From positions 1 through 52,012 of the forward strand of contig CANQCS010000013.1 in assembly GCA_947589745.1 (NCBI GenBank): 52,012 nucleotides of DNA. The letters run 5' to 3'. The DNA comes from an uncultured Oscillospiraceae bacterium. GTDB lineage: Bacteria > Bacillota > Clostridia > Oscillospirales > Oscillospiraceae. The translations under genes were made by a program, and so were the position numbers. This document shows positions 1 to 52,012 of the stretch, one piece after another. A model generated the notes under the pieces. The model had not been told where the DNA came from. It saw only the letters and a list, made by a program, of their open reading frames with translations, and searched no databases. Numbering within the stretch: the stretch's first letter is position 1; every line of letters starts with the position of its first letter.

Positions 1-12
1 CGTGGACGGAGT

Positions 13-624
13 GTGAGCAGGATGGATATTTCTACTCTTTGGTGCGCCGAGCAGGAGTTCGATGAGACCGGCGAAGTTGTCTGCATGGCCCATTTAGCGG
101 AAGGAAAGGCTCCAAATTGCCCGTACAAAACACCACTGGACCGAGAGGAAGCGGAGTATCCCTGTTCCGATTACAAACTCCTGTCACGTCTTGCTGAAAT
201 TCTAGGAATGAAAAAAGACGAGGAAATTGAAATTGAAGAAGAATGGGGTGTAGTACGGGCAAGGGTACATGACGGTGTTTTTGAAACGCAGGTAGGAGGC
301 TTTGGCTTTTCTTCGACGCCTGACGTTCGACGACTCTGTTGTATTATCAACCACCCGGAAAAGATCGTTCGGACGTCAACGCTAACAGAGGAAGAGATGG
401 AACGGTGCCGGCTGTTTCATGCCATATACATCAGCCGTGACCCGAACGGCTTTTCTAATAACTTCGTAAAACTGTGGAGTGCCAAACCGGTCCGAGAAGC
501 CAGGGGACTGTACGTGGAAGATCAAACAACCAGGTCATCTTTACGAGGAAACGCATCATGTGAGCTGTTCCCGTCGATTCATCCAGGCGAATGTGTCCGT
601 GTTCCTAATTTAGAAAGAAGGTGA
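13..624 (+). CDS. hypothetical early-region protein
   Basis: An open frame of about 203 codons that I do not recognise. It has acidic stretches (residues 65-78) and several scattered Cys residues (VVCMAH, NCPYK, YPCSDY, RLCCII), but no clear zinc-binding spacing. The frame can start at GTG 13 or ATG 22, and no ribosome binding site is visible so close to the window edge, so the true start may lie upstream. Its TGA overlaps the ribosome binding site of the next gene, as expected for a co-transcribed operon. Confidence 0.6.
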   Translation: MSRMDISTLWCAEQEFDETGEVVCMAHLAEGKAPNCPYKTPLDREEAEYPCSDYKLLSRLAEILGMKKDEEIEIEEEWGVVRARVHDGVFETQVGGFGFSSTPDVRRLCCIINHPEKIVRTSTLTEEEMERCRLFHAIYISRDPNGFSNNFVKLWSAKPVREARGLYVEDQTTRSSLRGNASCELFPSIHPGECVRVPNLERR

Positions 625-629
625 CATTC

Positions 630-1022
630 ATGATTGAAAGCGATTTTCGAGAAAAATATAGGCATGCCAATAAAATGAGCGATAAATTTCACTTTGCCGA
701 GAGAAAAGGATATTTGAAACCCGGAAGCAGGGCCAAGGCAAACGAGACGATTCTTGTTTCCCGTAAAGAAGCGGAGCAGATGGCTCACGACTTGGGTAGC
801 GCATTATATTCTTCCCATTTCAGATTATATGAAAACCTGGAATATGCGAAGTTTATTGAGCGCATATCTGAAGGCGCAGAGGATGCGGTGACCTGCGCTG
901 ATTGTCACACCGTATATCGGGACGGCTGGGGAGTCGGCTGTCCTGTCTGCATGGTGGGAAGAGTCGCAAAAGCACAAATCGACCGCGAACTGAACGAGAG
1001 TGAAGAAGGCGGTGTCACATGA
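630..1022 (+). CDS. small zinc-ribbon protein
   Basis: A protein of 130 residues. The C-terminal half has two CxxC pairs (CADC and CPVC, about 14 residues apart), which is the zinc-ribbon pattern. The N-terminal half is charged and probably helical. ATG 630 is preferred over GTG 621 because AAGAAGG ends about 9 bases before it. The stop overlaps the ATG of the next gene (ATGA). The function is unknown; nucleic-acid binding or a structural zinc site are both possible. Confidence 0.65.
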   Translation: MIESDFREKYRHANKMSDKFHFAERKGYLKPGSRAKANETILVSRKEAEQMAHDLGSALYSSHFRLYENLEYAKFIERISEGAEDAVTCADCHTVYRDGWGVGCPVCMVGRVAKAQIDRELNESEEGGVT

Positions 1023-1948
1023 GTATTCAATACGACCTATATCTGACGCAACATATTAAAAACGTCGGAAGGGGTCTGGCCTGGCTTCGGACCAATCTCC
1101 CTGATATTTTGCGGGAGGGAGAATTTCTGGAAGTCAACTACGACCTGCAATTCCAGCAGCACGATGCCTCCAAGTACGACAAGGAGGAATACGACGCCTA
1201 TGACGCTTATTTTTACGGACCGACAAGATCTTATAAGGTCGTACAGAACTTCAACCGGGCCTGGCTCCATCATATCCACAACAACCCTCACCACTGGCAA
1301 CACTGGGTCCTGCTGGAAGATGACCCATCCGGCGGCAACGTCTGTATCGAGATGCCACACTGCTACGTCGTGGAGATGATCTGTGACTGGTGGGCATTCA
1401 GCTGGGCCAAGGACGATCTCACCGAGATCTTCTCCTGGTGGGACAAGCACAAGGACATTGTCCAGCTTCACAAGAATACCCGGAAGACGGTGCTGGATAT
1501 TCTCGAAAGGATCAGAGCCAAGCTGGATGAAGAAGGCGAGGATTCCTTGGCGCACCATGGCATCAAGGGCCAGAAGTGGGGTGTAAGACGGACGCCGGAG
1601 GAATTAAATGCCGCGCGGGGCCTTGCATCTGAGGAAAAGCCTGATACAATAAAAAGGGATGGGCCGTCTATTATAGAAGTTAGCACCACCTCATTAGAAG
1701 GTCCTCCAAACGGAATAACACAAGTGACACATAGAAATGGAGGCATCGATCGCAACTATTACGACGAATCTGGTAGGCAAACAAAGCAAGTGAGCAATAA
1801 TGACCATGGCAATCCGAAAAGGCATAACTATGGTGAGCATGGAGAACACGCTCATGATTATGTCTATAATGACGATGGACAGCTTGTTGCTCGACCGATT
1901 CGAGAATTGACCGACGATGAGCGAAAGGAAAACGGTGATATTTTGTGA
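1019..1948 (+). CDS. DUF5662-like protein fused to an HHGIKGQKWGVRR tag and C-terminal tail
   Basis: The protein has 309 residues. Residues about 5-170 match what I know of the DUF5662 family: H-D-A-S-K-Y near residue 50, then NNPHHWQHWVL and a Trp-rich ICDWWAFSW segment; the family's function is unknown. Residues 179-191 are HHGIKGQKWGVRR, the tag that recurs near the N-terminus of three proteins around the large terminase in this window. The last 115 residues are polar and contain a YYDESGR motif reminiscent of YD-type repeats and an HGEHAHDY stretch. The internal position of the tag suggests a fusion of an early-region domain to a tagged virion-type tail. The start overlaps the previous stop, and the stop overlaps the next GTG. 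Confidence 0.7.
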   Translation: MSIQYDLYLTQHIKNVGRGLAWLRTNLPDILREGEFLEVNYDLQFQQHDASKYDKEEYDAYDAYFYGPTRSYKVVQNFNRAWLHHIHNNPHHWQHWVLLEDDPSGGNVCIEMPHCYVVEMICDWWAFSWAKDDLTEIFSWWDKHKDIVQLHKNTRKTVLDILERIRAKLDEEGEDSLAHHGIKGQKWGVRRTPEELNAARGLASEEKPDTIKRDGPSIIEVSTTSLEGPPNGITQVTHRNGGIDRNYYDESGRQTKQVSNNDHGNPKRHNYGEHGEHAHDYVYNDDGQLVARPIRELTDDERKENGDIL

Positions 1949-2175
1949 ACATCTTAGAACTAAGAAAGTATCTTGGTGATCTGATCGGACAAATTTCCTT
2001 CAGTTACAATGGTCAACTGTGCGGCATTGATCCGTTGGCCTTAGATTCATTTGACATGTGGTATGGTGCCAAAACCATAACAGCTTCATCCGTCGACGAA
2101 GTGATGGATGCCGTATTCTTCGACGGAAAAACGCTGAAAGATATTTGGCCCGATGTGACTGATGTGGACTTCTAA
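1945..2175 (+). CDS. small hypothetical protein
   Basis: A 76-residue acidic protein starting at GTG 1945, which overlaps the preceding TGA (GTGA), so it is probably translated by coupling. The pattern 'ID-P-L-x-x-x-x-F-x-M-W-Y-G' followed by 'DEVMDAVFFDGK' looks like a conserved small phage protein, but I cannot name the family. It is followed by a hairpin terminator. Confidence 0.6.
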   Translation: MNILELRKYLGDLIGQISFSYNGQLCGIDPLALDSFDMWYGAKTITASSVDEVMDAVFFDGKTLKDIWPDVTDVDF

Positions 2176-2210
2176 AAAGAGAATCCAAACATGAATATGG
2201 GTCCTTAAAG

Positions 2211-2248
2211 CCGGTTTTCGCCACATGACGAAGGCCGGATATTTTTAT
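2211..2248 (+). terminator. rho-independent terminator candidate
   Basis: CCGGTTTTCG (2211-2220) pairs with CGAAGGCCGG (2229-2238), with two G-U pairs and an 8-base loop, and is followed by ATATTTTTAT. It separates the 1-2.2 kb gene group from the next small membrane-protein gene. Confidence 0.6.
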
Positions 2249-2263
2249 CTTGGAGGTGATCGA

Positions 2264-2737
2264 TTGAAGATCTGGGAGTTCATCATCGTCCTGATATTGG
2301 GCTACAGCTGCTATTGCCTTGGGGCGACGTGGGAACAGAACGCGAAGGGAATGAAACCCTCCCGAAAGCATGACCTGTCTGTAAAAAGTCTCTTCACGAT
2401 CGTCACATTCGGACGATTCTATCTTTGTGATGAATGCGGACAGGTCCACAGACGGAAGCCTGATGACCTGGATATTTGCGGTGGTCCGTATGCACATAAG
2501 GTCTTTGTCAGTCAGAAATGCGCCGACAACGTATTCCTCAAGGCAGGAAAACTGTTGAGAAATCACGCTGTTGCCGGGTTTTCGGTCGACTCTGTCAGCC
2601 GCTTCCTCGATCATCGCTCGAAAATGGCCGAGCCCATCAGCGAATACGACAAAACTATGATGAAGGAAGCGTCAAAGCTCCTGGAAGAGCAGCAAGACGT
2701 CATCAGAGACTTGAACGACCGGCTGTACAAAAATTGA
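2264..2737 (+). CDS. small membrane-anchored protein with Cys pair
   Basis: Translation most likely begins at TTG 2264, about 6 bases after GGAGGTGAT; an upstream ATG at 2225 lies inside the terminator hairpin and has no ribosome binding site. The 157-residue product begins with one strong hydrophobic segment (about residues 4-23), followed by a cytoplasm-like part with CDEC near residue 58 and an acidic, probably coiled C-terminus. An N-in membrane anchor is inferred. The function is unknown. Confidence 0.6.
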   Translation: MKIWEFIIVLILGYSCYCLGATWEQNAKGMKPSRKHDLSVKSLFTIVTFGRFYLCDECGQVHRRKPDDLDICGGPYAHKVFVSQKCADNVFLKAGKLLRNHAVAGFSVDSVSRFLDHRSKMAEPISEYDKTMMKEASKLLEEQQDVIRDLNDRLYKN

Positions 2738-2813
2738 TATTTGGAAGGCGAACTCGTTCATCCGATGCTCTGCGCAGAATCAGCAGCTTCCTTTATGGAA
2801 AGGAGGACACTTT

Positions 2814-2861
2814 TTGACGGAACAAGGTTCTAATATCTGGGAAAGGAGGTGCCGGCGATGA
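2814..2861 (+). CDS. possible 15-residue leader peptide
   Basis: AAAGGAGG at 2799-2806 is followed, 7 bases later, by TTG 2814, which opens a frame of 15 codons ending in TGA 2859-2861. That stop overlaps the ATG of the next gene, so it could couple translation. The ribosome binding site is as strong as those of full genes here. With so short a frame, chance cannot be excluded. Confidence 0.25.
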   Translation: MTEQGSNIWERRCRR

Positions 2862-3007
2862 TGACGATCATCGAGGTTGAACGGATGACGGAAGCGCTTC
2901 AGGCTTTGGGCTTGAGCAATGACGAAATTCTGCTCGTTCAGAAGCACATCGCAACTGGCATGGCTTTGCCTGTGCAGAATCCGACCGACAACAAGGAGCC
3001 CGACTAA
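2858..3007 (+). CDS. 49-residue small protein
   Basis: ATG 2858 (or the adjacent ATG 2861) follows GAAAGGAGGT at 2841-2850. The product is a compact, probably helical 49-residue peptide with the pattern 'ALGLSNDEILLVQKHIATGMALP'-like segments. It is paralogous to the 52-residue protein at 3121, which has 'GLSDTDICN..KFIATGVNLP' at the same position. It is followed directly by a hairpin terminator. The function is unknown. Confidence 0.6.
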   Translation: MMTIIEVERMTEALQALGLSNDEILLVQKHIATGMALPVQNPTDNKEPD

Positions 3008-3018
3008 CCAAGTAAGGA

Positions 3019-3050
3019 GGGCCTCGGGAAACCGGGGCTCTTCTCTTTCT
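3019..3050 (+). terminator. hairpin terminator (family copy A)
   Basis: GCCTCGG (3021-3027), loop GAAA, and CCGGGGC (3032-3038) form a stem with one G-U pair, followed by TCTTCTCTTTCT. It is related in position and sequence to the hairpins at 3310 and 6854, each of which directly follows a very small gene. Confidence 0.55.
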
Positions 3051-3075
3051 CGGTATTCCCTTTTTCATAAATCCG

Positions 3076-3084
3076 TGGTATAAT
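3076..3084 (+). promoter_or_regulatory. extended -10 promoter candidate
   Basis: TGGTATAAT is a perfect -10 hexamer (3079-3084) with the upstream TGn element. It sits just after a terminator and 37 bases before the ATG at 3121. The -35 region at the usual spacing (TTCCCT, 3056-3061) is poor, consistent with an extended -10 type. Confidence 0.55.
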
Positions 3085-3120
3085 ACGAATACCCAAATAC
3101 TATAGAAAGGGGAACGAAAC

Positions 3121-3279
3121 ATGTACGAGGAAGAAGAAGTTGTTGAAACTATGACCGTTCAGGAAGTGGCGCGCTTGATCGATTGGATGCGAACCAAAGG
3201 CCTCAGTGATACGGATATTTGCAACTGCATCAAGTTCATCGCGACCGGGGTCAATTTGCCAACTCGCAAAACCGCCTGA
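3121..3279 (+). CDS. 52-residue small protein, paralogue of 2858
   Basis: It starts at ATG 3121 after AGAAAGGGG. The N-terminus is very acidic (YEEEEVVE), and the rest is a predicted helix pair ending in 'IATGVNLP', shared with the 49-residue protein at 2858. The gene has its own extended -10 promoter and its own strong terminator, so it is a self-contained transcription unit. The function is unknown; the size and context would fit a small regulator or host-takeover peptide, but this is only a guess. Confidence 0.6.
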   Translation: MYEEEEVVETMTVQEVARLIDWMRTKGLSDTDICNCIKFIATGVNLPTRKTA

Positions 3280-3309
3280 AGCTGAAAATCTAAATCTTCG
3301 CCCAACTAA

Positions 3310-3351
3310 GGGGAGAGCTTACGGAAACGTGGGCTCTCCCCTTTATTTTTT
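3310..3351 (+). terminator. strong rho-independent terminator (family copy B)
   Basis: GGGGAGAGC (3310-3318) pairs perfectly with GCTCTCCCC (3333-3341) and is followed by TTTATTTTTT. The loop and right arm contain TACGGAAACGTGGGCTCT (3320-3337), an 18-base string that recurs exactly at 6861-6878. Confidence 0.8.
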
Positions 3352-3368
3352 CAGAAAGGAGAAAAGTA

Positions 3369-3635
3369 ATGGATCGAACAGTAATCACACGCGAGTATGA
3401 CCGTATCAACAAGATGACTGTATTCGTGGTCCAGAACACTGACCGAAACCGGCTGTCGGTAGCCCGGGATTATATTTGTCGGGAGATTACCGACATGAGG
3501 CTCCTGCTCGCCAACCGTGTCAAGGTCACGGGGATCGATGGAACGGAGTTCCGAATCGGTGTCCCGGATGAGGTCAGGACCATCCCCGGCGCATTTGAAT
3601 GGATCACCCGCGATCTGATTGAAAAAATCGTATGA
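3369..3635 (+). CDS. hypothetical protein
   Basis: An 88-residue protein with ATG 3369 placed after AGAAAGGAGAAAAGTA. The sequence is a mixed alpha/beta small domain with no Cys pairs or membrane segment. I do not recognise it. It begins a run of closely spaced small genes downstream of the terminator. Confidence 0.55.
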   Translation: MDRTVITREYDRINKMTVFVVQNTDRNRLSVARDYICREITDMRLLLANRVKVTGIDGTEFRIGVPDEVRTIPGAFEWITRDLIEKIV

Positions 3636-3644
3636 AAGGGATCT

Positions 3645-3941
3645 ATGCCAATGCCACGCACTCGGTATAACCACGAGCAGGAGCCCGCATTTAGAATCTA
3701 CTACGATTCAAAAGAACTCATGGAAGTATATCCGGCCAGTCGAAAAGAAACAAAACTTCGTCCGGGCGCTTATATTTGTCCTGTCTGCGGGCGTAAAGCG
3801 GAATATTTTGACCCGCATTTGGATGTCAAACAAGTCGTGCAGAGAGAATGTAACGACTGCCAGCAGAAACGATATGAAGATATGTTCGCTCAGCGGTGGC
3901 GGGAACAGCAGAAAGAACGTTCTCGACGTGAGCAACTCTAA
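3645..3941 (+). CDS. zinc-ribbon protein
   Basis: A 98-residue basic protein starting at ATG 3645 after GAAAGGGAT (the second ATG at 3651 is also possible). CPVC and CNDC, about 22 residues apart, make a probable zinc ribbon, and the C-terminus is a charged Arg/Gln/Glu helix. Nucleic-acid binding is plausible but unproven. Confidence 0.6.
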   Translation: MPMPRTRYNHEQEPAFRIYYDSKELMEVYPASRKETKLRPGAYICPVCGRKAEYFDPHLDVKQVVQRECNDCQQKRYEDMFAQRWREQQKERSRREQL

Positions 3942-3966
3942 AAGAAAACACCAAGGAGAAAAAACA

Positions 3967-4227
3967 ATGCGTGAAAAAGAGAACCAGGCGGTCCAAATCG
4001 CCAACGATCTTCTGGACTTTGTAAATGTTTACGGCTACCAAAGTCGAGCATTTGCAGAAACGATTTGCCGTGGCCACAGGACCTTGCAGCAGTCTGTCAT
4101 GCGGCTTTTTATGGAAACGATCCGACAGCTCTCGGAAGTTCCTTATGATGAGCGCAATGAGGCTACGGTCGCTCTGGCGAAGGAGATCACTTTCATTGCG
4201 AAGCACTATCCGCTCCCGTTCATTTGA
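3967..4227 (+). CDS. small helical hypothetical protein
   Basis: ATG 3967 follows CCAAGGAGAAAAAACA. The product has 86 residues, is all-helical in appearance with no Cys pair, and I do not recognise it. An upstream extension of the same frame to 3619 overlaps the previous gene and lacks a ribosome binding site, so I reject it. Directly after the stop comes AATTATATTTT, a string repeated in several intergenic positions of this region. Confidence 0.55.
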   Translation: MREKENQAVQIANDLLDFVNVYGYQSRAFAETICRGHRTLQQSVMRLFMETIRQLSEVPYDERNEATVALAKEITFIAKHYPLPFI

Positions 4228-4258
4228 TGCGAGAATTATATTTTCGGAGGAACGAACC

Positions 4259-4597
4259 ATGGAAAACGGCAAGAAGATGCTGAGCAAACTCATGAGCGAA
4301 AAATTCATCATCCCACTGTCCGTTACGGATGCCGAGACCCTCATCGGCTATATGGAGGGACACGGTTATTGTCTGCTTGCGGACAAGAGCGGTCGAGTAT
4401 ATCGGCATGACCTGTGCGAAGGCGGACCTGGTGAGGAGAGCGAGATTGAGGAATATTCCATCCAGGATGCGGTCCTCTTCGCCATTGAGATGAACGAGGC
4501 GCTTCTTGACGAGAATCCGGAAGACAGCGATTACAGAAGGGATCTTCTGCGAGACTCGGATATTTTGATCGGACTTCGTACATTTTTGGATTGCTAG
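4259..4597 (+). CDS. acidic hypothetical protein
   Basis: ATG 4259 follows CGGAGGAACGAACC. The 112-residue acidic protein has the pattern 'LIGYMEGHGYCLLADKSGRVYRHDL', a short beta-rich segment, then an acidic helix. I do not recognise it. The next gene's ribosome binding site lies immediately downstream. Confidence 0.55.
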   Translation: MENGKKMLSKLMSEKFIIPLSVTDAETLIGYMEGHGYCLLADKSGRVYRHDLCEGGPGEESEIEEYSIQDAVLFAIEMNEALLDENPEDSDYRRDLLRDSDILIGLRTFLDC

Positions 4598-4611
4598 AAA
4601 GGAGAAAAGTA

Positions 4612-5679
4612 ATGATTCGTTTAGAAAACACCCAGGTCACCGGCTGGGAGGCCGCCATCCGGGGCATGAGAAACCCGATGAACTCCTGGGAAAAGAGCGA
4701 TAGCATTTTTCTGGACCAGGAAGGCGATTATCATGATATCAACGAAAACACGGGTCCTTTTTATGGTGATACCAATGAATTTGATGATGGAGTCTTTGTT
4801 GGTCCGAACGACCGCAAGCTGATGCTGAACTTGGCAAAAGGCGGACCGGTCCACGCAAAATACCGGCGGATGATCATCGTTTACGTGGACATCACGGCCC
4901 CGCTCTACTGGTGGAAGGAGTTTGACACCTATAAGGTCGGGACAGTAGCCAATTCCTGCTCCACCATGCACAAGATCCATGAGAAAGAGTTTACACTGGA
5001 TGATTTCAGCCATGAACACTTGATGGGTCCCTGGGATTATGAGATCCAGCGTGATCCGGAAACGGAAGTTCCGATTTATGGCGACTTCACGGGCGCGTTA
5101 GTGGGACTTGTAGCTGCTTTGAATGATGCCAGAAAACTGTTCCTTGAAACCGGTGACAAGTGCTACTGGTGGCAGATGATCCAGCTCCTGCCGAGCTCCT
5201 ACAACCAGAAGCGGACCGTCATGATGAATTATGAGGTTCTGACTCATATTTATCCTGACCGTAAGAACCATAAGCTGGACGAGTGGCATGTCTTCTGCGA
5301 TTGGATCGAAAGCCTGCCTTATAGTGAGGTCATCCTCGGAGAAGAAAACGAACAGGTTACCTATGGGGATCTCTATAAGAAATTTATTGGGAAGAACCCT
5401 CTGATAACCGTATCGGACTATCGGCCCTATCCGCAGGTTTCAAAAAGCGGGCTTTGTCCGGTTTCGAGTGATCCTGCAATCATCGTCTGGGTATCCAAAA
5501 TCGGAAAGATGCCGCTGCTCAATCCCTTGGAGATCGCAGTGCGCTATGATCCGGAGAAAGATATTTTCCTGGAGATCAAAGATGCAAAGTCGTTTCACGA
5601 GATCGTCATGGGAGATGTACGGGACTGCTCGGAAAGTGAAAAAGACAAAGTGAATGTTCGGGAGGAAAACATCAAATGA
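4612..5679 (+). CDS. ThyX-like protein lacking the catalytic signature
   Basis: A 355-residue protein with ATG 4612 after GAAAGGAGAAAAGTA. Two segments resemble flavin-dependent thymidylate synthase ThyX: the strand-helix run around residue 90 (RRMIIVYVDITAPLYWWKEF), and a later block 'LLPSSYNQ' plus 'YEVLTHIYPDRKNHKLDEWHVFCDW' near residues 200-240, corresponding to the ThyX region with the Arg and Gln-Glu-Ile-Arg motifs. The hallmark RHRxxSxNxxSxRY is absent, and GTVANSCSTMHK stands where it would be. I infer a ThyX-derived fold with altered or lost activity. About 90 extra residues follow. The stop overlaps the lipoprotein start. Confidence 0.45.
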   Translation: MIRLENTQVTGWEAAIRGMRNPMNSWEKSDSIFLDQEGDYHDINENTGPFYGDTNEFDDGVFVGPNDRKLMLNLAKGGPVHAKYRRMIIVYVDITAPLYWWKEFDTYKVGTVANSCSTMHKIHEKEFTLDDFSHEHLMGPWDYEIQRDPETEVPIYGDFTGALVGLVAALNDARKLFLETGDKCYWWQMIQLLPSSYNQKRTVMMNYEVLTHIYPDRKNHKLDEWHVFCDWIESLPYSEVILGEENEQVTYGDLYKKFIGKNPLITVSDYRPYPQVSKSGLCPVSSDPAIIVWVSKIGKMPLLNPLEIAVRYDPEKDIFLEIKDAKSFHEIVMGDVRDCSESEKDKVNVREENIK

Positions 5680-6203
5680 AGAAAATCCTGATGCTCTGTA
5701 TGACTGTGATCCTGATATTTTCACTGACGGCCTGCGAGGGATCGGGTCAGTTGAAAGATGCGAATCAGACGCTTTTGACTGTCAGCAATCTCCAGGAACA
5801 TCAACCGACGCCTACTGACCTGGATTTCTCACTGGAGCGTTATAATCTCATTCGGAGAGCCTATTGGGTCAATGGCCAGCGGGAAAAAGCGGCCTCAGTC
5901 ATCTGTGAGGTTGAGAAGCCGCTTGGATACATCGTTCTTTTTACCGAAGGCGGCAGTGTGGTTGGACGTTTTGTGGTAGATGGCAAGGTCAGCAGCCTCA
6001 ACAGCTTCCTGACACCAGAAAGCTACTACATAGACTCCGGGCAGCACATTGCCGATGTAGACAGCTCTTATGGGGAAAATGATTCCGGAATATTTTTCTT
6101 CACGCCAGACAATCGGTACATCGAATGGACCGGCATCTATCTCTACTCCGATATTCCCTTTGAGGTAGAAGACCCGGTCGTGACGTATCAGGAGGCCGAC
6201 TGA
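5676..6203 (+). CDS. predicted lipoprotein
   Basis: A 175-residue protein with a textbook signal: MKK, a hydrophobic core, then the lipobox LTAC with Cys20 as the lipidation site. The mature part is polar, with about 130 residues of probable beta structure. It starts at ATG 5676, overlapping the previous stop, after GGGAGGAAAACATCAA. A phage lipoprotein at the cell surface could serve superinfection exclusion, but the sequence alone does not show this. Confidence 0.7.
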   Translation: MKKILMLCMTVILIFSLTACEGSGQLKDANQTLLTVSNLQEHQPTPTDLDFSLERYNLIRRAYWVNGQREKAASVICEVEKPLGYIVLFTEGGSVVGRFVVDGKVSSLNSFLTPESYYIDSGQHIADVDSSYGENDSGIFFFTPDNRYIEWTGIYLYSDIPFEVEDPVVTYQEAD

Positions 6204-6204
6204 C

Positions 6205-6603
6205 ATGAGCAAAAACGAAAAAACAGCATGCACGATTGTTATCGTTATCATGTTTCTCATCGTATGCATGGTTCTTTGGGCCGGCACTACGCACATCGGA
6301 CGAGCCGCATGGAATCTTTGGTTCGGCTCTGTTCAGGAGGTGGATGACGCCACCAGCTACCAGACACGCAAGCAGGTTGAGGACAGATGCCGCGCAATGG
6401 TCGCCTCTTATGAGGCGGACAAGCTCACCTGGGAACAATACAAGGACAGTGAGAGTGCCGAGCAACGCTCCTGGGCTGACCAAGCCAAGATGCGCGCAAA
6501 CCGGACGGCTGTCAACTACAACAATTATATTCTCAAGAACTCCTATGTCTGGAAGGGCAACGTTCCGAAGGATATTCTTTCAGAGTTGGAGCCGATCAGT
6601 TGA
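6205..6603 (+). CDS. single-pass membrane protein
   Basis: A 132-residue protein whose residues about 9-29 are a strong transmembrane helix, followed by a soluble helical domain (RKQVEDRCRAMVASY, then a W-x-E-Q-Y-K motif). The start is ATG 6205, two bases after the lipoprotein stop and after CAGGAGG. Coding next to the lipoprotein suggests the two act together at the membrane; this is inference. The stop overlaps a promoter for the next gene. Confidence 0.6.
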   Translation: MSKNEKTACTIVIVIMFLIVCMVLWAGTTHIGRAAWNLWFGSVQEVDDATSYQTRKQVEDRCRAMVASYEADKLTWEQYKDSESAEQRSWADQAKMRANRTAVNYNNYILKNSYVWKGNVPKDILSELEPIS

Positions 6604-6628
6604 TACTTTTCAGATTCCGTGCTAGAAT
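6600..6628 (+). promoter_or_regulatory. sigma-A type promoter
   Basis: TTGATA (6600-6605), a 17-base spacer, then TAGAAT (6623-6628), preceded by the extended -10 dinucleotide (TGC). This is close to the vegetative consensus and points at the 57-residue gene 33 bases downstream. Confidence 0.7.
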
Positions 6629-6660
6629 GAAGCCATCCATATTTTCGGGAGGTGAATATT

Positions 6661-6834
6661 ATGGAAGCCGAGACCGAGAAAGGATTGGCGGTCATGCTGA
6701 TCGACTGCTACACGAATTTACAGCGTATCATGGTAGCGAGCGATATGCAAAAAGAGGTCGCTTACCAGCTGAGAGCTGTAAAAGCAAAGCTCGAAGCACT
6801 TGGCGTCGTGACTGAGGATCTGGATATTCACTGA
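6661..6834 (+). CDS. 57-residue hypothetical protein
   Basis: ATG 6661 follows GGGAGGTGAATATT. The peptide is amphipathic and helical. The gene has its own promoter upstream and a family hairpin terminator directly after the stop, the same arrangement as the 52-residue gene at 3121. The function is unknown. Confidence 0.6.
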   Translation: MEAETEKGLAVMLIDCYTNLQRIMVASDMQKEVAYQLRAVKAKLEALGVVTEDLDIH

Positions 6835-6853
6835 GAACCCAAACTATCAAGGG

Positions 6854-6890
6854 AGGAGCCTACGGAAACGTGGGCTCTTCTCTTTTTGTT
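6854..6890 (+). terminator. hairpin terminator (family copy C)
   Basis: AGGAGCC (6854-6860) pairs with GGCTCTT (6873-6879), one G-U included, and is followed by CTCTTTTTGTT. The loop and right arm share an exact 18-base string with the hairpin at 3310. Confidence 0.6.
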
Positions 6891-6903
6891 AGGAGGAAGT
6901 TAC

Positions 6904-7275
6904 TTGGGTAGAGAAAAAACGAGATGTGTCAACGATATTTGGGAAGGACGAATCCCGACTTGCAATGCGGGGTTTCTGTCCTGTAACCCGGATGTATGCG
7001 AGTTCTACCACCCCGTCAACGACCAGGGCCAACCGCAAGTCCGGACGGTTAAGCAGCTTCTTGACCTGTTGGAAAAGTATCAGCTTGAGATCTACGGCTA
7101 TTTTGCCAGACCGAGTAAGGCTTATATTTTGACATTCTTCAAGAAGACCGCCAAAGAAGAAATCTGTAAGACGGCCATTCCGATCGAGACGGTCAACGAC
7201 ATCAAGTGTGCCGATCATCTCATCGAGAAAGCAATTTTGGATGCCATAAAGGCATTGGAGAAAAAGGAGGAATAA
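6904..7275 (+). CDS. hypothetical Cys-containing protein
   Basis: TTG 6904 lies 8 bases after AGGAGG, which makes it a better start than the earlier in-frame TTG at 6886. The 123-residue product has an N-terminal Cys cluster (CNAGFLSCNPDVCEFYH), possibly a metal site, and a helical C-terminus rich in Lys and Glu. The family is not recognised. Confidence 0.55.
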   Translation: MGREKTRCVNDIWEGRIPTCNAGFLSCNPDVCEFYHPVNDQGQPQVRTVKQLLDLLEKYQLEIYGYFARPSKAYILTFFKKTAKEEICKTAIPIETVNDIKCADHLIEKAILDAIKALEKKEE

Positions 7276-7276
7276 C

Positions 7277-7798
7277 ATGACTGAAGATCTCATCAGTCGG
7301 AAGGCGCTTCTGGATGACATTGACGGCATCTACGACTGCGCGGACATGGTCTTTAAGCCCAATGACCACTGCTGTAAACCCAGCGATTGCCCGGGCTGCA
7401 AGTGGGTACAAACCAAAAATTATATTCGGAGACTGGTTGCAAACGCACCGGCTGTCACGCAAACAAATTTAAGGAGGAACAACACTATGCTTAACATCGG
7501 TCAGGATATTTTCGTGGTCTGCAAACTGTTCACCAGCGCGGACAAGTTCAAGATCTACGTCTCCCGCAAGGAGATCAATCGCGTCGAACGGAATCAGGAC
7601 GGCCAGATCATCTACACCGCCGGCCGGCACAATGAGCTCCGCTTCATGGAGATCCCCAATGAGGACGGGACTACCGGCTATCAGAGCCTGGGCATCCGGA
7701 AGAAGAGGGTGTTTCTCACCCGGGAGGAAGCCGAGGTGGAGCGGAAGATCCGGCTGGAGGAGGAAGAGGAACTAGCGTCTGCCAAGGAGGCCGAGTGA
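7277..7798 (+). CDS. fused small-protein ORF with an internal start
   Basis: One open frame of 173 codons that seems to join two genes. Residues 1-70 are of the 'DLISRKALLDDI ... NAPAV' type common in Firmicutes phages, with a Cys/His cluster (HCCKPSDCPGC). At codon 71 a perfect AAGGAGG and an ATG (7487) restart translation without an intervening stop. Either the first gene lost its stop and the product is a fusion, or both a 173- and a 103-residue protein are made. Confidence 0.5.
   Translation: MTEDLISRKALLDDIDGIYDCADMVFKPNDHCCKPSDCPGCKWVQTKNYIRRLVANAPAVTQTNLRRNNTMLNIGQDIFVVCKLFTSADKFKIYVSRKEINRVERNQDGQIIYTAGRHNELRFMEIPNEDGTTGYQSLGIRKKRVFLTREEAEVERKIRLEEEEELASAKEAE
7487..7798 (+). CDS. 103-residue protein from internal start
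   Basis: AAGGAGG at 7471-7477 sits 9 bases before ATG 7487, in frame with the upstream gene. The product has an N-terminal beta-rich part and a long charged C-terminal helix of Glu, Arg and Ala. The ribosome binding site makes independent translation likely. The function is unknown. Confidence 0.55.
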   Translation: MLNIGQDIFVVCKLFTSADKFKIYVSRKEINRVERNQDGQIIYTAGRHNELRFMEIPNEDGTTGYQSLGIRKKRVFLTREEAEVERKIRLEEEEELASAKEAE

Positions 7799-8109
7799 TG
7801 TACGACGGCGTGAAGGAGACCCCTTGCAAAAGGTGCGCGCACTGCGTCGTCTGTATGTTCAAGAACGAATTTCAGTCGGCACAGAAGGCCGTGGACGATA
7901 TCATGGTCAACCTCGACCAAAACCGGAGCACATACCTTCGGGATATTCGGTGGGTCAAGCCCGTGGAGCTGGAGTGCGTCAATTTCCTGCGGAAGCCCGA
8001 AAACGAAAAGGCCCCTAAGGAGCCCATCCGCGTCGAACGGGATCAGGACAGCCGGCAAAGCGAGTTCTGCTTCATGGAGACCCCTAATTACAACGATATT
8101 TGCCCGTAG
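7798..8109 (+). CDS. Cys-rich hypothetical protein
   Basis: A 103-residue protein starting at ATG 7798, 7 bases after AAGGAGG and overlapping the previous stop. The N-terminus has CKRCAHCVVC, a compact Cys cluster suggestive of a zinc or iron-sulfur site, followed later by one more Cys (LECVNF). The rest is polar. Family not recognised. Confidence 0.55.
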   Translation: MYDGVKETPCKRCAHCVVCMFKNEFQSAQKAVDDIMVNLDQNRSTYLRDIRWVKPVELECVNFLRKPENEKAPKEPIRVERDQDSRQSEFCFMETPNYNDICP

Positions 8110-8131
8110 AAAGGACGGAAGGGAACACCAT

Positions 8132-8467
8132 ATGACACCGAACGAGTATCAGAAAGAAGCTCTGAGAGTCGAGCAGGGCATGTCCAAGACATTTCCGCGG
8201 CTGCTGAACGGTCTGATGGGCCTGAACGGCGAGGCGGGAGAGTGCATCGATATTCTCAAAAAGCACTACTTCCAGGGGCACGACCTGGACGCCTACCACA
8301 TTGCCAGAGAGCTCGGCGACGTGGCGTTTTACATCGCCATTGCTGCGGACGCCATCGGGTATGACCTGGAGAGCATCCTCGAAATGAGTGTCGAGAAGTG
8401 CAGAGCCCGTTATCCGAACGGTTTTGAAGTGGAGCGCAGCATTCACAGAGACCCGAAGGATATTTGA
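8132..8467 (+). CDS. MazG-type nucleotide pyrophosphohydrolase
   Basis: A 111-residue protein of the all-alpha NTP pyrophosphohydrolase superfamily. The Mg-binding pattern ExxE(n)ExxD is visible as GEAGE (Glu34, Glu37) and ELGD (Glu60, Asp63), with the family's 'GLNGEAGE' lead-in and a C-terminal 'RYPNGF' found in phage MazG proteins. Such enzymes hydrolyse NTPs to NMP and pyrophosphate, either as house-cleaning or to lower (p)ppGpp-type signals. The start is ATG 8132 after GGAAGGGAACACC. A second MazG-like gene follows 10 bases later. Confidence 0.8.
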   Translation: MTPNEYQKEALRVEQGMSKTFPRLLNGLMGLNGEAGECIDILKKHYFQGHDLDAYHIARELGDVAFYIAIAADAIGYDLESILEMSVEKCRARYPNGFEVERSIHRDPKDI

Positions 8468-8477
8468 GGTGGCCTCG

Positions 8478-8801
8478 ATGGACGAGAAAAACATCTACAA
8501 CCTGCTCCACAAGGGTTCGTTTATGGACCTGATCGACGCTGTCGGCCGGATGGACAACAGCTCTGGTGTTCCCCAGGATATTTACGTCATGGAGGAATGC
8601 TCCGAGCTGATCAAGGAACTGACCAAGAAGCAGCGTGGAAAGGGAGACCAGGAGAAGATATTTGACGAGGCCTGTGACGTCTTGGTTACGGTCTTTGTCA
8701 TGCTGCGTTGCAGCGGCGTCTCTGGCGACGACGTTAGATCCCGCATCATGTACAAATGCCGGCGCGCTCTGGCCCGGCACGCTGAAAACGGAGAGGTATG
8801 A
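8478..8801 (+). CDS. second MazG-like pyrophosphohydrolase
   Basis: A 107-residue protein with the same superfamily signature, though divergent from its neighbour: EECSE (Glu40, Glu43) and DEACD (Glu64, Asp67), all four ligands present. The start is ATG 8478 after GAGGTGGCCTCG; the open frame upstream overlaps the previous gene. Tandem MazG genes may have different nucleotide substrates. The stop overlaps the next ATG (ATGA). Confidence 0.7.
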   Translation: MDEKNIYNLLHKGSFMDLIDAVGRMDNSSGVPQDIYVMEECSELIKELTKKQRGKGDQEKIFDEACDVLVTVFVMLRCSGVSGDDVRSRIMYKCRRALARHAENGEV

Positions 8802-8950
8802 ATATGTGGAAAAACAAACTCTATGCTGTAGCGCTTCTTGTGCTTGGTCTGCTGCTCATGCTCCTTGCCCAAGATGCTACGGTGCTGTTGATCCTGGCAC
8901 TTATCGCGGTACCGATGTTCGTCTCTAAGGAGAACTGGATCGTATCGTAG
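8798..8950 (+). CDS. 50-residue double-spanning membrane peptide
   Basis: ATG 8798 overlaps the MazG stop by four bases, and GGAGAGGT just upstream serves as ribosome binding site (ATG 8804 is an alternative). The product is almost entirely hydrophobic: two helices (about residues 10-23 and 26-41) separated by AQDAT. Small two-helix membrane peptides in phages include holins and inhibitors; the position away from any lysin gives no support for a holin. Confidence 0.6.
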   Translation: MNMWKNKLYAVALLVLGLLLMLLAQDATVLLILALIAVPMFVSKENWIVS

Positions 8951-8976
8951 AAAAATTATATTTTGGGAGAAAAGTT

Positions 8977-9183
8977 ATGGAACGAAAAGTCACTCTTTTA
9001 CAGCTGGTCCGGCGGTATCGGAGTTATCAGCTGCTAATCCAGAATCATCCCGACCACAGAGAAATGCTGGAGCAGCGGATGGAGCAGTGTAAACTCGATA
9101 TCCTCAACCTCGTTGCCAGCGATGAGTTCTTGGATGAGCTGGAACTGATGAGTCGGCACTATTCCACTCGGTTGATATTTTGA
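8977..9183 (+). CDS. 68-residue helical protein
   Basis: ATG 8977 follows TTGGGAGAAAAGTT. The small protein is predicted to be fully helical, with a basic N-terminal half (VRRYRSYQ) and a Glu/Gln/Met-rich middle. Just upstream is AATTATATTTTG, one of the recurrent intergenic strings. Family not recognised. Confidence 0.5.
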   Translation: MERKVTLLQLVRRYRSYQLLIQNHPDHREMLEQRMEQCKLDILNLVASDEFLDELELMSRHYSTRLIF

Positions 9184-9199
9184 TGGGGGGTGCAGTAAA

Positions 9200-9523
9200 A
9201 TGAGACCGATCGATGCTGATAAAATCGTAAACTTTGAATGCACGTTGGACAGCGGCGAGAAATATCTTCTCTTACCAGTGGCACATCTGTCGGATATTCC
9301 CACCATACCGATAAAGCCGTTCTTCTTCACAATGAGCGTGACACATCACCGTACAGGAGCAGCCATCGGGAAGCGCGTTGGCGTGGTGTTCGCCAGTGAC
9401 AAGGCCTCCGCGGAACAGATCGCCTGGGATAAGTACGGCGGAGACGCCTGCTGCGCCCTTGATATTTGGGAGATCGAAGAAAACAGTGCAAGTTTTACTG
9501 TTTGGAGAGGAAGTTTTACATGA
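9200..9523 (+). CDS. MRPIDADKI-type hypothetical protein
   Basis: A 107-residue protein that begins with MRPIDADKI, an N-terminal pattern frequent in small Firmicutes phage proteins. A later Gly-rich 'GKRVGVVFASDKASAEQIAWDKYGG' run suggests a compact alpha/beta domain. It starts at ATG 9200 after GGGGGGTGCAGTAAA. Function unknown. Confidence 0.6.
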   Translation: MRPIDADKIVNFECTLDSGEKYLLLPVAHLSDIPTIPIKPFFFTMSVTHHRTGAAIGKRVGVVFASDKASAEQIAWDKYGGDACCALDIWEIEENSASFTVWRGSFT

Positions 9524-9744
9524 TGGAAAACGACATAACACTGTCCCAGTTTGTCGAGAATCTTTCCGGCCGCATCAAACAATATGGGGAATACAAGCTC
9601 GACGCCGTCGAAAAGGCTTATGCCCCGACCGGATTCTCAACGTATCACTGGCGTATATTGTTGAGGCACGATGATCCAATCGTCGAAAACAACAATTACG
9701 TTGAACTTCGTTTCCTTCCGGAGACTCAGCTGAATTTCTTTTAA
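9520..9744 (+). CDS. 74-residue hypothetical protein
   Basis: ATG 9520 overlaps the preceding stop (ATGA), with GGAGAGGAAG upstream. The product has a helical N-terminus and a beta-rich C-terminus ending in LNFF. I do not recognise it. Confidence 0.5.
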   Translation: MMENDITLSQFVENLSGRIKQYGEYKLDAVEKAYAPTGFSTYHWRILLRHDDPIVENNNYVELRFLPETQLNFF

Positions 9745-9751
9745 GGCGGTG

Positions 9752-10090
9752 ATGCCTGTGCAAGTCCTGAAATACAAAGGTAGTGTCTACGGTGCCAAGC
9801 TGACGGCGGCCGAACGGAAAGCCATGGACATCGAGATTCAAAAGGAACTGGCTGAATATGACAAGAAGCACGCCGTGGAGCTGGATGCCATGATCCTGTG
9901 GGTGCTGCATGAAAAGTTCGGCTTCGGTCCCAAGCGGCTGCGGCAGTTCTATGAGGGATTCTTCGGAGAGCTGGACGCGCTGCTGAAGCGATACGAAATG
10001 GAGGAGGGAGACGATCTTTGGCTCTGTACCCGAAAGCTGAAGGACGCCGGCGTTGACCTGGCCGCCTGGCACGAGGAAAATAAGAGGTGA
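9752..10090 (+). CDS. hypothetical helical protein
   Basis: About 112 residues. AAGGCGG at 9743-9749 is very close to ATG 9752, so GTG 9758 (8 bases downstream) may be the true start. Residues 30-110 look helical and include 'LHEKFGFGPKRLRQFYEGFF', a pattern I have seen in phage hypothetical proteins without known function. The stop overlaps the next gene's possible GTG start. Confidence 0.55.
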   Translation: MPVQVLKYKGSVYGAKLTAAERKAMDIEIQKELAEYDKKHAVELDAMILWVLHEKFGFGPKRLRQFYEGFFGELDALLKRYEMEEGDDLWLCTRKLKDAGVDLAAWHEENKR

Positions 10091-10392
10091 AGATTTTGGA
10101 TAGCTTTGAACGCAGTAGCATCGCGAAGCTCGAAGAACTCGCCGAGCAGCTGATTGAGACAATGGAGGCGTTTTCTGAGCTGTTTACTAATGCAGTGGCG
10201 GAAGCCGACAAGGCCTTCAGTGCCATCTACGAGGCTCTACACGCACTGGAAAACGATGGTATGGACGAGGTCTTGGCCAGCCAGAAACGCGCGCAGAGGC
10301 TTTCCAGAAAGCTCCTGAGAGGTCGATTAGCCACTCTTCTCGTTCGTACAAGCCTGATATTCGCGCATCTCGGCATTTACCTTATCAAATGA
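10087..10392 (+). CDS. coiled-coil hypothetical protein
   Basis: The frame opens at GTG 10087, but TTG 10096, 7 bases after GAGGTG, is a good alternative start. The product (98-101 residues) is a long amphipathic helix with Glu/Ala heptads, a basic patch (KRAQRLSRKLLRGR) and a hydrophobic C-terminus that could touch the membrane. Family unknown. Confidence 0.5.
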   Translation: MKILDSFERSSIAKLEELAEQLIETMEAFSELFTNAVAEADKAFSAIYEALHALENDGMDEVLASQKRAQRLSRKLLRGRLATLLVRTSLIFAHLGIYLIK

Positions 10393-10413
10393 GACGGTTT
10401 TGAGGGAGTAATT

Positions 10414-10629
10414 ATGCAAAAAGAGAGCGAAATCACCACAAACAGTTCCAATTCCGGCCCGTTTGATCGTTGGTTCTGTCCTGTCTGCTGCGGGACAGGA
10501 AAGATTCGCATGATGCAGAGCGCGAGGTACATCAACGGACCATCCGTGAGAGCCGAGGATGTGGTGATCCCTTGTCCTGCCTGTGACGGACGAGGCTATT
10601 CCATCGGGAGCTTTAGCAAGAACGGATGA
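10414..10629 (+). CDS. DnaJ-type zinc-finger small protein
   Basis: A 71-residue protein carrying two CxxCxGxG-like elements, CPVCCGTGK and CPACDGRGY, spaced as in one half of the DnaJ Cys-rich domain; four cysteines can hold one zinc. There is no J domain. It starts at ATG 10414 after TGAGGGAG. Stand-alone zinc modules of this kind may assist folding or bind nucleic acid. It is the last gene before a 700-base non-coding hub. Confidence 0.65.
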   Translation: MQKESEITTNSSNSGPFDRWFCPVCCGTGKIRMMQSARYINGPSVRAEDVVIPCPACDGRGYSIGSFSKNG

Positions 10630-10684
10630 GCCGGTGCGCCCGTATTAGCTGGAAGAAAACGGAAATTATATTTTGCAGAGACCG

Positions 10685-10756
10685 AAAACGGCCCGGTTCT
10701 GTCCTAAGCTAGAATAGAAATTCGGCTAATCTAGGATAGAATTTGGGCCGTTTTTT
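10685..10756 (+). terminator. long-stem terminator closing the early operon
   Basis: AAAACGGCCC (10685-10694) pairs with GGGCCGTTTT (10745-10754) and is followed by more T's. Inside, TTCTGTCCTAAGCTAG-type sequence is partly complementary to the right half (about 12 of 16 positions), so the whole 70 bases can fold into one long hairpin. The inner sequence also repeats CTAGAATAGAA/CTAGGATAGAA directly. Confidence 0.65.
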
Positions 10757-10781
10757 GTCTCTCAAAACACGCCAATTTTCT

Positions 10782-11040
10782 GCCCACTTTTGGTTTTGAA
10801 AAGTGGGCTTTGCCCACTTTTATTTGGGCTTTGAGGCCTCAATTTCTGAAAATTTCAGAAAAAATCGCATTTTTGCCCAAAAAAAGTGGGTTTTTGCCCA
10901 CTTTTATTTCAAAAGTGGGCAGCCGGAAACCGTTGCAGCACAAGGGTTTGAGGGGTTTCTGCCCACTTTCCCACTTTTTTCTCTTATTTACATGAAGAAA
11001 AAAATTAAAAATATATAATAAATAGCGAAAAAAAGTGGGC
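10782..11040. repeat. nine-copy GCCCACTTTT repeat cluster with AT-rich flank
   Basis: The 10-mer GCCCACTTTT or its complement occurs exactly at 10782, 10799 (reverse), 10812, 10896, 10911 (reverse) and 11031 (reverse), and with one mismatch at 10882 (reverse), 10961 and 10969. Pairs at 10782/10799 and 10896/10911 form hairpins with loops under 8 bases. Between the eighth and ninth copies lies a 55-base A/T-rich stretch (10975-11030). No gene is convincing here. This would fit an iteron-type origin of replication or a multi-operator control site. Confidence 0.6.
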
Positions 11041-11105
11041 ATTTGGGCAAAGCATAAAAATCGTCCGCAAAAGCTCAAAAATCCCTTTCTTTTTCTTCGA
11101 GGGCG

Positions 11106-11114
11106 TGCTATACT
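11106..11114 (+). promoter_or_regulatory. extended -10 promoter for the structured RNA
   Basis: TGCTATACT: a -10 hexamer TATACT with the TGn extension. Seven bases downstream of the hexamer is 11121, exactly the first base of the long RNA stem, so the predicted transcript begins at the helix. The -35 position (TTTCTT) is weak. Confidence 0.5.
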
Positions 11115-11120
11115 GAAAGC

Positions 11121-11222
11121 GCCACACAATCTGATAAAACCCATTCAGCAGGGGAACACTGGCAAACGGTGTTTCTCTCTTTACTCGTTCCCTGCGCGAG
11201 TGGGTTACTGAGATTGTGTGGC
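11121..11222 (+). ncRNA. strongly folded RNA of unknown class
   Basis: GCCACACAATCT (11121-11132) pairs perfectly with AGATTGTGTGGC (11211-11222). Nested inside are AACCCA (11138-11143) with TGGGTT (11201-11206), then GCAGGGGAAC (11148-11157) with GTTCCCTGC (11187-11195, one bulge), and a small apical AACAC/GTGTT hairpin. The result is a rod of about 100 nt with two internal loops. The layout of a long closing stem with internal bubbles is loosely like 6S RNA, but I see no diagnostic sequence. It lies between the repeat cluster and an attenuator-like terminator. Confidence 0.6.
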
Positions 11223-11224
11223 AG

Positions 11225-11281
11225 CAATGAGAGGACACTTTTGCAGAGTGCGTCTCATTGTTCTGGGGCGCACTCTTTTTT
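11225..11281 (+). terminator. terminator with competing antiterminator helix
   Basis: AGAGTGCG (11245-11252) pairs with CGCACTCT (11269-11276), followed by T's: a rho-independent terminator. CAATGAGA (11225-11232) is perfectly complementary to TCTCATTG (11253-11260), which lies in that terminator's loop. The two 8-bp helices interleave, so they form either a pseudoknot or two alternative states, as in attenuators. A zinc-ribbon gene starts 56 bases downstream. Confidence 0.6.
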
Positions 11282-11336
11282 ATTGGAGTGGTTCGGACGC
11301 CTCGAATGATATTTTGAAAAAGGGGGTTGACCTGGA

Positions 11337-11558
11337 ATGAGCTGGCTGGAGCCTACTTGGGTTTGCGATAAGTGTGATGCGATCATGAATGATCAGCCGG
11401 GGTTCAATATATACAGTGGCGTTTGGAGATGCGCCAAGTGCGGAGCTCTCAATAGTGTCAGTGCGTCTGATGAGCTTGATACGGACGATATGCTGAGAAA
11501 CGGAATTGACACGTTTACCAGGAAACCGCTGTGGGACCCGGACGACGATGATTATTAA
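11337..11558 (+). CDS. small zinc-ribbon protein
   Basis: A 73-residue protein with CDKC and CAKC about 19 residues apart (a rubredoxin-like zinc ribbon), followed by an acidic tail ending DPDDDDY. ATG 11337 follows an AAAAAGGGGGTTG ribosome binding site. Its placement right after the attenuator-like terminator suggests that read-through controls it. Confidence 0.6.
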   Translation: MSWLEPTWVCDKCDAIMNDQPGFNIYSGVWRCAKCGALNSVSASDELDTDDMLRNGIDTFTRKPLWDPDDDDY

Positions 11559-11584
11559 AAATTATATTTGGGAGGATGAAATAA

Positions 11585-12028
11585 ATGGGAAATCCAAAGC
11601 GAAGAGTTAATCTGAACGATGCAACTACTCTTATTTCTGCTGTCGCCGGGGTGATTGCTATAGTGGTGCCATTGCTTCCTCATCTCGACAAGAAAGTTGT
11701 GGTTCCAACCATGTACGGAGAAAACGAGCTTTGGACATTGGATGAAGCAAGGGACCTTTTGGTAACCCGAGGGTTCAATGTTTACGCGAAGCAGATTTTT
11801 AAAGAGCAAGCGACCTCCAAGTTTAAGGATTACATTGATGGTCAGGTTATTGATTCAGAACCGAGACAAGGCGAGAAAGTAGCGCCTGGTTCAGATATCA
11901 CACTTAAATATGTAACCAAGGAAGCTATTGACGCCGGGCGATTGCTGTCTGAACAGATTGAGCAACAAAAAGAAATTACGAAGAAAGCTAAGCAGGTGAA
12001 GGGTAAACTATTCAGAAGGAAAAACTGA
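11585..12028 (+). CDS. membrane-anchored PASTA-domain protein
   Basis: A 147-residue protein: a short basic N-terminus, one hydrophobic segment (about residues 14-33), then a PASTA-like domain with 'VPTMYGENELWTLDEARDLLVTRGFNV' and 'IDGQVIDSEPRQGEKVAPGSDITL' (residues about 39-110), and a Lys-rich coiled tail. PASTA domains bind muropeptides or act as wall-sensing modules in Ser/Thr kinases and penicillin-binding proteins; this one has no enzyme attached. ATG 11585 follows GGGAGGATGAAATAA. A strong terminator follows. It could act at the envelope. Confidence 0.7.
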   Translation: MGNPKRRVNLNDATTLISAVAGVIAIVVPLLPHLDKKVVVPTMYGENELWTLDEARDLLVTRGFNVYAKQIFKEQATSKFKDYIDGQVIDSEPRQGEKVAPGSDITLKYVTKEAIDAGRLLSEQIEQQKEITKKAKQVKGKLFRRKN

Positions 12029-12062
12029 AGTGGCGGTTGATTAGCAGCGACAATTATATTTT

Positions 12063-12099
12063 GCAGAGATGCTTGAAAAAGTGTCTCTGCTTTTTTTTT
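12063..12099 (+). terminator. strong rho-independent terminator
   Basis: GCAGAGA (12063-12069) pairs perfectly with TCTCTGC (12084-12090), followed by nine T's. It ends the PASTA transcription unit. Confidence 0.85.
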
Positions 12100-12191
12100 C
12101 GCGAAAAAAACAGACTCTTTTATGGAGAGGGAGAGGTATGTCAAACTTCTTCTTTCTTTTCTATCATTTTTGCACGAAAGGAGGCTTTTTG

Positions 12192-12491
12192 ATGGCCAGA
12201 AGCGCCAGATTGGAGAGCGGTTTTCAGGACAGGCTTATTCAGACTCTGAAAAACCTGTTTCCGGGCTGCATGGTGTTTAAGATGGATCAATTGCAGGGCA
12301 TCCCGGATCTGCTCATTCTGTACGGCCGGAAATGGGCCTCTTTGGAATGCAAGAAGTCGGCAGGAGCAAAGCGTCAGCCCAATCAAGACTATTATGTGGA
12401 CAAGATGAACGAGATGTCGTTCTCTCGTTATATTTGTCCGGAAAACAAGGAGGAGGTATTGGATGAACTTCGTGAAGCACTCAAATCTTGA
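12192..12491 (+). CDS. VRR-NUC family nuclease
   Basis: A 99-residue protein of the PD-(D/E)xK type. The motif GIPDLLIL holds Asp39, and ECKK holds Glu52 and Lys54, with a downstream QPNQxYY segment as in phage VRR-NUC proteins. Members are structure-selective nucleases, some resolving Holliday junctions or cutting flaps. ATG 12192 lies 7 bases after AAAGGAGG. An in-frame ATG at 12138 has its own GAGAGGGAGAGG and would add 18 mostly hydrophobic residues, so a second form is possible. It overlaps the next gene by 29 bases. Confidence 0.75.
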   Translation: MARSARLESGFQDRLIQTLKNLFPGCMVFKMDQLQGIPDLLILYGRKWASLECKKSAGAKRQPNQDYYVDKMNEMSFSRYICPENKEEVLDELREALKS

Positions 12492-13023
12492 GGGTCTCCA
12501 TGCGTTTCTTAGTCCATCCAAGTATCACTGGATCAATTACAGTGATGACAAGATGATCGAAGCGTTCAGCAAGTATCAGGCGTCTCTGAAAGGAACACAG
12601 CTGCATGAGTTCGCCGCACAGTGCATTCGGCTCGGTCAAAAGCTGCCGAAATCACAAAAGACTCTCAACATGTACGTCAACGACGGCATCGGTTATAAGA
12701 TGACGCCGGAGCAGATCCTTTACTATTCTCCTAATTGTTTTGGGACGGCTGACACGATCGCGTTCCGTAAAAATTTCCTCCGTATCCACGATCTGAAGAC
12801 CGGAGAAAATCCGACGCATATGGAACAGCTGATGGTCTATGCTGCTCTGTTCTGTTTGGAGTACAGAGTAAAGCCGGTAGATATCGAAATCGAGCTTCGT
12901 ATTTACCAGAACGATGAAGTGCTCGTTCACAATCCCACTGTCGCTGATATTCTGCCGATCATGGATAAGATCATTACCTTTGACAAAATCATCAATAGAA
13001 TACGAGAAGAAGAGGAGGGTTAA
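12463..13023 (+). CDS. PD-(D/E)xK nuclease, DUF2800/RecB-like
   Basis: A 186-residue protein with the RecB-nuclease order of motifs: LHEFA (His48, Glu49), GTAD (Asp97), HDLKTG (Asp110, Lys112) and the QLMVY motif (Gln122, Tyr126). This matches the phage DUF2800/Cas4-like exonuclease group, but it is shorter than many members. It begins inside the VRR-NUC gene at ATG 12463 after AAGGAGG. Two nucleases in tandem suggest DNA processing during recombination or packaging. Confidence 0.7.
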   Translation: MNFVKHSNLEGLHAFLSPSKYHWINYSDDKMIEAFSKYQASLKGTQLHEFAAQCIRLGQKLPKSQKTLNMYVNDGIGYKMTPEQILYYSPNCFGTADTIAFRKNFLRIHDLKTGENPTHMEQLMVYAALFCLEYRVKPVDIEIELRIYQNDEVLVHNPTVADILPIMDKIITFDKIINRIREEEEG

Positions 13024-13026
13024 ACC

Positions 13027-15720
13027 GTGAACCAGATTCAGGAAGATATTTTGATGCACTACGGCGTCAAGAGACGCTCCGGGCGGTATCCGTGGGGTTC
13101 CGGTAAAAAACCTTATCAACATGGCGGCGATTTCCTGGCTCGCTACGAGGAACTTCAGGGCCTTGGGAAGACCGAGAAAGAGATCGCGGAAGAGATGGGA
13201 CTTTCCACGACCGATCTCCGTATGCAGGTCCGAGTTGCCAAGCATGAGCGCAGGGCTTTGCAGGCTGACAGAGCCAGGTCCATGCGCGACGACGGCATGA
13301 CGCTTGACGAGATCGCGCAGGCTCTTGGCTTTGCCAATGATTCCTCGGTAAGAGCACTCCTCAATGAGAACACCTCAGCCAACAAAAATAAGGCTCGGGC
13401 CACTGCTGAGATCCTGAAGAAAGAGCTTGCCGAAAAAGGCGCCATCGACGTTGGTACCGGCGCGGAGCTGGAGCTGGGAGTGTCCTCTGGTGTTCTCCAG
13501 GAGGCGCTTTTCATTCTGGAAACCGAGGGCTATAACCGTTTCGGCGTTGGCGTTCCTCAGGTGAACGACCCTTCCAAGCGGACGATCACTCCCGTCATTG
13601 CAAACCCTGATATTGACCAGCGGTCTGTCTATGAGGACTATTCGCTGGTCAAGTCTGTGGGAGAATATCACTCTGTTGACGGCGGTGAGTCCTGGGACAA
13701 GCGTGAATATCCGGCCAGTATCGACTCTTCCCGGATCAAGATCATGTATGGCGATGAGGGCGGCTCTCTGAAAGATGGCGTGATCGAGCTGCGTCGCGGT
13801 GTTGAAGACCTCGATCTCGGTAATTCTCATTATGCGCAGGTCCGCATCCTGGTCGATGAAACGCATTACCTCAAGGGTATGGCGATGTACTCCGACGATA
13901 TGCCTGAAGGTGTTGACATTATATTTAACACCAACAAAAAGTCGGGTACTCCGCCTACCGAGGTCATGAAGCCGATCCAGGATGACCCTGATAACCCCTT
14001 TGGAGCGCTCATTAAGGCCGGAGGCCAGAGCCATTATATTTCAGAAGATGGAACAGAGCATCTGTCGGCGATCAATAAGCTGAAGGAAGAGGGAGACTGG
14101 GATAAGATGAGTAAGAATCTTTCTTCCCAGTTTCTGTCCAAGCAGCCCATCCAGCTCATCAAGAAGCAGTTGGATCTGACCTATGACGACGCTGCTGATG
14201 AGTTTGCTGAGATCTGTGCTCTGACCAATCCGACGGTAAAGCAGAAGCTCCTTCTGGACTTTGCCGATGAATGTGACTCCGCTGCGGTACATTTGAAGGC
14301 TGCCGCGCTTCCCAGGCAGAGTACGCAGGTCATCTTGCCTATCACGGCGATGAAGGAAACCGAGATCTACGCCCCGAATTATCGGGACGGCGAGCAGGTC
14401 GCCCTGGTTCGATATCCTCATGCGGGGACGTTTGAGATCCCGATCCTTACAGTCAACAACAAGAATGCTTCTGCTGTTTCCATTTTGGGTAAGAACATCC
14501 AGGATGCCGTCGGTATTAACCCGAAAGTCGCGGAACGGTTGTCTGGTGCGGATTTCGATGGCGATCAGGTTGTTGTGATACCCACCGGGGGGAGGGTCAA
14601 GATCAAATCCACCCCCGCCCTGGAGGGGTTGAAGGGTTTCGACCCGAAAACTGAATACTCTACCGAGGGGAAGACCGGCGTTCGGCTTCTTTCCAAGGCC
14701 GCTACCCAGAATGAGATGGGCAAGATCTCCAACCTGATCACGGACATGACCCTCAAGGGGGCCCCGGAGGAGGAGATCGTCAGGGCTGTGAAGCACAGCA
14801 TGGTGGTTATCGACGCTCATAAGCACAAGCTGGACTATAAGCAGTCTGAGAAGGATAACGGGATCGCGGAGCTCCGGAGCAAGTATCAGGGCTACGTGGA
14901 TGAGGATGGTAAGCAGAGAGGCGGAGCCTCCACCCTGCTGTCACGCCGGAAACAGGATGTCAATGTTCCTGAAACCCAGGGAAGCGGCCGGATTGATAAA
15001 GAAACCGGAAAGGTTGTCTATAAAAAGTCGGGACGTACCTATGTCGATCCTAAGACCGGGAAGACTGTCGAAGCTACCTCAAAGTCCAAACTGATCCTGG
15101 AGACCGATGACGTTCGTAAGCTCTCCTCTGGAACAGCACAGGAAGAGGCGTATGCAGACTATGCCAACAAAATGAAAGCTTTGGCCAATCAGGCGAGAAT
15201 CGAATACAGTACAACCCCTTCTTTGAAGCGTAACCCCAGTGCTACCCAGGCCTATGAACCAGAGGTGAATCGACTGAAGGCTGCTTTGAAAGAAGCGCAG
15301 GCTAATGCCCCTCTGGAGCGTGAAGCACAGCGTATTGCGAATGCTCGGGTCAAAGCTAAGGTTCAGGCCAATAATATTACCGATAAAGATGAGATTTCTA
15401 AGCTTCGCCGAACTGCGATCAACGATGCAAGAAATCAAACCGGCGCAAACGGAAAACAGAGTAGAATCGAAATTAGTGATGGCGAATGGGAAGCGATTCA
15501 GGCTGGTGCTGTTTCACATACAACCCTGAGTGAGATCCTTCGCTATGCCGATGCGGATTCTGTTCGCCAGCGTGCCACTCCAAAAGCGACGACACAGTTG
15601 TCACCTGCCAGAGTCAACCGGATCAAAGCGATGGCGAGCTCTGGGTATACAAATCGTGAGATCGCTGACACTCTGGGAATTTCGACGTCTGCTGTGTCAA
15701 AGTATCTGAACGGCGAATGA
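13027..15720 (+). CDS. RNA-polymerase-barrel-like (DFDGDQ) protein with three HTH motifs
   Basis: An 897-residue protein starting at GTG 13027 after GAGGAGGGT. Residues 11-26 are HYGVKRRSGRYPWGSG, an N-terminal segment found on phage proteins. Two helix-turn-helix motifs follow (about 44-64, KTEKEIAEEMGLS; about 90-110, MTLDEIAQALGF). Near residues 440-520 comes a run resembling the double-psi beta barrel of beta-prime/YonO/RdRP polymerases: 'ALVRYPHAG', then GADFDGDQ with Asp509, Asp511 and Asp513, the three metal-binding aspartates of the NADFDGDQM motif. The C-terminus ends in a third HTH (YTNREIADTLGISTSAVSKYL). A single-subunit DNA-dependent RNA polymerase is the natural reading; the partner barrel was not identified. 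Confidence 0.6.
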   Translation: MNQIQEDILMHYGVKRRSGRYPWGSGKKPYQHGGDFLARYEELQGLGKTEKEIAEEMGLSTTDLRMQVRVAKHERRALQADRARSMRDDGMTLDEIAQALGFANDSSVRALLNENTSANKNKARATAEILKKELAEKGAIDVGTGAELELGVSSGVLQEALFILETEGYNRFGVGVPQVNDPSKRTITPVIANPDIDQRSVYEDYSLVKSVGEYHSVDGGESWDKREYPASIDSSRIKIMYGDEGGSLKDGVIELRRGVEDLDLGNSHYAQVRILVDETHYLKGMAMYSDDMPEGVDIIFNTNKKSGTPPTEVMKPIQDDPDNPFGALIKAGGQSHYISEDGTEHLSAINKLKEEGDWDKMSKNLSSQFLSKQPIQLIKKQLDLTYDDAADEFAEICALTNPTVKQKLLLDFADECDSAAVHLKAAALPRQSTQVILPITAMKETEIYAPNYRDGEQVALVRYPHAGTFEIPILTVNNKNASAVSILGKNIQDAVGINPKVAERLSGADFDGDQVVVIPTGGRVKIKSTPALEGLKGFDPKTEYSTEGKTGVRLLSKAATQNEMGKISNLITDMTLKGAPEEEIVRAVKHSMVVIDAHKHKLDYKQSEKDNGIAELRSKYQGYVDEDGKQRGGASTLLSRRKQDVNVPETQGSGRIDKETGKVVYKKSGRTYVDPKTGKTVEATSKSKLILETDDVRKLSSGTAQEEAYADYANKMKALANQARIEYSTTPSLKRNPSATQAYEPEVNRLKAALKEAQANAPLEREAQRIANARVKAKVQANNITDKDEISKLRRTAINDARNQTGANGKQSRIEISDGEWEAIQAGAVSHTTLSEILRYADADSVRQRATPKATTQLSPARVNRIKAMASSGYTNREIADTLGISTSAVSKYLNGE

Positions 15721-15736
15721 AAGGAAGTGAGAGCAA

Positions 15737-16000
15737 ATGGCCGTTTGTGCGTTAACAACTGTCGATAATCCTTATAATCCTTTTACTCAGTACGATGCTT
15801 GGTATCGATTCGATGAGGACAAAGGTCATCATTCTTGCGCCTATTTGGCTCGCATTGCTCGCACTTCTGACCAACTGTCCGATGCGGAGAATGAGCAGGA
15901 AATCGAGCGAGCAATTGATGACATCATCAAGTACGATCCGCTAGGGATTTACAGGAAGGTCAAAGATACCTCTACAGAAAAGGACGCCACTACCACCTAA
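15737..16000 (+). CDS. conserved small phage protein upstream of packaging genes
   Basis: An 87-residue protein with 'FTQYDAWYRFDEDKG', 'SCAYLARIART' and an acidic helix. I recognise the pattern as a recurrent neighbour of the polymerase-like/packaging region in Firmicutes phages, without a known function. ATG 15737 follows AAAGGAAGTGAGAGCAA. A perfect long-stem terminator follows. Confidence 0.6.
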   Translation: MAVCALTTVDNPYNPFTQYDAWYRFDEDKGHHSCAYLARIARTSDQLSDAENEQEIERAIDDIIKYDPLGIYRKVKDTSTEKDATTT

Positions 16001-16007
16001 CGCAATG

Positions 16008-16073
16008 CGAAGAATCTTGTTAGTCTGAACGCCGAAAGGTTTGCTCCAGAATAACAAGATTCTTCGTTTTTTT
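16008..16073 (+). terminator. perfect 15-bp stem terminator
   Basis: CGAAGAATCTTGTTA (16008-16022) is exactly complementary to TAACAAGATTCTTCG (16052-16066), followed by seven T's. It separates the early genes from the packaging and structural genes. Confidence 0.85.
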
Positions 16074-16120
16074 CGCTGTTGATTTGTCTGCGTTGTCTTA
16101 GGCATCCTTCGTTTGTAAAA

Positions 16121-16198
16121 GGCATAGGGAGGGGGTCCTCAAAAATGCACCCCCTCTGCATCGCGGCCCTCCTCGAAAATTCCCCGGGGGATATTTTT
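16121..16198. other. candidate cos/pac region upstream of terminase genes
   Basis: A non-coding GC-rich block with runs of G and C: GAGGGGG (16129-16135) pairs with CCCCCTC (16150-16156), and CCCCGGGG (16182-16189) is palindromic, followed by ATATTTTTTG. It lies 220 bases before the putative small terminase, the usual position of a cos or pac site. I think I have seen similar sequence at this position in related gut phages, but the assignment is inference; no cut site can be defined from sequence alone. Confidence 0.35.
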
Positions 16199-16219
16199 TG
16201 AAAAACAGTTTCATCCGGA

Positions 16220-16341
16220 TAGCGTTTGAACGAGCCCACGAGGTACCCAGGCTTGACGAAAACTTTCATTACCTCCTGAAATGTGGTTTCTCCTTTCCAC
16301 TCGTCGACAATATGTGCTTATGTGGGCTCCTTCAAACGCTA
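16220..16341. repeat. 20-bp near-perfect inverted repeat
   Basis: TAGCGTTTGAACGAGCCCAC (16220-16239) and the complement of 16322-16341 agree at 19 of 20 positions, separated by 82 bases. Within the loop, GAGGTA (16240-16245) pairs with TACCTC (16269-16274), and GTGG with CCAC further on, giving a three-way fold. It sits just before the small-terminase ribosome binding site; a terminase-binding site, a structured leader or an attachment arm are all possible. Confidence 0.6.
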
Positions 16342-16413
16342 CCCAAACTACGCTAAAACAGCAAGAAAGGTCACGGCAACTACCATCAAATCAAGTGAGA
16401 GGAGGCGGAAAAG

Positions 16414-16755
16414 ATGCGTAAAGCTGTGAGAACTTCGGGAGCACCGAGAAAAGCTAGAGCAGCTTTAACGCCAGAGGCTCGTGAGGACCAGCTTGTTTCG
16501 CTGGCCGTTGATTTGATCGAGCAGCGACTGCGCGACGGAACCGCTTCTTCACAGGAAACCACGACTCTGCTGAAACTTGCTTCCCGGCGAAGCAAACTTG
16601 AGCTGGAGATGCTTGAGCAGCAGGTCGAACTTACCAAGGCTAAGACTGAGAACCTGAAGGCTCAGCAGCGTATGGACGAGATGTATATCAAAGCCGTTAA
16701 TGCGATGCGGAGTTATAGCGGTCTTGATGAAGAGGGGACGGAAGATGAGTATTAA
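16414..16755 (+). CDS. putative small terminase subunit
   Basis: A 113-residue protein: a basic, disordered N-terminus, a helical region with 'DLIEQRLRDGTASSQETTTLLKLASRR', then a coiled coil. No classic HTH is obvious. Its place, just before an HNH nuclease and three genes before the large terminase, and a composition typical of small DNA-packaging proteins support the call. ATG 16414 follows AGAGGAGGCGGAAAAG. The stop overlaps the next ATG. Confidence 0.5.
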   Translation: MRKAVRTSGAPRKARAALTPEAREDQLVSLAVDLIEQRLRDGTASSQETTTLLKLASRRSKLELEMLEQQVELTKAKTENLKAQQRMDEMYIKAVNAMRSYSGLDEEGTEDEY

Positions 16756-17161
16756 GCGATACTCAGAGTTGATAACGATTCCGACTTTTCTTGACCGTTA
16801 CCGTTATCTGCGGGTCTCGGGGCAGGTCGGTGAGGAAACCTTTGGGTTTGAGCGATATTTGAATCAGGTTTTCTATCGATCTCCAGAGTGGAAAAGAGTA
16901 CGAGACAAGGTTATTACTCGGGACCTGGGATGTGATCTTGGCGTCGAGGGACGTGAAATACTTGGACGGATCTACATTCACCATATGAATCCGATCCGGG
17001 CAGAAGATATTCGGAACAGGAGCAACTTTCTTCTTGATCCAGAGTTTCTTATCACAACGACCTATGAGACACATCAGGCGATCCACTATGGGAATGAAGA
17101 TCTTTTGATTATCGCGCCGGTGATCAGAACTCGAAATGACACCTGTCCTTGGCGTCATTAA
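16745..17161 (+). CDS. HNH endonuclease of the packaging module
   Basis: A 138-residue HNH protein. 'RSPEWKRVRDKVITRD' leads into 'IYIHHMNPI' (the catalytic HH), with 'NFLLDPEFLITTTYETHQAIHYG' supplying the Asn and last His. HNH proteins next to terminase assist DNA packaging cleavage in HK97-type phages. ATG 16745 overlaps the previous gene; the longer open frame upstream is not needed. It faces a small convergent gene. Confidence 0.8.
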   Translation: MSIKRYSELITIPTFLDRYRYLRVSGQVGEETFGFERYLNQVFYRSPEWKRVRDKVITRDLGCDLGVEGREILGRIYIHHMNPIRAEDIRNRSNFLLDPEFLITTTYETHQAIHYGNEDLLIIAPVIRTRNDTCPWRH

Positions 17162-17196
17162 AAGAAAAATCAGGGACGTACGAGCTGCGTCCCTGA
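17161..17196 (-). terminator. minus-strand terminator of the small convergent gene
   Basis: Read on the minus strand, TCAGGGACG and CGTCCCTGA (arms 17188-17196 and 17170-17178) form a perfect 9-bp stem followed by TTTTTCTTT. It lies 7 bases after the stop of the minus-strand 41-residue gene. Confidence 0.75.
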
Positions 17197-17202
17197 CCGG
17201 CC

Positions 17203-17328
17203 TCATTTCGTCTGTAAGGTCTTCTTGACAGTGATCAGCTTATTAACGCCTTTGATCGTGACCGTCACGATCTTTTTACTGCCAGCATGACCTACAGATA
17301 TAGAAGCCTTGGGCATCGCTCGTTTCAT
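17203..17328 (-). CDS. 41-residue basic peptide, antisense to the structural operon
   Basis: On the minus strand, GGGAGGTGAGAAC precedes ATG (17328-17326), and the frame runs 41 codons to TGA at 17203. It is followed by its own perfect hairpin terminator. The peptide starts MKRAMPKASISVGH and continues with alternating beta-like 'KKIVTVTIKGVNKLITVKK', with a net charge strongly positive. It is the only small gene on the minus strand. No family is recognised; the strong ribosome binding site plus terminator argue that it is real. Confidence 0.6.
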   Translation of the reverse strand: MKRAMPKASISVGHAGSKKIVTVTIKGVNKLITVKKTLQTK

Positions 17329-17452
17329 GTTCTCACCTCCCTATTCAGTCTGGAATCAGCTTCCGCCTTTCAGGAGACAAGACGAGCGGCCCTTGGCTTT
17401 ATTTTATGTAACTTTAGACGAGAAGTCAACATCTGTGAAAGGGGGCTACTTT

Positions 17453-17800
17453 GTGGACGACACCAGCAGCATTCTAAATTCCATCAAGAAGCTTCTCGGC
17501 CCTGGGGCTTCCGATGAACATTTCGATCCGGATCTCATCATGCACGTCAATTCCGTGTTTACGATCTTGACACAGCTCGGAGTCGGTCCGGAGAATGGGT
17601 TCTCTATCACTGGGCCTGAAGAGACGTGGTCGAGTTTTATCATCAAGGACCCAAATCAGTTTTCTCTCGTGAAGTCCTATGTTTATCTCAAGGTTCGGCT
17701 GTTGTTTGACCCGCCCCAGAGTTCGGCGTTGATTGAGTCTATCAACCGGCAGATCAGCGAGTTCGAGTGGCGGCTTTGTGTTGCGGCCGATCCGGCTTAA
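17453..17800 (+). CDS. putative head-tail connector (gp6-like)
   Basis: GTG 17453 follows AAAGGGGG by 7 bases, giving 115 residues. The all-helical pattern 'SILNSIKKLLG', 'DLIMHVNSVFTILTQLGVGP' and 'VKSYVYLKVRLLFDPP' is the one usually annotated as a phage head-tail connector in Firmicutes siphoviruses. It lies ahead of the large terminase, whereas the connector normally follows the capsid gene, so the gene order is shuffled. Confidence 0.55.
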   Translation: MDDTSSILNSIKKLLGPGASDEHFDPDLIMHVNSVFTILTQLGVGPENGFSITGPEETWSSFIIKDPNQFSLVKSYVYLKVRLLFDPPQSSALIESINRQISEFEWRLCVAADPA

Positions 17801-17825
17801 TACAGCGGGAAAGGAGGCAACTCTG

Positions 17826-18734
17826 ATGGACAAACCACCTATCCAAGAATACATGGCTCATCACGGTATTCTTGGTCAGAAATGGGGCACTAGAAACGGT
17901 CCTCCGTACCCCTTGGGAGGCGGGGATTATACACAGTCGGAACGAAAAGCGATCCTGAAAAAGCGCAATACGGTGAAAAACAGCATCTACAATAAGCGGC
18001 ATTTCGATGAGGTCCTGAAAGCTGACAAAACCACCTTAAGTACATTGTCCTATGACAAGGATCGTACAAAAGGAACCGATATGTTCTATGCGACGCACAA
18101 TGTTCTGGATAAACACCAGTATAATGCGTTGTTTAATCGCCAGATCCCCCAGGAAATTTATGACGAGAATGGCAATTCTCTCGGCACCGGTATGTTCATG
18201 AAATGGCGCATTGATAATTCGTTGAAAGACGATATGAAGGTGGCCAGTGAGGACTCGGGTGCCAAGATCTTTGCTGAGCTTTATAAGAAGGACCGGGATT
18301 TCTACAATTTTGTGAGAAATGATGACCGGATGCAGAGCTATTTCGTCGATGATAAGTACAAATTCAAGGGCTACCGGGAATCCCGCGATGTCCTTGAAAA
18401 GATGCGGAAACCTGACTACACACCGACGTCAGATGAACTGCAAGTTGTGTACCGGATGTTCAACTATGTTATTCCTTACGATGGGGCTGGCAACGCCCGG
18501 AATGGGAGTGATATGTATAAGCAGCGGACAAAGTTCTTTGACGCCTGCAAGAAAGCCGGCTATGGGGCTGTACTTGACACCAATGATGCTATTTATGGCG
18601 GCTTCAAGGCAAAGTCACCGGTCATTGTCTTTGGTATGGATCAAGTCGTTCCCAAGGATGTATACAGGACAAAACCGTCAGATCAGTATTTCTCAGACCT
18701 TGTGCTGGCCGGAAGAAAAGCGCTTGGACTGTAA
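17826..18734 (+). CDS. tagged virion protein with ADP-ribosyltransferase-like domain
   Basis: A 302-residue protein, ATG 17826 after GAAAGGAGGCAAC. Residues 12-20 are HHGILGQKW, a variant of the tag shared with the genes at 18756 and 21044. The rest (about 60-300) resembles the ADP-ribosyltransferase-like domain seen in phage minor structural proteins: a conserved 'LSYDKDRTKGTDMFYAT' start, a Lys/Arg-rich middle and a late 'GYGAVLDTNDAIYGG...VIVFGMD' block. The catalytic Glu and Arg are not assigned with certainty. By analogy with T4 Alt, a transferase packaged in the head could act on the host at once after injection; that is inference. Confidence 0.5.
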   Translation: MDKPPIQEYMAHHGILGQKWGTRNGPPYPLGGGDYTQSERKAILKKRNTVKNSIYNKRHFDEVLKADKTTLSTLSYDKDRTKGTDMFYATHNVLDKHQYNALFNRQIPQEIYDENGNSLGTGMFMKWRIDNSLKDDMKVASEDSGAKIFAELYKKDRDFYNFVRNDDRMQSYFVDDKYKFKGYRESRDVLEKMRKPDYTPTSDELQVVYRMFNYVIPYDGAGNARNGSDMYKQRTKFFDACKKAGYGAVLDTNDAIYGGFKAKSPVIVFGMDQVVPKDVYRTKPSDQYFSDLVLAGRKALGL

Positions 18735-18755
18735 ACCAGAAAGGAGGAGATGTGT

Positions 18756-19280
18756 GTGAATAATGATCTTGCGCATCATGGGATCAAAGGGATGCATTGG
18801 GGAGTCCGTCGTTTTCAAAATGAGGACGGAACATTGACTGCTGCCGGTAAGCAGAGAGCTCGTGAGGCGGCTGGCAGTCAGGCTAAGTCCATGGATGATG
18901 CCGATCTCAGAGCCAAAGTGACCAGAATGAATCTGGAGAAGCAGTATGGCAAACTTTCTGCCGAGCAGGTGCCTCCTTCTCAGACAGAGAAAGCAAAAAA
19001 ACTGGTCGATCAGACAAATGAACTTGTCCGGCAGACGAAAAAGATGGTACCGGACACCAAGCCTCGTCTCGACCTCAGCAACATGTCTGACAAGGAGCTT
19101 CGAGACAAGATCAATCGCGAATTGCTGGAACGTCAGTACAGTGATCTCTTTTCTCAGCCGGCAACTGTGAGTCAGGGTCAGGTTCGTGTGAATCAGATCT
19201 TGACAGTGGCCGGAAATATTCTGGCCATAGGGAGTACAGCCCTCGGTATTGCTGTGGAGATCCAGAAGTTGAGGAAGTGA
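18756..19280 (+). CDS. tagged protein with internal repeat and C-terminal membrane segment
   Basis: GTG 18756 lies 7 bases after AAAGGAGGA; the ATG at 18750 is too close. The 174-residue protein begins with the tag (HHGIKGMHWGVRR, residues 7-19), followed by 'FQNEDGTLTAAGKQR' as in the gene at 21044. Two related helices, 'LRAKVTRMNLEKQYGKL' and 'LRDKINRELLERQYSDL', form an internal repeat, and residues about 150-168 form a hydrophobic helix. It is a candidate ejected or membrane-associated virion component. Confidence 0.6.
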   Translation: MNNDLAHHGIKGMHWGVRRFQNEDGTLTAAGKQRAREAAGSQAKSMDDADLRAKVTRMNLEKQYGKLSAEQVPPSQTEKAKKLVDQTNELVRQTKKMVPDTKPRLDLSNMSDKELRDKINRELLERQYSDLFSQPATVSQGQVRVNQILTVAGNILAIGSTALGIAVEIQKLRK

Positions 19281-19287
19281 GAAGCGT

Positions 19288-21033
19288 ATGGCTCTGTCAA
19301 ATACCGCTGTCCCCAAGTATTATGGCAGGTTCCGCGACGCTGTGATTCGTGGCGATATTCCGGTCAATAAAGAGATCTCTATGGAGATGAATCGGATCGA
19401 CGATCTGATCGCAAATCCTGGGATCTATTACGACGGAAGCGTTGTTGAGGGCTGGATCAGGTATTGCGAGTCTGAGCTTACGCTGACCGATGGCTCGGAT
19501 CTGCACCTTCTTGACAGTTTCAAGCTCTGGGCAGAGCAGGTGCTTAGCTGGTATTACTTCGTAGATCGGACAGTGTATGAGCCGAATCCGGATGGGCATG
19601 GCGGACGATATGTCAAGAAATCGATTAAGAAGCGGCTCATCAATAAGCAGTTTCTGATCATCGGGAGAGGAGCTGCCAAGTCGCTCTATGATTCGTGCAT
19701 TCAATCGTGGTTCCAAAACATTGACACGACTACGACTGACCAGATCACGACGGCTCCGACCATGAGGCAGTCCGAGGAGATCCTCACCCCTATCAAGACT
19801 GCTATCACCAGGGCGAGGGGACCTCTCTTTCAGTTTCTGACGGAGGGGTCTCTGCAAAACACTACCGGCTCCAAAGCGAATAGGGTCAAGTTAGCCTCGA
19901 CTAAGAAGGGGATCGAGAACTTTATCAACGGTTCCATCATCCGTATCCTGCCCATGTCCATCGATAAGCTGCAAAGTCTTCGCTGCCGCATTGCGACAGT
20001 TGATGAGTGGCTTTCGGGGGATGTTCGGGAAGACGTGATCGGGGCCATCGAGCAAGGTGCCTCTAAGAACGATGACTGGCTCATCATCGCTACGAGTTCC
20101 GAAGGTACAGTTCGTAACGGAGCCGGTGATACCATCAAAATGGAGTTGATGGACATCCTCACAGGAGAGTATGTCAATCCTCATGTCTCCATATGGTGGT
20201 ATAAGCTGGACTCCGTGGATGAAGTTGCCTATCCGGAGATGTGGGTCAAGGCCAATCCGAATATTGGGAAGACCGTCACCTATGAAACTTATCAGCTTGA
20301 CGTAGAGAAAGCTGAAAAAGTGCCTGCTGCCAGGAATGACATCTTGGCAAAGCGGTTCGGGCTTCCGTTGGAAGGGTATACTTACTATTTCACTTACGAG
20401 GAAACTCTTCCTCACAGGCATCGGGATTTCTGGCAAATGGCCTGCGCCTTAGGAGCAGATCTTTCACAGGGAGACGATTTCTGCTCTTTCGTGTTTTTCT
20501 TCCCGCTTCGAGGGAGCCAGTTCGGCGTTAAGACTCGGAACTACATTTCTTCCCGTACTTTGAATAAGCTGCCGGCCGCCATGCGGGCCAAGTATGAGCA
20601 GTTTATCAACGAGGGTAGTTTGATTGTTCTGGAGTGTACGATCCTCAACATGATGGAAGTCTATGAGGATCTCGACGAACACATTATTCGATGTGGATAT
20701 GACGTTCGATGCTTTGGTTATGACCCATATAATGCCAAGGAATTTGTTGAGCGTTGGGCCTCGGAAAACGGTCCTTTTGGGATCGAGAAGGTCATCCAGG
20801 GTGCCAAGACCGAATCGGTCCCCTTGGGAGAACTCAAAAAGTTGGCTGAAGACAGATTGCTTCTTTTCGATGAGGAGATCATGACCTATACCATGGGGAA
20901 CTGTATCACCATCGAGGATACCAACGGTAACAGGAAACTCTGGAAGAAACGGCACGAGAGCAAAATCGACTCTGTCGCGGCAATGATGGATGCCTACATT
21001 GCCTATAAGCACAATCCGGAAGCGTTCGAGTGA
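19288..21033 (+). CDS. terL: terminase large subunit
   Basis: A 581-residue packaging motor. The ATPase part has Walker A GRGAAKS (about residues 126-132) and Walker B-type TVDEW (about 238). The C-terminal RNase-H-like nuclease domain shows GADLSQGDD (near residue 390) and a later GYDPYNAKEF block. It translocates DNA into the prohead and cuts it. ATG 19288 follows GTTGAGGAAGTGAGAAGCG. It stands between two tagged genes. Confidence 0.92.
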   Translation: MALSNTAVPKYYGRFRDAVIRGDIPVNKEISMEMNRIDDLIANPGIYYDGSVVEGWIRYCESELTLTDGSDLHLLDSFKLWAEQVLSWYYFVDRTVYEPNPDGHGGRYVKKSIKKRLINKQFLIIGRGAAKSLYDSCIQSWFQNIDTTTTDQITTAPTMRQSEEILTPIKTAITRARGPLFQFLTEGSLQNTTGSKANRVKLASTKKGIENFINGSIIRILPMSIDKLQSLRCRIATVDEWLSGDVREDVIGAIEQGASKNDDWLIIATSSEGTVRNGAGDTIKMELMDILTGEYVNPHVSIWWYKLDSVDEVAYPEMWVKANPNIGKTVTYETYQLDVEKAEKVPAARNDILAKRFGLPLEGYTYYFTYEETLPHRHRDFWQMACALGADLSQGDDFCSFVFFFPLRGSQFGVKTRNYISSRTLNKLPAAMRAKYEQFINEGSLIVLECTILNMMEVYEDLDEHIIRCGYDVRCFGYDPYNAKEFVERWASENGPFGIEKVIQGAKTESVPLGELKKLAEDRLLLFDEEIMTYTMGNCITIEDTNGNRKLWKKRHESKIDSVAAMMDAYIAYKHNPEAFE

Positions 21034-21043
21034 GGTGATGCTT

Positions 21044-21937
21044 ATGAATGCGTATGATAAACCGTCGCCTCTGGTGTATTTGGCTCATCACGGGATCAAA
21101 GGCCAGAAGTGGGGCGTTCGTCGTTTCCAGAATAAAGACGGAAGCTATACTCCAGCGGGGAAAGAACGATACGGTTCCGATAACTCGGTCGCAAAGAGTG
21201 GGGAGGCTTTTGTCCAAAGTATCGGGAGCAGCAAAACTTCTGATTTGGCAGGTTCCGTCGATCCTGAACTTGTCGAACTTGCGGCCTACGCAGTTACAAC
21301 ACTTTCTGTACTTGCGATATCTGCTATTCATTCTGCTGCTATGCAGCGTGCTTATCGTAAGAGTCGGATGCAGGAGCTGGAACGGCTTAAAGATAAGAGA
21401 AAAATCAAGAGTTTCGAGGATTGTCCGAAACTGGCTCAGAAAATGACGCCAAAAGACAGCATGAAGGTGACCAATCCGGACTTTCCGGATCTGGGGACCA
21501 CTATGAACTGTACATTCTGTACCACTGCCATGACGCTTCGGGAAAAAGGCTATGATGTGAAAGCTGCGAAGATCGATGCCGGCATGTTCACCAACGATTT
21601 CTTCAAAGCGACATTTAATGCCTCGACTATCAAAATGGGAAAGAAAAAGTCCGGAAACGAGGTCATAGACACCCTTTCTAAGAATGGGGATGGGGCTTAT
21701 GGCAACCTGACCGTTCATTGGAATCTTGGCGGTGGACACAGTGTCTTTTGGAAGAACGAAGGCGGCAGGACCAGGATCTATGATGGCCAGAGCGGCGACG
21801 AGATCACGAGCTCCTCGTCTTCTTTTCGGTCATTTATGGATTCCGTGGATCTTCGGTCTGTCGAGTATAATAGACTTGATAACTGTGAGCCGACGGTGTA
21901 TGCTCTGGCTGTGGTGGAGGACAACACCAAGAAGTAA
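21044..21937 (+). CDS. tagged papain-like (Tox-PL) virion protein
   Basis: A 297-residue protein, ATG 21044 after GAGGTGATG. Residues 15-27 are HHGIKGQKWGVRR, followed by 'FQNKDGSYTPAGKERYG'. A hydrophobic helix spans about 75-95. The C-terminal domain carries NCTFCTTAM (candidate catalytic Cys), GGGHSVFW (His) and IYDGQSGD (Asp), the papain-like Tox-PL arrangement found in polymorphic toxins and glutamine deamidases. The combination of virion tag and toxin-type enzyme suggests an effector carried in the particle; the target is unknown. Confidence 0.65.
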   Translation: MNAYDKPSPLVYLAHHGIKGQKWGVRRFQNKDGSYTPAGKERYGSDNSVAKSGEAFVQSIGSSKTSDLAGSVDPELVELAAYAVTTLSVLAISAIHSAAMQRAYRKSRMQELERLKDKRKIKSFEDCPKLAQKMTPKDSMKVTNPDFPDLGTTMNCTFCTTAMTLREKGYDVKAAKIDAGMFTNDFFKATFNASTIKMGKKKSGNEVIDTLSKNGDGAYGNLTVHWNLGGGHSVFWKNEGGRTRIYDGQSGDEITSSSSSFRSFMDSVDLRSVEYNRLDNCEPTVYALAVVEDNTKK

Positions 21938-21951
21938 GGGGGATCTGATGT

Positions 21952-22170
21952 ATGACGGTAAATGAAGCCGCTGCTGTTCTGAAAAAGCAGTTTCCCGAAA
22001 GAATGATCGTGGGGTACTGGGTGAAGGACAACGGTTTTGTGTTCAACACCCGTTCTCTCGTTTCGGGTGAGGCAGCTCCAGGTCAGTATCTCGTGACGAA
22101 TGATGGCAATATTTACGGGACCAATCCTGTGAGGAGCCGTCTTATTCCGAGCGAAATGAAGACAATCTGA
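21952..22170 (+). CDS. 72-residue hypothetical protein
   Basis: A small alpha/beta protein; ATG 21952 follows AAGGGGGATCTGATGT. It contains 'VGYWVKDNGFVFNT', 'GQYLVTNDGNIYGTNPV'. I do not recognise the family; it has the look of a small immunity or chaperone-type domain next to the Tox-PL gene, which is only a guess. A terminator follows. Confidence 0.55.
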   Translation: MTVNEAAAVLKKQFPERMIVGYWVKDNGFVFNTRSLVSGEAAPGQYLVTNDGNIYGTNPVRSRLIPSEMKTI

Positions 22171-22187
22171 TCGTTTTTATTCCCGGT

Positions 22188-22221
22188 CCGCAGGCCTTAA
22201 CTGGTCTGCGGGATTTTTTTT
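22188..22221 (+). terminator. rho-independent terminator
   Basis: CCGCAGGCC (22188-22196) pairs with GGTCTGCGG (22203-22211), with one G-U, and is followed by ATTTTTTTT. It separates the tagged/terminase genes from the portal-capsid operon. Confidence 0.8.
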
Positions 22222-22247
22222 GCCCAAAAGGAGGTGGTGAGTTCCGA

Positions 22248-23486
22248 ATGGAGATGTCGTTTGGCTCCAGGCTTGCTCATGCCTGGAATGCGTTCTTTAA
22301 CCGAGATCCTCCCCGTTACTACCAGTCATTGGGCCCTAGCTATTCCTATCGGCCGGACCGGCCTTTCTTCACAAGGGGAAACGAACGCTCCATCATCACA
22401 TCGATCTATAACCGTATTGCTTTGGACGCAGCGTCCATCGCGATCCAGCACGTCCGAGTGGACGACAGCGGCCGTTTCAAGGAAGTCATAAACAGCGGTT
22501 TGAACGACTGTCTGACTTTGGAGGCCAATGTCGATCAGACAGGGCGTGCTTTTATTCAGGATGCGGTCATGTCGATGCTGGACGAGGGGGTCGTTGCCCT
22601 TGTTCCGGTCGATACCACGCTGGACCCGGAACTTACCGGAGGATGGGATGTGACCTCGATGCGCACCGGAAAAGTTTTGGACTGGTACCCAAAACATGTT
22701 CAAGTGCGTGTTTACAACGAACGAAGCGGCGAAAAAGAAGACATCGTTCTTCCTAAGAGTACAGTCGCCATTATCGAGAATCCCTTCTATTCGGTAATGA
22801 ATGCTCCGAACTCGACGCTACAGCGTTTGATCCGGAAGCTAAACATACTGGACGCCATCGATGAGCAGAGCGGCTCCGGTAAGCTCAATCTTATCATTCA
22901 GCTTCCCTATGTCATCAAGACATCGGCAAGACGTCAACAGGCGGAAGAACGCCGTAAGGATATCGAGGAACAGTTAGCAAGCTCAAAATACGGTGTCGCT
23001 TACACAGACGGAACTGAGCACGTACTTCAACTGAATCGACCCATCGACAACAATCTGATGTCCCAGATCGAGTACCTGACGAGTATGCTTTTCAGCCAGT
23101 TAGGACTGACCCAGGCGATTTTGGATGGTTCTGCCGATGAGAAGACGATGACGAATTACCTCAGCCGAGTGATCGAGCCGATCCTGTCCGCCCTTGTTGA
23201 TGAAATGAAACGCAAGTTCCTTACCAAAACTGCCCGGACGCAGAATCAGTCGATCCTGTTCTTCCGAAGCCCCTTCAAGCTGGTTCCGATTGGGAATGTC
23301 GCGGAGATCGTGGACAAGTTCACCCGCAACGAAGTCATGACCTCCAACGAAATCCGGCAGGAACTTGGTATGAAGCCCTCGAAAGACCCGAAGGCCGATC
23401 AGCTTCGGAACAGTAACATTAGCGAGCCAAAGGATAGCGGTAATCAAACGCCTCCTGAGACTCCGACTGAACAAGACGAAACCTAA
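22248..23486 (+). CDS. HK97-type portal protein
   Basis: A 412-residue portal protein. The 'ERSIITSIYNRIALDAASI' N-terminus, a central 'SGKLNLIIQLPY' stretch, and a late 'LTSMLFSQLGLTQAILDGSADEKTMTNYLSRVIEPI' are typical of the family. The 12-mer portal is the DNA channel and terminase dock. ATG 22248 follows GGAGGTGGTGAGTTCCGA. The C-terminus is Pro/Thr/Glu-rich and likely disordered. Confidence 0.85.
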   Translation: MEMSFGSRLAHAWNAFFNRDPPRYYQSLGPSYSYRPDRPFFTRGNERSIITSIYNRIALDAASIAIQHVRVDDSGRFKEVINSGLNDCLTLEANVDQTGRAFIQDAVMSMLDEGVVALVPVDTTLDPELTGGWDVTSMRTGKVLDWYPKHVQVRVYNERSGEKEDIVLPKSTVAIIENPFYSVMNAPNSTLQRLIRKLNILDAIDEQSGSGKLNLIIQLPYVIKTSARRQQAEERRKDIEEQLASSKYGVAYTDGTEHVLQLNRPIDNNLMSQIEYLTSMLFSQLGLTQAILDGSADEKTMTNYLSRVIEPILSALVDEMKRKFLTKTARTQNQSILFFRSPFKLVPIGNVAEIVDKFTRNEVMTSNEIRQELGMKPSKDPKADQLRNSNISEPKDSGNQTPPETPTEQDET

Positions 23487-23506
23487 AAGGAGGACGAAAG
23501 TTCAAA

Positions 23507-25366
23507 ATGGGCAAGAATTACGATTTCAGCGGCTGGGCGACTCGTAATGACCTTGTCTGCTCTGACGGACGGACGATCCGTCGTGACGCATTCAAGGACT
23601 GCGACGGCAAGACGGTTCCCCTGGTTTGGAACCACCAGCACAATGATCCTACCAACGTTCTGGGCCATGCTCTTCTGGAGAACCGGAAGGATGGTGTGTA
23701 TGCCTACTGCTCTTTTAATGATTCCGACAGCGGCAAGGCCGCCAAGATGATCGTGGAGCATGGCGACGTGGAGTCTCTTTCCATTTATGCCAACGGCCTT
23801 CAGCAGCAGGGCGGCAATGTGATGCATGGCACGATCCGTGAGGTCAGTCTGGTCGTGGCCGGTGCCAATCCCGGCGCTTTTATCGACTTTGTCGACATGG
23901 CCCATGGCGAGGGTGCCGAGCAGGATGTCATCATCTGCGCTGACGAGCCGATCTATCTGACTCATGCTGATGAGCCGCCCAAAGAGGAGCCCGCTCCCAA
24001 GGAGGAGACAAAGCCTCAGCCCAAGGAGAAAGAGGACGATTCCAAAGAGACGATCCAGGATGTGGTCGACACCATGACGGAGAAGCAGAAGAACGTCATG
24101 TATGCGATCATCGGTGCCGTGCTTGATGAAAACAACAAGTCCGGTTCCGAGCCTGACGACAAGTCCGACGATGACGCCCCCGACTCCGACGACAAAAACA
24201 ACACTTCTAAAGGAGGAAACAAAGTCATGAAGCACAACATTTTCGATAAGGACGAAGAGCAGCTGGAGAGCGTCCTGTCCCATGCCGACCAGGGCGAGAT
24301 TCTGGCCATGGCTAAGATGAAGACTGTCGGCTCTCTTCAGAGTGCCGTCAAGGCCTACTGCGAGGAGCACAGCGATGTTCTGAAGCATGGCTACGAGGAT
24401 ATCGAAGCTCTCTTCCCTGACTACAAGGATGTCCGCCCCGGCGCTCCTGAACTGGTCACCCGCGATCAGGGTTGGGTCACCACGGTCATGTCCAAGGTTC
24501 ATAAGAGCCCGCTCAGCCGTATCCGTACCAAGCAGGTCGATGCTCGCGGCGATACTCTCCGGGGCCATGGCTATCAGAAGACCAAGCAGAAGAAGCCCAT
24601 GGGCAATATGAAGCTCATCAAGCGGACCACCGATCCTCAGACGGTCTATGTCAAGGACGCTTTGCAGCGCGATGACATCATCGATATCACCGATTTCGAT
24701 GTCGTCCAGTATCAGTATGGCGTGATGCGGCAGCTTCTTAACGAGGAGATCGCTACCGCCATCATGGTCGGCGACGGTCGTGACGATGGCGATGAGATGA
24801 AGATCTCTGAGCAGCATATTCATTCCATTTGGAATGATGACGACATCTACTCCATTCACTACGATGTCGATATCGAGGCCGCTAAGACCGAGATCCAGGG
24901 GACCCGTACCGATCTGAATTTCGGTGAGAACTATATCTACGCCGAGGCTGTCATCACCGCTGCTCTGTATGCCCGGGAGGACTACAAGGGCACCGGTACT
25001 CCTGACTTCTTCTGCACTCCTCACCTGCTCAACGTGATGCTGCTGGCTAAGGATCTGAACGGCCGCCGCATCTACAACTCCAAGGCGGACATCGCCGCTG
25101 CTCTGGATGTGAATGAGATCCATACGGTCGATCAGTTCGAGAAGCTGGTACGTACCGATAAGGATCAGCAGCGGCATCAGCTGCTGGGCATCATCACCAA
25201 CCTGGCCGATTACACCGTTGGTTCCACCAAGGGCGGCGAGATCACCCGCTTCAACCAGTTCGATATCGATTTCAACCAGGAGAAGTATCTGATCGAGACC
25301 CGTCTGTCCGGCGCTCTGACCAGGATCTACTCCGCCATCGTTCTGGAGGAGCCCGTAAACCCTTGA
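23507..25366 (+). CDS. prohead protease fused to major capsid protein
   Basis: A 619-residue fusion. Residues 1-135 are an HK97-type U35 prohead protease: FSGWATRND start, WNHQHND with candidate catalytic His45, and VESLSIYA with a candidate Ser at 90 or 92. Residues about 136-240 are an acidic Pro/Glu/Asp linker, possibly scaffold. From Met241 on (KHNIFDKDEEQ) runs the major capsid protein. The fused frame carries its own strong ribosome binding site before Met241, so both long and short forms are likely. The start is ATG 23507 after AAGGAGGACG. Confidence 0.85.
   Translation: MGKNYDFSGWATRNDLVCSDGRTIRRDAFKDCDGKTVPLVWNHQHNDPTNVLGHALLENRKDGVYAYCSFNDSDSGKAAKMIVEHGDVESLSIYANGLQQQGGNVMHGTIREVSLVVAGANPGAFIDFVDMAHGEGAEQDVIICADEPIYLTHADEPPKEEPAPKEETKPQPKEKEDDSKETIQDVVDTMTEKQKNVMYAIIGAVLDENNKSGSEPDDKSDDDAPDSDDKNNTSKGGNKVMKHNIFDKDEEQLESVLSHADQGEILAMAKMKTVGSLQSAVKAYCEEHSDVLKHGYEDIEALFPDYKDVRPGAPELVTRDQGWVTTVMSKVHKSPLSRIRTKQVDARGDTLRGHGYQKTKQKKPMGNMKLIKRTTDPQTVYVKDALQRDDIIDITDFDVVQYQYGVMRQLLNEEIATAIMVGDGRDDGDEMKISEQHIHSIWNDDDIYSIHYDVDIEAAKTEIQGTRTDLNFGENYIYAEAVITAALYAREDYKGTGTPDFFCTPHLLNVMLLAKDLNGRRIYNSKADIAAALDVNEIHTVDQFEKLVRTDKDQQRHQLLGIITNLADYTVGSTKGGEITRFNQFDIDFNQEKYLIETRLSGALTRIYSAIVLEEPVNP
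24203..24229 (+). promoter_or_regulatory. internal translation start for free capsid protein
   Basis: ACTTCTAAAGGAGGAAACA (24203-24221) and the ATG 5 bases later lie inside the protease-capsid frame. The same 19 bases with the same spacing stand before the major tail protein ATG (26751-26769, ATG 26775). In the second place the TAA serves as the upstream gene's stop; here it is out of frame. Confidence 0.7.
24227..25366 (+). CDS. major capsid protein from internal start
   Basis: A 379-residue HK97-fold capsid protein predicted to be produced independently of the protease from ATG 24227. It has an N-terminal helical (delta-like) segment, and the pattern 'ALQRDDIIDITDFDVVQYQYGVMRQLLNEEIATAIMVGDGRD' is typical of the capsid spine-helix region. 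The nested start explains how a large molar excess of capsid over protease could be made from one gene. Confidence 0.7.
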   Translation: MKHNIFDKDEEQLESVLSHADQGEILAMAKMKTVGSLQSAVKAYCEEHSDVLKHGYEDIEALFPDYKDVRPGAPELVTRDQGWVTTVMSKVHKSPLSRIRTKQVDARGDTLRGHGYQKTKQKKPMGNMKLIKRTTDPQTVYVKDALQRDDIIDITDFDVVQYQYGVMRQLLNEEIATAIMVGDGRDDGDEMKISEQHIHSIWNDDDIYSIHYDVDIEAAKTEIQGTRTDLNFGENYIYAEAVITAALYAREDYKGTGTPDFFCTPHLLNVMLLAKDLNGRRIYNSKADIAAALDVNEIHTVDQFEKLVRTDKDQQRHQLLGIITNLADYTVGSTKGGEITRFNQFDIDFNQEKYLIETRLSGALTRIYSAIVLEEPVNP

Positions 25367-26100
25367 TCGGCCCTGAGGGTGTACAGGTTCCGCCCGAGTC
25401 TCAGGGCCTAAATCTGGGCGATAAGCAGGTCAGCGATCTGACCGATGGCCTGGAAATCTCCGTGGATGGCGACGTGGTCACGTTCGAGGGTTCGTTGAAG
25501 AACATTACCGAACCTTGGACTGAGTTCGACACTGTCAATAATACCGGTCACTTTATCCCTGTCCAGCTGCCTGTCATCTGCAAGGATAAGGATGTGACGC
25601 TGAAGGGCCGAACTGGCGGCAATAAGACGGTCCGTGTTGATGACGATCTCCTGCTCGTCCTTCGACTGGAGAATCTGTCGGGTACGACTCTGACGCTGGA
25701 GATGGATGGCAAGGAGCTGATGGTGCTCGATTTCACAGACCTGATCCCGACCGGTGAGGATGCCTACGATGCGGATAAGAGCGACTTCGGCAGATATGGG
25801 ACGATGTCCCAGTATGTTGAGAGCCTGTCCATCGAGTGGGATGGCACCAAGGGCACAGTGACGGGTAAGCTCCTGAAGCACAATGCCATTGGCGATAAGG
25901 TCAAGGCCGGTCACCATTTCCCGCTGAGCTTGTCTGACTGGTACGATGGTGTGATAAAGACCGTTACCGTTAAGAACGCGAATATGGTCCCGGATAAGGA
26001 CATTATCTGCGGTATTGATGACGTTAAGACCATTACAGTCGAGTACAACGGCGAGACGATCATGGAGCTTGATCTGTCCGGTATGACGATGGGTGAGTAA
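25363..26100 (+). CDS. putative head decoration protein with tandem beta domains
   Basis: A 245-residue protein starting at TTG 25363, which overlaps the capsid stop (TTGA), with GGAGGAGCC upstream. It consists of two related halves: 'LEISVDGDVVTFEGSL...' and 'LSIEWDGTKGTVTGKL...', each ending in a 'x-MDGKELMVLDFTDLI' or 'YNGETIMELDLSGMT' strand pair. All-beta, acidic and directly behind the capsid gene: a capsid-surface or head-fibre protein is likely. Confidence 0.55.
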   Translation: MIGPEGVQVPPESQGLNLGDKQVSDLTDGLEISVDGDVVTFEGSLKNITEPWTEFDTVNNTGHFIPVQLPVICKDKDVTLKGRTGGNKTVRVDDDLLLVLRLENLSGTTLTLEMDGKELMVLDFTDLIPTGEDAYDADKSDFGRYGTMSQYVESLSIEWDGTKGTVTGKLLKHNAIGDKVKAGHHFPLSLSDWYDGVIKTVTVKNANMVPDKDIICGIDDVKTITVEYNGETIMELDLSGMTMGE

Positions 26101-26124
26101 ATCCGTATAAGAAGGAGTTTCAAA

Positions 26125-26451
26125 ATGGCAAAATTTTATGGGCCGGTCGGCTACGCTGAAATAGTGGAAACGGCACCTGGAGTGAAAGAAGAAAGGATCG
26201 TCGAAAAGTTTCATTCCGGCGATCTGGTTCGGAACACCCGGAAGTTGGAATCTGCTGATAAGCTCAACGATGACATCAATGTCGCAAATGAGATCAGCAT
26301 AGTCGCCGATCCATTTGCCAGAGAAAATTTCTACAAGATGCGCTACGTGGGGTACATGGGAGCTCTCTGGAAAATTAGTACAGTGGAGGTCCAGTACCCC
26401 CGTCTCATCTTGACGATTGGAGGTCTCTACACTGGAAAGCGGAAGACTTAA
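26125..26451 (+). CDS. head-closure/neck protein candidate
   Basis: A 108-residue protein, ATG 26125 after AGAAGGAGTTTCAAA. The conserved-looking ends are 'MAKFYGPVGYAEI' and 'VEVQYPRLILTIGGLY', with a central 'SIVADPFA' motif. This pattern is typical of a small Firmicutes siphovirus head-tail junction family (DUF7253-like as I recall). Its position between the capsid-decoration and tail-completion genes fits. Confidence 0.6.
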   Translation: MAKFYGPVGYAEIVETAPGVKEERIVEKFHSGDLVRNTRKLESADKLNDDINVANEISIVADPFARENFYKMRYVGYMGALWKISTVEVQYPRLILTIGGLYTGKRKT

Positions 26452-26758
26452 ACTGCACAGCGTTTTGTGTAGTATTCTCGGATGTCCTGAGAAGGGTGAC
26501 GAGTGCAGAGCGTATTTCCAGCCGGGAACCAATGTTGAGATGGAGTATGACTGCATCCGTTACGAGCGAAACCGGATCGACCCGCAATTTGCAGATGATG
26601 TTCCTTATTTGCTTCACAACCGCTATCAGGTAACGGTCATTTATCGAGATCCTGATAGTGACCTTCCAAAACAGATCGCTCTGTTGCCTATGTGTGCTCA
26701 TGACCGGTATTACACAGCAGACAATCTGAATCACGATGTCTTCAACCTATACTTCTAA
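26417..26758 (+). CDS. tail completion/terminator-like protein
   Basis: A frame of up to 113 residues ending 'ADNLNHDVFNLYF', with 'DYDCIRYERNRID'-like and 'NRYQVTVIYRDPDSDLPKQI' segments typical of small tail-completion proteins. The start is unclear: TTG 26417 lacks a ribosome binding site, whereas GGAGG at 26419-26423 would place initiation near CTG 26432, a rare start. It overlaps the previous gene either way. Confidence 0.6.
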   Translation: MEVSTLESGRLKLHSVLCSILGCPEKGDECRAYFQPGTNVEMEYDCIRYERNRIDPQFADDVPYLLHNRYQVTVIYRDPDSDLPKQIALLPMCAHDRYYTADNLNHDVFNLYF

Positions 26759-26774
26759 AGGAGGAAACATAACT

Positions 26775-27818
26775 ATGTCTAAACTCGTATGGGACAAGGT
26801 TGGCGAGCGCCGCTATGAGACTGGTCTCGATCATGGCGTTCTGTATCCCATGGTGGATGGCGCGTATCCCAAGGGCGTGGCGTGGAACGGCCTGACCGCC
26901 GTCAATGAGAGTCCTTCCGGGGCCGAGGCCAATCCCTTCTACGCGGATAACATCAAGTACCTCAACCTGATCTCCGCTGAGGATTTCAGCGCGACGATCG
27001 AGGCCTACACGTATCCCGATGAGTGGGAGGAGTGCGACGGTTCTGCCGAGGTCGCTCCCGGTGTCATCATCGGCCAGCAGAGCCGCAAGCCCTTTGGCTT
27101 CAGCTATCGGACCAAGATCGGTAATGATACCGACGGTCAGAATCACGGCTACAAGCTCCACATGGTCTACAACGGTATGGCCTCTCCCTCTGAGCGGAAC
27201 CGTCAGACGATCAATGAGAGCCCGGAGCCCAGCAATCTCTCCTGGGAGGTCACTACGACTCCTATCAATGTGACCGGCTATTCTCCCACCGCGCATCTGA
27301 TCATCGACTCCACCAAGACCGATCCTCGCAAGATGAAGATGCTGGAGGATATTCTCTATGGTACGGCCGATGTCGAGCCCAGGATGCCTCTGCCTGATGA
27401 GATCATCGAGCTGATGACTTCTCCGCTGCCCACCGAAGTCACTGTCACCGCTACTGACAGCGGGACTTCTCGGTATAACAAGAATGCCAGCGAGCTTCAG
27501 GAGAACATCACCATCTCCGATACCAAGATCACCGGTAAGCTGCTGTATGTTGACAGCTACTCTGATTTCAGTACGGATGAGTCCAAGCAGAAGGGTAACT
27601 TCCTGGCGCTGGACCTCACCGCCACCAACCAGGGTAAGATCATGACCCAGCTGATCGGCGGTTCCGGCGAGCCGAAGGAAGTCACGGATGGGTTCTGCGT
27701 GTATCGCATCACCAATCCGAAGACTCAGAAGGTCAGTGTCACTGTCTCCAAGGATACTTACAGTGACACGACTGTTTACGATCTCAGCGGTCTGACCTGC
27801 GCTGTTCAGGGGGGTTAA
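26775..27818 (+). CDS. major tail (tube) protein
   Basis: A 347-residue protein; ATG 26775 is preceded by the strong AAAGGAGG context shared with the capsid start. The body ('GLDHGVLYPM', 'AEDFSATIEAYTYPDEW', 'GFSYRTKIGND') is a tail-tube family pattern common in Clostridia phages. The last 100 residues form an added beta domain of Ig type, often displayed on the tail surface. A terminator directly downstream would limit read-through, matching high expression. Confidence 0.8.
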   Translation: MSKLVWDKVGERRYETGLDHGVLYPMVDGAYPKGVAWNGLTAVNESPSGAEANPFYADNIKYLNLISAEDFSATIEAYTYPDEWEECDGSAEVAPGVIIGQQSRKPFGFSYRTKIGNDTDGQNHGYKLHMVYNGMASPSERNRQTINESPEPSNLSWEVTTTPINVTGYSPTAHLIIDSTKTDPRKMKMLEDILYGTADVEPRMPLPDEIIELMTSPLPTEVTVTATDSGTSRYNKNASELQENITISDTKITGKLLYVDSYSDFSTDESKQKGNFLALDLTATNQGKIMTQLIGGSGEPKEVTDGFCVYRITNPKTQKVSVTVSKDTYSDTTVYDLSGLTCAVQGG

Positions 27819-27830
27819 GCCCTATTTCAT

Positions 27831-27873
27831 GGGAGCCGTATTCAGTTAGGCTGGCGGCTCCCTCCTTTTTATT
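27831..27873 (+). terminator. terminator after the tail tube gene
   Basis: GGGAGCCG (27831-27838) pairs with CGGCTCCC (27855-27862), followed by TCCTTTTTATTT. Confidence 0.75.
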
Positions 27874-27903
27874 TACTGGAATGATTTGAAAGGAGAAACC
27901 AAA

Positions 27904-28296
27904 ATGCTGAAGAAGACGATCACTTACGAAGATTACAACGGCAACAGCCGCACGGAAGACTTCTACTTCAATCTGAATCAGGCGGAGATCACCGAGATGG
28001 AGCTGTCTGTTGATGGCGGTCTGGTGGAGATGATCCGGCGTATCGTGGCTGCCCAGGATGGCAAGCAGATTATCGCCACATTTAAGGATCTCATTCTGCG
28101 TGCCTACGGTCAGAAGTCCCCCGACGGTAAACGCTTTGTGAAGAGCCAGGAGCTGCGCGATGAGTTCTCCCAGACTGAGGCCTACAGTAAGCTTTTCATG
28201 GAACTGGCCACCGATGCCAACGCCGCCAGTGCTTTCGTTAACGGCATCATTCCCACGAAGTCTGTGGCTGCTGCTCCTGCCATAAAGCCCATGTAA
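27904..28296 (+). CDS. tail assembly chaperone (gpG-like)
   Basis: A 130-residue acidic/helical protein, ATG 27904 after GAAAGGAGAAACCAAA. 'YFNLNQAEITEMELS' and 'FKDLILRAYGQKSPDGKRFVKS' are the pattern of the first tail-assembly chaperone in this phage group. Unlike lambda G/GT, the next gene has its own start and ribosome binding site, and no slippery heptamer was seen near the end. Confidence 0.7.
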   Translation: MLKKTITYEDYNGNSRTEDFYFNLNQAEITEMELSVDGGLVEMIRRIVAAQDGKQIIATFKDLILRAYGQKSPDGKRFVKSQELRDEFSQTEAYSKLFMELATDANAASAFVNGIIPTKSVAAAPAIKPM

Positions 28297-28313
28297 CGGA
28301 ATAGGAGACAGAG

Positions 28314-28853
28314 ATGCTGAAGATCACAATACCTGCGGTGGAACTGTTCGACGGTAAGGATAAATTCATTCAGATAAAGGAACAGACACTTCAACTAGAG
28401 CATTCTCTTGTCTCTCTGTCAAAATGGGAATCGAAATGGCACAGGCCGTTTTTATCTGATACACCGTTTACGCGAGAGGAGTATATCGATTACATTCGCT
28501 GCATGACATTAACACAGAATGTCGATCCGAATGTGTATCAGGGTATCACTCCGCAGATCTTTGACGAAGTGTCCAAGTACATCAACGAATCCATGACCGC
28601 AACGACGTTCCCAAAGAATGGTCGGCGAGGTGGGAGAAGGGAGATCGTGACGGCAGAGATCATCTATTATTGGATGCTCTGCAATAACATCCCGTTTGAA
28701 TGCCAGAAATGGCATTTAAACCGGCTTTTGACTTTGATCAATGTATGCAGTGTAAAAAGTCAGAAGCCTCAGAAAATGTCCACTTCGGAAATCATGGCCC
28801 AGAATAGAGCTTTAAACGCGGCTCGAAAGCGTAAATGGAACACCAAAGGGTAA
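28314..28853 (+). CDS. second tail assembly chaperone candidate
   Basis: A 179-residue protein beginning at ATG 28314 after AGGAGACAG, 17 bases after the first chaperone. It has 'EHSLVSLSKWESKWHRPFL' and ends in a basic tail (RKRKWNTKG). Its place before the tape measure and the helical pattern fit the T-domain partner, translated separately instead of by frameshift. Confidence 0.6.
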   Translation: MLKITIPAVELFDGKDKFIQIKEQTLQLEHSLVSLSKWESKWHRPFLSDTPFTREEYIDYIRCMTLTQNVDPNVYQGITPQIFDEVSKYINESMTATTFPKNGRRGGRREIVTAEIIYYWMLCNNIPFECQKWHLNRLLTLINVCSVKSQKPQKMSTSEIMAQNRALNAARKRKWNTKG

Positions 28854-28874
28854 TTGCCATAAGGAGATCAACTG

Positions 28875-29252
28875 ATGATAAGTTTTAGACAAAAGGGCGA
28901 CTTTTCTAAGCTGACCCGGTTTTTGGAAAGAGCAAAAGAGGCTGTGCACCTCGGAGATCTTGACAAGTATGGCCGGGCTGGGGTGGCCGTCCTTGCGTCC
29001 GCAACACCTGTTGACTCCGGTTTGACTGCTGCCTCTTGGTACTATGAGATCACGAATAAGGATGGAACGGCGACCATTTCATTTAAGAACTCCAATGTTC
29101 AAAATGGAGTGCCGATCGCAATCATTCTGCAATATGGACACGCCACCGGTACGGGAGGCTGGGTACAGGGAAGAGATTACATCAACCCTGCTATCCAGCC
29201 TCTTTTCGATCAGATCGCAAATGACGCATGGAAGGAGGTCACGAAGTTGTGA
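28875..29252 (+). CDS. HK97 gp10-like tail component
   Basis: A 125-residue protein, ATG 28875 after AAGGAGATCAACTG. The pattern 'ATPVDSGLTAASWYYEI', 'ILQYGHATGTGGWVQGRDYINPAI' is that of the HK97 gp10 head-tail family. It lies just before the tape measure, overlapping its start. Usually this family stands nearer the connector, so the order is slightly unusual. Confidence 0.65.
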   Translation: MISFRQKGDFSKLTRFLERAKEAVHLGDLDKYGRAGVAVLASATPVDSGLTAASWYYEITNKDGTATISFKNSNVQNGVPIAIILQYGHATGTGGWVQGRDYINPAIQPLFDQIANDAWKEVTKL

Positions 29253-32200
29253 GCACTACGGTCGACGAGAGAGTCGTAGAGATGCGATTTGACAATAAGC
29301 AGTTTGAGACAAATGTACAAACTAGCTTGTCAACACTCGACAAACTTAAACAGAGTTTGGATCTGGACGGTGCCGCTAAAGGACTGGAAAACCTGGGCGA
29401 CGCCGCTAAGAAGTGTGATTTTTCAACACTTAGCAGCTCCGTCGAGACGGTTCGCTCGAAATTCTCGGCGCTTGAAGTAATGGCCATGACTGCTCTTTCC
29501 AACATCACCAATTCTGCGGTCGATGCCGGAAAGCGACTGATCTCCCAGTTTACGATAGAACCCATCACGACCGGCTTTAATGAGTACGAGCTGAAAATGG
29601 GGTCTATTCAGACCATTATGGCCAGTACGGGTGAAAGCCTGGATCGAGTCAATCAGAAATTGGATGAGTTGAATACTTATTCCGATAAGACGATCTACTC
29701 GTTCTCTGATATGACTACGAACATTGGGAAGTTCACCAATGCTGGTGTTAAGCTGGATGATGCTGTGGCCGCTATCCAGGGCGTCAGTAACGTAGCGGCT
29801 GTATCCGGTGCTAATGCAAATGAAGCCTCCAGAGCTATGTATAACTTTGCGCAGGCGCTTTCAGCTGGTTACGTTAAGCTGATCGACTGGAAATCCATCG
29901 AAAATGCCAATATGGCGACGGTGGAGTTTAAGGATCAGCTGTTGGAAGCTGCGGTTGCCGCTGGCACGGTGGAAAAGACCACAGACGGTATGTACAAGGT
30001 CCTGACTACCAACGCAAAGGGCTCTACAATGGACGACGTCATTGATGCTACGCACATGTTCAATGACAGTCTGAACTATCAGTGGATGACCACCGAAGTT
30101 CTGACCAGTACGTTGAAAGAGTATGCCGATGAGACTACTGACATCGGTAAGAAAGCGTTTGCGGCCGCACAGGACATTAAGACTTTCTCTCAGCTGATGG
30201 ATACCCTCAAAGAGAGTGCGCAGTCTGGCTGGGCACAGACTTGGCAGCTGTTCGTTGGCGACTTTGAGGAAGCTAAGAAAACGTTGACCGAGTTCAACGA
30301 GTTCTTCAGCAACATTCTTGATACTTCCGCCAATGCGAGAAATGAACTTCTCGGAGGGGCTTTAACTTCAAATTGGGGGAAGCTGAAAAATGAGATAAAT
30401 CAAACCGGCATTTCCGTTGATGATTTTAAGGATAAGCTGCGGGATGTAGCTTCTGAAAGCGTAGACGGGCTCGATCAGATGATCGAAGAGGCTGGTTCTT
30501 TTGACGCCACATTATCGCAAGGCTGGCTCACAACTGATATTTTTGCCAAGACGTTGGACGAATTGGCAAACGAGGCAACTGGCACGTCTGAGGGAATTGC
30601 CGCTTTAAGCGACGAGCAGTTGAAGAACGCCGGTTATACGGAAGAGCAAATTGCGGCTTTGAGAAATCTCAGGGCGGAAGCCAATGAGACCACAGGAGCT
30701 TTTGGCTCTGTTGCTGATACTATCGCTAATATAGGTCAAATGAGCGGTAGGGAGATGCTGTTTGATTCCCTTCTCAATGCTCTTAAAGGTATTCAGAAGA
30801 TCTTTGATACATTAAAAGGCGCTTGGGAAAAGGTATTTCCACCGGCAACTTCTGAACAGCTCTACGATCTTATTCAGGCGCTTCACGAGTTTTCAGAGAA
30901 TCTGATCATTTCTGATGAAACGGCTGATAAGATCAGTCGCACTTTTCAGGGACTTTTTTCTGTACTCGATATTGTAAAGCAGGCATTCTCTGCGGTTTTC
31001 ACTGCGATTTCTCCGTTGTTTGGCGGCCTCGGCTCTTTGAGTGGCAGCATTCTTGACGTTACCGCGTCCTTTGGCGACTGGTTGGTCGGAGTTGATGAAG
31101 CTGTTAAAAAGGGTAATGTCTTTAATGGTGTTGCGCAGAAGATTTCCGGCTTTATCGAAGCGGTCATTTCCAAAATCAAAGATTTCGTGGCGGCAGCCAA
31201 GGAAAAGTTCGACCTTCCGGGATTTGAGCTTTGTCAGAATCTTCTTGAGAGACTTCAGGAACGATTCTCTCAATTGATGGAGTTTGTCAAAGGACTCAAA
31301 GACGGGTTTGTAAAGGTTTTCAGTTCTATTGGCGATGCCATCACAAACAGCGGTATCTCTAGTTCTGTTGATAGTGTTACCGATAAACTTCGCTCGTTTT
31401 ATGAGGGAGTCAAGAAAATCGGTGAAGCGATTTTCGAGGCTATCGGAACACTTGTAAATGGAATTGCTGACAAACTGAGCGGGGCAGATTTCAGCGGTGT
31501 GTTGGATCTGCTCAACGGAATTTCGTTTGGCGCTATCGCTGCCGCTCTTACGAAGTTCGTTAAAGGATTGAAAGAGACCACGAGCGATCCTGGCGGGGTC
31601 ATCAATACATTAAAGGACCTTTTCACCAACGCGCAAGGACTTCTCTCCAACATTAAAGGTGTCCTGGATGGTGTAAAGAACAGCTTGGAGACTTGGCAGC
31701 AGGATATCAAGGCCGATATTATCCTGAAAATTGCAGGTGCTCTTGCTGTATTGACCGCTTCTTTGGTCGCTCTGTCTTTGATCGACAGCGATAAACTGGT
31801 CGCTTCGCTTGGTGCGATGTCGGTCATGTTCGTGGAGCTCATCGGTTCTTTGGAGGCATTCTCGAAGCTCGGTGGCGACTCCAAGGAGATGAAGAAAAAC
31901 GCAGCGACCATGATTGAGATGTCTGCCGCTGTTCTGGTTCTGGCGTCGGCATTGAAAGAAATATCGGACCTCGATGTAGGCGAACTTTCGCGAGGCCTTA
32001 TTGGAATTGGCGGTTTGATGGCCGAGCTTGTCGCAGCTTTCAAGATTTTGGGAAGTAATTCGGGAACGATTACGAAGGGCGCTTCCCAGATGGTCGTCTT
32101 TTCGGCAGCGATTAAAGTGCTGGCCTCCGCTTGCGAAGACCTTTCCGGATTGAGCTGGGACGAAATGGCACGGGGGCTTGTCGGTGTCGGAACGCTTCTC

Positions 32201-35200
32201 GCTGAGGTCGACGTATTCTTGAATACGGTGAATCTTAGTGGGAAAGGCATGTCTACGGCTACTGGAATCGTTATGCTTTCGGCCGCTATCAAAGTATTGG
32301 CCTCCGCGTGTGAAGATTTCGGAGAGATGAGCTGGGGCGAGATTGGCAAGGGGCTGTCTTCAGTTGGTGCATTGCTTCTCGAAATAACGGCTTTTACTAA
32401 TTTGACCGGAAACGCGGAACATGTCATCTCGACCGGATTGGCTCTTGTTGAAATTGCGGCGGCGATGAAGGTATTTGCTTCAGCGGTTTCGGATTTTGGA
32501 AGTCTCAGCTGGGAAGAGATTGCTAAAGGCCTTGTCGCTATGGGCGGGGCTCTTGCCGAAATTGCGGTAGCTGTTAATTTAATGCCAAAGAATCTGGTTT
32601 CCATCGGGACTGGGTTAGTCGTTGTTGGATCGTCTCTCGAAATTGTCGCTGATTCCCTCAGAAAAATGGGAGGAATGAGTTGGGAAGAGATCGCTAAAGG
32701 CCTTGTAACTTTAGGCGGTTCGCTTGCAGAACTCTCCATCGGTTTGAACCTGATGAACGGCACTCTTGGCGGTTCCGCAGCTATGCTCGTGGCGGCAAGT
32801 GCTTTGGGCGTTCTCACGCCTGTGTTGCTTGCTCTCGGAACAATGAGCTGGGAATCCATTGCTAAGGGTCTAATTGCTCTTGCTGGCGCATTCACTGTTA
32901 TCGGTGCTGCCGGAGCAGTTTTGACGCCGCTTGTTCCAACGATTCTAGGCCTTTCTGGTGCTTTGGCGTTAATCGGTGCAGGTGCGGCTGGTGTTGGTGC
33001 AGGATTGCTGCTTATTGGCACTGGTTTGACTGCGATTGCTACTGGGATAACGGCATTGGCAGCATCAGTTGGCGGTGGAGCTACCGTTATCGCGGCTGGG
33101 CTTACAGCCATTGTCACGGGTTTCGCGTCTCTGATCCCGGCTATTGCTGAGCAGTTTGGCGCGGCAATCGTTGCGTTCTGTCAGGTTATTACAGACGGTG
33201 CTCCTGCTATCGGACAAGCAGTCACCGCTTTGATTACCACTCTGGTGGATGTGATAGTTCAATGTGTTCCGATGATTGCAGACGGAGCTCTTCAGTTAAT
33301 CGCCGGCGTTTTGGATGCACTTGCTACCTATACGCCGCAAATTGTGGATTCTTTGATGCAGTTTCTCATCGGACTTATTGAGGGAATTGCTCGCAACATG
33401 CCCGAACTGATTCAGGCAGCCGTTGATCTCCTGATGTCGTTCTTCTCTGGGATCGTTAGTGCACTGTCAGGAATCGATACTGAGGCATTGTTACAAGGCA
33501 TTGCCGGTATCGGACTTCTGACCGCTATTATGGCAGCTTTGAGTGCTGTGGCCGGAATGGTTCCAGGTGCTATGGCTGGAATTTTGGGAATGAGTGCTGT
33601 TGTCGCGGAATTAGCATTGGTATTGACTGCTGTCGGCGCGCTTGCGCAGATTCCCGGATTGTCCTGGTTGATCGGAGAGGGCGGTAAACTGCTGGCGGAA
33701 ATTGGTACAGCCATTGGCTCTTTCGTTGGCAGTATTGTTGGCGGCTTTATGAGCGGCATTTCAAGTCAGTTTCCTCAAATTGGAGCGGACTTGTCTGCCT
33801 TTATGACGAATGTACAAACATTCATCGATGGGGCAAGCAGTATCGGACCGGAAATGCTTTCCGGAATAAAGTCCCTGACTGAAGCACTGCTGTTGATCAC
33901 CGCGGCCGATGTTGTGAGCGGTTTGACTTCTTGGCTTACTGGCGGTTCTTCGCTTACCGATTTTGCAGATCAGCTTGTTCCGTTTGGCGAAGCTATGAGT
34001 AAGTTCTCTCAATCCATCTCTGATATGGATTCTAACCTTGTGTCCAAAGCAGCAATCGCAGGAAAAACGCTGGCTGAGATGGCTTCAGCTTTACCCAATA
34101 GTGGCGGGGTCGCGGGATTCTTTGCCGGCGAAAACGATATGGATGATTTCGGAGACCAGTTAGTGGCGTTCGGTGAATCCATGGCAAAGTTTTCTGATGC
34201 TGTAAGCGGAGTTGATTCCAGCGCTGTCACAAACGCCGCGATAGCGGGGAAAGTTATGGCTGAAATGGCCGATATGCTTCCGAACAGTGGAGGCGTAATC
34301 GGCTTTTTCGCTGGTGAGAATGATTTGAGTACCTTTGGGGCTCAACTCGTTCCTTTCGGCACCGCTATGACCAACTACTCGCAGGCTGTCAAGGGGTTGG
34401 ATGCAGAGGCCGTTAACAATTCTGCAATCGCAGGAAAAGCAATGGCGGAGCTTGTTCAAACCCTTCCCAAAACAGGAGGCGCTATCAGCTTCTTTGAGGG
34501 TGAGAATGATTTGGACACGTTCGGTGAGCAACTTATATCCTTTGGAGAGGCCATTAAGAATTACTCTTTGGCGGTGAAGGGACTTGATACCGAAGCTGTA
34601 GCAAATTCCGCACTGGCTGGACGGGCTTTATCAGAATTGGCGAACACACTGCCTAATACCGGAGGTATTGTCAGTTTCTTTACTGGTAGTAATGATTTGG
34701 AAACCTTTGGGGAAGCAATTGTTGCTTTTGGTGATTCTATCAAGAAATATTCCGATACGATTTCCGGAATCGATTCTGATGCAGTGACATCTTCGGCTAT
34801 TGCGGCAAAATCGTTGGCCGAACTCCAAGAGATGCTTCCCAATATAGGCGGCGTGGTAAATTTCTTCACCGGTGGAAATGATCTGGAGACCTTTGCAGAA
34901 GGCCTGAAGCCTTTTGGTGAGGGAATGAAGGCTTATTCCGATGCGGTATCTGGCATTGAGCCCGAAACAATTACTGCTTCTGTTGTAGCTGCTCAATCTT
35001 TGTCCGAGCTACAAGCGGCACTTCCGAAAGTTGGAGGGGTTGTGGATTTCTTCACCGGCGGAAACGATTTGGAGACCTTTGCAGCAGGCTTGAAGCCCTT
35101 CGGCGAAGGGATGAAAGCTTATTCCGATGCCGTGGCGGAAATGAACCCAGAAGCGGTGTCCGCGTCTGTAATTGCCGCTCAATCTCTATCTGAGCTGCAA

Positions 35201-37645
35201 GCTCAGCTTCCAAGCGTCGGCGGAGTTGTCGACTTTTTTACCGGTGGAAACGACCTTGAGACCTTTGCGGCAGGCTTGAAACCCTTCGGGGAAGGGATGA
35301 AGGCTTATTCCGATGCTATTTCAGAAATTGATCCAAATGCTGTTACTGCATCTGTGACTGCCGCTCAATCTCTGTCTGAGCTTCAGAAAACTCTACCCAG
35401 TGTCGGCGGAGTGATGGAGTTCTTCACCGGTGGAAACGATCTTGAGACCTTTGCGGCAGGTTTGAAGCCCTTTGGCGAAGGAATGAAAGCCTATGCCGAT
35501 GCTGTGGCAGAGATCAATCCCGAGGCAGTCACTGCTTCGGCCATTGCCGCGCAATCTCTATCCGAGTTGCAAGCTCAGCTTCCAAGCGTCGGCGGAGTGA
35601 TGGAGTTCTTTACCGGCGGAAATGACCTTGAGACTTTCTCTGCGGGTTTGAAACCTTTTGGCGAAGGGATGAAAGCTTATTCTGATGCCGTGGCGGAGAT
35701 GAATCCTGAAGCGGTTACCGCGTCGGCTATTGCCGCACAATCTTTGGCTGAGTTACAAGCAACTCTTCCGAGCGTTGGTGGGGTGATGGAGTTCTTCACC
35801 GGTGGAAACGATCTTGAGACCTTTGCGGCAGGTTTGAAGCCCTTTGGCGAAGGAATGAAAGCCTATGCCGATGCTGTGGCAGAGATCAATCCGGAAGCAG
35901 TGACCGCGTCTACTGTCGCAGCGCAATCTCTGGCAGAACTTCAAAATGGTTTGCCGAGTATTGGCGGGGTCGTGAGTTTCTTTACCGGAGGACCTGACCT
36001 CTCAGATTTTGGTGAAAAGCTCGTTCCGTTTGGAGAGGATCTTGCTGCTTATTCTGAGGCTATCAAAGATGTTAAGCCGGAAGCCGTGGCGGCTTCTGCC
36101 AATGCAGCTGCTGCGCTTGCTAATCTTGCATCCGGACTTCCCGACATTAGTCTATTTGACCAATGGTTTGGCGGTGATCGTACGCTTGCCTCCTTTGGCG
36201 ATGACATTGTCGCCTTTGGGGAGGATTTGGGATCTTACTACTCATCGACTCGCGATATTGACACCGGTAAGCTTTCGGGAGTCATCACGCAGGTCTGGTC
36301 TCTGGTGGATCTGGCCAAGGGAATGCAAGAGATTGATAAGAGTGCTTTTTCCAATTTCGGAGATTCGTTGAACGACCTGGCTAAGACCGGTATCACTGGA
36401 TTTACTGATGCCTTTTATGACAGCGATAAGCAAGTCAACAGCGCTGTTCTTAGTATGCTAAACGCGGTCAGCTCTTCTATTACATCCAATTCCTCGGTCG
36501 TGGTTCCTCCTATGAAGAACGTTGTAACCCTTTTGGTGGACGTTGTTGAGGACGGGGCCACTACTATGAAACTTGCCGTGGTGCAGTTAATGACTGACTT
36601 CGGTAAAACGATTCGAGAGAATGAAAATGTTGTCGAAACTGCGATGAGCAATGTTGTGACTTCTATGAGCACTGTTGTGGATAAAGGATCAACAACGGTT
36701 ACTACAGCCATGGCTGATATGATGACCGATTTTGACAGAGCTATCCAGGACAATGAAGAGAATGTCGAAACATCGATGACCGACATCATGGATGCCCTGG
36801 ATGACGCTGTGGATACAGGTGCTACAACGGTTGTTACGACTGTCTCGGAGATGATGGATGATTTTTGTGACTGCATTCAGAATAACGAGAGTAGCGCTAG
36901 TAATGCCATGACATCGGTTCTTAACGCAGCGGTATGGGCAGCTAATGATTTGAGAGACGCTTTTGAACAAGCTGGGCAAAATGCCGGCATCGGCTTTGTG
37001 AACGGCATTGAGTCGATGGAAAGCAGTGCTAGTTCGGCGGGCCGAAGCCTTGGCCTTGCAGCGCTCAACGCCGCAAAGAAAGCGCTTGACAGCCATTCAC
37101 CGTCACGCGAAGGTGTTCAGCTCGGCGAGTATTTCGGCGAAGGTCTTGTTATTGGTATCGAGAGGAGCATTGATCCTGTCTCCAAAGTAACATCGGGCAT
37201 GATCGATACTATCATATCCGACAGTGCAAAAGGGATTGGATCGATCAAGAATGTTTTGTCCGATACCATTCAGACTGTCTCCGGAATGCTTGAGCTGGGA
37301 ATCGAATCCGAGCCTACGATTCGGCCTGTTGTTGATTTGTCCAATGCAGTGCAAAGCGTTAGCGATCTCAACACGATGTTCACGGCGCAAAGAACTCTTG
37401 GACTTACCAGCCAGGCAAGTATTGCGCTTACCTCTAATCCTGGAAGCGAACCAATTTCTGTTACTGTTGAGACGGATAATGTTGTAGCGGAACTTCGTTC
37501 TCTTCGCAGCGAGATGGCTTCCATGACGGAACGGATGGAGAAGCTGAAGATCGTTTTGGATACGGGCACTCTTGTTGGAGAAATGGCCGGTCCTATGGAT
37601 ACACTGCTTGGACAGAGATCGACTTACAAGGGAAGGGGGATCTAA
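29249..37645 (+). CDS. tape measure protein
   Basis: A 2798-residue protein, GTG 29249 after AAGGAGG and overlapping the previous stop (GTGA). The N-terminal 500 residues are tape-measure-like ('GFNEYELKMGSIQTIMASTGE', 'DWKSIENANMATVEFK'). There follow about five 56-59-residue repeats around 'SWEEIAKGL' (32154-32850), a hydrophobic stretch (about residues 1210-1480) likely to form the membrane channel, a 13-unit array of exact 62-residue period, and a helical C-terminus. At roughly 0.15 nm per residue this would imply a tail near 400 nm; no lytic domain was seen. Confidence 0.9.
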   Translation: MSTTVDERVVEMRFDNKQFETNVQTSLSTLDKLKQSLDLDGAAKGLENLGDAAKKCDFSTLSSSVETVRSKFSALEVMAMTALSNITNSAVDAGKRLISQFTIEPITTGFNEYELKMGSIQTIMASTGESLDRVNQKLDELNTYSDKTIYSFSDMTTNIGKFTNAGVKLDDAVAAIQGVSNVAAVSGANANEASRAMYNFAQALSAGYVKLIDWKSIENANMATVEFKDQLLEAAVAAGTVEKTTDGMYKVLTTNAKGSTMDDVIDATHMFNDSLNYQWMTTEVLTSTLKEYADETTDIGKKAFAAAQDIKTFSQLMDTLKESAQSGWAQTWQLFVGDFEEAKKTLTEFNEFFSNILDTSANARNELLGGALTSNWGKLKNEINQTGISVDDFKDKLRDVASESVDGLDQMIEEAGSFDATLSQGWLTTDIFAKTLDELANEATGTSEGIAALSDEQLKNAGYTEEQIAALRNLRAEANETTGAFGSVADTIANIGQMSGREMLFDSLLNALKGIQKIFDTLKGAWEKVFPPATSEQLYDLIQALHEFSENLIISDETADKISRTFQGLFSVLDIVKQAFSAVFTAISPLFGGLGSLSGSILDVTASFGDWLVGVDEAVKKGNVFNGVAQKISGFIEAVISKIKDFVAAAKEKFDLPGFELCQNLLERLQERFSQLMEFVKGLKDGFVKVFSSIGDAITNSGISSSVDSVTDKLRSFYEGVKKIGEAIFEAIGTLVNGIADKLSGADFSGVLDLLNGISFGAIAAALTKFVKGLKETTSDPGGVINTLKDLFTNAQGLLSNIKGVLDGVKNSLETWQQDIKADIILKIAGALAVLTASLVALSLIDSDKLVASLGAMSVMFVELIGSLEAFSKLGGDSKEMKKNAATMIEMSAAVLVLASALKEISDLDVGELSRGLIGIGGLMAELVAAFKILGSNSGTITKGASQMVVFSAAIKVLASACEDLSGLSWDEMARGLVGVGTLLAEVDVFLNTVNLSGKGMSTATGIVMLSAAIKVLASACEDFGEMSWGEIGKGLSSVGALLLEITAFTNLTGNAEHVISTGLALVEIAAAMKVFASAVSDFGSLSWEEIAKGLVAMGGALAEIAVAVNLMPKNLVSIGTGLVVVGSSLEIVADSLRKMGGMSWEEIAKGLVTLGGSLAELSIGLNLMNGTLGGSAAMLVAASALGVLTPVLLALGTMSWESIAKGLIALAGAFTVIGAAGAVLTPLVPTILGLSGALALIGAGAAGVGAGLLLIGTGLTAIATGITALAASVGGGATVIAAGLTAIVTGFASLIPAIAEQFGAAIVAFCQVITDGAPAIGQAVTALITTLVDVIVQCVPMIADGALQLIAGVLDALATYTPQIVDSLMQFLIGLIEGIARNMPELIQAAVDLLMSFFSGIVSALSGIDTEALLQGIAGIGLLTAIMAALSAVAGMVPGAMAGILGMSAVVAELALVLTAVGALAQIPGLSWLIGEGGKLLAEIGTAIGSFVGSIVGGFMSGISSQFPQIGADLSAFMTNVQTFIDGASSIGPEMLSGIKSLTEALLLITAADVVSGLTSWLTGGSSLTDFADQLVPFGEAMSKFSQSISDMDSNLVSKAAIAGKTLAEMASALPNSGGVAGFFAGENDMDDFGDQLVAFGESMAKFSDAVSGVDSSAVTNAAIAGKVMAEMADMLPNSGGVIGFFAGENDLSTFGAQLVPFGTAMTNYSQAVKGLDAEAVNNSAIAGKAMAELVQTLPKTGGAISFFEGENDLDTFGEQLISFGEAIKNYSLAVKGLDTEAVANSALAGRALSELANTLPNTGGIVSFFTGSNDLETFGEAIVAFGDSIKKYSDTISGIDSDAVTSSAIAAKSLAELQEMLPNIGGVVNFFTGGNDLETFAEGLKPFGEGMKAYSDAVSGIEPETITASVVAAQSLSELQAALPKVGGVVDFFTGGNDLETFAAGLKPFGEGMKAYSDAVAEMNPEAVSASVIAAQSLSELQAQLPSVGGVVDFFTGGNDLETFAAGLKPFGEGMKAYSDAISEIDPNAVTASVTAAQSLSELQKTLPSVGGVMEFFTGGNDLETFAAGLKPFGEGMKAYADAVAEINPEAVTASAIAAQSLSELQAQLPSVGGVMEFFTGGNDLETFSAGLKPFGEGMKAYSDAVAEMNPEAVTASAIAAQSLAELQATLPSVGGVMEFFTGGNDLETFAAGLKPFGEGMKAYADAVAEINPEAVTASTVAAQSLAELQNGLPSIGGVVSFFTGGPDLSDFGEKLVPFGEDLAAYSEAIKDVKPEAVAASANAAAALANLASGLPDISLFDQWFGGDRTLASFGDDIVAFGEDLGSYYSSTRDIDTGKLSGVITQVWSLVDLAKGMQEIDKSAFSNFGDSLNDLAKTGITGFTDAFYDSDKQVNSAVLSMLNAVSSSITSNSSVVVPPMKNVVTLLVDVVEDGATTMKLAVVQLMTDFGKTIRENENVVETAMSNVVTSMSTVVDKGSTTVTTAMADMMTDFDRAIQDNEENVETSMTDIMDALDDAVDTGATTVVTTVSEMMDDFCDCIQNNESSASNAMTSVLNAAVWAANDLRDAFEQAGQNAGIGFVNGIESMESSASSAGRSLGLAALNAAKKALDSHSPSREGVQLGEYFGEGLVIGIERSIDPVSKVTSGMIDTIISDSAKGIGSIKNVLSDTIQTVSGMLELGIESEPTIRPVVDLSNAVQSVSDLNTMFTAQRTLGLTSQASIALTSNPGSEPISVTVETDNVVAELRSLRSEMASMTERMEKLKIVLDTGTLVGEMAGPMDTLLGQRSTYKGRGI
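33960..36270 (+). repeat. 13-unit 186-bp in-frame repeat array
   Basis: The codon starting FAxxLxPFGE recurs at 33962 and then every 186 bases to 36194, thirteen units with no length change. The middle units ('GGVVDFFTGGNDLETFAAGLKPFGEGMK'-type, split here by position) are most alike. A 110-base segment at 35411-35520 recurs without difference at 35783-35892, two periods on, which indicates recent duplication or gene conversion. Confidence 0.85.
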
Positions 37646-37649
37646 CTAC

Positions 37650-38411
37650 ATGTATCATTCTGTTACTTTCGGCGAAAAGAATACCTGGGATGATTGGCGG
37701 TTGGTCCCATCTTCCCGGCCTTTGTTCAATCCTCCTGCGCAGAAAGTAAAAACATTGGACATTCCCGGTGGAGATGGCATAATCGATTTGTCGCAGGCTC
37801 TTACCGGGTATCCAGTGTTCCAGAATCGGGTTGGCTCCATGGAGTTTGTTGTTATGAATGGGTTTAAGCCTTGGCATCTGGCTTACTCTGACATAATGGA
37901 CTATCTCCATGGTCAAACCATGCGAGCCATTCTGGAAGACGATCCGGAATATTTCTATGAGGGACGTTTTACCGTTAATTCCTGGAAGTCAGAGAAGGAT
38001 TGGTCACGCATCGTTATCGATTATGATGTGGGGCCTTATAAATGGTCGACTCTTTCGACAACGGACGATTGGCTTTGGGACCCCTTCAACTTTCAAAATG
38101 GAATTATTCGGCAAATGTTGTTCAAGAATATTCGGGTGAGCACTCAGATGGTTGAGAAGCATTTGGATGCCTCTTTATTTGGACGAGCTCCGGTTTGTCC
38201 AAAATTTGTTGTGCGAACGACAAGTCAAAGAGGAGTACATATTCGCTTCATTAACTCGGTTCTAAAACTTGATGTGACAAAGCTTCTTCCTGAAGGCGAA
38301 AGCCAAATTCCGGAATTTGTTTTCTTTGGCGATCAAGGAGCTACCATTCAACTGTGGTGCGATACTGGGACTGGCAGCGTATCGCTTGATTTCAGACAAG
38401 GAAGGTTGTGA
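37650..38411 (+). CDS. distal tail protein
   Basis: A 253-residue Dit-type protein: 'MYHSVTFGEKNTWDDWRL' and 'PSSRPLFNPPAQKVKTLDIPGGDG' near the N-terminus are hallmarks of the family, followed by the beta-galectin-like rest. It forms the hub between tail tube and baseplate. ATG 37650 follows AAGGGGGATCTAACTAC. The upstream extension of the frame overlaps the tape measure and is rejected. The stop overlaps the next start by four bases. Confidence 0.8.
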   Translation: MYHSVTFGEKNTWDDWRLVPSSRPLFNPPAQKVKTLDIPGGDGIIDLSQALTGYPVFQNRVGSMEFVVMNGFKPWHLAYSDIMDYLHGQTMRAILEDDPEYFYEGRFTVNSWKSEKDWSRIVIDYDVGPYKWSTLSTTDDWLWDPFNFQNGIIRQMLFKNIRVSTQMVEKHLDASLFGRAPVCPKFVVRTTSQRGVHIRFINSVLKLDVTKLLPEGESQIPEFVFFGDQGATIQLWCDTGTGSVSLDFRQGRL

Positions 38412-41400
38412 CCATTGTGTATACGATTTATGCCGACGGCGTTTGTATCTATGACGACGTGTTTGCTCTGGAAAGCATGAAGGTCATTGCTCCGAAGTTG
38501 ATTCTGGAAGATAACAGTGCCGGTTCCCTGTCAATAACACTTCCTCCAGTAAATGTTGGCTACGAGTCAATTGCTCGAATGAAGAGTAATATCTCCGTTT
38601 GCAAAGATGGCGAAGAGATTTGGGCTGGTCGAGTTCTTTCCGAGAATAAAGATTTCTGGAACAACCGGGTACTCTACTGTGAAGGCGAGTTGGCGTTTTT
38701 CAACGATACGTCACAGCCTCCAGCGGAGTACCCGGGCATTTCTATCCGTGAGTTTTTGAAGAATCTGCTCGATATCCATAATGCAAAAGTTCCAGCTGAC
38801 AGACAGTTCACCATTGGCGCTGTAACGGTGAACGATATCGAATTTCCAACTTTCCGTACCAACAATGATAAAACTTTGAGCTCGCTCAATGCCTTGGTAG
38901 AACAGTATGGCGGTCATTTTCGTGTTTACAAGGCGAATGGGATTCGGTATTTGGATTATCTGAAGGAGTATCCCGATACTTGCAGTCAGGTAATTCAGTT
39001 TGGCTCTAACTTGATCGACTTTACACGAAACTGGGATTCGACGGAGTTTGCCACTGTGATCGTTCCTTTGGGTAATCGTTTGGACGATAGCCCGTTTGAA
39101 GATCTCGATGCTTATCTCACTGTCGAAAGTGTAAACGGCGGCAGCATGTACGTCAAATCTGATGAATCTTTCGCTGAATACGGGTGGATCGAAAAGGTAG
39201 TCAGTTGGAGCAACGTTTCTGATCCCGGCGTTCTGCTTGAAAAAGCGAAGGAATATCTGAAAGAGATTCAGTTCGATAGCATGGAAATCGAGCTCAGCGC
39301 TTTGGATCTTCATTATCTGCACGCGGAGGTCGAGGCTGTCAAGCTCTTGGATGAGATTCGGGTCATCTCCCGTCCCCATGGTTTGGATAAGCTATTTCCT
39401 GTTCAAAAGCTTGAAATCCCTTTGGATAGTCCGGAGCAGACTCAGTTCACGCTTGGTTCCATGGTCCGAACCAGCCTGACTGGTGCAAACAATCAGACCA
39501 GTGCGGCCATCATGGATAAGATTGAGAAGCTGCCGAAGGCTCATTCTCTGTTAAAAGAAGCCAAGGATAATGCTACCGAGATCATGCACAGAGCTACCAC
39601 CGGTTATATCACCATCACCCAAGATGAGTACGGTTCAGAGACGCTCTATATTTCCAACACACGAGATTATACGGCTGCGGATAAGCTGTGGAAATGGAAC
39701 ATGGCCGGACTTGGCTATTCCAATGATGGCGGCCAAACTTTTGGATTAGCTATCACCATGGATGGCGCAATCGTAGCTGATTTCATCACTGCGGGCGTCC
39801 TGAACGGGGACATCATTCGAGCCGGTATTCTTCAAGATGTCAAGAAAAGTAACTACTGGAATCTTGAAACTGGCGAGTTCAGACTTTCCGCTTCTGCTCA
39901 GGTTGGCAACTCGACTGTCGCCAGTAAGAAAGATGTTAAAGATCTCGACGAATCCTTGGATCAGGATGAAGTGTTTAATCGGCTGACCAATAACGGTCTT
40001 GCTCAAGGTATTTATCTGGAAGGCGGGAAGCTGTACATCAACGCCACATATATTGCTACCGGTGTCTTAAAGGATCGCAATTCCAATGTTGTATTTGATC
40101 TGGTCAACGGTACTTTGACCATGAAAAAAGGTTCGATCGACATTGGAAATGGAAATTTTAAGGTGGATACGGATGGCAATGTGACGATCAAAAAGGGCTC
40201 CATTAACATCGGAAACGGCAACTTTAAGGTTGATACAGATGGCAATGTAACGATAAAGAAGGGCTCTATCGATATTGGCAACGGCAACTACAAAGTCAAT
40301 ACAGATGGTAATGTGACGATCAAAAAGGGCTCCATTAACATCGGAAACGGTAATTTTGAGGTTGACGCGCAAGGCAATATGACGATGAAAAGAGGCTCTA
40401 TCGATATTGGCAATGGCACTTTTAGGGTGGGGACAGATGGCCAATTGACTATGAAAAAGGGTTCCATTAACATTGGCGATAATTTCATTGTTGATACACA
40501 AGGTAATCTCACCGCTAAAAGGGGTACGTTTTCCGGTGCCATCAATATTGGTGACAATTTCATTGTTGATACATCTGGCAATCTAACTGCTAAGAAGGGC
40601 ACGTTCTCCGGTGCGATTGACATTGGTGGTGGCAATTTTAAGGTTGACGCGCAAGGGAATCTCACTGCCAAAAAAGGTACATTCTCCGGTGCTATTGATA
40701 TTGGCAGCGGTAATTTTAAAGTTGACACGTCCGGCAATCTCACCGCTAAAAGGGGTACGTTTTCCGGTGCCATCAATATTGGTAATGGTGCCTTCAAAGT
40801 TGATGAGCAGGGCAATCTTACAGCCACTAAAGGTACGTTTTCCGGTTCTCTCTCCGGTGCCAGTGGTACATTCAAAGGCACGGTACAGGCTTCTGATTTC
40901 CTTGATGCCTCCGGCAGAAGTATGATGACGAAAACGACAGATAGCGGGACCACCGGATCTGTTGACAGGTTCAAAGCGGATTACCTGGATCTTCATGGGA
41001 TCAAGATCACTAAGAAAAATACAAGCACCGTTACGTTTGAAGTTGACTCTAATGGTGCTGTTACAATCAACGGTGACATCACCATGGGCAGTGGTAGTAC
41101 GATAAATTGGGCGAATGTAACAAACTCTAACCTGCAATCTAATCCGGCTTATTCGTTAGCGTCATCTGCTAATACCGCTGCGGCCAACGCTAAAAAAACG
41201 GCTGACGATGCTGCAACCGATGCCGCAGATGCCATAGCCAAGGCCAATGGTATTAAGGTGCCTACGCTTCCCTATTACATTACAAATACGGAAATCACCA
41301 GTGTCAGGATCACATCTCCTACTATTATTGGCGCGTCAATCTATTGGGGTGAAGGCGGTGTTAATGGTAGTCTCACACGTGGCTGGGGAAATGACGGAAC

Positions 41401-41572
41401 ACATTCGACAGATGTTGTTCAGCTTTATTCTCCTGCCGGAGTGGTGATTGCAGCTGGAATGGGGATGCGTTTGGAGGCAGGAAATGGTATCTGGTTCAAT
41501 CTTAGTTCGAGTGAAATCCATATCAAAGATGGATCGCATTACAGCACTCTTGCCGAGCTCATAAATGGATAA
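38408..41572 (+). CDS. tail-associated (Tal-like) protein with repeat-rich fibre
   Basis: A 1054-residue protein. The first 360 residues are a Tal/gp27-like hub ('YADGVCIYDDVF', 'GSLSITLPPVN', 'EIWAGRVL'), as in prophage endopeptidase tails. From about residue 575 a run of 22-residue repeats (GSIDIGNGNFKVDTDGN-type) and later 'GNLTAKKGTFSGAIDIG' repeats builds a beta-helical fibre, ending in a short globular tip. The start is GTG 38408 (a 4-base overlap with the distal tail stop). No peptidase active site was identified. Confidence 0.75.
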   Translation: MTIVYTIYADGVCIYDDVFALESMKVIAPKLILEDNSAGSLSITLPPVNVGYESIARMKSNISVCKDGEEIWAGRVLSENKDFWNNRVLYCEGELAFFNDTSQPPAEYPGISIREFLKNLLDIHNAKVPADRQFTIGAVTVNDIEFPTFRTNNDKTLSSLNALVEQYGGHFRVYKANGIRYLDYLKEYPDTCSQVIQFGSNLIDFTRNWDSTEFATVIVPLGNRLDDSPFEDLDAYLTVESVNGGSMYVKSDESFAEYGWIEKVVSWSNVSDPGVLLEKAKEYLKEIQFDSMEIELSALDLHYLHAEVEAVKLLDEIRVISRPHGLDKLFPVQKLEIPLDSPEQTQFTLGSMVRTSLTGANNQTSAAIMDKIEKLPKAHSLLKEAKDNATEIMHRATTGYITITQDEYGSETLYISNTRDYTAADKLWKWNMAGLGYSNDGGQTFGLAITMDGAIVADFITAGVLNGDIIRAGILQDVKKSNYWNLETGEFRLSASAQVGNSTVASKKDVKDLDESLDQDEVFNRLTNNGLAQGIYLEGGKLYINATYIATGVLKDRNSNVVFDLVNGTLTMKKGSIDIGNGNFKVDTDGNVTIKKGSINIGNGNFKVDTDGNVTIKKGSIDIGNGNYKVNTDGNVTIKKGSINIGNGNFEVDAQGNMTMKRGSIDIGNGTFRVGTDGQLTMKKGSINIGDNFIVDTQGNLTAKRGTFSGAINIGDNFIVDTSGNLTAKKGTFSGAIDIGGGNFKVDAQGNLTAKKGTFSGAIDIGSGNFKVDTSGNLTAKRGTFSGAINIGNGAFKVDEQGNLTATKGTFSGSLSGASGTFKGTVQASDFLDASGRSMMTKTTDSGTTGSVDRFKADYLDLHGIKITKKNTSTVTFEVDSNGAVTINGDITMGSGSTINWANVTNSNLQSNPAYSLASSANTAAANAKKTADDAATDAADAIAKANGIKVPTLPYYITNTEITSVRITSPTIIGASIYWGEGGVNGSLTRGWGNDGTHSTDVVQLYSPAGVVIAAGMGMRLEAGNGIWFNLSSSEIHIKDGSHYSTLAELING
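40130..40870 (+). repeat. 66-78-bp tandem repeats in the tail fibre
   Basis: In-frame units begin at 40130, 40196 and 40262, a strict 66-base period, and pass into longer units with an inserted 'KGTFSGA' segment (near 40525, 40600, 40680, 40755). The repeats encode alternating IDIGNGNFKVD and GNVTIKKGS strands of a beta-helix. Such arrays can change in length by recombination. Confidence 0.75.
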
Positions 41573-41590
41573 ACGGAAAGGAGAAGACAC

Positions 41591-41962
41591 GTGAAAAAAG
41601 TATTAAAAAACTCACAGATGGTCGTTATGCGAAATCAGCTGGCACCTCTTCTGTCTCATACTGATAAGCTGGGTTACATTGCTGCTCGGAATGCCCGCAT
41701 GCTTACCAATAATCTTATTGAGTATGAGAGGGTTCGCGATACGCTGATCGAGAAATATGGTGAGCAGGTGATCGATCAAAATGGAGCGGCCACCATGCAA
41801 ATCAAGGTCGATTCTCCGGAATTTAAGAAATTCTGCGATGAAATTGCTCCGTTCAACGAAATGGAGCACGAAGTGGAGCTGATGACTGCAAAATTCGAGG
41901 ACACGATCGGCTGTCTGAGTGGAGAAGAGATCCTGGCAATCGATTGGATGCTTGAAGATTAG
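41591..41962 (+). CDS. small structural-region protein (DUF1617-like)
   Basis: A 123-residue helical protein starting at GTG 41591 after GAAAGGAGAAGACAC. 'IAARNARMLTNNLIEYERVRDTLIEKYGE' and 'EFCDEIAPFNEMEHEVELM' resemble the DUF1617 type of small phage protein found among tail fibre genes. Its exact role is unknown. Confidence 0.55.
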   Translation: MKKVLKNSQMVVMRNQLAPLLSHTDKLGYIAARNARMLTNNLIEYERVRDTLIEKYGEQVIDQNGAATMQIKVDSPEFKKFCDEIAPFNEMEHEVELMTAKFEDTIGCLSGEEILAIDWMLED

Positions 41963-41978
41963 AAAGGGGTGATCCCAT

Positions 41979-43577
41979 TTGGCCAACATTGATCCCTATC
42001 TGCAAAAGATCATGGAAGCCGTTTATGGAGAAGAGGTTCGTGGTTCTATTCATGATGCGTTGGCCGCCATGAATACCGAATCTTCCAATGCTATGAATTA
42101 CGCGAAGACGGCTCAGGATTCGGCCTTCAATTCTGCCGCCGCAGCAAAAGCATCCGAAAATGCTGCGAAAAGTTCAGAGAATGTTGCCGGTCAAAAAGCT
42201 GCTGATGCATCCAGCTCCGCAGCTGCCGCAAAGAGCTCGGAAACAACGGTAATCGAGAAAGCAACGGAAGCGGCTACAGCTGCTGCAAATGCAAAGAGTT
42301 CAGAGAATATCGCCACCGAAAAGGCATCTCAGGCATCCGCGTCTGCCGCTGCGGCCAAAGCCTCCGAAGATAATGCTCAGGCCAGTGAACAGACGGCTGT
42401 ACAAAAGGCTTCGGAAGCGGCAGCATCAGCTCAGGAAGCAAAAGCGTCAGAAAGTATTGCCGGCGAAAAAGCAGAAGCTGCTTCAAATTCTGCTACTGCT
42501 GCCAGTTTGTCAGAAACCAATGCTAAGGCATCTGCGGCAACGGCTACCGCAAAAGCTTCAGAGGCAGCTACATCTGCCGCTACCGCTCAAGCTTCACAAG
42601 AAGCTGCTGCGAACTCAGAGGCTATTGCTACGCAGAAAGCTTCGGATGCCGCCGACTCTGCTTCCGCTGCGGCTCTTAGTGAGTCCAATGTTGCTGCTGC
42701 TGAGGCTCGTGTGAAATCGGTCAAATCCGACGTTGAGACACTCTCTGCTCAAACAGCAGCTGATAAGGATGCGGCAGAATCCGCTAAAAATGATGCTGAG
42801 GCAGCCAGAGACATCGCTGTTAGTAGTCAGGAAGCCTCTGAAAGCTCTGCTAATACGGCTCTTGCGGCTCAGAAGGCCGCGGAAACGGCCAGGGACGATG
42901 CCCAAGCATCCAAAGAATCTGCTGCTTCTGATGCCAAGGCTGCTGAAACCGCCAAGACCGATGCAGAAACTGCTTTGGAGGGGGCTGAGGCTGCCAAGAC
43001 TGATGCTGCTGATAGCGCTTCTGCCGCTCAAAGGAGTGCGGAAACTGCCCAGCAGTATAGCGGAAAACCTCCTAAAATTGACCCAGAGACCAGAACGTGG
43101 TGGATTTGGGATGCCGAGGCCGGCGATTATTACGATACGCACATGACCAGTGAGATTCAGGGTCCTATCGGCATCGGTATTGAGGATATCACGCTCACTA
43201 GCGGCAACCATATGCCCGGCACCACTGATATTTATACCGTGCTACTGACCAATGGTACAGAGTACACCATCTCTGTCTATAACGGCCGAAACGGTGAGGG
43301 TGCCGGCGACGTGCTCGGTATTTGGTTCGACCTGACTATTCCGGTCGATGGGTGGATCGATGGAGAGGCGACAGTTGCGGATGAGCGATTGGTTGCACTG
43401 TCGACACATAAATATCTCGTTGATTCAGACTCTTCCTGTCGGGACGAGTATGAGGATTGCCATGTGCGAGCCAAAGATATTACGCAGAATGGTCAGATCA
43501 CATTTGCCAGTGATACAGACCCGACTACGGATCTCACTGTCAATGTGGTGCGGCTTGAACTGGCAGCGAACGGATGA
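41979..43577 (+). CDS. tail fibre protein with alanine-rich coiled-coil shaft
   Basis: A 532-residue protein; TTG 41979 follows AAAGGGGTGATCCCAT. Residues 1-30 ('IDPYLQKIMEAVYGEEVRGSIHDAL') are the baseplate-attachment head seen in many fibres. Residues about 40-365 are a long Ala/Ser/Glu heptad array (ASEAAxSA-type), a trimeric coiled-coil shaft. The tip has 'PPKIDPETRTWWIWDAEAGDYYDT' and a C-terminal domain that is also present in the gene at 44908. The low-complexity DNA also opens several false frames. Confidence 0.75.
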   Translation: MANIDPYLQKIMEAVYGEEVRGSIHDALAAMNTESSNAMNYAKTAQDSAFNSAAAAKASENAAKSSENVAGQKAADASSSAAAAKSSETTVIEKATEAATAAANAKSSENIATEKASQASASAAAAKASEDNAQASEQTAVQKASEAAASAQEAKASESIAGEKAEAASNSATAASLSETNAKASAATATAKASEAATSAATAQASQEAAANSEAIATQKASDAADSASAAALSESNVAAAEARVKSVKSDVETLSAQTAADKDAAESAKNDAEAARDIAVSSQEASESSANTALAAQKAAETARDDAQASKESAASDAKAAETAKTDAETALEGAEAAKTDAADSASAAQRSAETAQQYSGKPPKIDPETRTWWIWDAEAGDYYDTHMTSEIQGPIGIGIEDITLTSGNHMPGTTDIYTVLLTNGTEYTISVYNGRNGEGAGDVLGIWFDLTIPVDGWIDGEATVADERLVALSTHKYLVDSDSSCRDEYEDCHVRAKDITQNGQITFASDTDPTTDLTVNVVRLELAANG

Positions 43578-43590
43578 GGAGGTGTGATGA

Positions 43591-44121
43591 TTGAAGCTGG
43601 TCATCAAGGACTCAACCATTAAGATGGTCGAGGGCGGGACTCTTATCCGGAATGATAAAACGCCATGCAGCGTTGAGTTCATTTTTACCGGCGACTGGGC
43701 CGACTGTCCCACCAAAACCGTTATATTTAAGGCTGGGAGTGCTGCCGAAGTCAGCGTTTCTTTGGCTGAAAACAAGTGTCTGATTCCGGACGAATGCTTG
43801 AAGGAGGGTGGCGTCTTCCTGAAGGCCCGTGTCGAGGGCTCCGGCAGTTCGGAAGATATTTTCACCGCTTGGTGTACTTTGGGACGAGTTCTGTACGATG
43901 CTGTGATCGATGCTGGCGGAGGCGGAAGCTACGCTCAGCTGACAAAGGATATCGGCGATGTTTCCCAACTTCAGACGGAGAGCCAGGATCTGGTGGGAGC
44001 TATCAATGAGTTGAAAGAAGAGCTTGACAACGGCGGCGGAGGTGGAGGCGGCGATCCTGGTACGGTCGCTGATGCTGACGTCGACAAGATGCTTGACGAA
44101 GTCTTCGGACCTATGCCCTAA
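43591..44121 (+). CDS. baseplate/fibre adaptor protein
   Basis: A 176-residue protein, TTG 43591 placed 7 bases after GAGGAGGTG. The beta-rich N-terminus ('FIFTGDWADCPTKTVIFKAG') resembles upper baseplate BppU-type domains. A Gly-rich linker (about residues 148-158) precedes an acidic C-terminal peptide 'DVDKMLDEVFGP' like that ending the next gene. Attachment of receptor-binding proteins to the baseplate is inferred. Confidence 0.55.
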   Translation: MKLVIKDSTIKMVEGGTLIRNDKTPCSVEFIFTGDWADCPTKTVIFKAGSAAEVSVSLAENKCLIPDECLKEGGVFLKARVEGSGSSEDIFTAWCTLGRVLYDAVIDAGGGGSYAQLTKDIGDVSQLQTESQDLVGAINELKEELDNGGGGGGGDPGTVADADVDKMLDEVFGPMP

Positions 44122-44146
44122 CAATATATATAGAAGGAGAGTTTAT

Positions 44147-44875
44147 ATGGCTAAGCACACTACTCTTGACCAGCTGAAGAAGCTGGCGACGCGTACCAAG
44201 ACCGAACTGGACGGTCTGCAAACTGAAATCAACGCTCTGGGCGGTGTTTATACCCCCAAGGGCTCCTGCGCCTTTGCGGAGCTGGAGACCAACGCATCTC
44301 TGGACAAGGAACATCTGGGTCATGTTTGGAACATTACGGATGGCTTTGAGACCACTGAGAACTTCCTGGAAGGCCAGGGAAAGAGCTATCCCGCAGGGTC
44401 TAATGTGGCAGTTGTCGATGCGGGCGACGAGACCTACAAGTATGACGTTCTCTCCGGTGTCGTGGATCTGAGCGAGTACGCCAAGAAGGATGAACTTGTC
44501 ACCTATGATGACTTTACCGGTGCCAGCGAGGAAGCCGGGACTCACGGCCTTGTTCCTGCTCCGCAGGTCGATAACAAGGAACAGTTCCTGAAGGGCGATG
44601 GCACCTGGGCCACTCCGGTGGGAACAACTTATGAGGACTTTACCGGCGCTGACGAAGGAGCCGGGGCTCACGGCCTGGTTCCAGCGCCTCAGCTTGAGGA
44701 TAAGGAGCAGTTCCTGAAAGGCGACGGCACCTGGGCCACTCCTTACGAGGACGCTACCCAGGAGGTCCATGGCCTGATGAGCACTGAGGACAAGACGAAG
44801 CTGGACGGTATCGAAACCGCTTCTGATGAGGAGGTTGAGGCGATGCTGACTGAAATCTTCGACGCTAAAGGTTAA
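44147..44875 (+). CDS. tail fibre protein with GLVPAP repeats
   Basis: A 242-residue protein, ATG 44147 after AGAAGGAGAGTTTAT. An N-terminal helix (LKKLATRTKTELDGLQ) is followed by two 40-residue repeats (DFTGAxEEAGTHGLVPAPQ, then FLKGDGTWATP), the motif found in side-tail-fibre proteins, and a C-terminal peptide 'DEEVEAMLTEIFDAKG' related to the end of the preceding gene. A host-binding accessory fibre. Confidence 0.65.
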   Translation: MAKHTTLDQLKKLATRTKTELDGLQTEINALGGVYTPKGSCAFAELETNASLDKEHLGHVWNITDGFETTENFLEGQGKSYPAGSNVAVVDAGDETYKYDVLSGVVDLSEYAKKDELVTYDDFTGASEEAGTHGLVPAPQVDNKEQFLKGDGTWATPVGTTYEDFTGADEGAGAHGLVPAPQLEDKEQFLKGDGTWATPYEDATQEVHGLMSTEDKTKLDGIETASDEEVEAMLTEIFDAKG

Positions 44876-44907
44876 AGCCAGTTTTCCTTTTGAAAGGGTG
44901 TTCGTAT

Positions 44908-45276
44908 ATGGCAGAGCAAAAGTACATCATTCTTGAGCAATTAAAGAAGGCCGTAGTTAAAATGCGGGCTGATTACCTTGCTCTTATTTCGCAAGCCGTA
45001 GGCGGCGAACGCCTGTCTGACATCGTTGTCACTCTGTTGGCAGAAAACTGGAATGACAATAAGCAGACTGTGTCTGATGAGAAGTTTCTCGCGGATAGTC
45101 ATTATTGTTACCTTGCCTGCGTCGATGCTGAGAACGATCAGGCCTATTCGGAAGCCGGTATTGCGCCAGATAACATCGTTGTCACAGGTGAGCTCACATT
45201 CAAGTGCACCACTGTACCGAAAGAAAATATCACTGTAGATATTATTCGACTGGAGGTCGAGACTGATAATGAGTAA
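44908..45276 (+). CDS. small fibre-associated protein
   Basis: A 122-residue protein, ATG 44908 after GAAAGGGTGTTCGTAT. After an N-terminal helix, the domain 'SDEKFLADSHYCYLACVDAEN' and 'GELTFKCTTVPKENITVDIIRLEV' matches the last 75 residues of the fibre protein at 41979, so it is a shared adaptor or tip module. The stop overlaps the start of the variable receptor protein, so the two are probably translationally coupled. Confidence 0.55.
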   Translation: MAEQKYIILEQLKKAVVKMRADYLALISQAVGGERLSDIVVTLLAENWNDNKQTVSDEKFLADSHYCYLACVDAENDQAYSEAGIAPDNIVVTGELTFKCTTVPKENITVDIIRLEVETDNE

Positions 45277-48142
45277 TCCGAATGTTGGCAAAGTTTTCAA
45301 CTTAGGCGGCGGATCAGGCGGTGGCGGCTCTCTGAAGCTGGAAGGCCTGACTGTTACCACTCTTCCCAAGAAGCAGACCTACAAGTCCGGAGAGAGCTTT
45401 AATCCGGAGGGTATGGTCGTCACGGCCAGTTACGGATATGGCATCACCGCGCCGGTGACCGGTTATACCGTGTCGCCTCAGATCCTGACGGACGGGGTCA
45501 CCGAGGTCACTATCACCTATACGGAAGGTCGTGTCACCAAGACTGCCACCGTCTCTGTTACGGTCGAGAAGGTCCTGAAGTCCATCGCCGTTACGACGGA
45601 ACCGCAGAAGATGACCTACGATTATCTGGAACAGTTCGATCCGGAGGGTATGGTCGTCACCGCGACGTTCTCTGATGAGTCCCAGGACAAGGCTGAGGGC
45701 TATACTTACCCGAAGACGGCATTCACCACACTGGGCCAGCAGGATGTCAAGATCGAATACACCTATGAAGGTGTCTCCAAGAGCACAACTCTGCAAGTCA
45801 CCGTCAAAGCAATCGAGGTCGCCATTCCCACACAGAAGGAAGCGCCTCGATACACCGGCCTGTCTCAGACACCGGAATGGAATGACTACGATCCCATCAA
45901 AATGGAGCTTTCTGGTGAGACAGAAGCCATTGAAGCCGGCAAGCATGACGTGACGTTCACCGCGAAGTACGGCTACGAGTTCCCCGATGCTCAGAGCGAG
46001 GCCACTGTGTCCTGGGAAATCAAGCGTGCTGTCATCGACGCTGTACCCACGCAGAGCAATGCTCTTATCGCAAACGGCAGTCCGCAGTATCCTGAGTGGA
46101 CTGGGTATGAGCGGGACAAGCTTACGATCGGTGGAGAAACGGTTGGTACCGAGGCCAGAGAGTACACCGCGACATTCACCCCCACGAAGAACTATGAGTG
46201 GTGGGATGAGACCATCGAAACCAAGAACGCCACCTGGATCATCACCAGTGTGCTGGTGACTATTCCCACTCAGACGAACATTCCCACTTACGATGGGTCC
46301 CCGAAGACCCCCGAATGGGAGAATTTCGACGAGACGAACTCTTCCGTTCAGGTCACCGAACAGACAGACGCCGGTGAATATGACGCTGTCTTCACGTTGA
46401 TCAACGGCATCTGGTCTGATCGGAGCACCGGAAAGAAGACGATCAAGTGGAAGATCGACCGTGCTGTTCTGGACGAGGTCCCGAAGCAGGACGGTTCTTT
46501 GGTCTACGACGGCAACCCGAAGATTCCGACCTGGAATGAGAAGTACGACGCTTCCAAGATGACCGTCTCGGTAGATGCCAAGGTGAATGCCGGAACAGAC
46601 TACACTGCCAGCTTTACCCCCACGAAGAACTATAAGTGGTGGGACGAGACGACTGACGCCAAGACGGCTACCTGGGCCATTAGCAAGGCTCCAAACACCA
46701 TTACACTGGCTCCACAGTCCATTACGCTGAATGCCAACACCAAGACGTCGAAGTTCACGGTGACCCGCAAGGGCAACGGCACCATCACGGCCACCTCGAA
46801 GAACACCGCTGCGGTCGCAATTGGTGAGATCAACCAGAACAGCGGTGAGGTCGAGGTTAAGAGCGTCAACGACACCAGCGGCGAGTCTGTAGTCACGGTC
46901 AAGGTGGCTGAGAGCGATAACTACCTGGCTCCGCAGGATGCGACGATCACCGTCAAGGCCAGCTTCCGGGAGTATTTCTACGGTTACGATCTGTCTCTTA
47001 CCGATCAGAACCCTGCGACTCGCGTCACTTATCCGGCTGACGTGGAGAACAGCGAGTTCGAGCCGGCGAAAATGAACTTCGGTTCGGCTTTCTCTTATGG
47101 CGGGTGGCCTTCCGTCCCGGGTGAGAAGTTCATGCCGAGGCCTTGTATGCTGAAGTTTGACGGGACCGTGGATTATTACCTCGATCCTGCTGACTACACG
47201 CAGAAGGCCGAGGGCGGCGCGTCTGATGTAAAGAGCGTCGCTTATGAGGGCAACGCCATGATGGAGTGGCCCAAAATCTACACCAAGCGCTGGGAGGACA
47301 GCAGCGGCTATCACTTCCGTTGTTCCGATGTCAAGGTGGACGACGATTATGAGTGCTGGTGCAACTATGATAAGAACAACAATGAGATCCCGCACTTCTA
47401 CACGCCGATCTATTTCGGTTCCAAGGATTCTTCTAACCGGCTGCGCTCTATCAGCGGGCAGAGCAACATGGTCTCGCAGAACGCCACGACGGAGATCAAC
47501 TACGCCAAGGCAAACGGCGCTGACTCTTGGTATACGGAGGTCCTCGCCGACCGGCAGCTCATCAACGATCTGCTGACTATGATGGGCAAGAGCACGGACG
47601 GTCAGACGGTATACGGTAACGGCGTGTGCAGCGCCAGCGCGGCTATTGCTCCGGGCACGATGGACAGCAAGGGAATGTTCTGGGGAGCGAGCGACAAGAC
47701 CTCCGGTGTCAAGGTCTTCGGCATGGAAAACTGGTGGGGCAATATCTTCCGGAGAATTGCCGGATGGACCATCTCTGGCGGTGTCCAGAAGGTGAAGATC
47801 ACGAGGGGCACCAAGGATGGAACCACTGCTGAGGATTACAATACCGATGGTACCGGTTATACGGAAATCACCGGTGTTAAGCTGACTTCCAGTGGGTACA
47901 TCAGCAAGATGAAAACGGAGAAATTCGGGCGGTTTCCCATGGCTGCGAGCGGCTCCAGTTCGACTTATGAAGCCGATTATGTGTACGCTGACAGCGGAAG
48001 CGGATACTATGCGAATGTTGGCGGCGATGGGAACGATGACCTGCATTGCGGTCCCTTCTACGCTGACCTCTATGCTACGCCTTCCTTTACGGCCACCGGC
48101 ATCGGCGCGGCCCTCTCTTGTAAACCGCTTGCCGCGGCGTAG
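45269..48142 (+). CDS. DGR-diversified receptor-binding protein with Ig-like repeats
   Basis: A 957-residue protein, ATG 45269 after GGAGGTCGAGACTGATA. Residues about 25-185 hold two bacterial Ig-like domains ('SGESFNPEGMVVTA', 'YLEQFDPEGMVVTA'). About 190-480 are four 70-residue repeats of the YDG/MBG type (PTQxxxPxYDGSPKTPEW), and about 490-565 another Ig-like domain. The last 390 residues look like the C-type-lectin/formylglycine-type fold, with 'ENWWGNIFRRIAGW'. The extreme C-terminus is the variable repeat. The protein is the probable tip adhesin: retargeting its lectin surface would alter host binding. Confidence 0.85.
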   Translation: MSNPNVGKVFNLGGGSGGGGSLKLEGLTVTTLPKKQTYKSGESFNPEGMVVTASYGYGITAPVTGYTVSPQILTDGVTEVTITYTEGRVTKTATVSVTVEKVLKSIAVTTEPQKMTYDYLEQFDPEGMVVTATFSDESQDKAEGYTYPKTAFTTLGQQDVKIEYTYEGVSKSTTLQVTVKAIEVAIPTQKEAPRYTGLSQTPEWNDYDPIKMELSGETEAIEAGKHDVTFTAKYGYEFPDAQSEATVSWEIKRAVIDAVPTQSNALIANGSPQYPEWTGYERDKLTIGGETVGTEAREYTATFTPTKNYEWWDETIETKNATWIITSVLVTIPTQTNIPTYDGSPKTPEWENFDETNSSVQVTEQTDAGEYDAVFTLINGIWSDRSTGKKTIKWKIDRAVLDEVPKQDGSLVYDGNPKIPTWNEKYDASKMTVSVDAKVNAGTDYTASFTPTKNYKWWDETTDAKTATWAISKAPNTITLAPQSITLNANTKTSKFTVTRKGNGTITATSKNTAAVAIGEINQNSGEVEVKSVNDTSGESVVTVKVAESDNYLAPQDATITVKASFREYFYGYDLSLTDQNPATRVTYPADVENSEFEPAKMNFGSAFSYGGWPSVPGEKFMPRPCMLKFDGTVDYYLDPADYTQKAEGGASDVKSVAYEGNAMMEWPKIYTKRWEDSSGYHFRCSDVKVDDDYECWCNYDKNNNEIPHFYTPIYFGSKDSSNRLRSISGQSNMVSQNATTEINYAKANGADSWYTEVLADRQLINDLLTMMGKSTDGQTVYGNGVCSASAAIAPGTMDSKGMFWGASDKTSGVKVFGMENWWGNIFRRIAGWTISGGVQKVKITRGTKDGTTAEDYNTDGTGYTEITGVKLTSSGYISKMKTEKFGRFPMAASGSSSTYEADYVYADSGSGYYANVGGDGNDDLHCGPFYADLYATPSFTATGIGAALSCKPLAAA
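48010..48119 (+). repeat. DGR variable repeat (VR)
   Basis: 110 bases at the 3' end of the receptor gene, aligned without gaps to 48243-48352 (offset 233). Fourteen positions differ: 13 are A in the template and G, C or T here, one is T to G (48029). The changed codons are template AAY: Asn becomes Asp, Asp, His, Asp, Ala, Phe, Ala and Gly. This adenine-specific pattern is the DGR hallmark. Confidence 0.95.
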
Positions 48143-48147
48143 CCGCG
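48133..48147 (+). promoter_or_regulatory. hairpin just downstream of VR
   Basis: CGCGGC (48133-48138), loop GTA, GCCGCG (48142-48147): a perfect inverted repeat spanning the stop codon and lying 13 bases after the VR. Hairpin or cruciform elements at this place are needed for target recognition in well-studied DGRs; here the stem is 6 bp with a 3-base loop. Confidence 0.55.
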
Positions 48148-48242
48148 TAAAGGAGAGGACGGGAGAACCTTGGGTCTCCGGAGAAACGGATTCAAAATGG
48201 AGCGCCTGCTCCTAAAAACAGGTAGGGGTATGCACTGCGCCC

Positions 48243-48352
48243 TGCGAATGTTGGCGGCAATTGGAACAATGACCTGAATTGCGGTCCCTTCTACGCTAAC
48301 CTCTATAATACGCCTTCCAATACGAACACCAACATCGGCGCGGCCCTATCTT
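48243..48352 (+). repeat. DGR template repeat (TR)
   Basis: A non-coding 110-base copy of the VR, 100 bases after the receptor gene stop and 173 bases before the reverse transcriptase. Read in the VR frame it would give Asn at nearly every varied position (NWNNDLN, ANLYNTPSNTNTN), the AAY codons that cannot mutate at A to a stop. The 3' 15-20 bases (ATCGGCGCGGCCCT) are unchanged and serve as the candidate initiation-of-homing sequence. The 48143-48242 spacer can form GGAGC/GCTCC and GGAGA/TCTCC hairpins. Confidence 0.95.
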
Positions 48353-48407
48353 ACCTCAACGAGACTCTACAACATATAATGCAGTGCATATCGCTGCTGA
48401 ATGCAGT

Positions 48408-48455
48408 AAGGGCGGGGTGGCTTCTGTTGCTCCGCCCTTCCTCACCACTTGGTGA
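48408..48455 (+). ncRNA. paired hairpins in the DGR RNA downstream of TR
   Basis: AAGGGCGG (48408-48415) pairs with CCGCCCTT (48432-48439), then TCACCA (48442-48447) with TGGTGA (48450-48455). They lie between the TR and the reverse transcriptase start, the region that in the Bordetella phage system primes cDNA synthesis. The role here is inference. Confidence 0.5.
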
Positions 48456-48525
48456 AAATCAACTCGGTGCAAGCACCCGTTAGTATCTGAAAGAGGCTGA
48501 ACGCGGGTGAGAGGATAAGAGAAGA

Positions 48526-49761
48526 ATGAAATCCTACAGACACTTGTTTGAAATCTGCATATCCGAAACCAATCGCCGAAAAGCCATCAAGCAGGCAAAA
48601 CGCACCAAGCGTGTCCGAAAAATGCTGAAACGGCGGCATATGTCGGATGATGAACTGCTCGATAGCTCCTTGGAATGGATCATCAACTACGAGAATGCCG
48701 AACATACTCCGGTCATCATCCAAGATGGGACTGCTCAGAAAGAGCGGTCTATCGTCGTTCCCACTTTGGAGGAGTTGATCGTCCAGCATTGCATCTGCAA
48801 GGCTCTGGAAGAGATGTTCTGGCATGGGATGTATAAGCATAGCTATGCGAGCTTACCGAAACGGGGCTCCCATAAAGCGAAGAAAGTCATAGAGAAATGG
48901 ATAGACACTGATCCGAAGAATGTGAAGTATGTTCTGAAAATGGACATTCATCACTTCTTTGACAGTATTCCGCATGATATTTTGAAGGCAAAGCTTGCCC
49001 GGAAAATTCACGACGACCGAATGCTCGATCTGCTGTTCAAGATCATCGATGTGGTCGATGTCGGTATTCCTCTTGGCTTCTATACTTCCCAATGGCTCTC
49101 CAATTGGTTTCTCCAGGAGCTGGACCATTACGTCAAAGAGCAGCTCCATGCTGTCCACTATGTTCGGTATATGGATGACATGGTCGTTTTCGGGTCAAAC
49201 AAGAAAGTCTTGCACCAAATGCGCATTGCTATCTCCAAGTACATGGCCGAGTATTACGGCCTTGAGCTGAAGGGAGATTGGCAGGTATTCCGTTTCTCAT
49301 ATCTTGTCAAGAAAAACGGTGAAATCAAGGAGAAGGGCAGACCTCTTGATTTCATGGGCTTCGTGTTCTATCGAAATCGGACGGTCCTCCGAGAGTCCAT
49401 CATGCTCAAAGCAACACGAAAAGCTCGTAAGATCCACAAGAAACCCTATCAGGGCCGCAAACCAACTGTACATGACTATCGTCAGATGATGTCGTACCTT
49501 GGGTGGATCGACTGCACGGACACCTATAATATGTACCGTAAATTCATCAAGCCCCGTGTCAATTTCCAACGGATGAAGCGGTATATTTCCCGTTACGACA
49601 GGCATAGCGACAGGTACATCTATGAGCGGCTTGTAAAACGCTATATGCCGAAAGGAGGTACGCTGAGTGGAGCTCACCTACATTCACGCCGAAAGCGCCG
49701 TCCGGCCTCCCGAAATCGAGGTCGGCGTAACTACAGTCTACCTGCGTCGCAACATTGTTGA
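48526..49761 (+). CDS. DGR reverse transcriptase
   Basis: A 411-residue reverse transcriptase. Motif A is KMDIHHFFDSI (Asp140). The DGR-type motif GIPLGFYTSQW (residues 180-190) replaces the QGxxxSP of group II intron enzymes, and the active site is YMDD (215-218). There is no maturase or HNH domain. It makes cDNA from the TR RNA with errors at A, then writes it into the VR. ATG 48526 follows GAGAGGATAAGAGAAGA. The last 95 bases overlap the next gene, so the C-terminal 30 basic residues may be dispensable. No Avd-type helical accessory gene was found beside it. Confidence 0.93.
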   Translation: MKSYRHLFEICISETNRRKAIKQAKRTKRVRKMLKRRHMSDDELLDSSLEWIINYENAEHTPVIIQDGTAQKERSIVVPTLEELIVQHCICKALEEMFWHGMYKHSYASLPKRGSHKAKKVIEKWIDTDPKNVKYVLKMDIHHFFDSIPHDILKAKLARKIHDDRMLDLLFKIIDVVDVGIPLGFYTSQWLSNWFLQELDHYVKEQLHAVHYVRYMDDMVVFGSNKKVLHQMRIAISKYMAEYYGLELKGDWQVFRFSYLVKKNGEIKEKGRPLDFMGFVFYRNRTVLRESIMLKATRKARKIHKKPYQGRKPTVHDYRQMMSYLGWIDCTDTYNMYRKFIKPRVNFQRMKRYISRYDRHSDRYIYERLVKRYMPKGGTLSGAHLHSRRKRRPASRNRGRRNYSLPASQHC

Positions 49762-49969
49762 AACGCAGCGTCAGGAGATGGACCGTGAGGAGACTCAGAC
49801 CATCTGGACTTATGAAGAGGCGCAGATGTCCAAGGACCAGGCTTTGTTCCTGTTGACTACCAATCAGGGACAGCTCGATCAGAGCATTCAGGACGCTGAC
49901 GCCATGAACGTCGATCAGGAGTTCCGTTTGACTCTGCTGGAGCTGAGTTTTTCGGATTCTGAAATCTAA
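49667..49969 (+). CDS. small tail-region protein after the DGR
   Basis: A 100-residue acidic protein; GTG 49667 lies 8 bases after AAAGGAGG, inside the end of the reverse transcriptase gene. Pattern 'ELTYIHAESAVRPPEIEV', then an acidic helix 'TQTIWTYEEAQMSKDQ'. It looks like a small phage tail protein normally found next to XkdX-type proteins, not like Avd (shorter, and no four-helix pattern). Thus the DGR cassette seems inserted into the tail operon. Confidence 0.55.
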   Translation: MELTYIHAESAVRPPEIEVGVTTVYLRRNIVETQRQEMDREETQTIWTYEEAQMSKDQALFLLTTNQGQLDQSIQDADAMNVDQEFRLTLLELSFSDSEI

Positions 49970-49987
49970 AGAAAGGAGAACACGACA

Positions 49988-50128
49988 ATGCTGTATCGTA
50001 CTATCAAGCGTATGATCGAGCGTGGTCAGACTGAGGACCTTATGGACAAGCTCGACATTTTCTACCTTGGGAACCGTATCACCAAGGAAGAGTATGAGGA
50101 GCTCGTCGCGCTGCTGAAGCAGAAGTAA
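49988..50128 (+). CDS. XkdX-like small protein
   Basis: A 46-residue protein, ATG 49988 after GAAAGGAGAACACGACA. Pattern 'LYRTIKRMIERGQT', 'LDIFYLGNRITKEEYEELVALL' is that of the short XkdX-type proteins at the end of tail operons. It is the last + strand gene here; a convergent reverse transcriptase gene ends 10 bases downstream. Confidence 0.6.
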   Translation: MLYRTIKRMIERGQTEDLMDKLDIFYLGNRITKEEYEELVALLKQK

Positions 50129-50137
50129 GGCCGTATC

Positions 50138-52012
50138 CTACAGCCCATATTTCTGCGTGAGCTGCTTGAAAAATGCATTGGCCTCGTAGACCGCCTGGTC
50201 GGGAAGCTTTCTGGTGAGCAGCCGTCTCGGTATCATGAGGCCGGATACGTTCTTCACCTTTTTCCGAAACACGACCCGTTCCCGGTCCAGGTGCAATGCT
50301 TTGATCTCGTATCCTTGGCTTGTCCAGGAATCGGAGATACAGTAGAGCCTTGGACTGGGAATGATGGCGTGAAACGGAAAGCCTTCTTCCTGCCAGAGCG
50401 GCGAGCCGTTTCCCGGCAGCTCATCCAGCCAGAATGCCTCGTAGAAATAGGCTTCCCAATCGAGGTCGTCCCCGAGGATATTTTCGATCTCTTGGAATGT
50501 CATGGCCAGCGGTGTCTCTTCCGTCCGATGGAAGAAGTCCGTGAGTTCCAGGTAGGGAGAGTATTTTTCGGGGGCGTCCTCCCTCACATCCTCCAGAAGC
50601 TCAAAGAAGTCCGGAGGTGTCACGGTCGATCCTTCATTTTCAGAAGTGAAGACGTCATATCCGCACCGGCTGTGGATGTAGAGAAGATTCTGTACTCTGC
50701 GGCCTTGGCCAACGCTTTTCTCTACTACCGTTACATCCTGATCCGGCAGCATGGATTGACCGCAATACGCGCAGCGACCTCCCTGTCTCCTCCAGACAGA
50801 GGCATATTTTCCGGTATGCTTTTGGATCATCCGGCGATATTTGAGCCACATGGTGTAATCCATGTCCAGATAGAAGTTGAAGCTGCTCTTTACAGGCTTG
50901 TGCCATACGATCTCCGCCGGCGCGAGCCGTTCCACGCGGACCGTGTGGTCCTCTGGAAGGACGAATACATAAAAACCATCCTCTTTGATCCAAAACTTGC
51001 CTCTCACGGTCTCCGGTTTCCAGCGTTTATATTTTTCGGACAACCGCTTGACCAGAAGGCCGTTGACGTAGCTGTCCATATCTCGGAACGCAAAATAGGC
51101 ATCCGAGTTGGTTCGTTGGGCACTGGCCCAGTGAGCGAGCTTTTTGTTGATGGCTTCGATCAAAGACCGCTGAGAGCCTTTGTAATCAAGGATCAGATGA
51201 GCGAGCTCCAACTTTTTCTTCTGGATATTTCGTCCCGATGGGGTGACCATCAGAATGCCGTCGACCTTTTGATAGTGCCGGCCCACATAATCGAATCCCT
51301 CGTTGATGTGGACAGCACGGGCTTTTTCCGCGCTGATACGGAGTCCTCGTTCTCTCAGAAAAGCGGAAACGATCTCCAGGATCTGATCTGCCTGCGCCCA
51401 GCTTCCGGCGGTGATAGCCATGTCATCGGCAAATCGAAAGAGATGTCCGTATGGATATTCCACGCCGCCCTTCGGATAGAGATGATCGTAGAGATAGGTT
51501 TGCAGCCCATCCAGCATCATATTTCCAAGGACTGGGGAGAGGGATGTCCCGAGAGAGATCCCCTGGTCGATCGCAAATAACTCGTTCTGGAGAATAAAGC
51601 CTGCCTTGAGGAATTTGCGAAGCACTGATTTATCCATCGGGATATTTCGGAGCAGCCATTGATGGTTGGCGCTATCGTAGAAAAGTGTGACATCAGCCAG
51701 GACAACGATCTCAGGGCCTCCTTCCCTCTCAAGCTCTTGGGTCAGATAGGCATGCAGGTCCAAAGGAGACCGAAATTTGCGTGCAGAGAACGACATGTGA
51801 TCCGCGGTGGATTCTGCCACAGGGTCCAGCGCGAACCGATACAGCGCCTGCATCGCCCGGTCTTTGGCGACTGGGATGTGAGCGATCCGGTGTTCGCCGT
51901 TGGAGCGGACTTCCGCGATCTCCTTATGCAGATATGGCAGTGGGCGGTATCCACGAGCGGTCAGGGAGAAGGCCGCTTTCATCTTCTGCTCAGGAGTTTC
52001 CCATTTGACACC
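50138..52012 (-). CDS. group-II-like reverse transcriptase, 5' end outside window
   Basis: On the minus strand an open frame enters from the right edge and ends at TAG 50138 (at least 624 residues). Numbering from Met at 51982: motif A 'LADVTLFYDS' (Asp97), 'QGISLGTSLSP' (140-150), active site FADD (184-187), then a maturase-like X region ('RTNSDAYFAFRDMDSYVNGL'). A zinc-type CAYC (about 404) with a late 'YIHSRC' resembles an HNH module, but VVEKS stands where the catalytic VHHI would be. About 190 further residues have no match I know. No group II domain V is visible 3' of the gene, which abuts the XkdX gene. Confidence 0.75.
   Translation of the reverse strand, partial: GVKWETPEQKMKAAFSLTARGYRPLPYLHKEIAEVRSNGEHRIAHIPVAKDRAMQALYRFALDPVAESTADHMSFSARKFRSPLDLHAYLTQELEREGGPEIVVLADVTLFYDSANHQWLLRNIPMDKSVLRKFLKAGFILQNELFAIDQGISLGTSLSPVLGNMMLDGLQTYLYDHLYPKGGVEYPYGHLFRFADDMAITAGSWAQADQILEIVSAFLRERGLRISAEKARAVHINEGFDYVGRHYQKVDGILMVTPSGRNIQKKKLELAHLILDYKGSQRSLIEAINKKLAHWASAQRTNSDAYFAFRDMDSYVNGLLVKRLSEKYKRWKPETVRGKFWIKEDGFYVFVLPEDHTVRVERLAPAEIVWHKPVKSSFNFYLDMDYTMWLKYRRMIQKHTGKYASVWRRQGGRCAYCGQSMLPDQDVTVVEKSVGQGRRVQNLLYIHSRCGYDVFTSENEGSTVTPPDFFELLEDVREDAPEKYSPYLELTDFFHRTEETPLAMTFQEIENILGDDLDWEAYFYEAFWLDELPGNGSPLWQEEGFPFHAIIPSPRLYCISDSWTSQGYEIKALHLDRERVVFRKKVKNVSGLMIPRRLLTRKLPDQAVYEANAFFKQLTQKYGL

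Follow-up and report, generated by a model that had tools for sequence, protein, structure and literature searches.

A diversity-generating retroelement of a tailed phage, directed at the C-terminal module of a tail protein and lacking a recognisable Avd

A reverse transcriptase (RT) gene close to two near-identical repeats, one of them at the 3' end of a tail gene, raises the question of whether these parts form a diversity-generating retroelement (DGR) and, if so, what it rewrites and by what route. The window, by which we mean the whole stretch of DNA analysed (52,012 bases), is one entire contig of an assembly of 252 contigs that is 98.8% complete. Its terminase, portal, head, tape-measure, Dit and tail-endopeptidase genes indicated that it is from a tailed phage. 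Oscillospiraceae and other gut-type assemblies contain a small number of RTs closely related to that of the window, from which we infer that the host of the phage is a gut Firmicute. The analyses below leave us with very little doubt that the locus is a phage DGR, without a recognisable Avd gene, that diversifies the C-terminal module of a tail protein. Its parts lie on the + strand in the order target gene with the variable repeat (VR) at its 3' end, template repeat (TR), RT-18 RNA, RT gene and companion ORF, the TR being outside the target and adjoining the RT gene:

45269..48142, + strand: DGR target, a 957-residue tail protein with an Ig-like N-terminal part and a C-terminal variable module (ORF, Big_3, phrog_5302)
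46889..48142, + strand: C-terminal 417 residues of the target, a likely C-type-lectin/FGE-like module that carries the VR (AlphaFold2, Foldseek, profile, hhalign)
48010..48119, + strand: VR (ungapped alignment to the TR; its end is 20 bases before the target stop codon)
48104..48122, + strand: GC-rich run GGCGCGGCC and VR-type IMH-like end CTCTCTTGTA (pattern common to many relatives)
48133..48147, + strand: candidate IMH-side hairpin/cruciform (6-bp GC stem, 3-nt loop, spanning the target stop codon)
48243..48352, + strand: TR, outside the target and RT genes (ungapped alignment to the VR)
48443..48523, + strand: RT-18 structured RNA, Rfam RF03021, in the TR-RT spacer (44.9 bits; covariation in relatives)
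48526..49761, + strand: DGR reverse transcriptase, 411 aa, YMDD (ORF, motifs, tree, best PDB chain 8ub7_A)
49667..49969, + strand: acidic companion ORF, 100 aa, PHROG_20201 match (overlaps the RT 3' end by 95 bases)

Recomputation of the repeats returned exactly the coordinates and the gapless 110-base alignment of the preliminary description, with an offset of 233 bases and 14 differences. Thirteen of these were at TR adenines and one was at a TR thymine (TGG in the TR, GGG in the VR), which by TR base is A 13/28, C 0/33, G 0/22 and T 1/27. The contrast between adenines (13/28 changed) and the other bases (1/82) was strong (Fisher p=1.7e-8), and this figure rests on the coordinates of the preliminary description, not on our pair finder. 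Read in the frame of the target, 10 of the 36 TR codons were AAY, and in eight of the 10 changed codons a template Asn was replaced in the VR by Asp, His, Ala, Phe or Gly, in keeping with the earlier reading that the template codes mostly for Asn where the VR is varied.

The same specificity was seen in relatives of the locus. A first scan identified adenine-specific pairs in 37 of 42 IMG/VR relatives; G-directed control matches at many loci in that scan were the expected mirror image of A-to-G changes. A second scan identified such a pair near the RT in 62 of 72 fetched RT-bearing records, a set that includes the window and some records that overlap one another, and from which L074 (no RT) had been dropped. 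Seven of the 10 records without a pair had <450 bases upstream of the RT, and L031, L036 and L037 had >4.8 kb upstream, yet no repeat pair was found there. Pooled over 56 distinct pairs, 883/1534 adenines and 16/4707 other bases differed, a statistic that is biased because the pair finder passes adenine mismatches free.

The last of the adenine differences (TR 48348, VR 48115) is located beyond the GC-rich run. In most relatives compared, the TR has A at this place where the VR has C, T or G (L006 is among the exceptions), and a second place with A in the TR and another base in the VR followed 5 bases on (48353 here) in many relatives, with exceptions that include L018 and L040. Both places were fixed in four relatives with an identical TR that are described below, all of which had C in the VR at the first. 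Based on this pattern of A in the TR against a non-A in the VR after the GC-rich run, which recurs in most relatives compared, the difference at 48348/48115 is best read as an IMH*/IMH difference, and 12 mutagenised positions would then remain. The earlier count of 13 of 14 differences at template adenines was therefore correct as a count, with the qualification that one of the 13 is probably fixed and not a product of mutagenesis. A candidate hairpin lies 13 bases after the VR; its 6-bp stem and 3-nt loop fall outside the range given for phage DGRs in passages of PMC3240598, which describe a hairpin/cruciform 4-34 bp after the VR with a 7-10 bp GC-rich stem and a GRNA tetraloop. We rejected a conserved cruciform after the VR, as the feature was uniform only in the nearest relatives of the window and not further out.

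The RT ORF is open and contains both motifs of the preliminary description, GIPLGFYTSQ and YMDD. A tree of 52 rows placed the window RT with BPP-1 Brt and the RTs of VP58.5 and other DGRs (split support 100/98), with 11 group II- or retron-like RTs outside the DGR side, so that the DGR clade membership proposed earlier as a check was borne out. Within the tree, L006 was nearer to the window RT than were L002, L003, L005 and L044. A phmmer search of the PDB gave 8ub7 first (E 5.8e-23), with group II RTs behind it (1.1e-13 and weaker). We take 8ub7 to be BPP-1 Brt, its chain having 328 aa, the same as the BPP-1 RT analysed. The best NCBIfam match of the window RT was a group II model at 111.6 bits, well below the cut-off of 300. 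Together, the TR/VR pair and the RT indicated a genuine DGR on one phage tail gene.

Nine other RTs in the collection (L064, L092-L099) carry Asn for the second Asp of YxDD, as YMDN, HMDN or QMDN. Their loci have the RT-18 RNA (below cut-off in L099), and L094, on contig C10, is a second DGR of the same host assembly as the window. At the seven MDN-type loci with a TR/VR pair, 107/229 template adenines and 0/697 other bases differed, as scored with a finder that tolerates adenine mismatches. The scattering of these RTs in the tree suggests more than one origin, or losses. A literature search for YMDN or YXDN in RTs returned only one unrelated paper (for YXDN). In the crAss-like cr52_1 (L124), translation of the annotated RT by the standard code runs into a stop, which may be a recoded codon.

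To the preliminary description, many adenine-position variants in the VR beside an invariant TR would be the sign of an active element. This pattern was found in four relatives with identical TRs, L002, L003 and L005 from IMG/VR and L044 from an Oscillospiraceae contig, which have the layout of the window, a TR different from that of the window and RTs ~80% identical to the window RT. Across the four records, 27/113 VR columns were variable, 26 at TR adenines and one at a TR G, against 26/1300 in the target upstream, 1/165 in the VR-TR gap, 0/113 in the TR, 1/170 in the TR-RT gap and 2/1221 in the RT. L003 and L044 form a natural pair that catches diversification in a relative: their targets (0/1300), TRs (0/113) and RTs (0/1221) do not differ, and their VRs differ at 16/113 positions. 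Neither of the two findings that the preliminary description held would count against a DGR, an invariant VR and an RT outside the DGR clade, was encountered, the VR having been compared among relatives. A 32-base pattern from the window TR had no match in viral_contigs, so that this TR was represented there by no further copy. Judged from these relatives, in which diversification is seen, the DGR is very probably active in the window's phage also, which very probably can make many variants of one tail protein. The VR of L044 seems to have a one-base insertion near its end, and one Oscillospiraceae assembly holds both L044 and L045, related DGRs that lie on separate contigs and differ in their TRs.

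The spacer between the TR and the RT gene contains a match to the Rfam family RT-18 (44.9 bits against a gathering threshold of 41.3) that ends two bases before the RT start codon. The family was above cut-off in 38 of the 59 relatives or reference loci that were scanned with Rfam, a part of all loci collected. Searches with the RNA model of 300, 391 and 398 genomes (overlapping sets), chosen independently of the RT, gave 14 matches outside the window locus, two of them below cut-off. All 14 were just upstream of an RT and 13 had a TR/VR pair; at L092 no pair was found, relaxed search included. We aligned 28 loci, 26 of them distinct, by sequence without reference to structure; 87.7% of cells paired, 13 of 15 pairs were changed on both sides and covariation was 0.621, compared with 0.07-0.13 for slid partners, figures that are favourable to the model's structure since the loci were chosen by their score above the Rfam model. 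The outermost pair of helix 2 (columns 33/93) was unpaired in 20 of 26 sequences. Based on the position of the RNA-model matches, their TR/VR pairs and the covariation, we take RT-18 to be the spacer RNA shared by a large group of phage DGRs, and this Rfam family, entered there simply as 'RT-18 RNA' and without stated function, can be assigned to DGRs; the literature searches made found nothing on its function. Another RNA, RT-4 (RF03025), sits between the TR and RT of a related DGR (L043, 4890-4986).

Avd was not required for DGR membership in this study. The Avd model NF033474 matched both positive controls (BPP-1 and VP58.5) and none of 35 records, which included the whole host assembly and some fragments. 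Passages of PMC5883640 likewise describe several Faecalibacterium phage DGRs without Avd, with Avd homologs in Mushu and Lagaffe only. Such DGRs without a recognisable Avd make priming and homing without this protein a testable question.

The companion ORF was found beside DGR-like RTs only, but not beside every one. Its profile gave 86 matches in the fetched loci, 86/86 beside the RT end, in a set that includes some places more than once, as loci fetched again, and in which most loci were chosen by their RT. There was no match in 56 of 142 RT-bearing loci; among these were group II controls and also DGRs of a second RT-18 group (L091, L092, L094-L098), in most of which a different small ORF overlaps the RT end (L124, read in a frame that stops early, was left out of the comparison of RT ends). 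Searches seeded with small proteins of this family retrieved 11 records from 8 phages, and an RT ended at that point in every one whose neighbours were viewed separately, a set that leaves aside the RefSeq copy of Taranis; Epona and Arawn were themselves seeds. The matches in Roos, Taranis and Pioen covered residues 73-99 only, with E about 1e-3. The seeded searches also identified 10 IMG/VR loci, each with an RT, L141 and L142 being the only contigs among them that were new to the collection, and three further companion seeds found nothing in phages. PHROG_20201 had four matches in 391 genomes (the window, G344, G430 and G348), all four beside an RT with a TR/VR pair. As the sensitivity of the companion search was limited (the profile found 1/61 genomes), a generic tail-module gene is a possible identity for this ORF.

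The pI of the companion protein is 4.14 (4.05-4.75 in 23 aligned members), and it was modelled, with low confidence (pLDDT 67), as long strands with helices towards the C-terminus. A role as Avd stand-in was weakened by the pI of 9.55 of BPP-1 Avd and by a low-confidence model with no four-helix bundle. The ORF may be the non-Pfam DGR-associated protein that a passage of PMC10053308 credits to an earlier survey. We also considered, as a tentative idea that we think is probably wrong, that the DGR of the window comes from a lineage without Avd whose compact RT-18 RNA would take over the work that Avd assists in BPP-1 (docking and cDNA priming), and that a part of this lineage, including the window, would have a dedicated acidic companion (PHROG_20201) across the RT stop. 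The lack of the companion at 56/142 RT-bearing loci makes this less likely.

The target gene comes after the tape-measure, Dit and tail-endopeptidase genes, and its product matched phrog_5302 (tail) with E 4.6e-93. It has two Big_3 Ig-like stretches, in agreement with the Ig repeats described earlier for this 957-residue protein. The last 417 residues recur in relatives, whose uncut open frames there have ~412 to 989 aa around this common module, so that the Ig part seems to have been added N-terminally to a core module. An AlphaFold2 model of the module (mean pLDDT 92.9) gave one clear match in a Foldseek search of the PDB, the DGR variable protein TaqVP 5vf4 (E 4.1e-8, TM-scores 0.45/0.49), and weak matches to Mtd variants (1yu0, E 6.3e-3), PvdO, the formylglycine-generating enzyme FGE and TvpA (E 0.006 to 0.16). 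A sequence profile of the module also found 5vf4 (E 3e-6), homology to BPP-1 Mtd was weak and limited to the C-terminal end (probability 39%), and none of the 35 modules compared had a Pfam match. The model and fold search support the lectin-like end proposed earlier, and the module likely has a C-type lectin fold of the FGE/Mtd type. The protein would presumably serve as an adhesin, and rewriting of its VR may, by analogy, switch host range.

Might the locus be something other than a working DGR? An ordinary duplication of a gene end beside a chance group II intron or retron RT would suit the NCBIfam result, in which a group II model scored best, well below its cut-off, and is to us next to impossible given the adenine-specific TR/VR differences, the hypervariable VR beside a constant TR in relatives, the position of the RT among DGR RTs and the layout shared by most relatives. 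A decayed DGR, in which the TR and VR are relics of a system dead in the window's phage, would be consistent with VR variation being known from relatives and with the lack of viral_contigs matches to the window TR pattern. We consider decay improbable, however, as the RT ORF is open with its motifs kept, the TR frame is still AAY-rich, only one difference is at a non-adenine, the VR of near relatives is clearly variable and the RT-18 RNA is above cut-off.

A working DGR could also diversify binding to mucus, glycans or another surface and leave host range unchanged. The Ig-like stretches of the target fit this idea, and passages of PMC5883640 and PMC11792537 suggest that Ig-rich or Hoc-like DGR targets of Faecalibacterium phages adhere to mucus. 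The place of the target gene after those for the tape measure, Dit and tail endopeptidase, the tail PHROG match, the TaqVP/Mtd-like module and the core module in 412-445 aa frames of several relatives, which have no room for a long Ig part, argue against it, and we give the surface-binding idea about one chance in four.

DGRs of gut phages are already published, and the window's DGR illustrates this known kind well. Passages of PMC8144416 describe three phage-dominated DGR clades, near-universal adenine bias and C-Lec targets, and passages of PMC5883640 and PMC11792537 describe DGRs, some of them active, in Faecalibacterium prophages. The DGR of the Faecalibacterium phage FP_Epona (PMC5883640; L121) has the same order of target, RT, small ORF and XkdX as the window, a target homologous to the window module (hhalign 99.9%), an RT 40% identical to the window RT and, again, no Avd by the NF033474 model. 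It differs in that its target of 415 aa is too short for the Ig extension and in that no RT-18 match was found in this phage. The Butyrivibrio phages Arawn, Idris and Closwp03, from other hosts, have RTs 44% identical to the window RT and a small ORF that overlaps the RT end as in the window; Arawn has an RT-18-like RNA at 34.6 bits, below cut-off. The Bordetella phage BPP-1 (L075) shares with the window a TR, a VR, an RT, a tail target of weak similarity and a TR-RT spacer with a structured RNA; in BPP-1 the spacer has 144 bases and its RNA is RF03022 (Phage_DGR), not RT-18. BPP-1 encodes Avd between the VR and TR, whereas none was recognised in the window.

The general homing scheme of BPP-1 suggests how the window's DGR would act. 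An RNA spanning the TR through the RT-18 spacer would be copied by the RT, which would misincorporate opposite adenines, and the GC-rich run and IMH-like end would direct the mutated cDNA to the 3' end of the tail-protein gene, where it would take the place of the VR. Residues of the lectin-like module at the C-terminus of the target would be rewritten in this way and the TR left unchanged. TR/VR adenine specificity, RT membership, a conserved spacer RNA and VR change beside a constant TR in relatives can be read in the sequences compared. What is known of BPP-1 further predicts a transcript that covers the TR and the spacer, priming, homing of the cDNA, and either receptor binding or a shift of host range. 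As no Avd was recognised in the 35 records, the mechanism of BPP-1 may apply here in altered form.

Two other genes of the window were noted. A second RT ORF (50138-51982, - strand) is antiparallel to the DGR, open at the contig end and group II-like, with a weak HNH match and DUF7662, and its nearest relative among the fetched loci, L109, is 52% identical. A group II intron around this ORF was rejected, as no Rfam match was found nearby. An 897-aa protein (13027-15720) with HTH matches at its C-terminus matched phrog_4291, which PHROGs labels as an RNA-dependent RNA polymerase.
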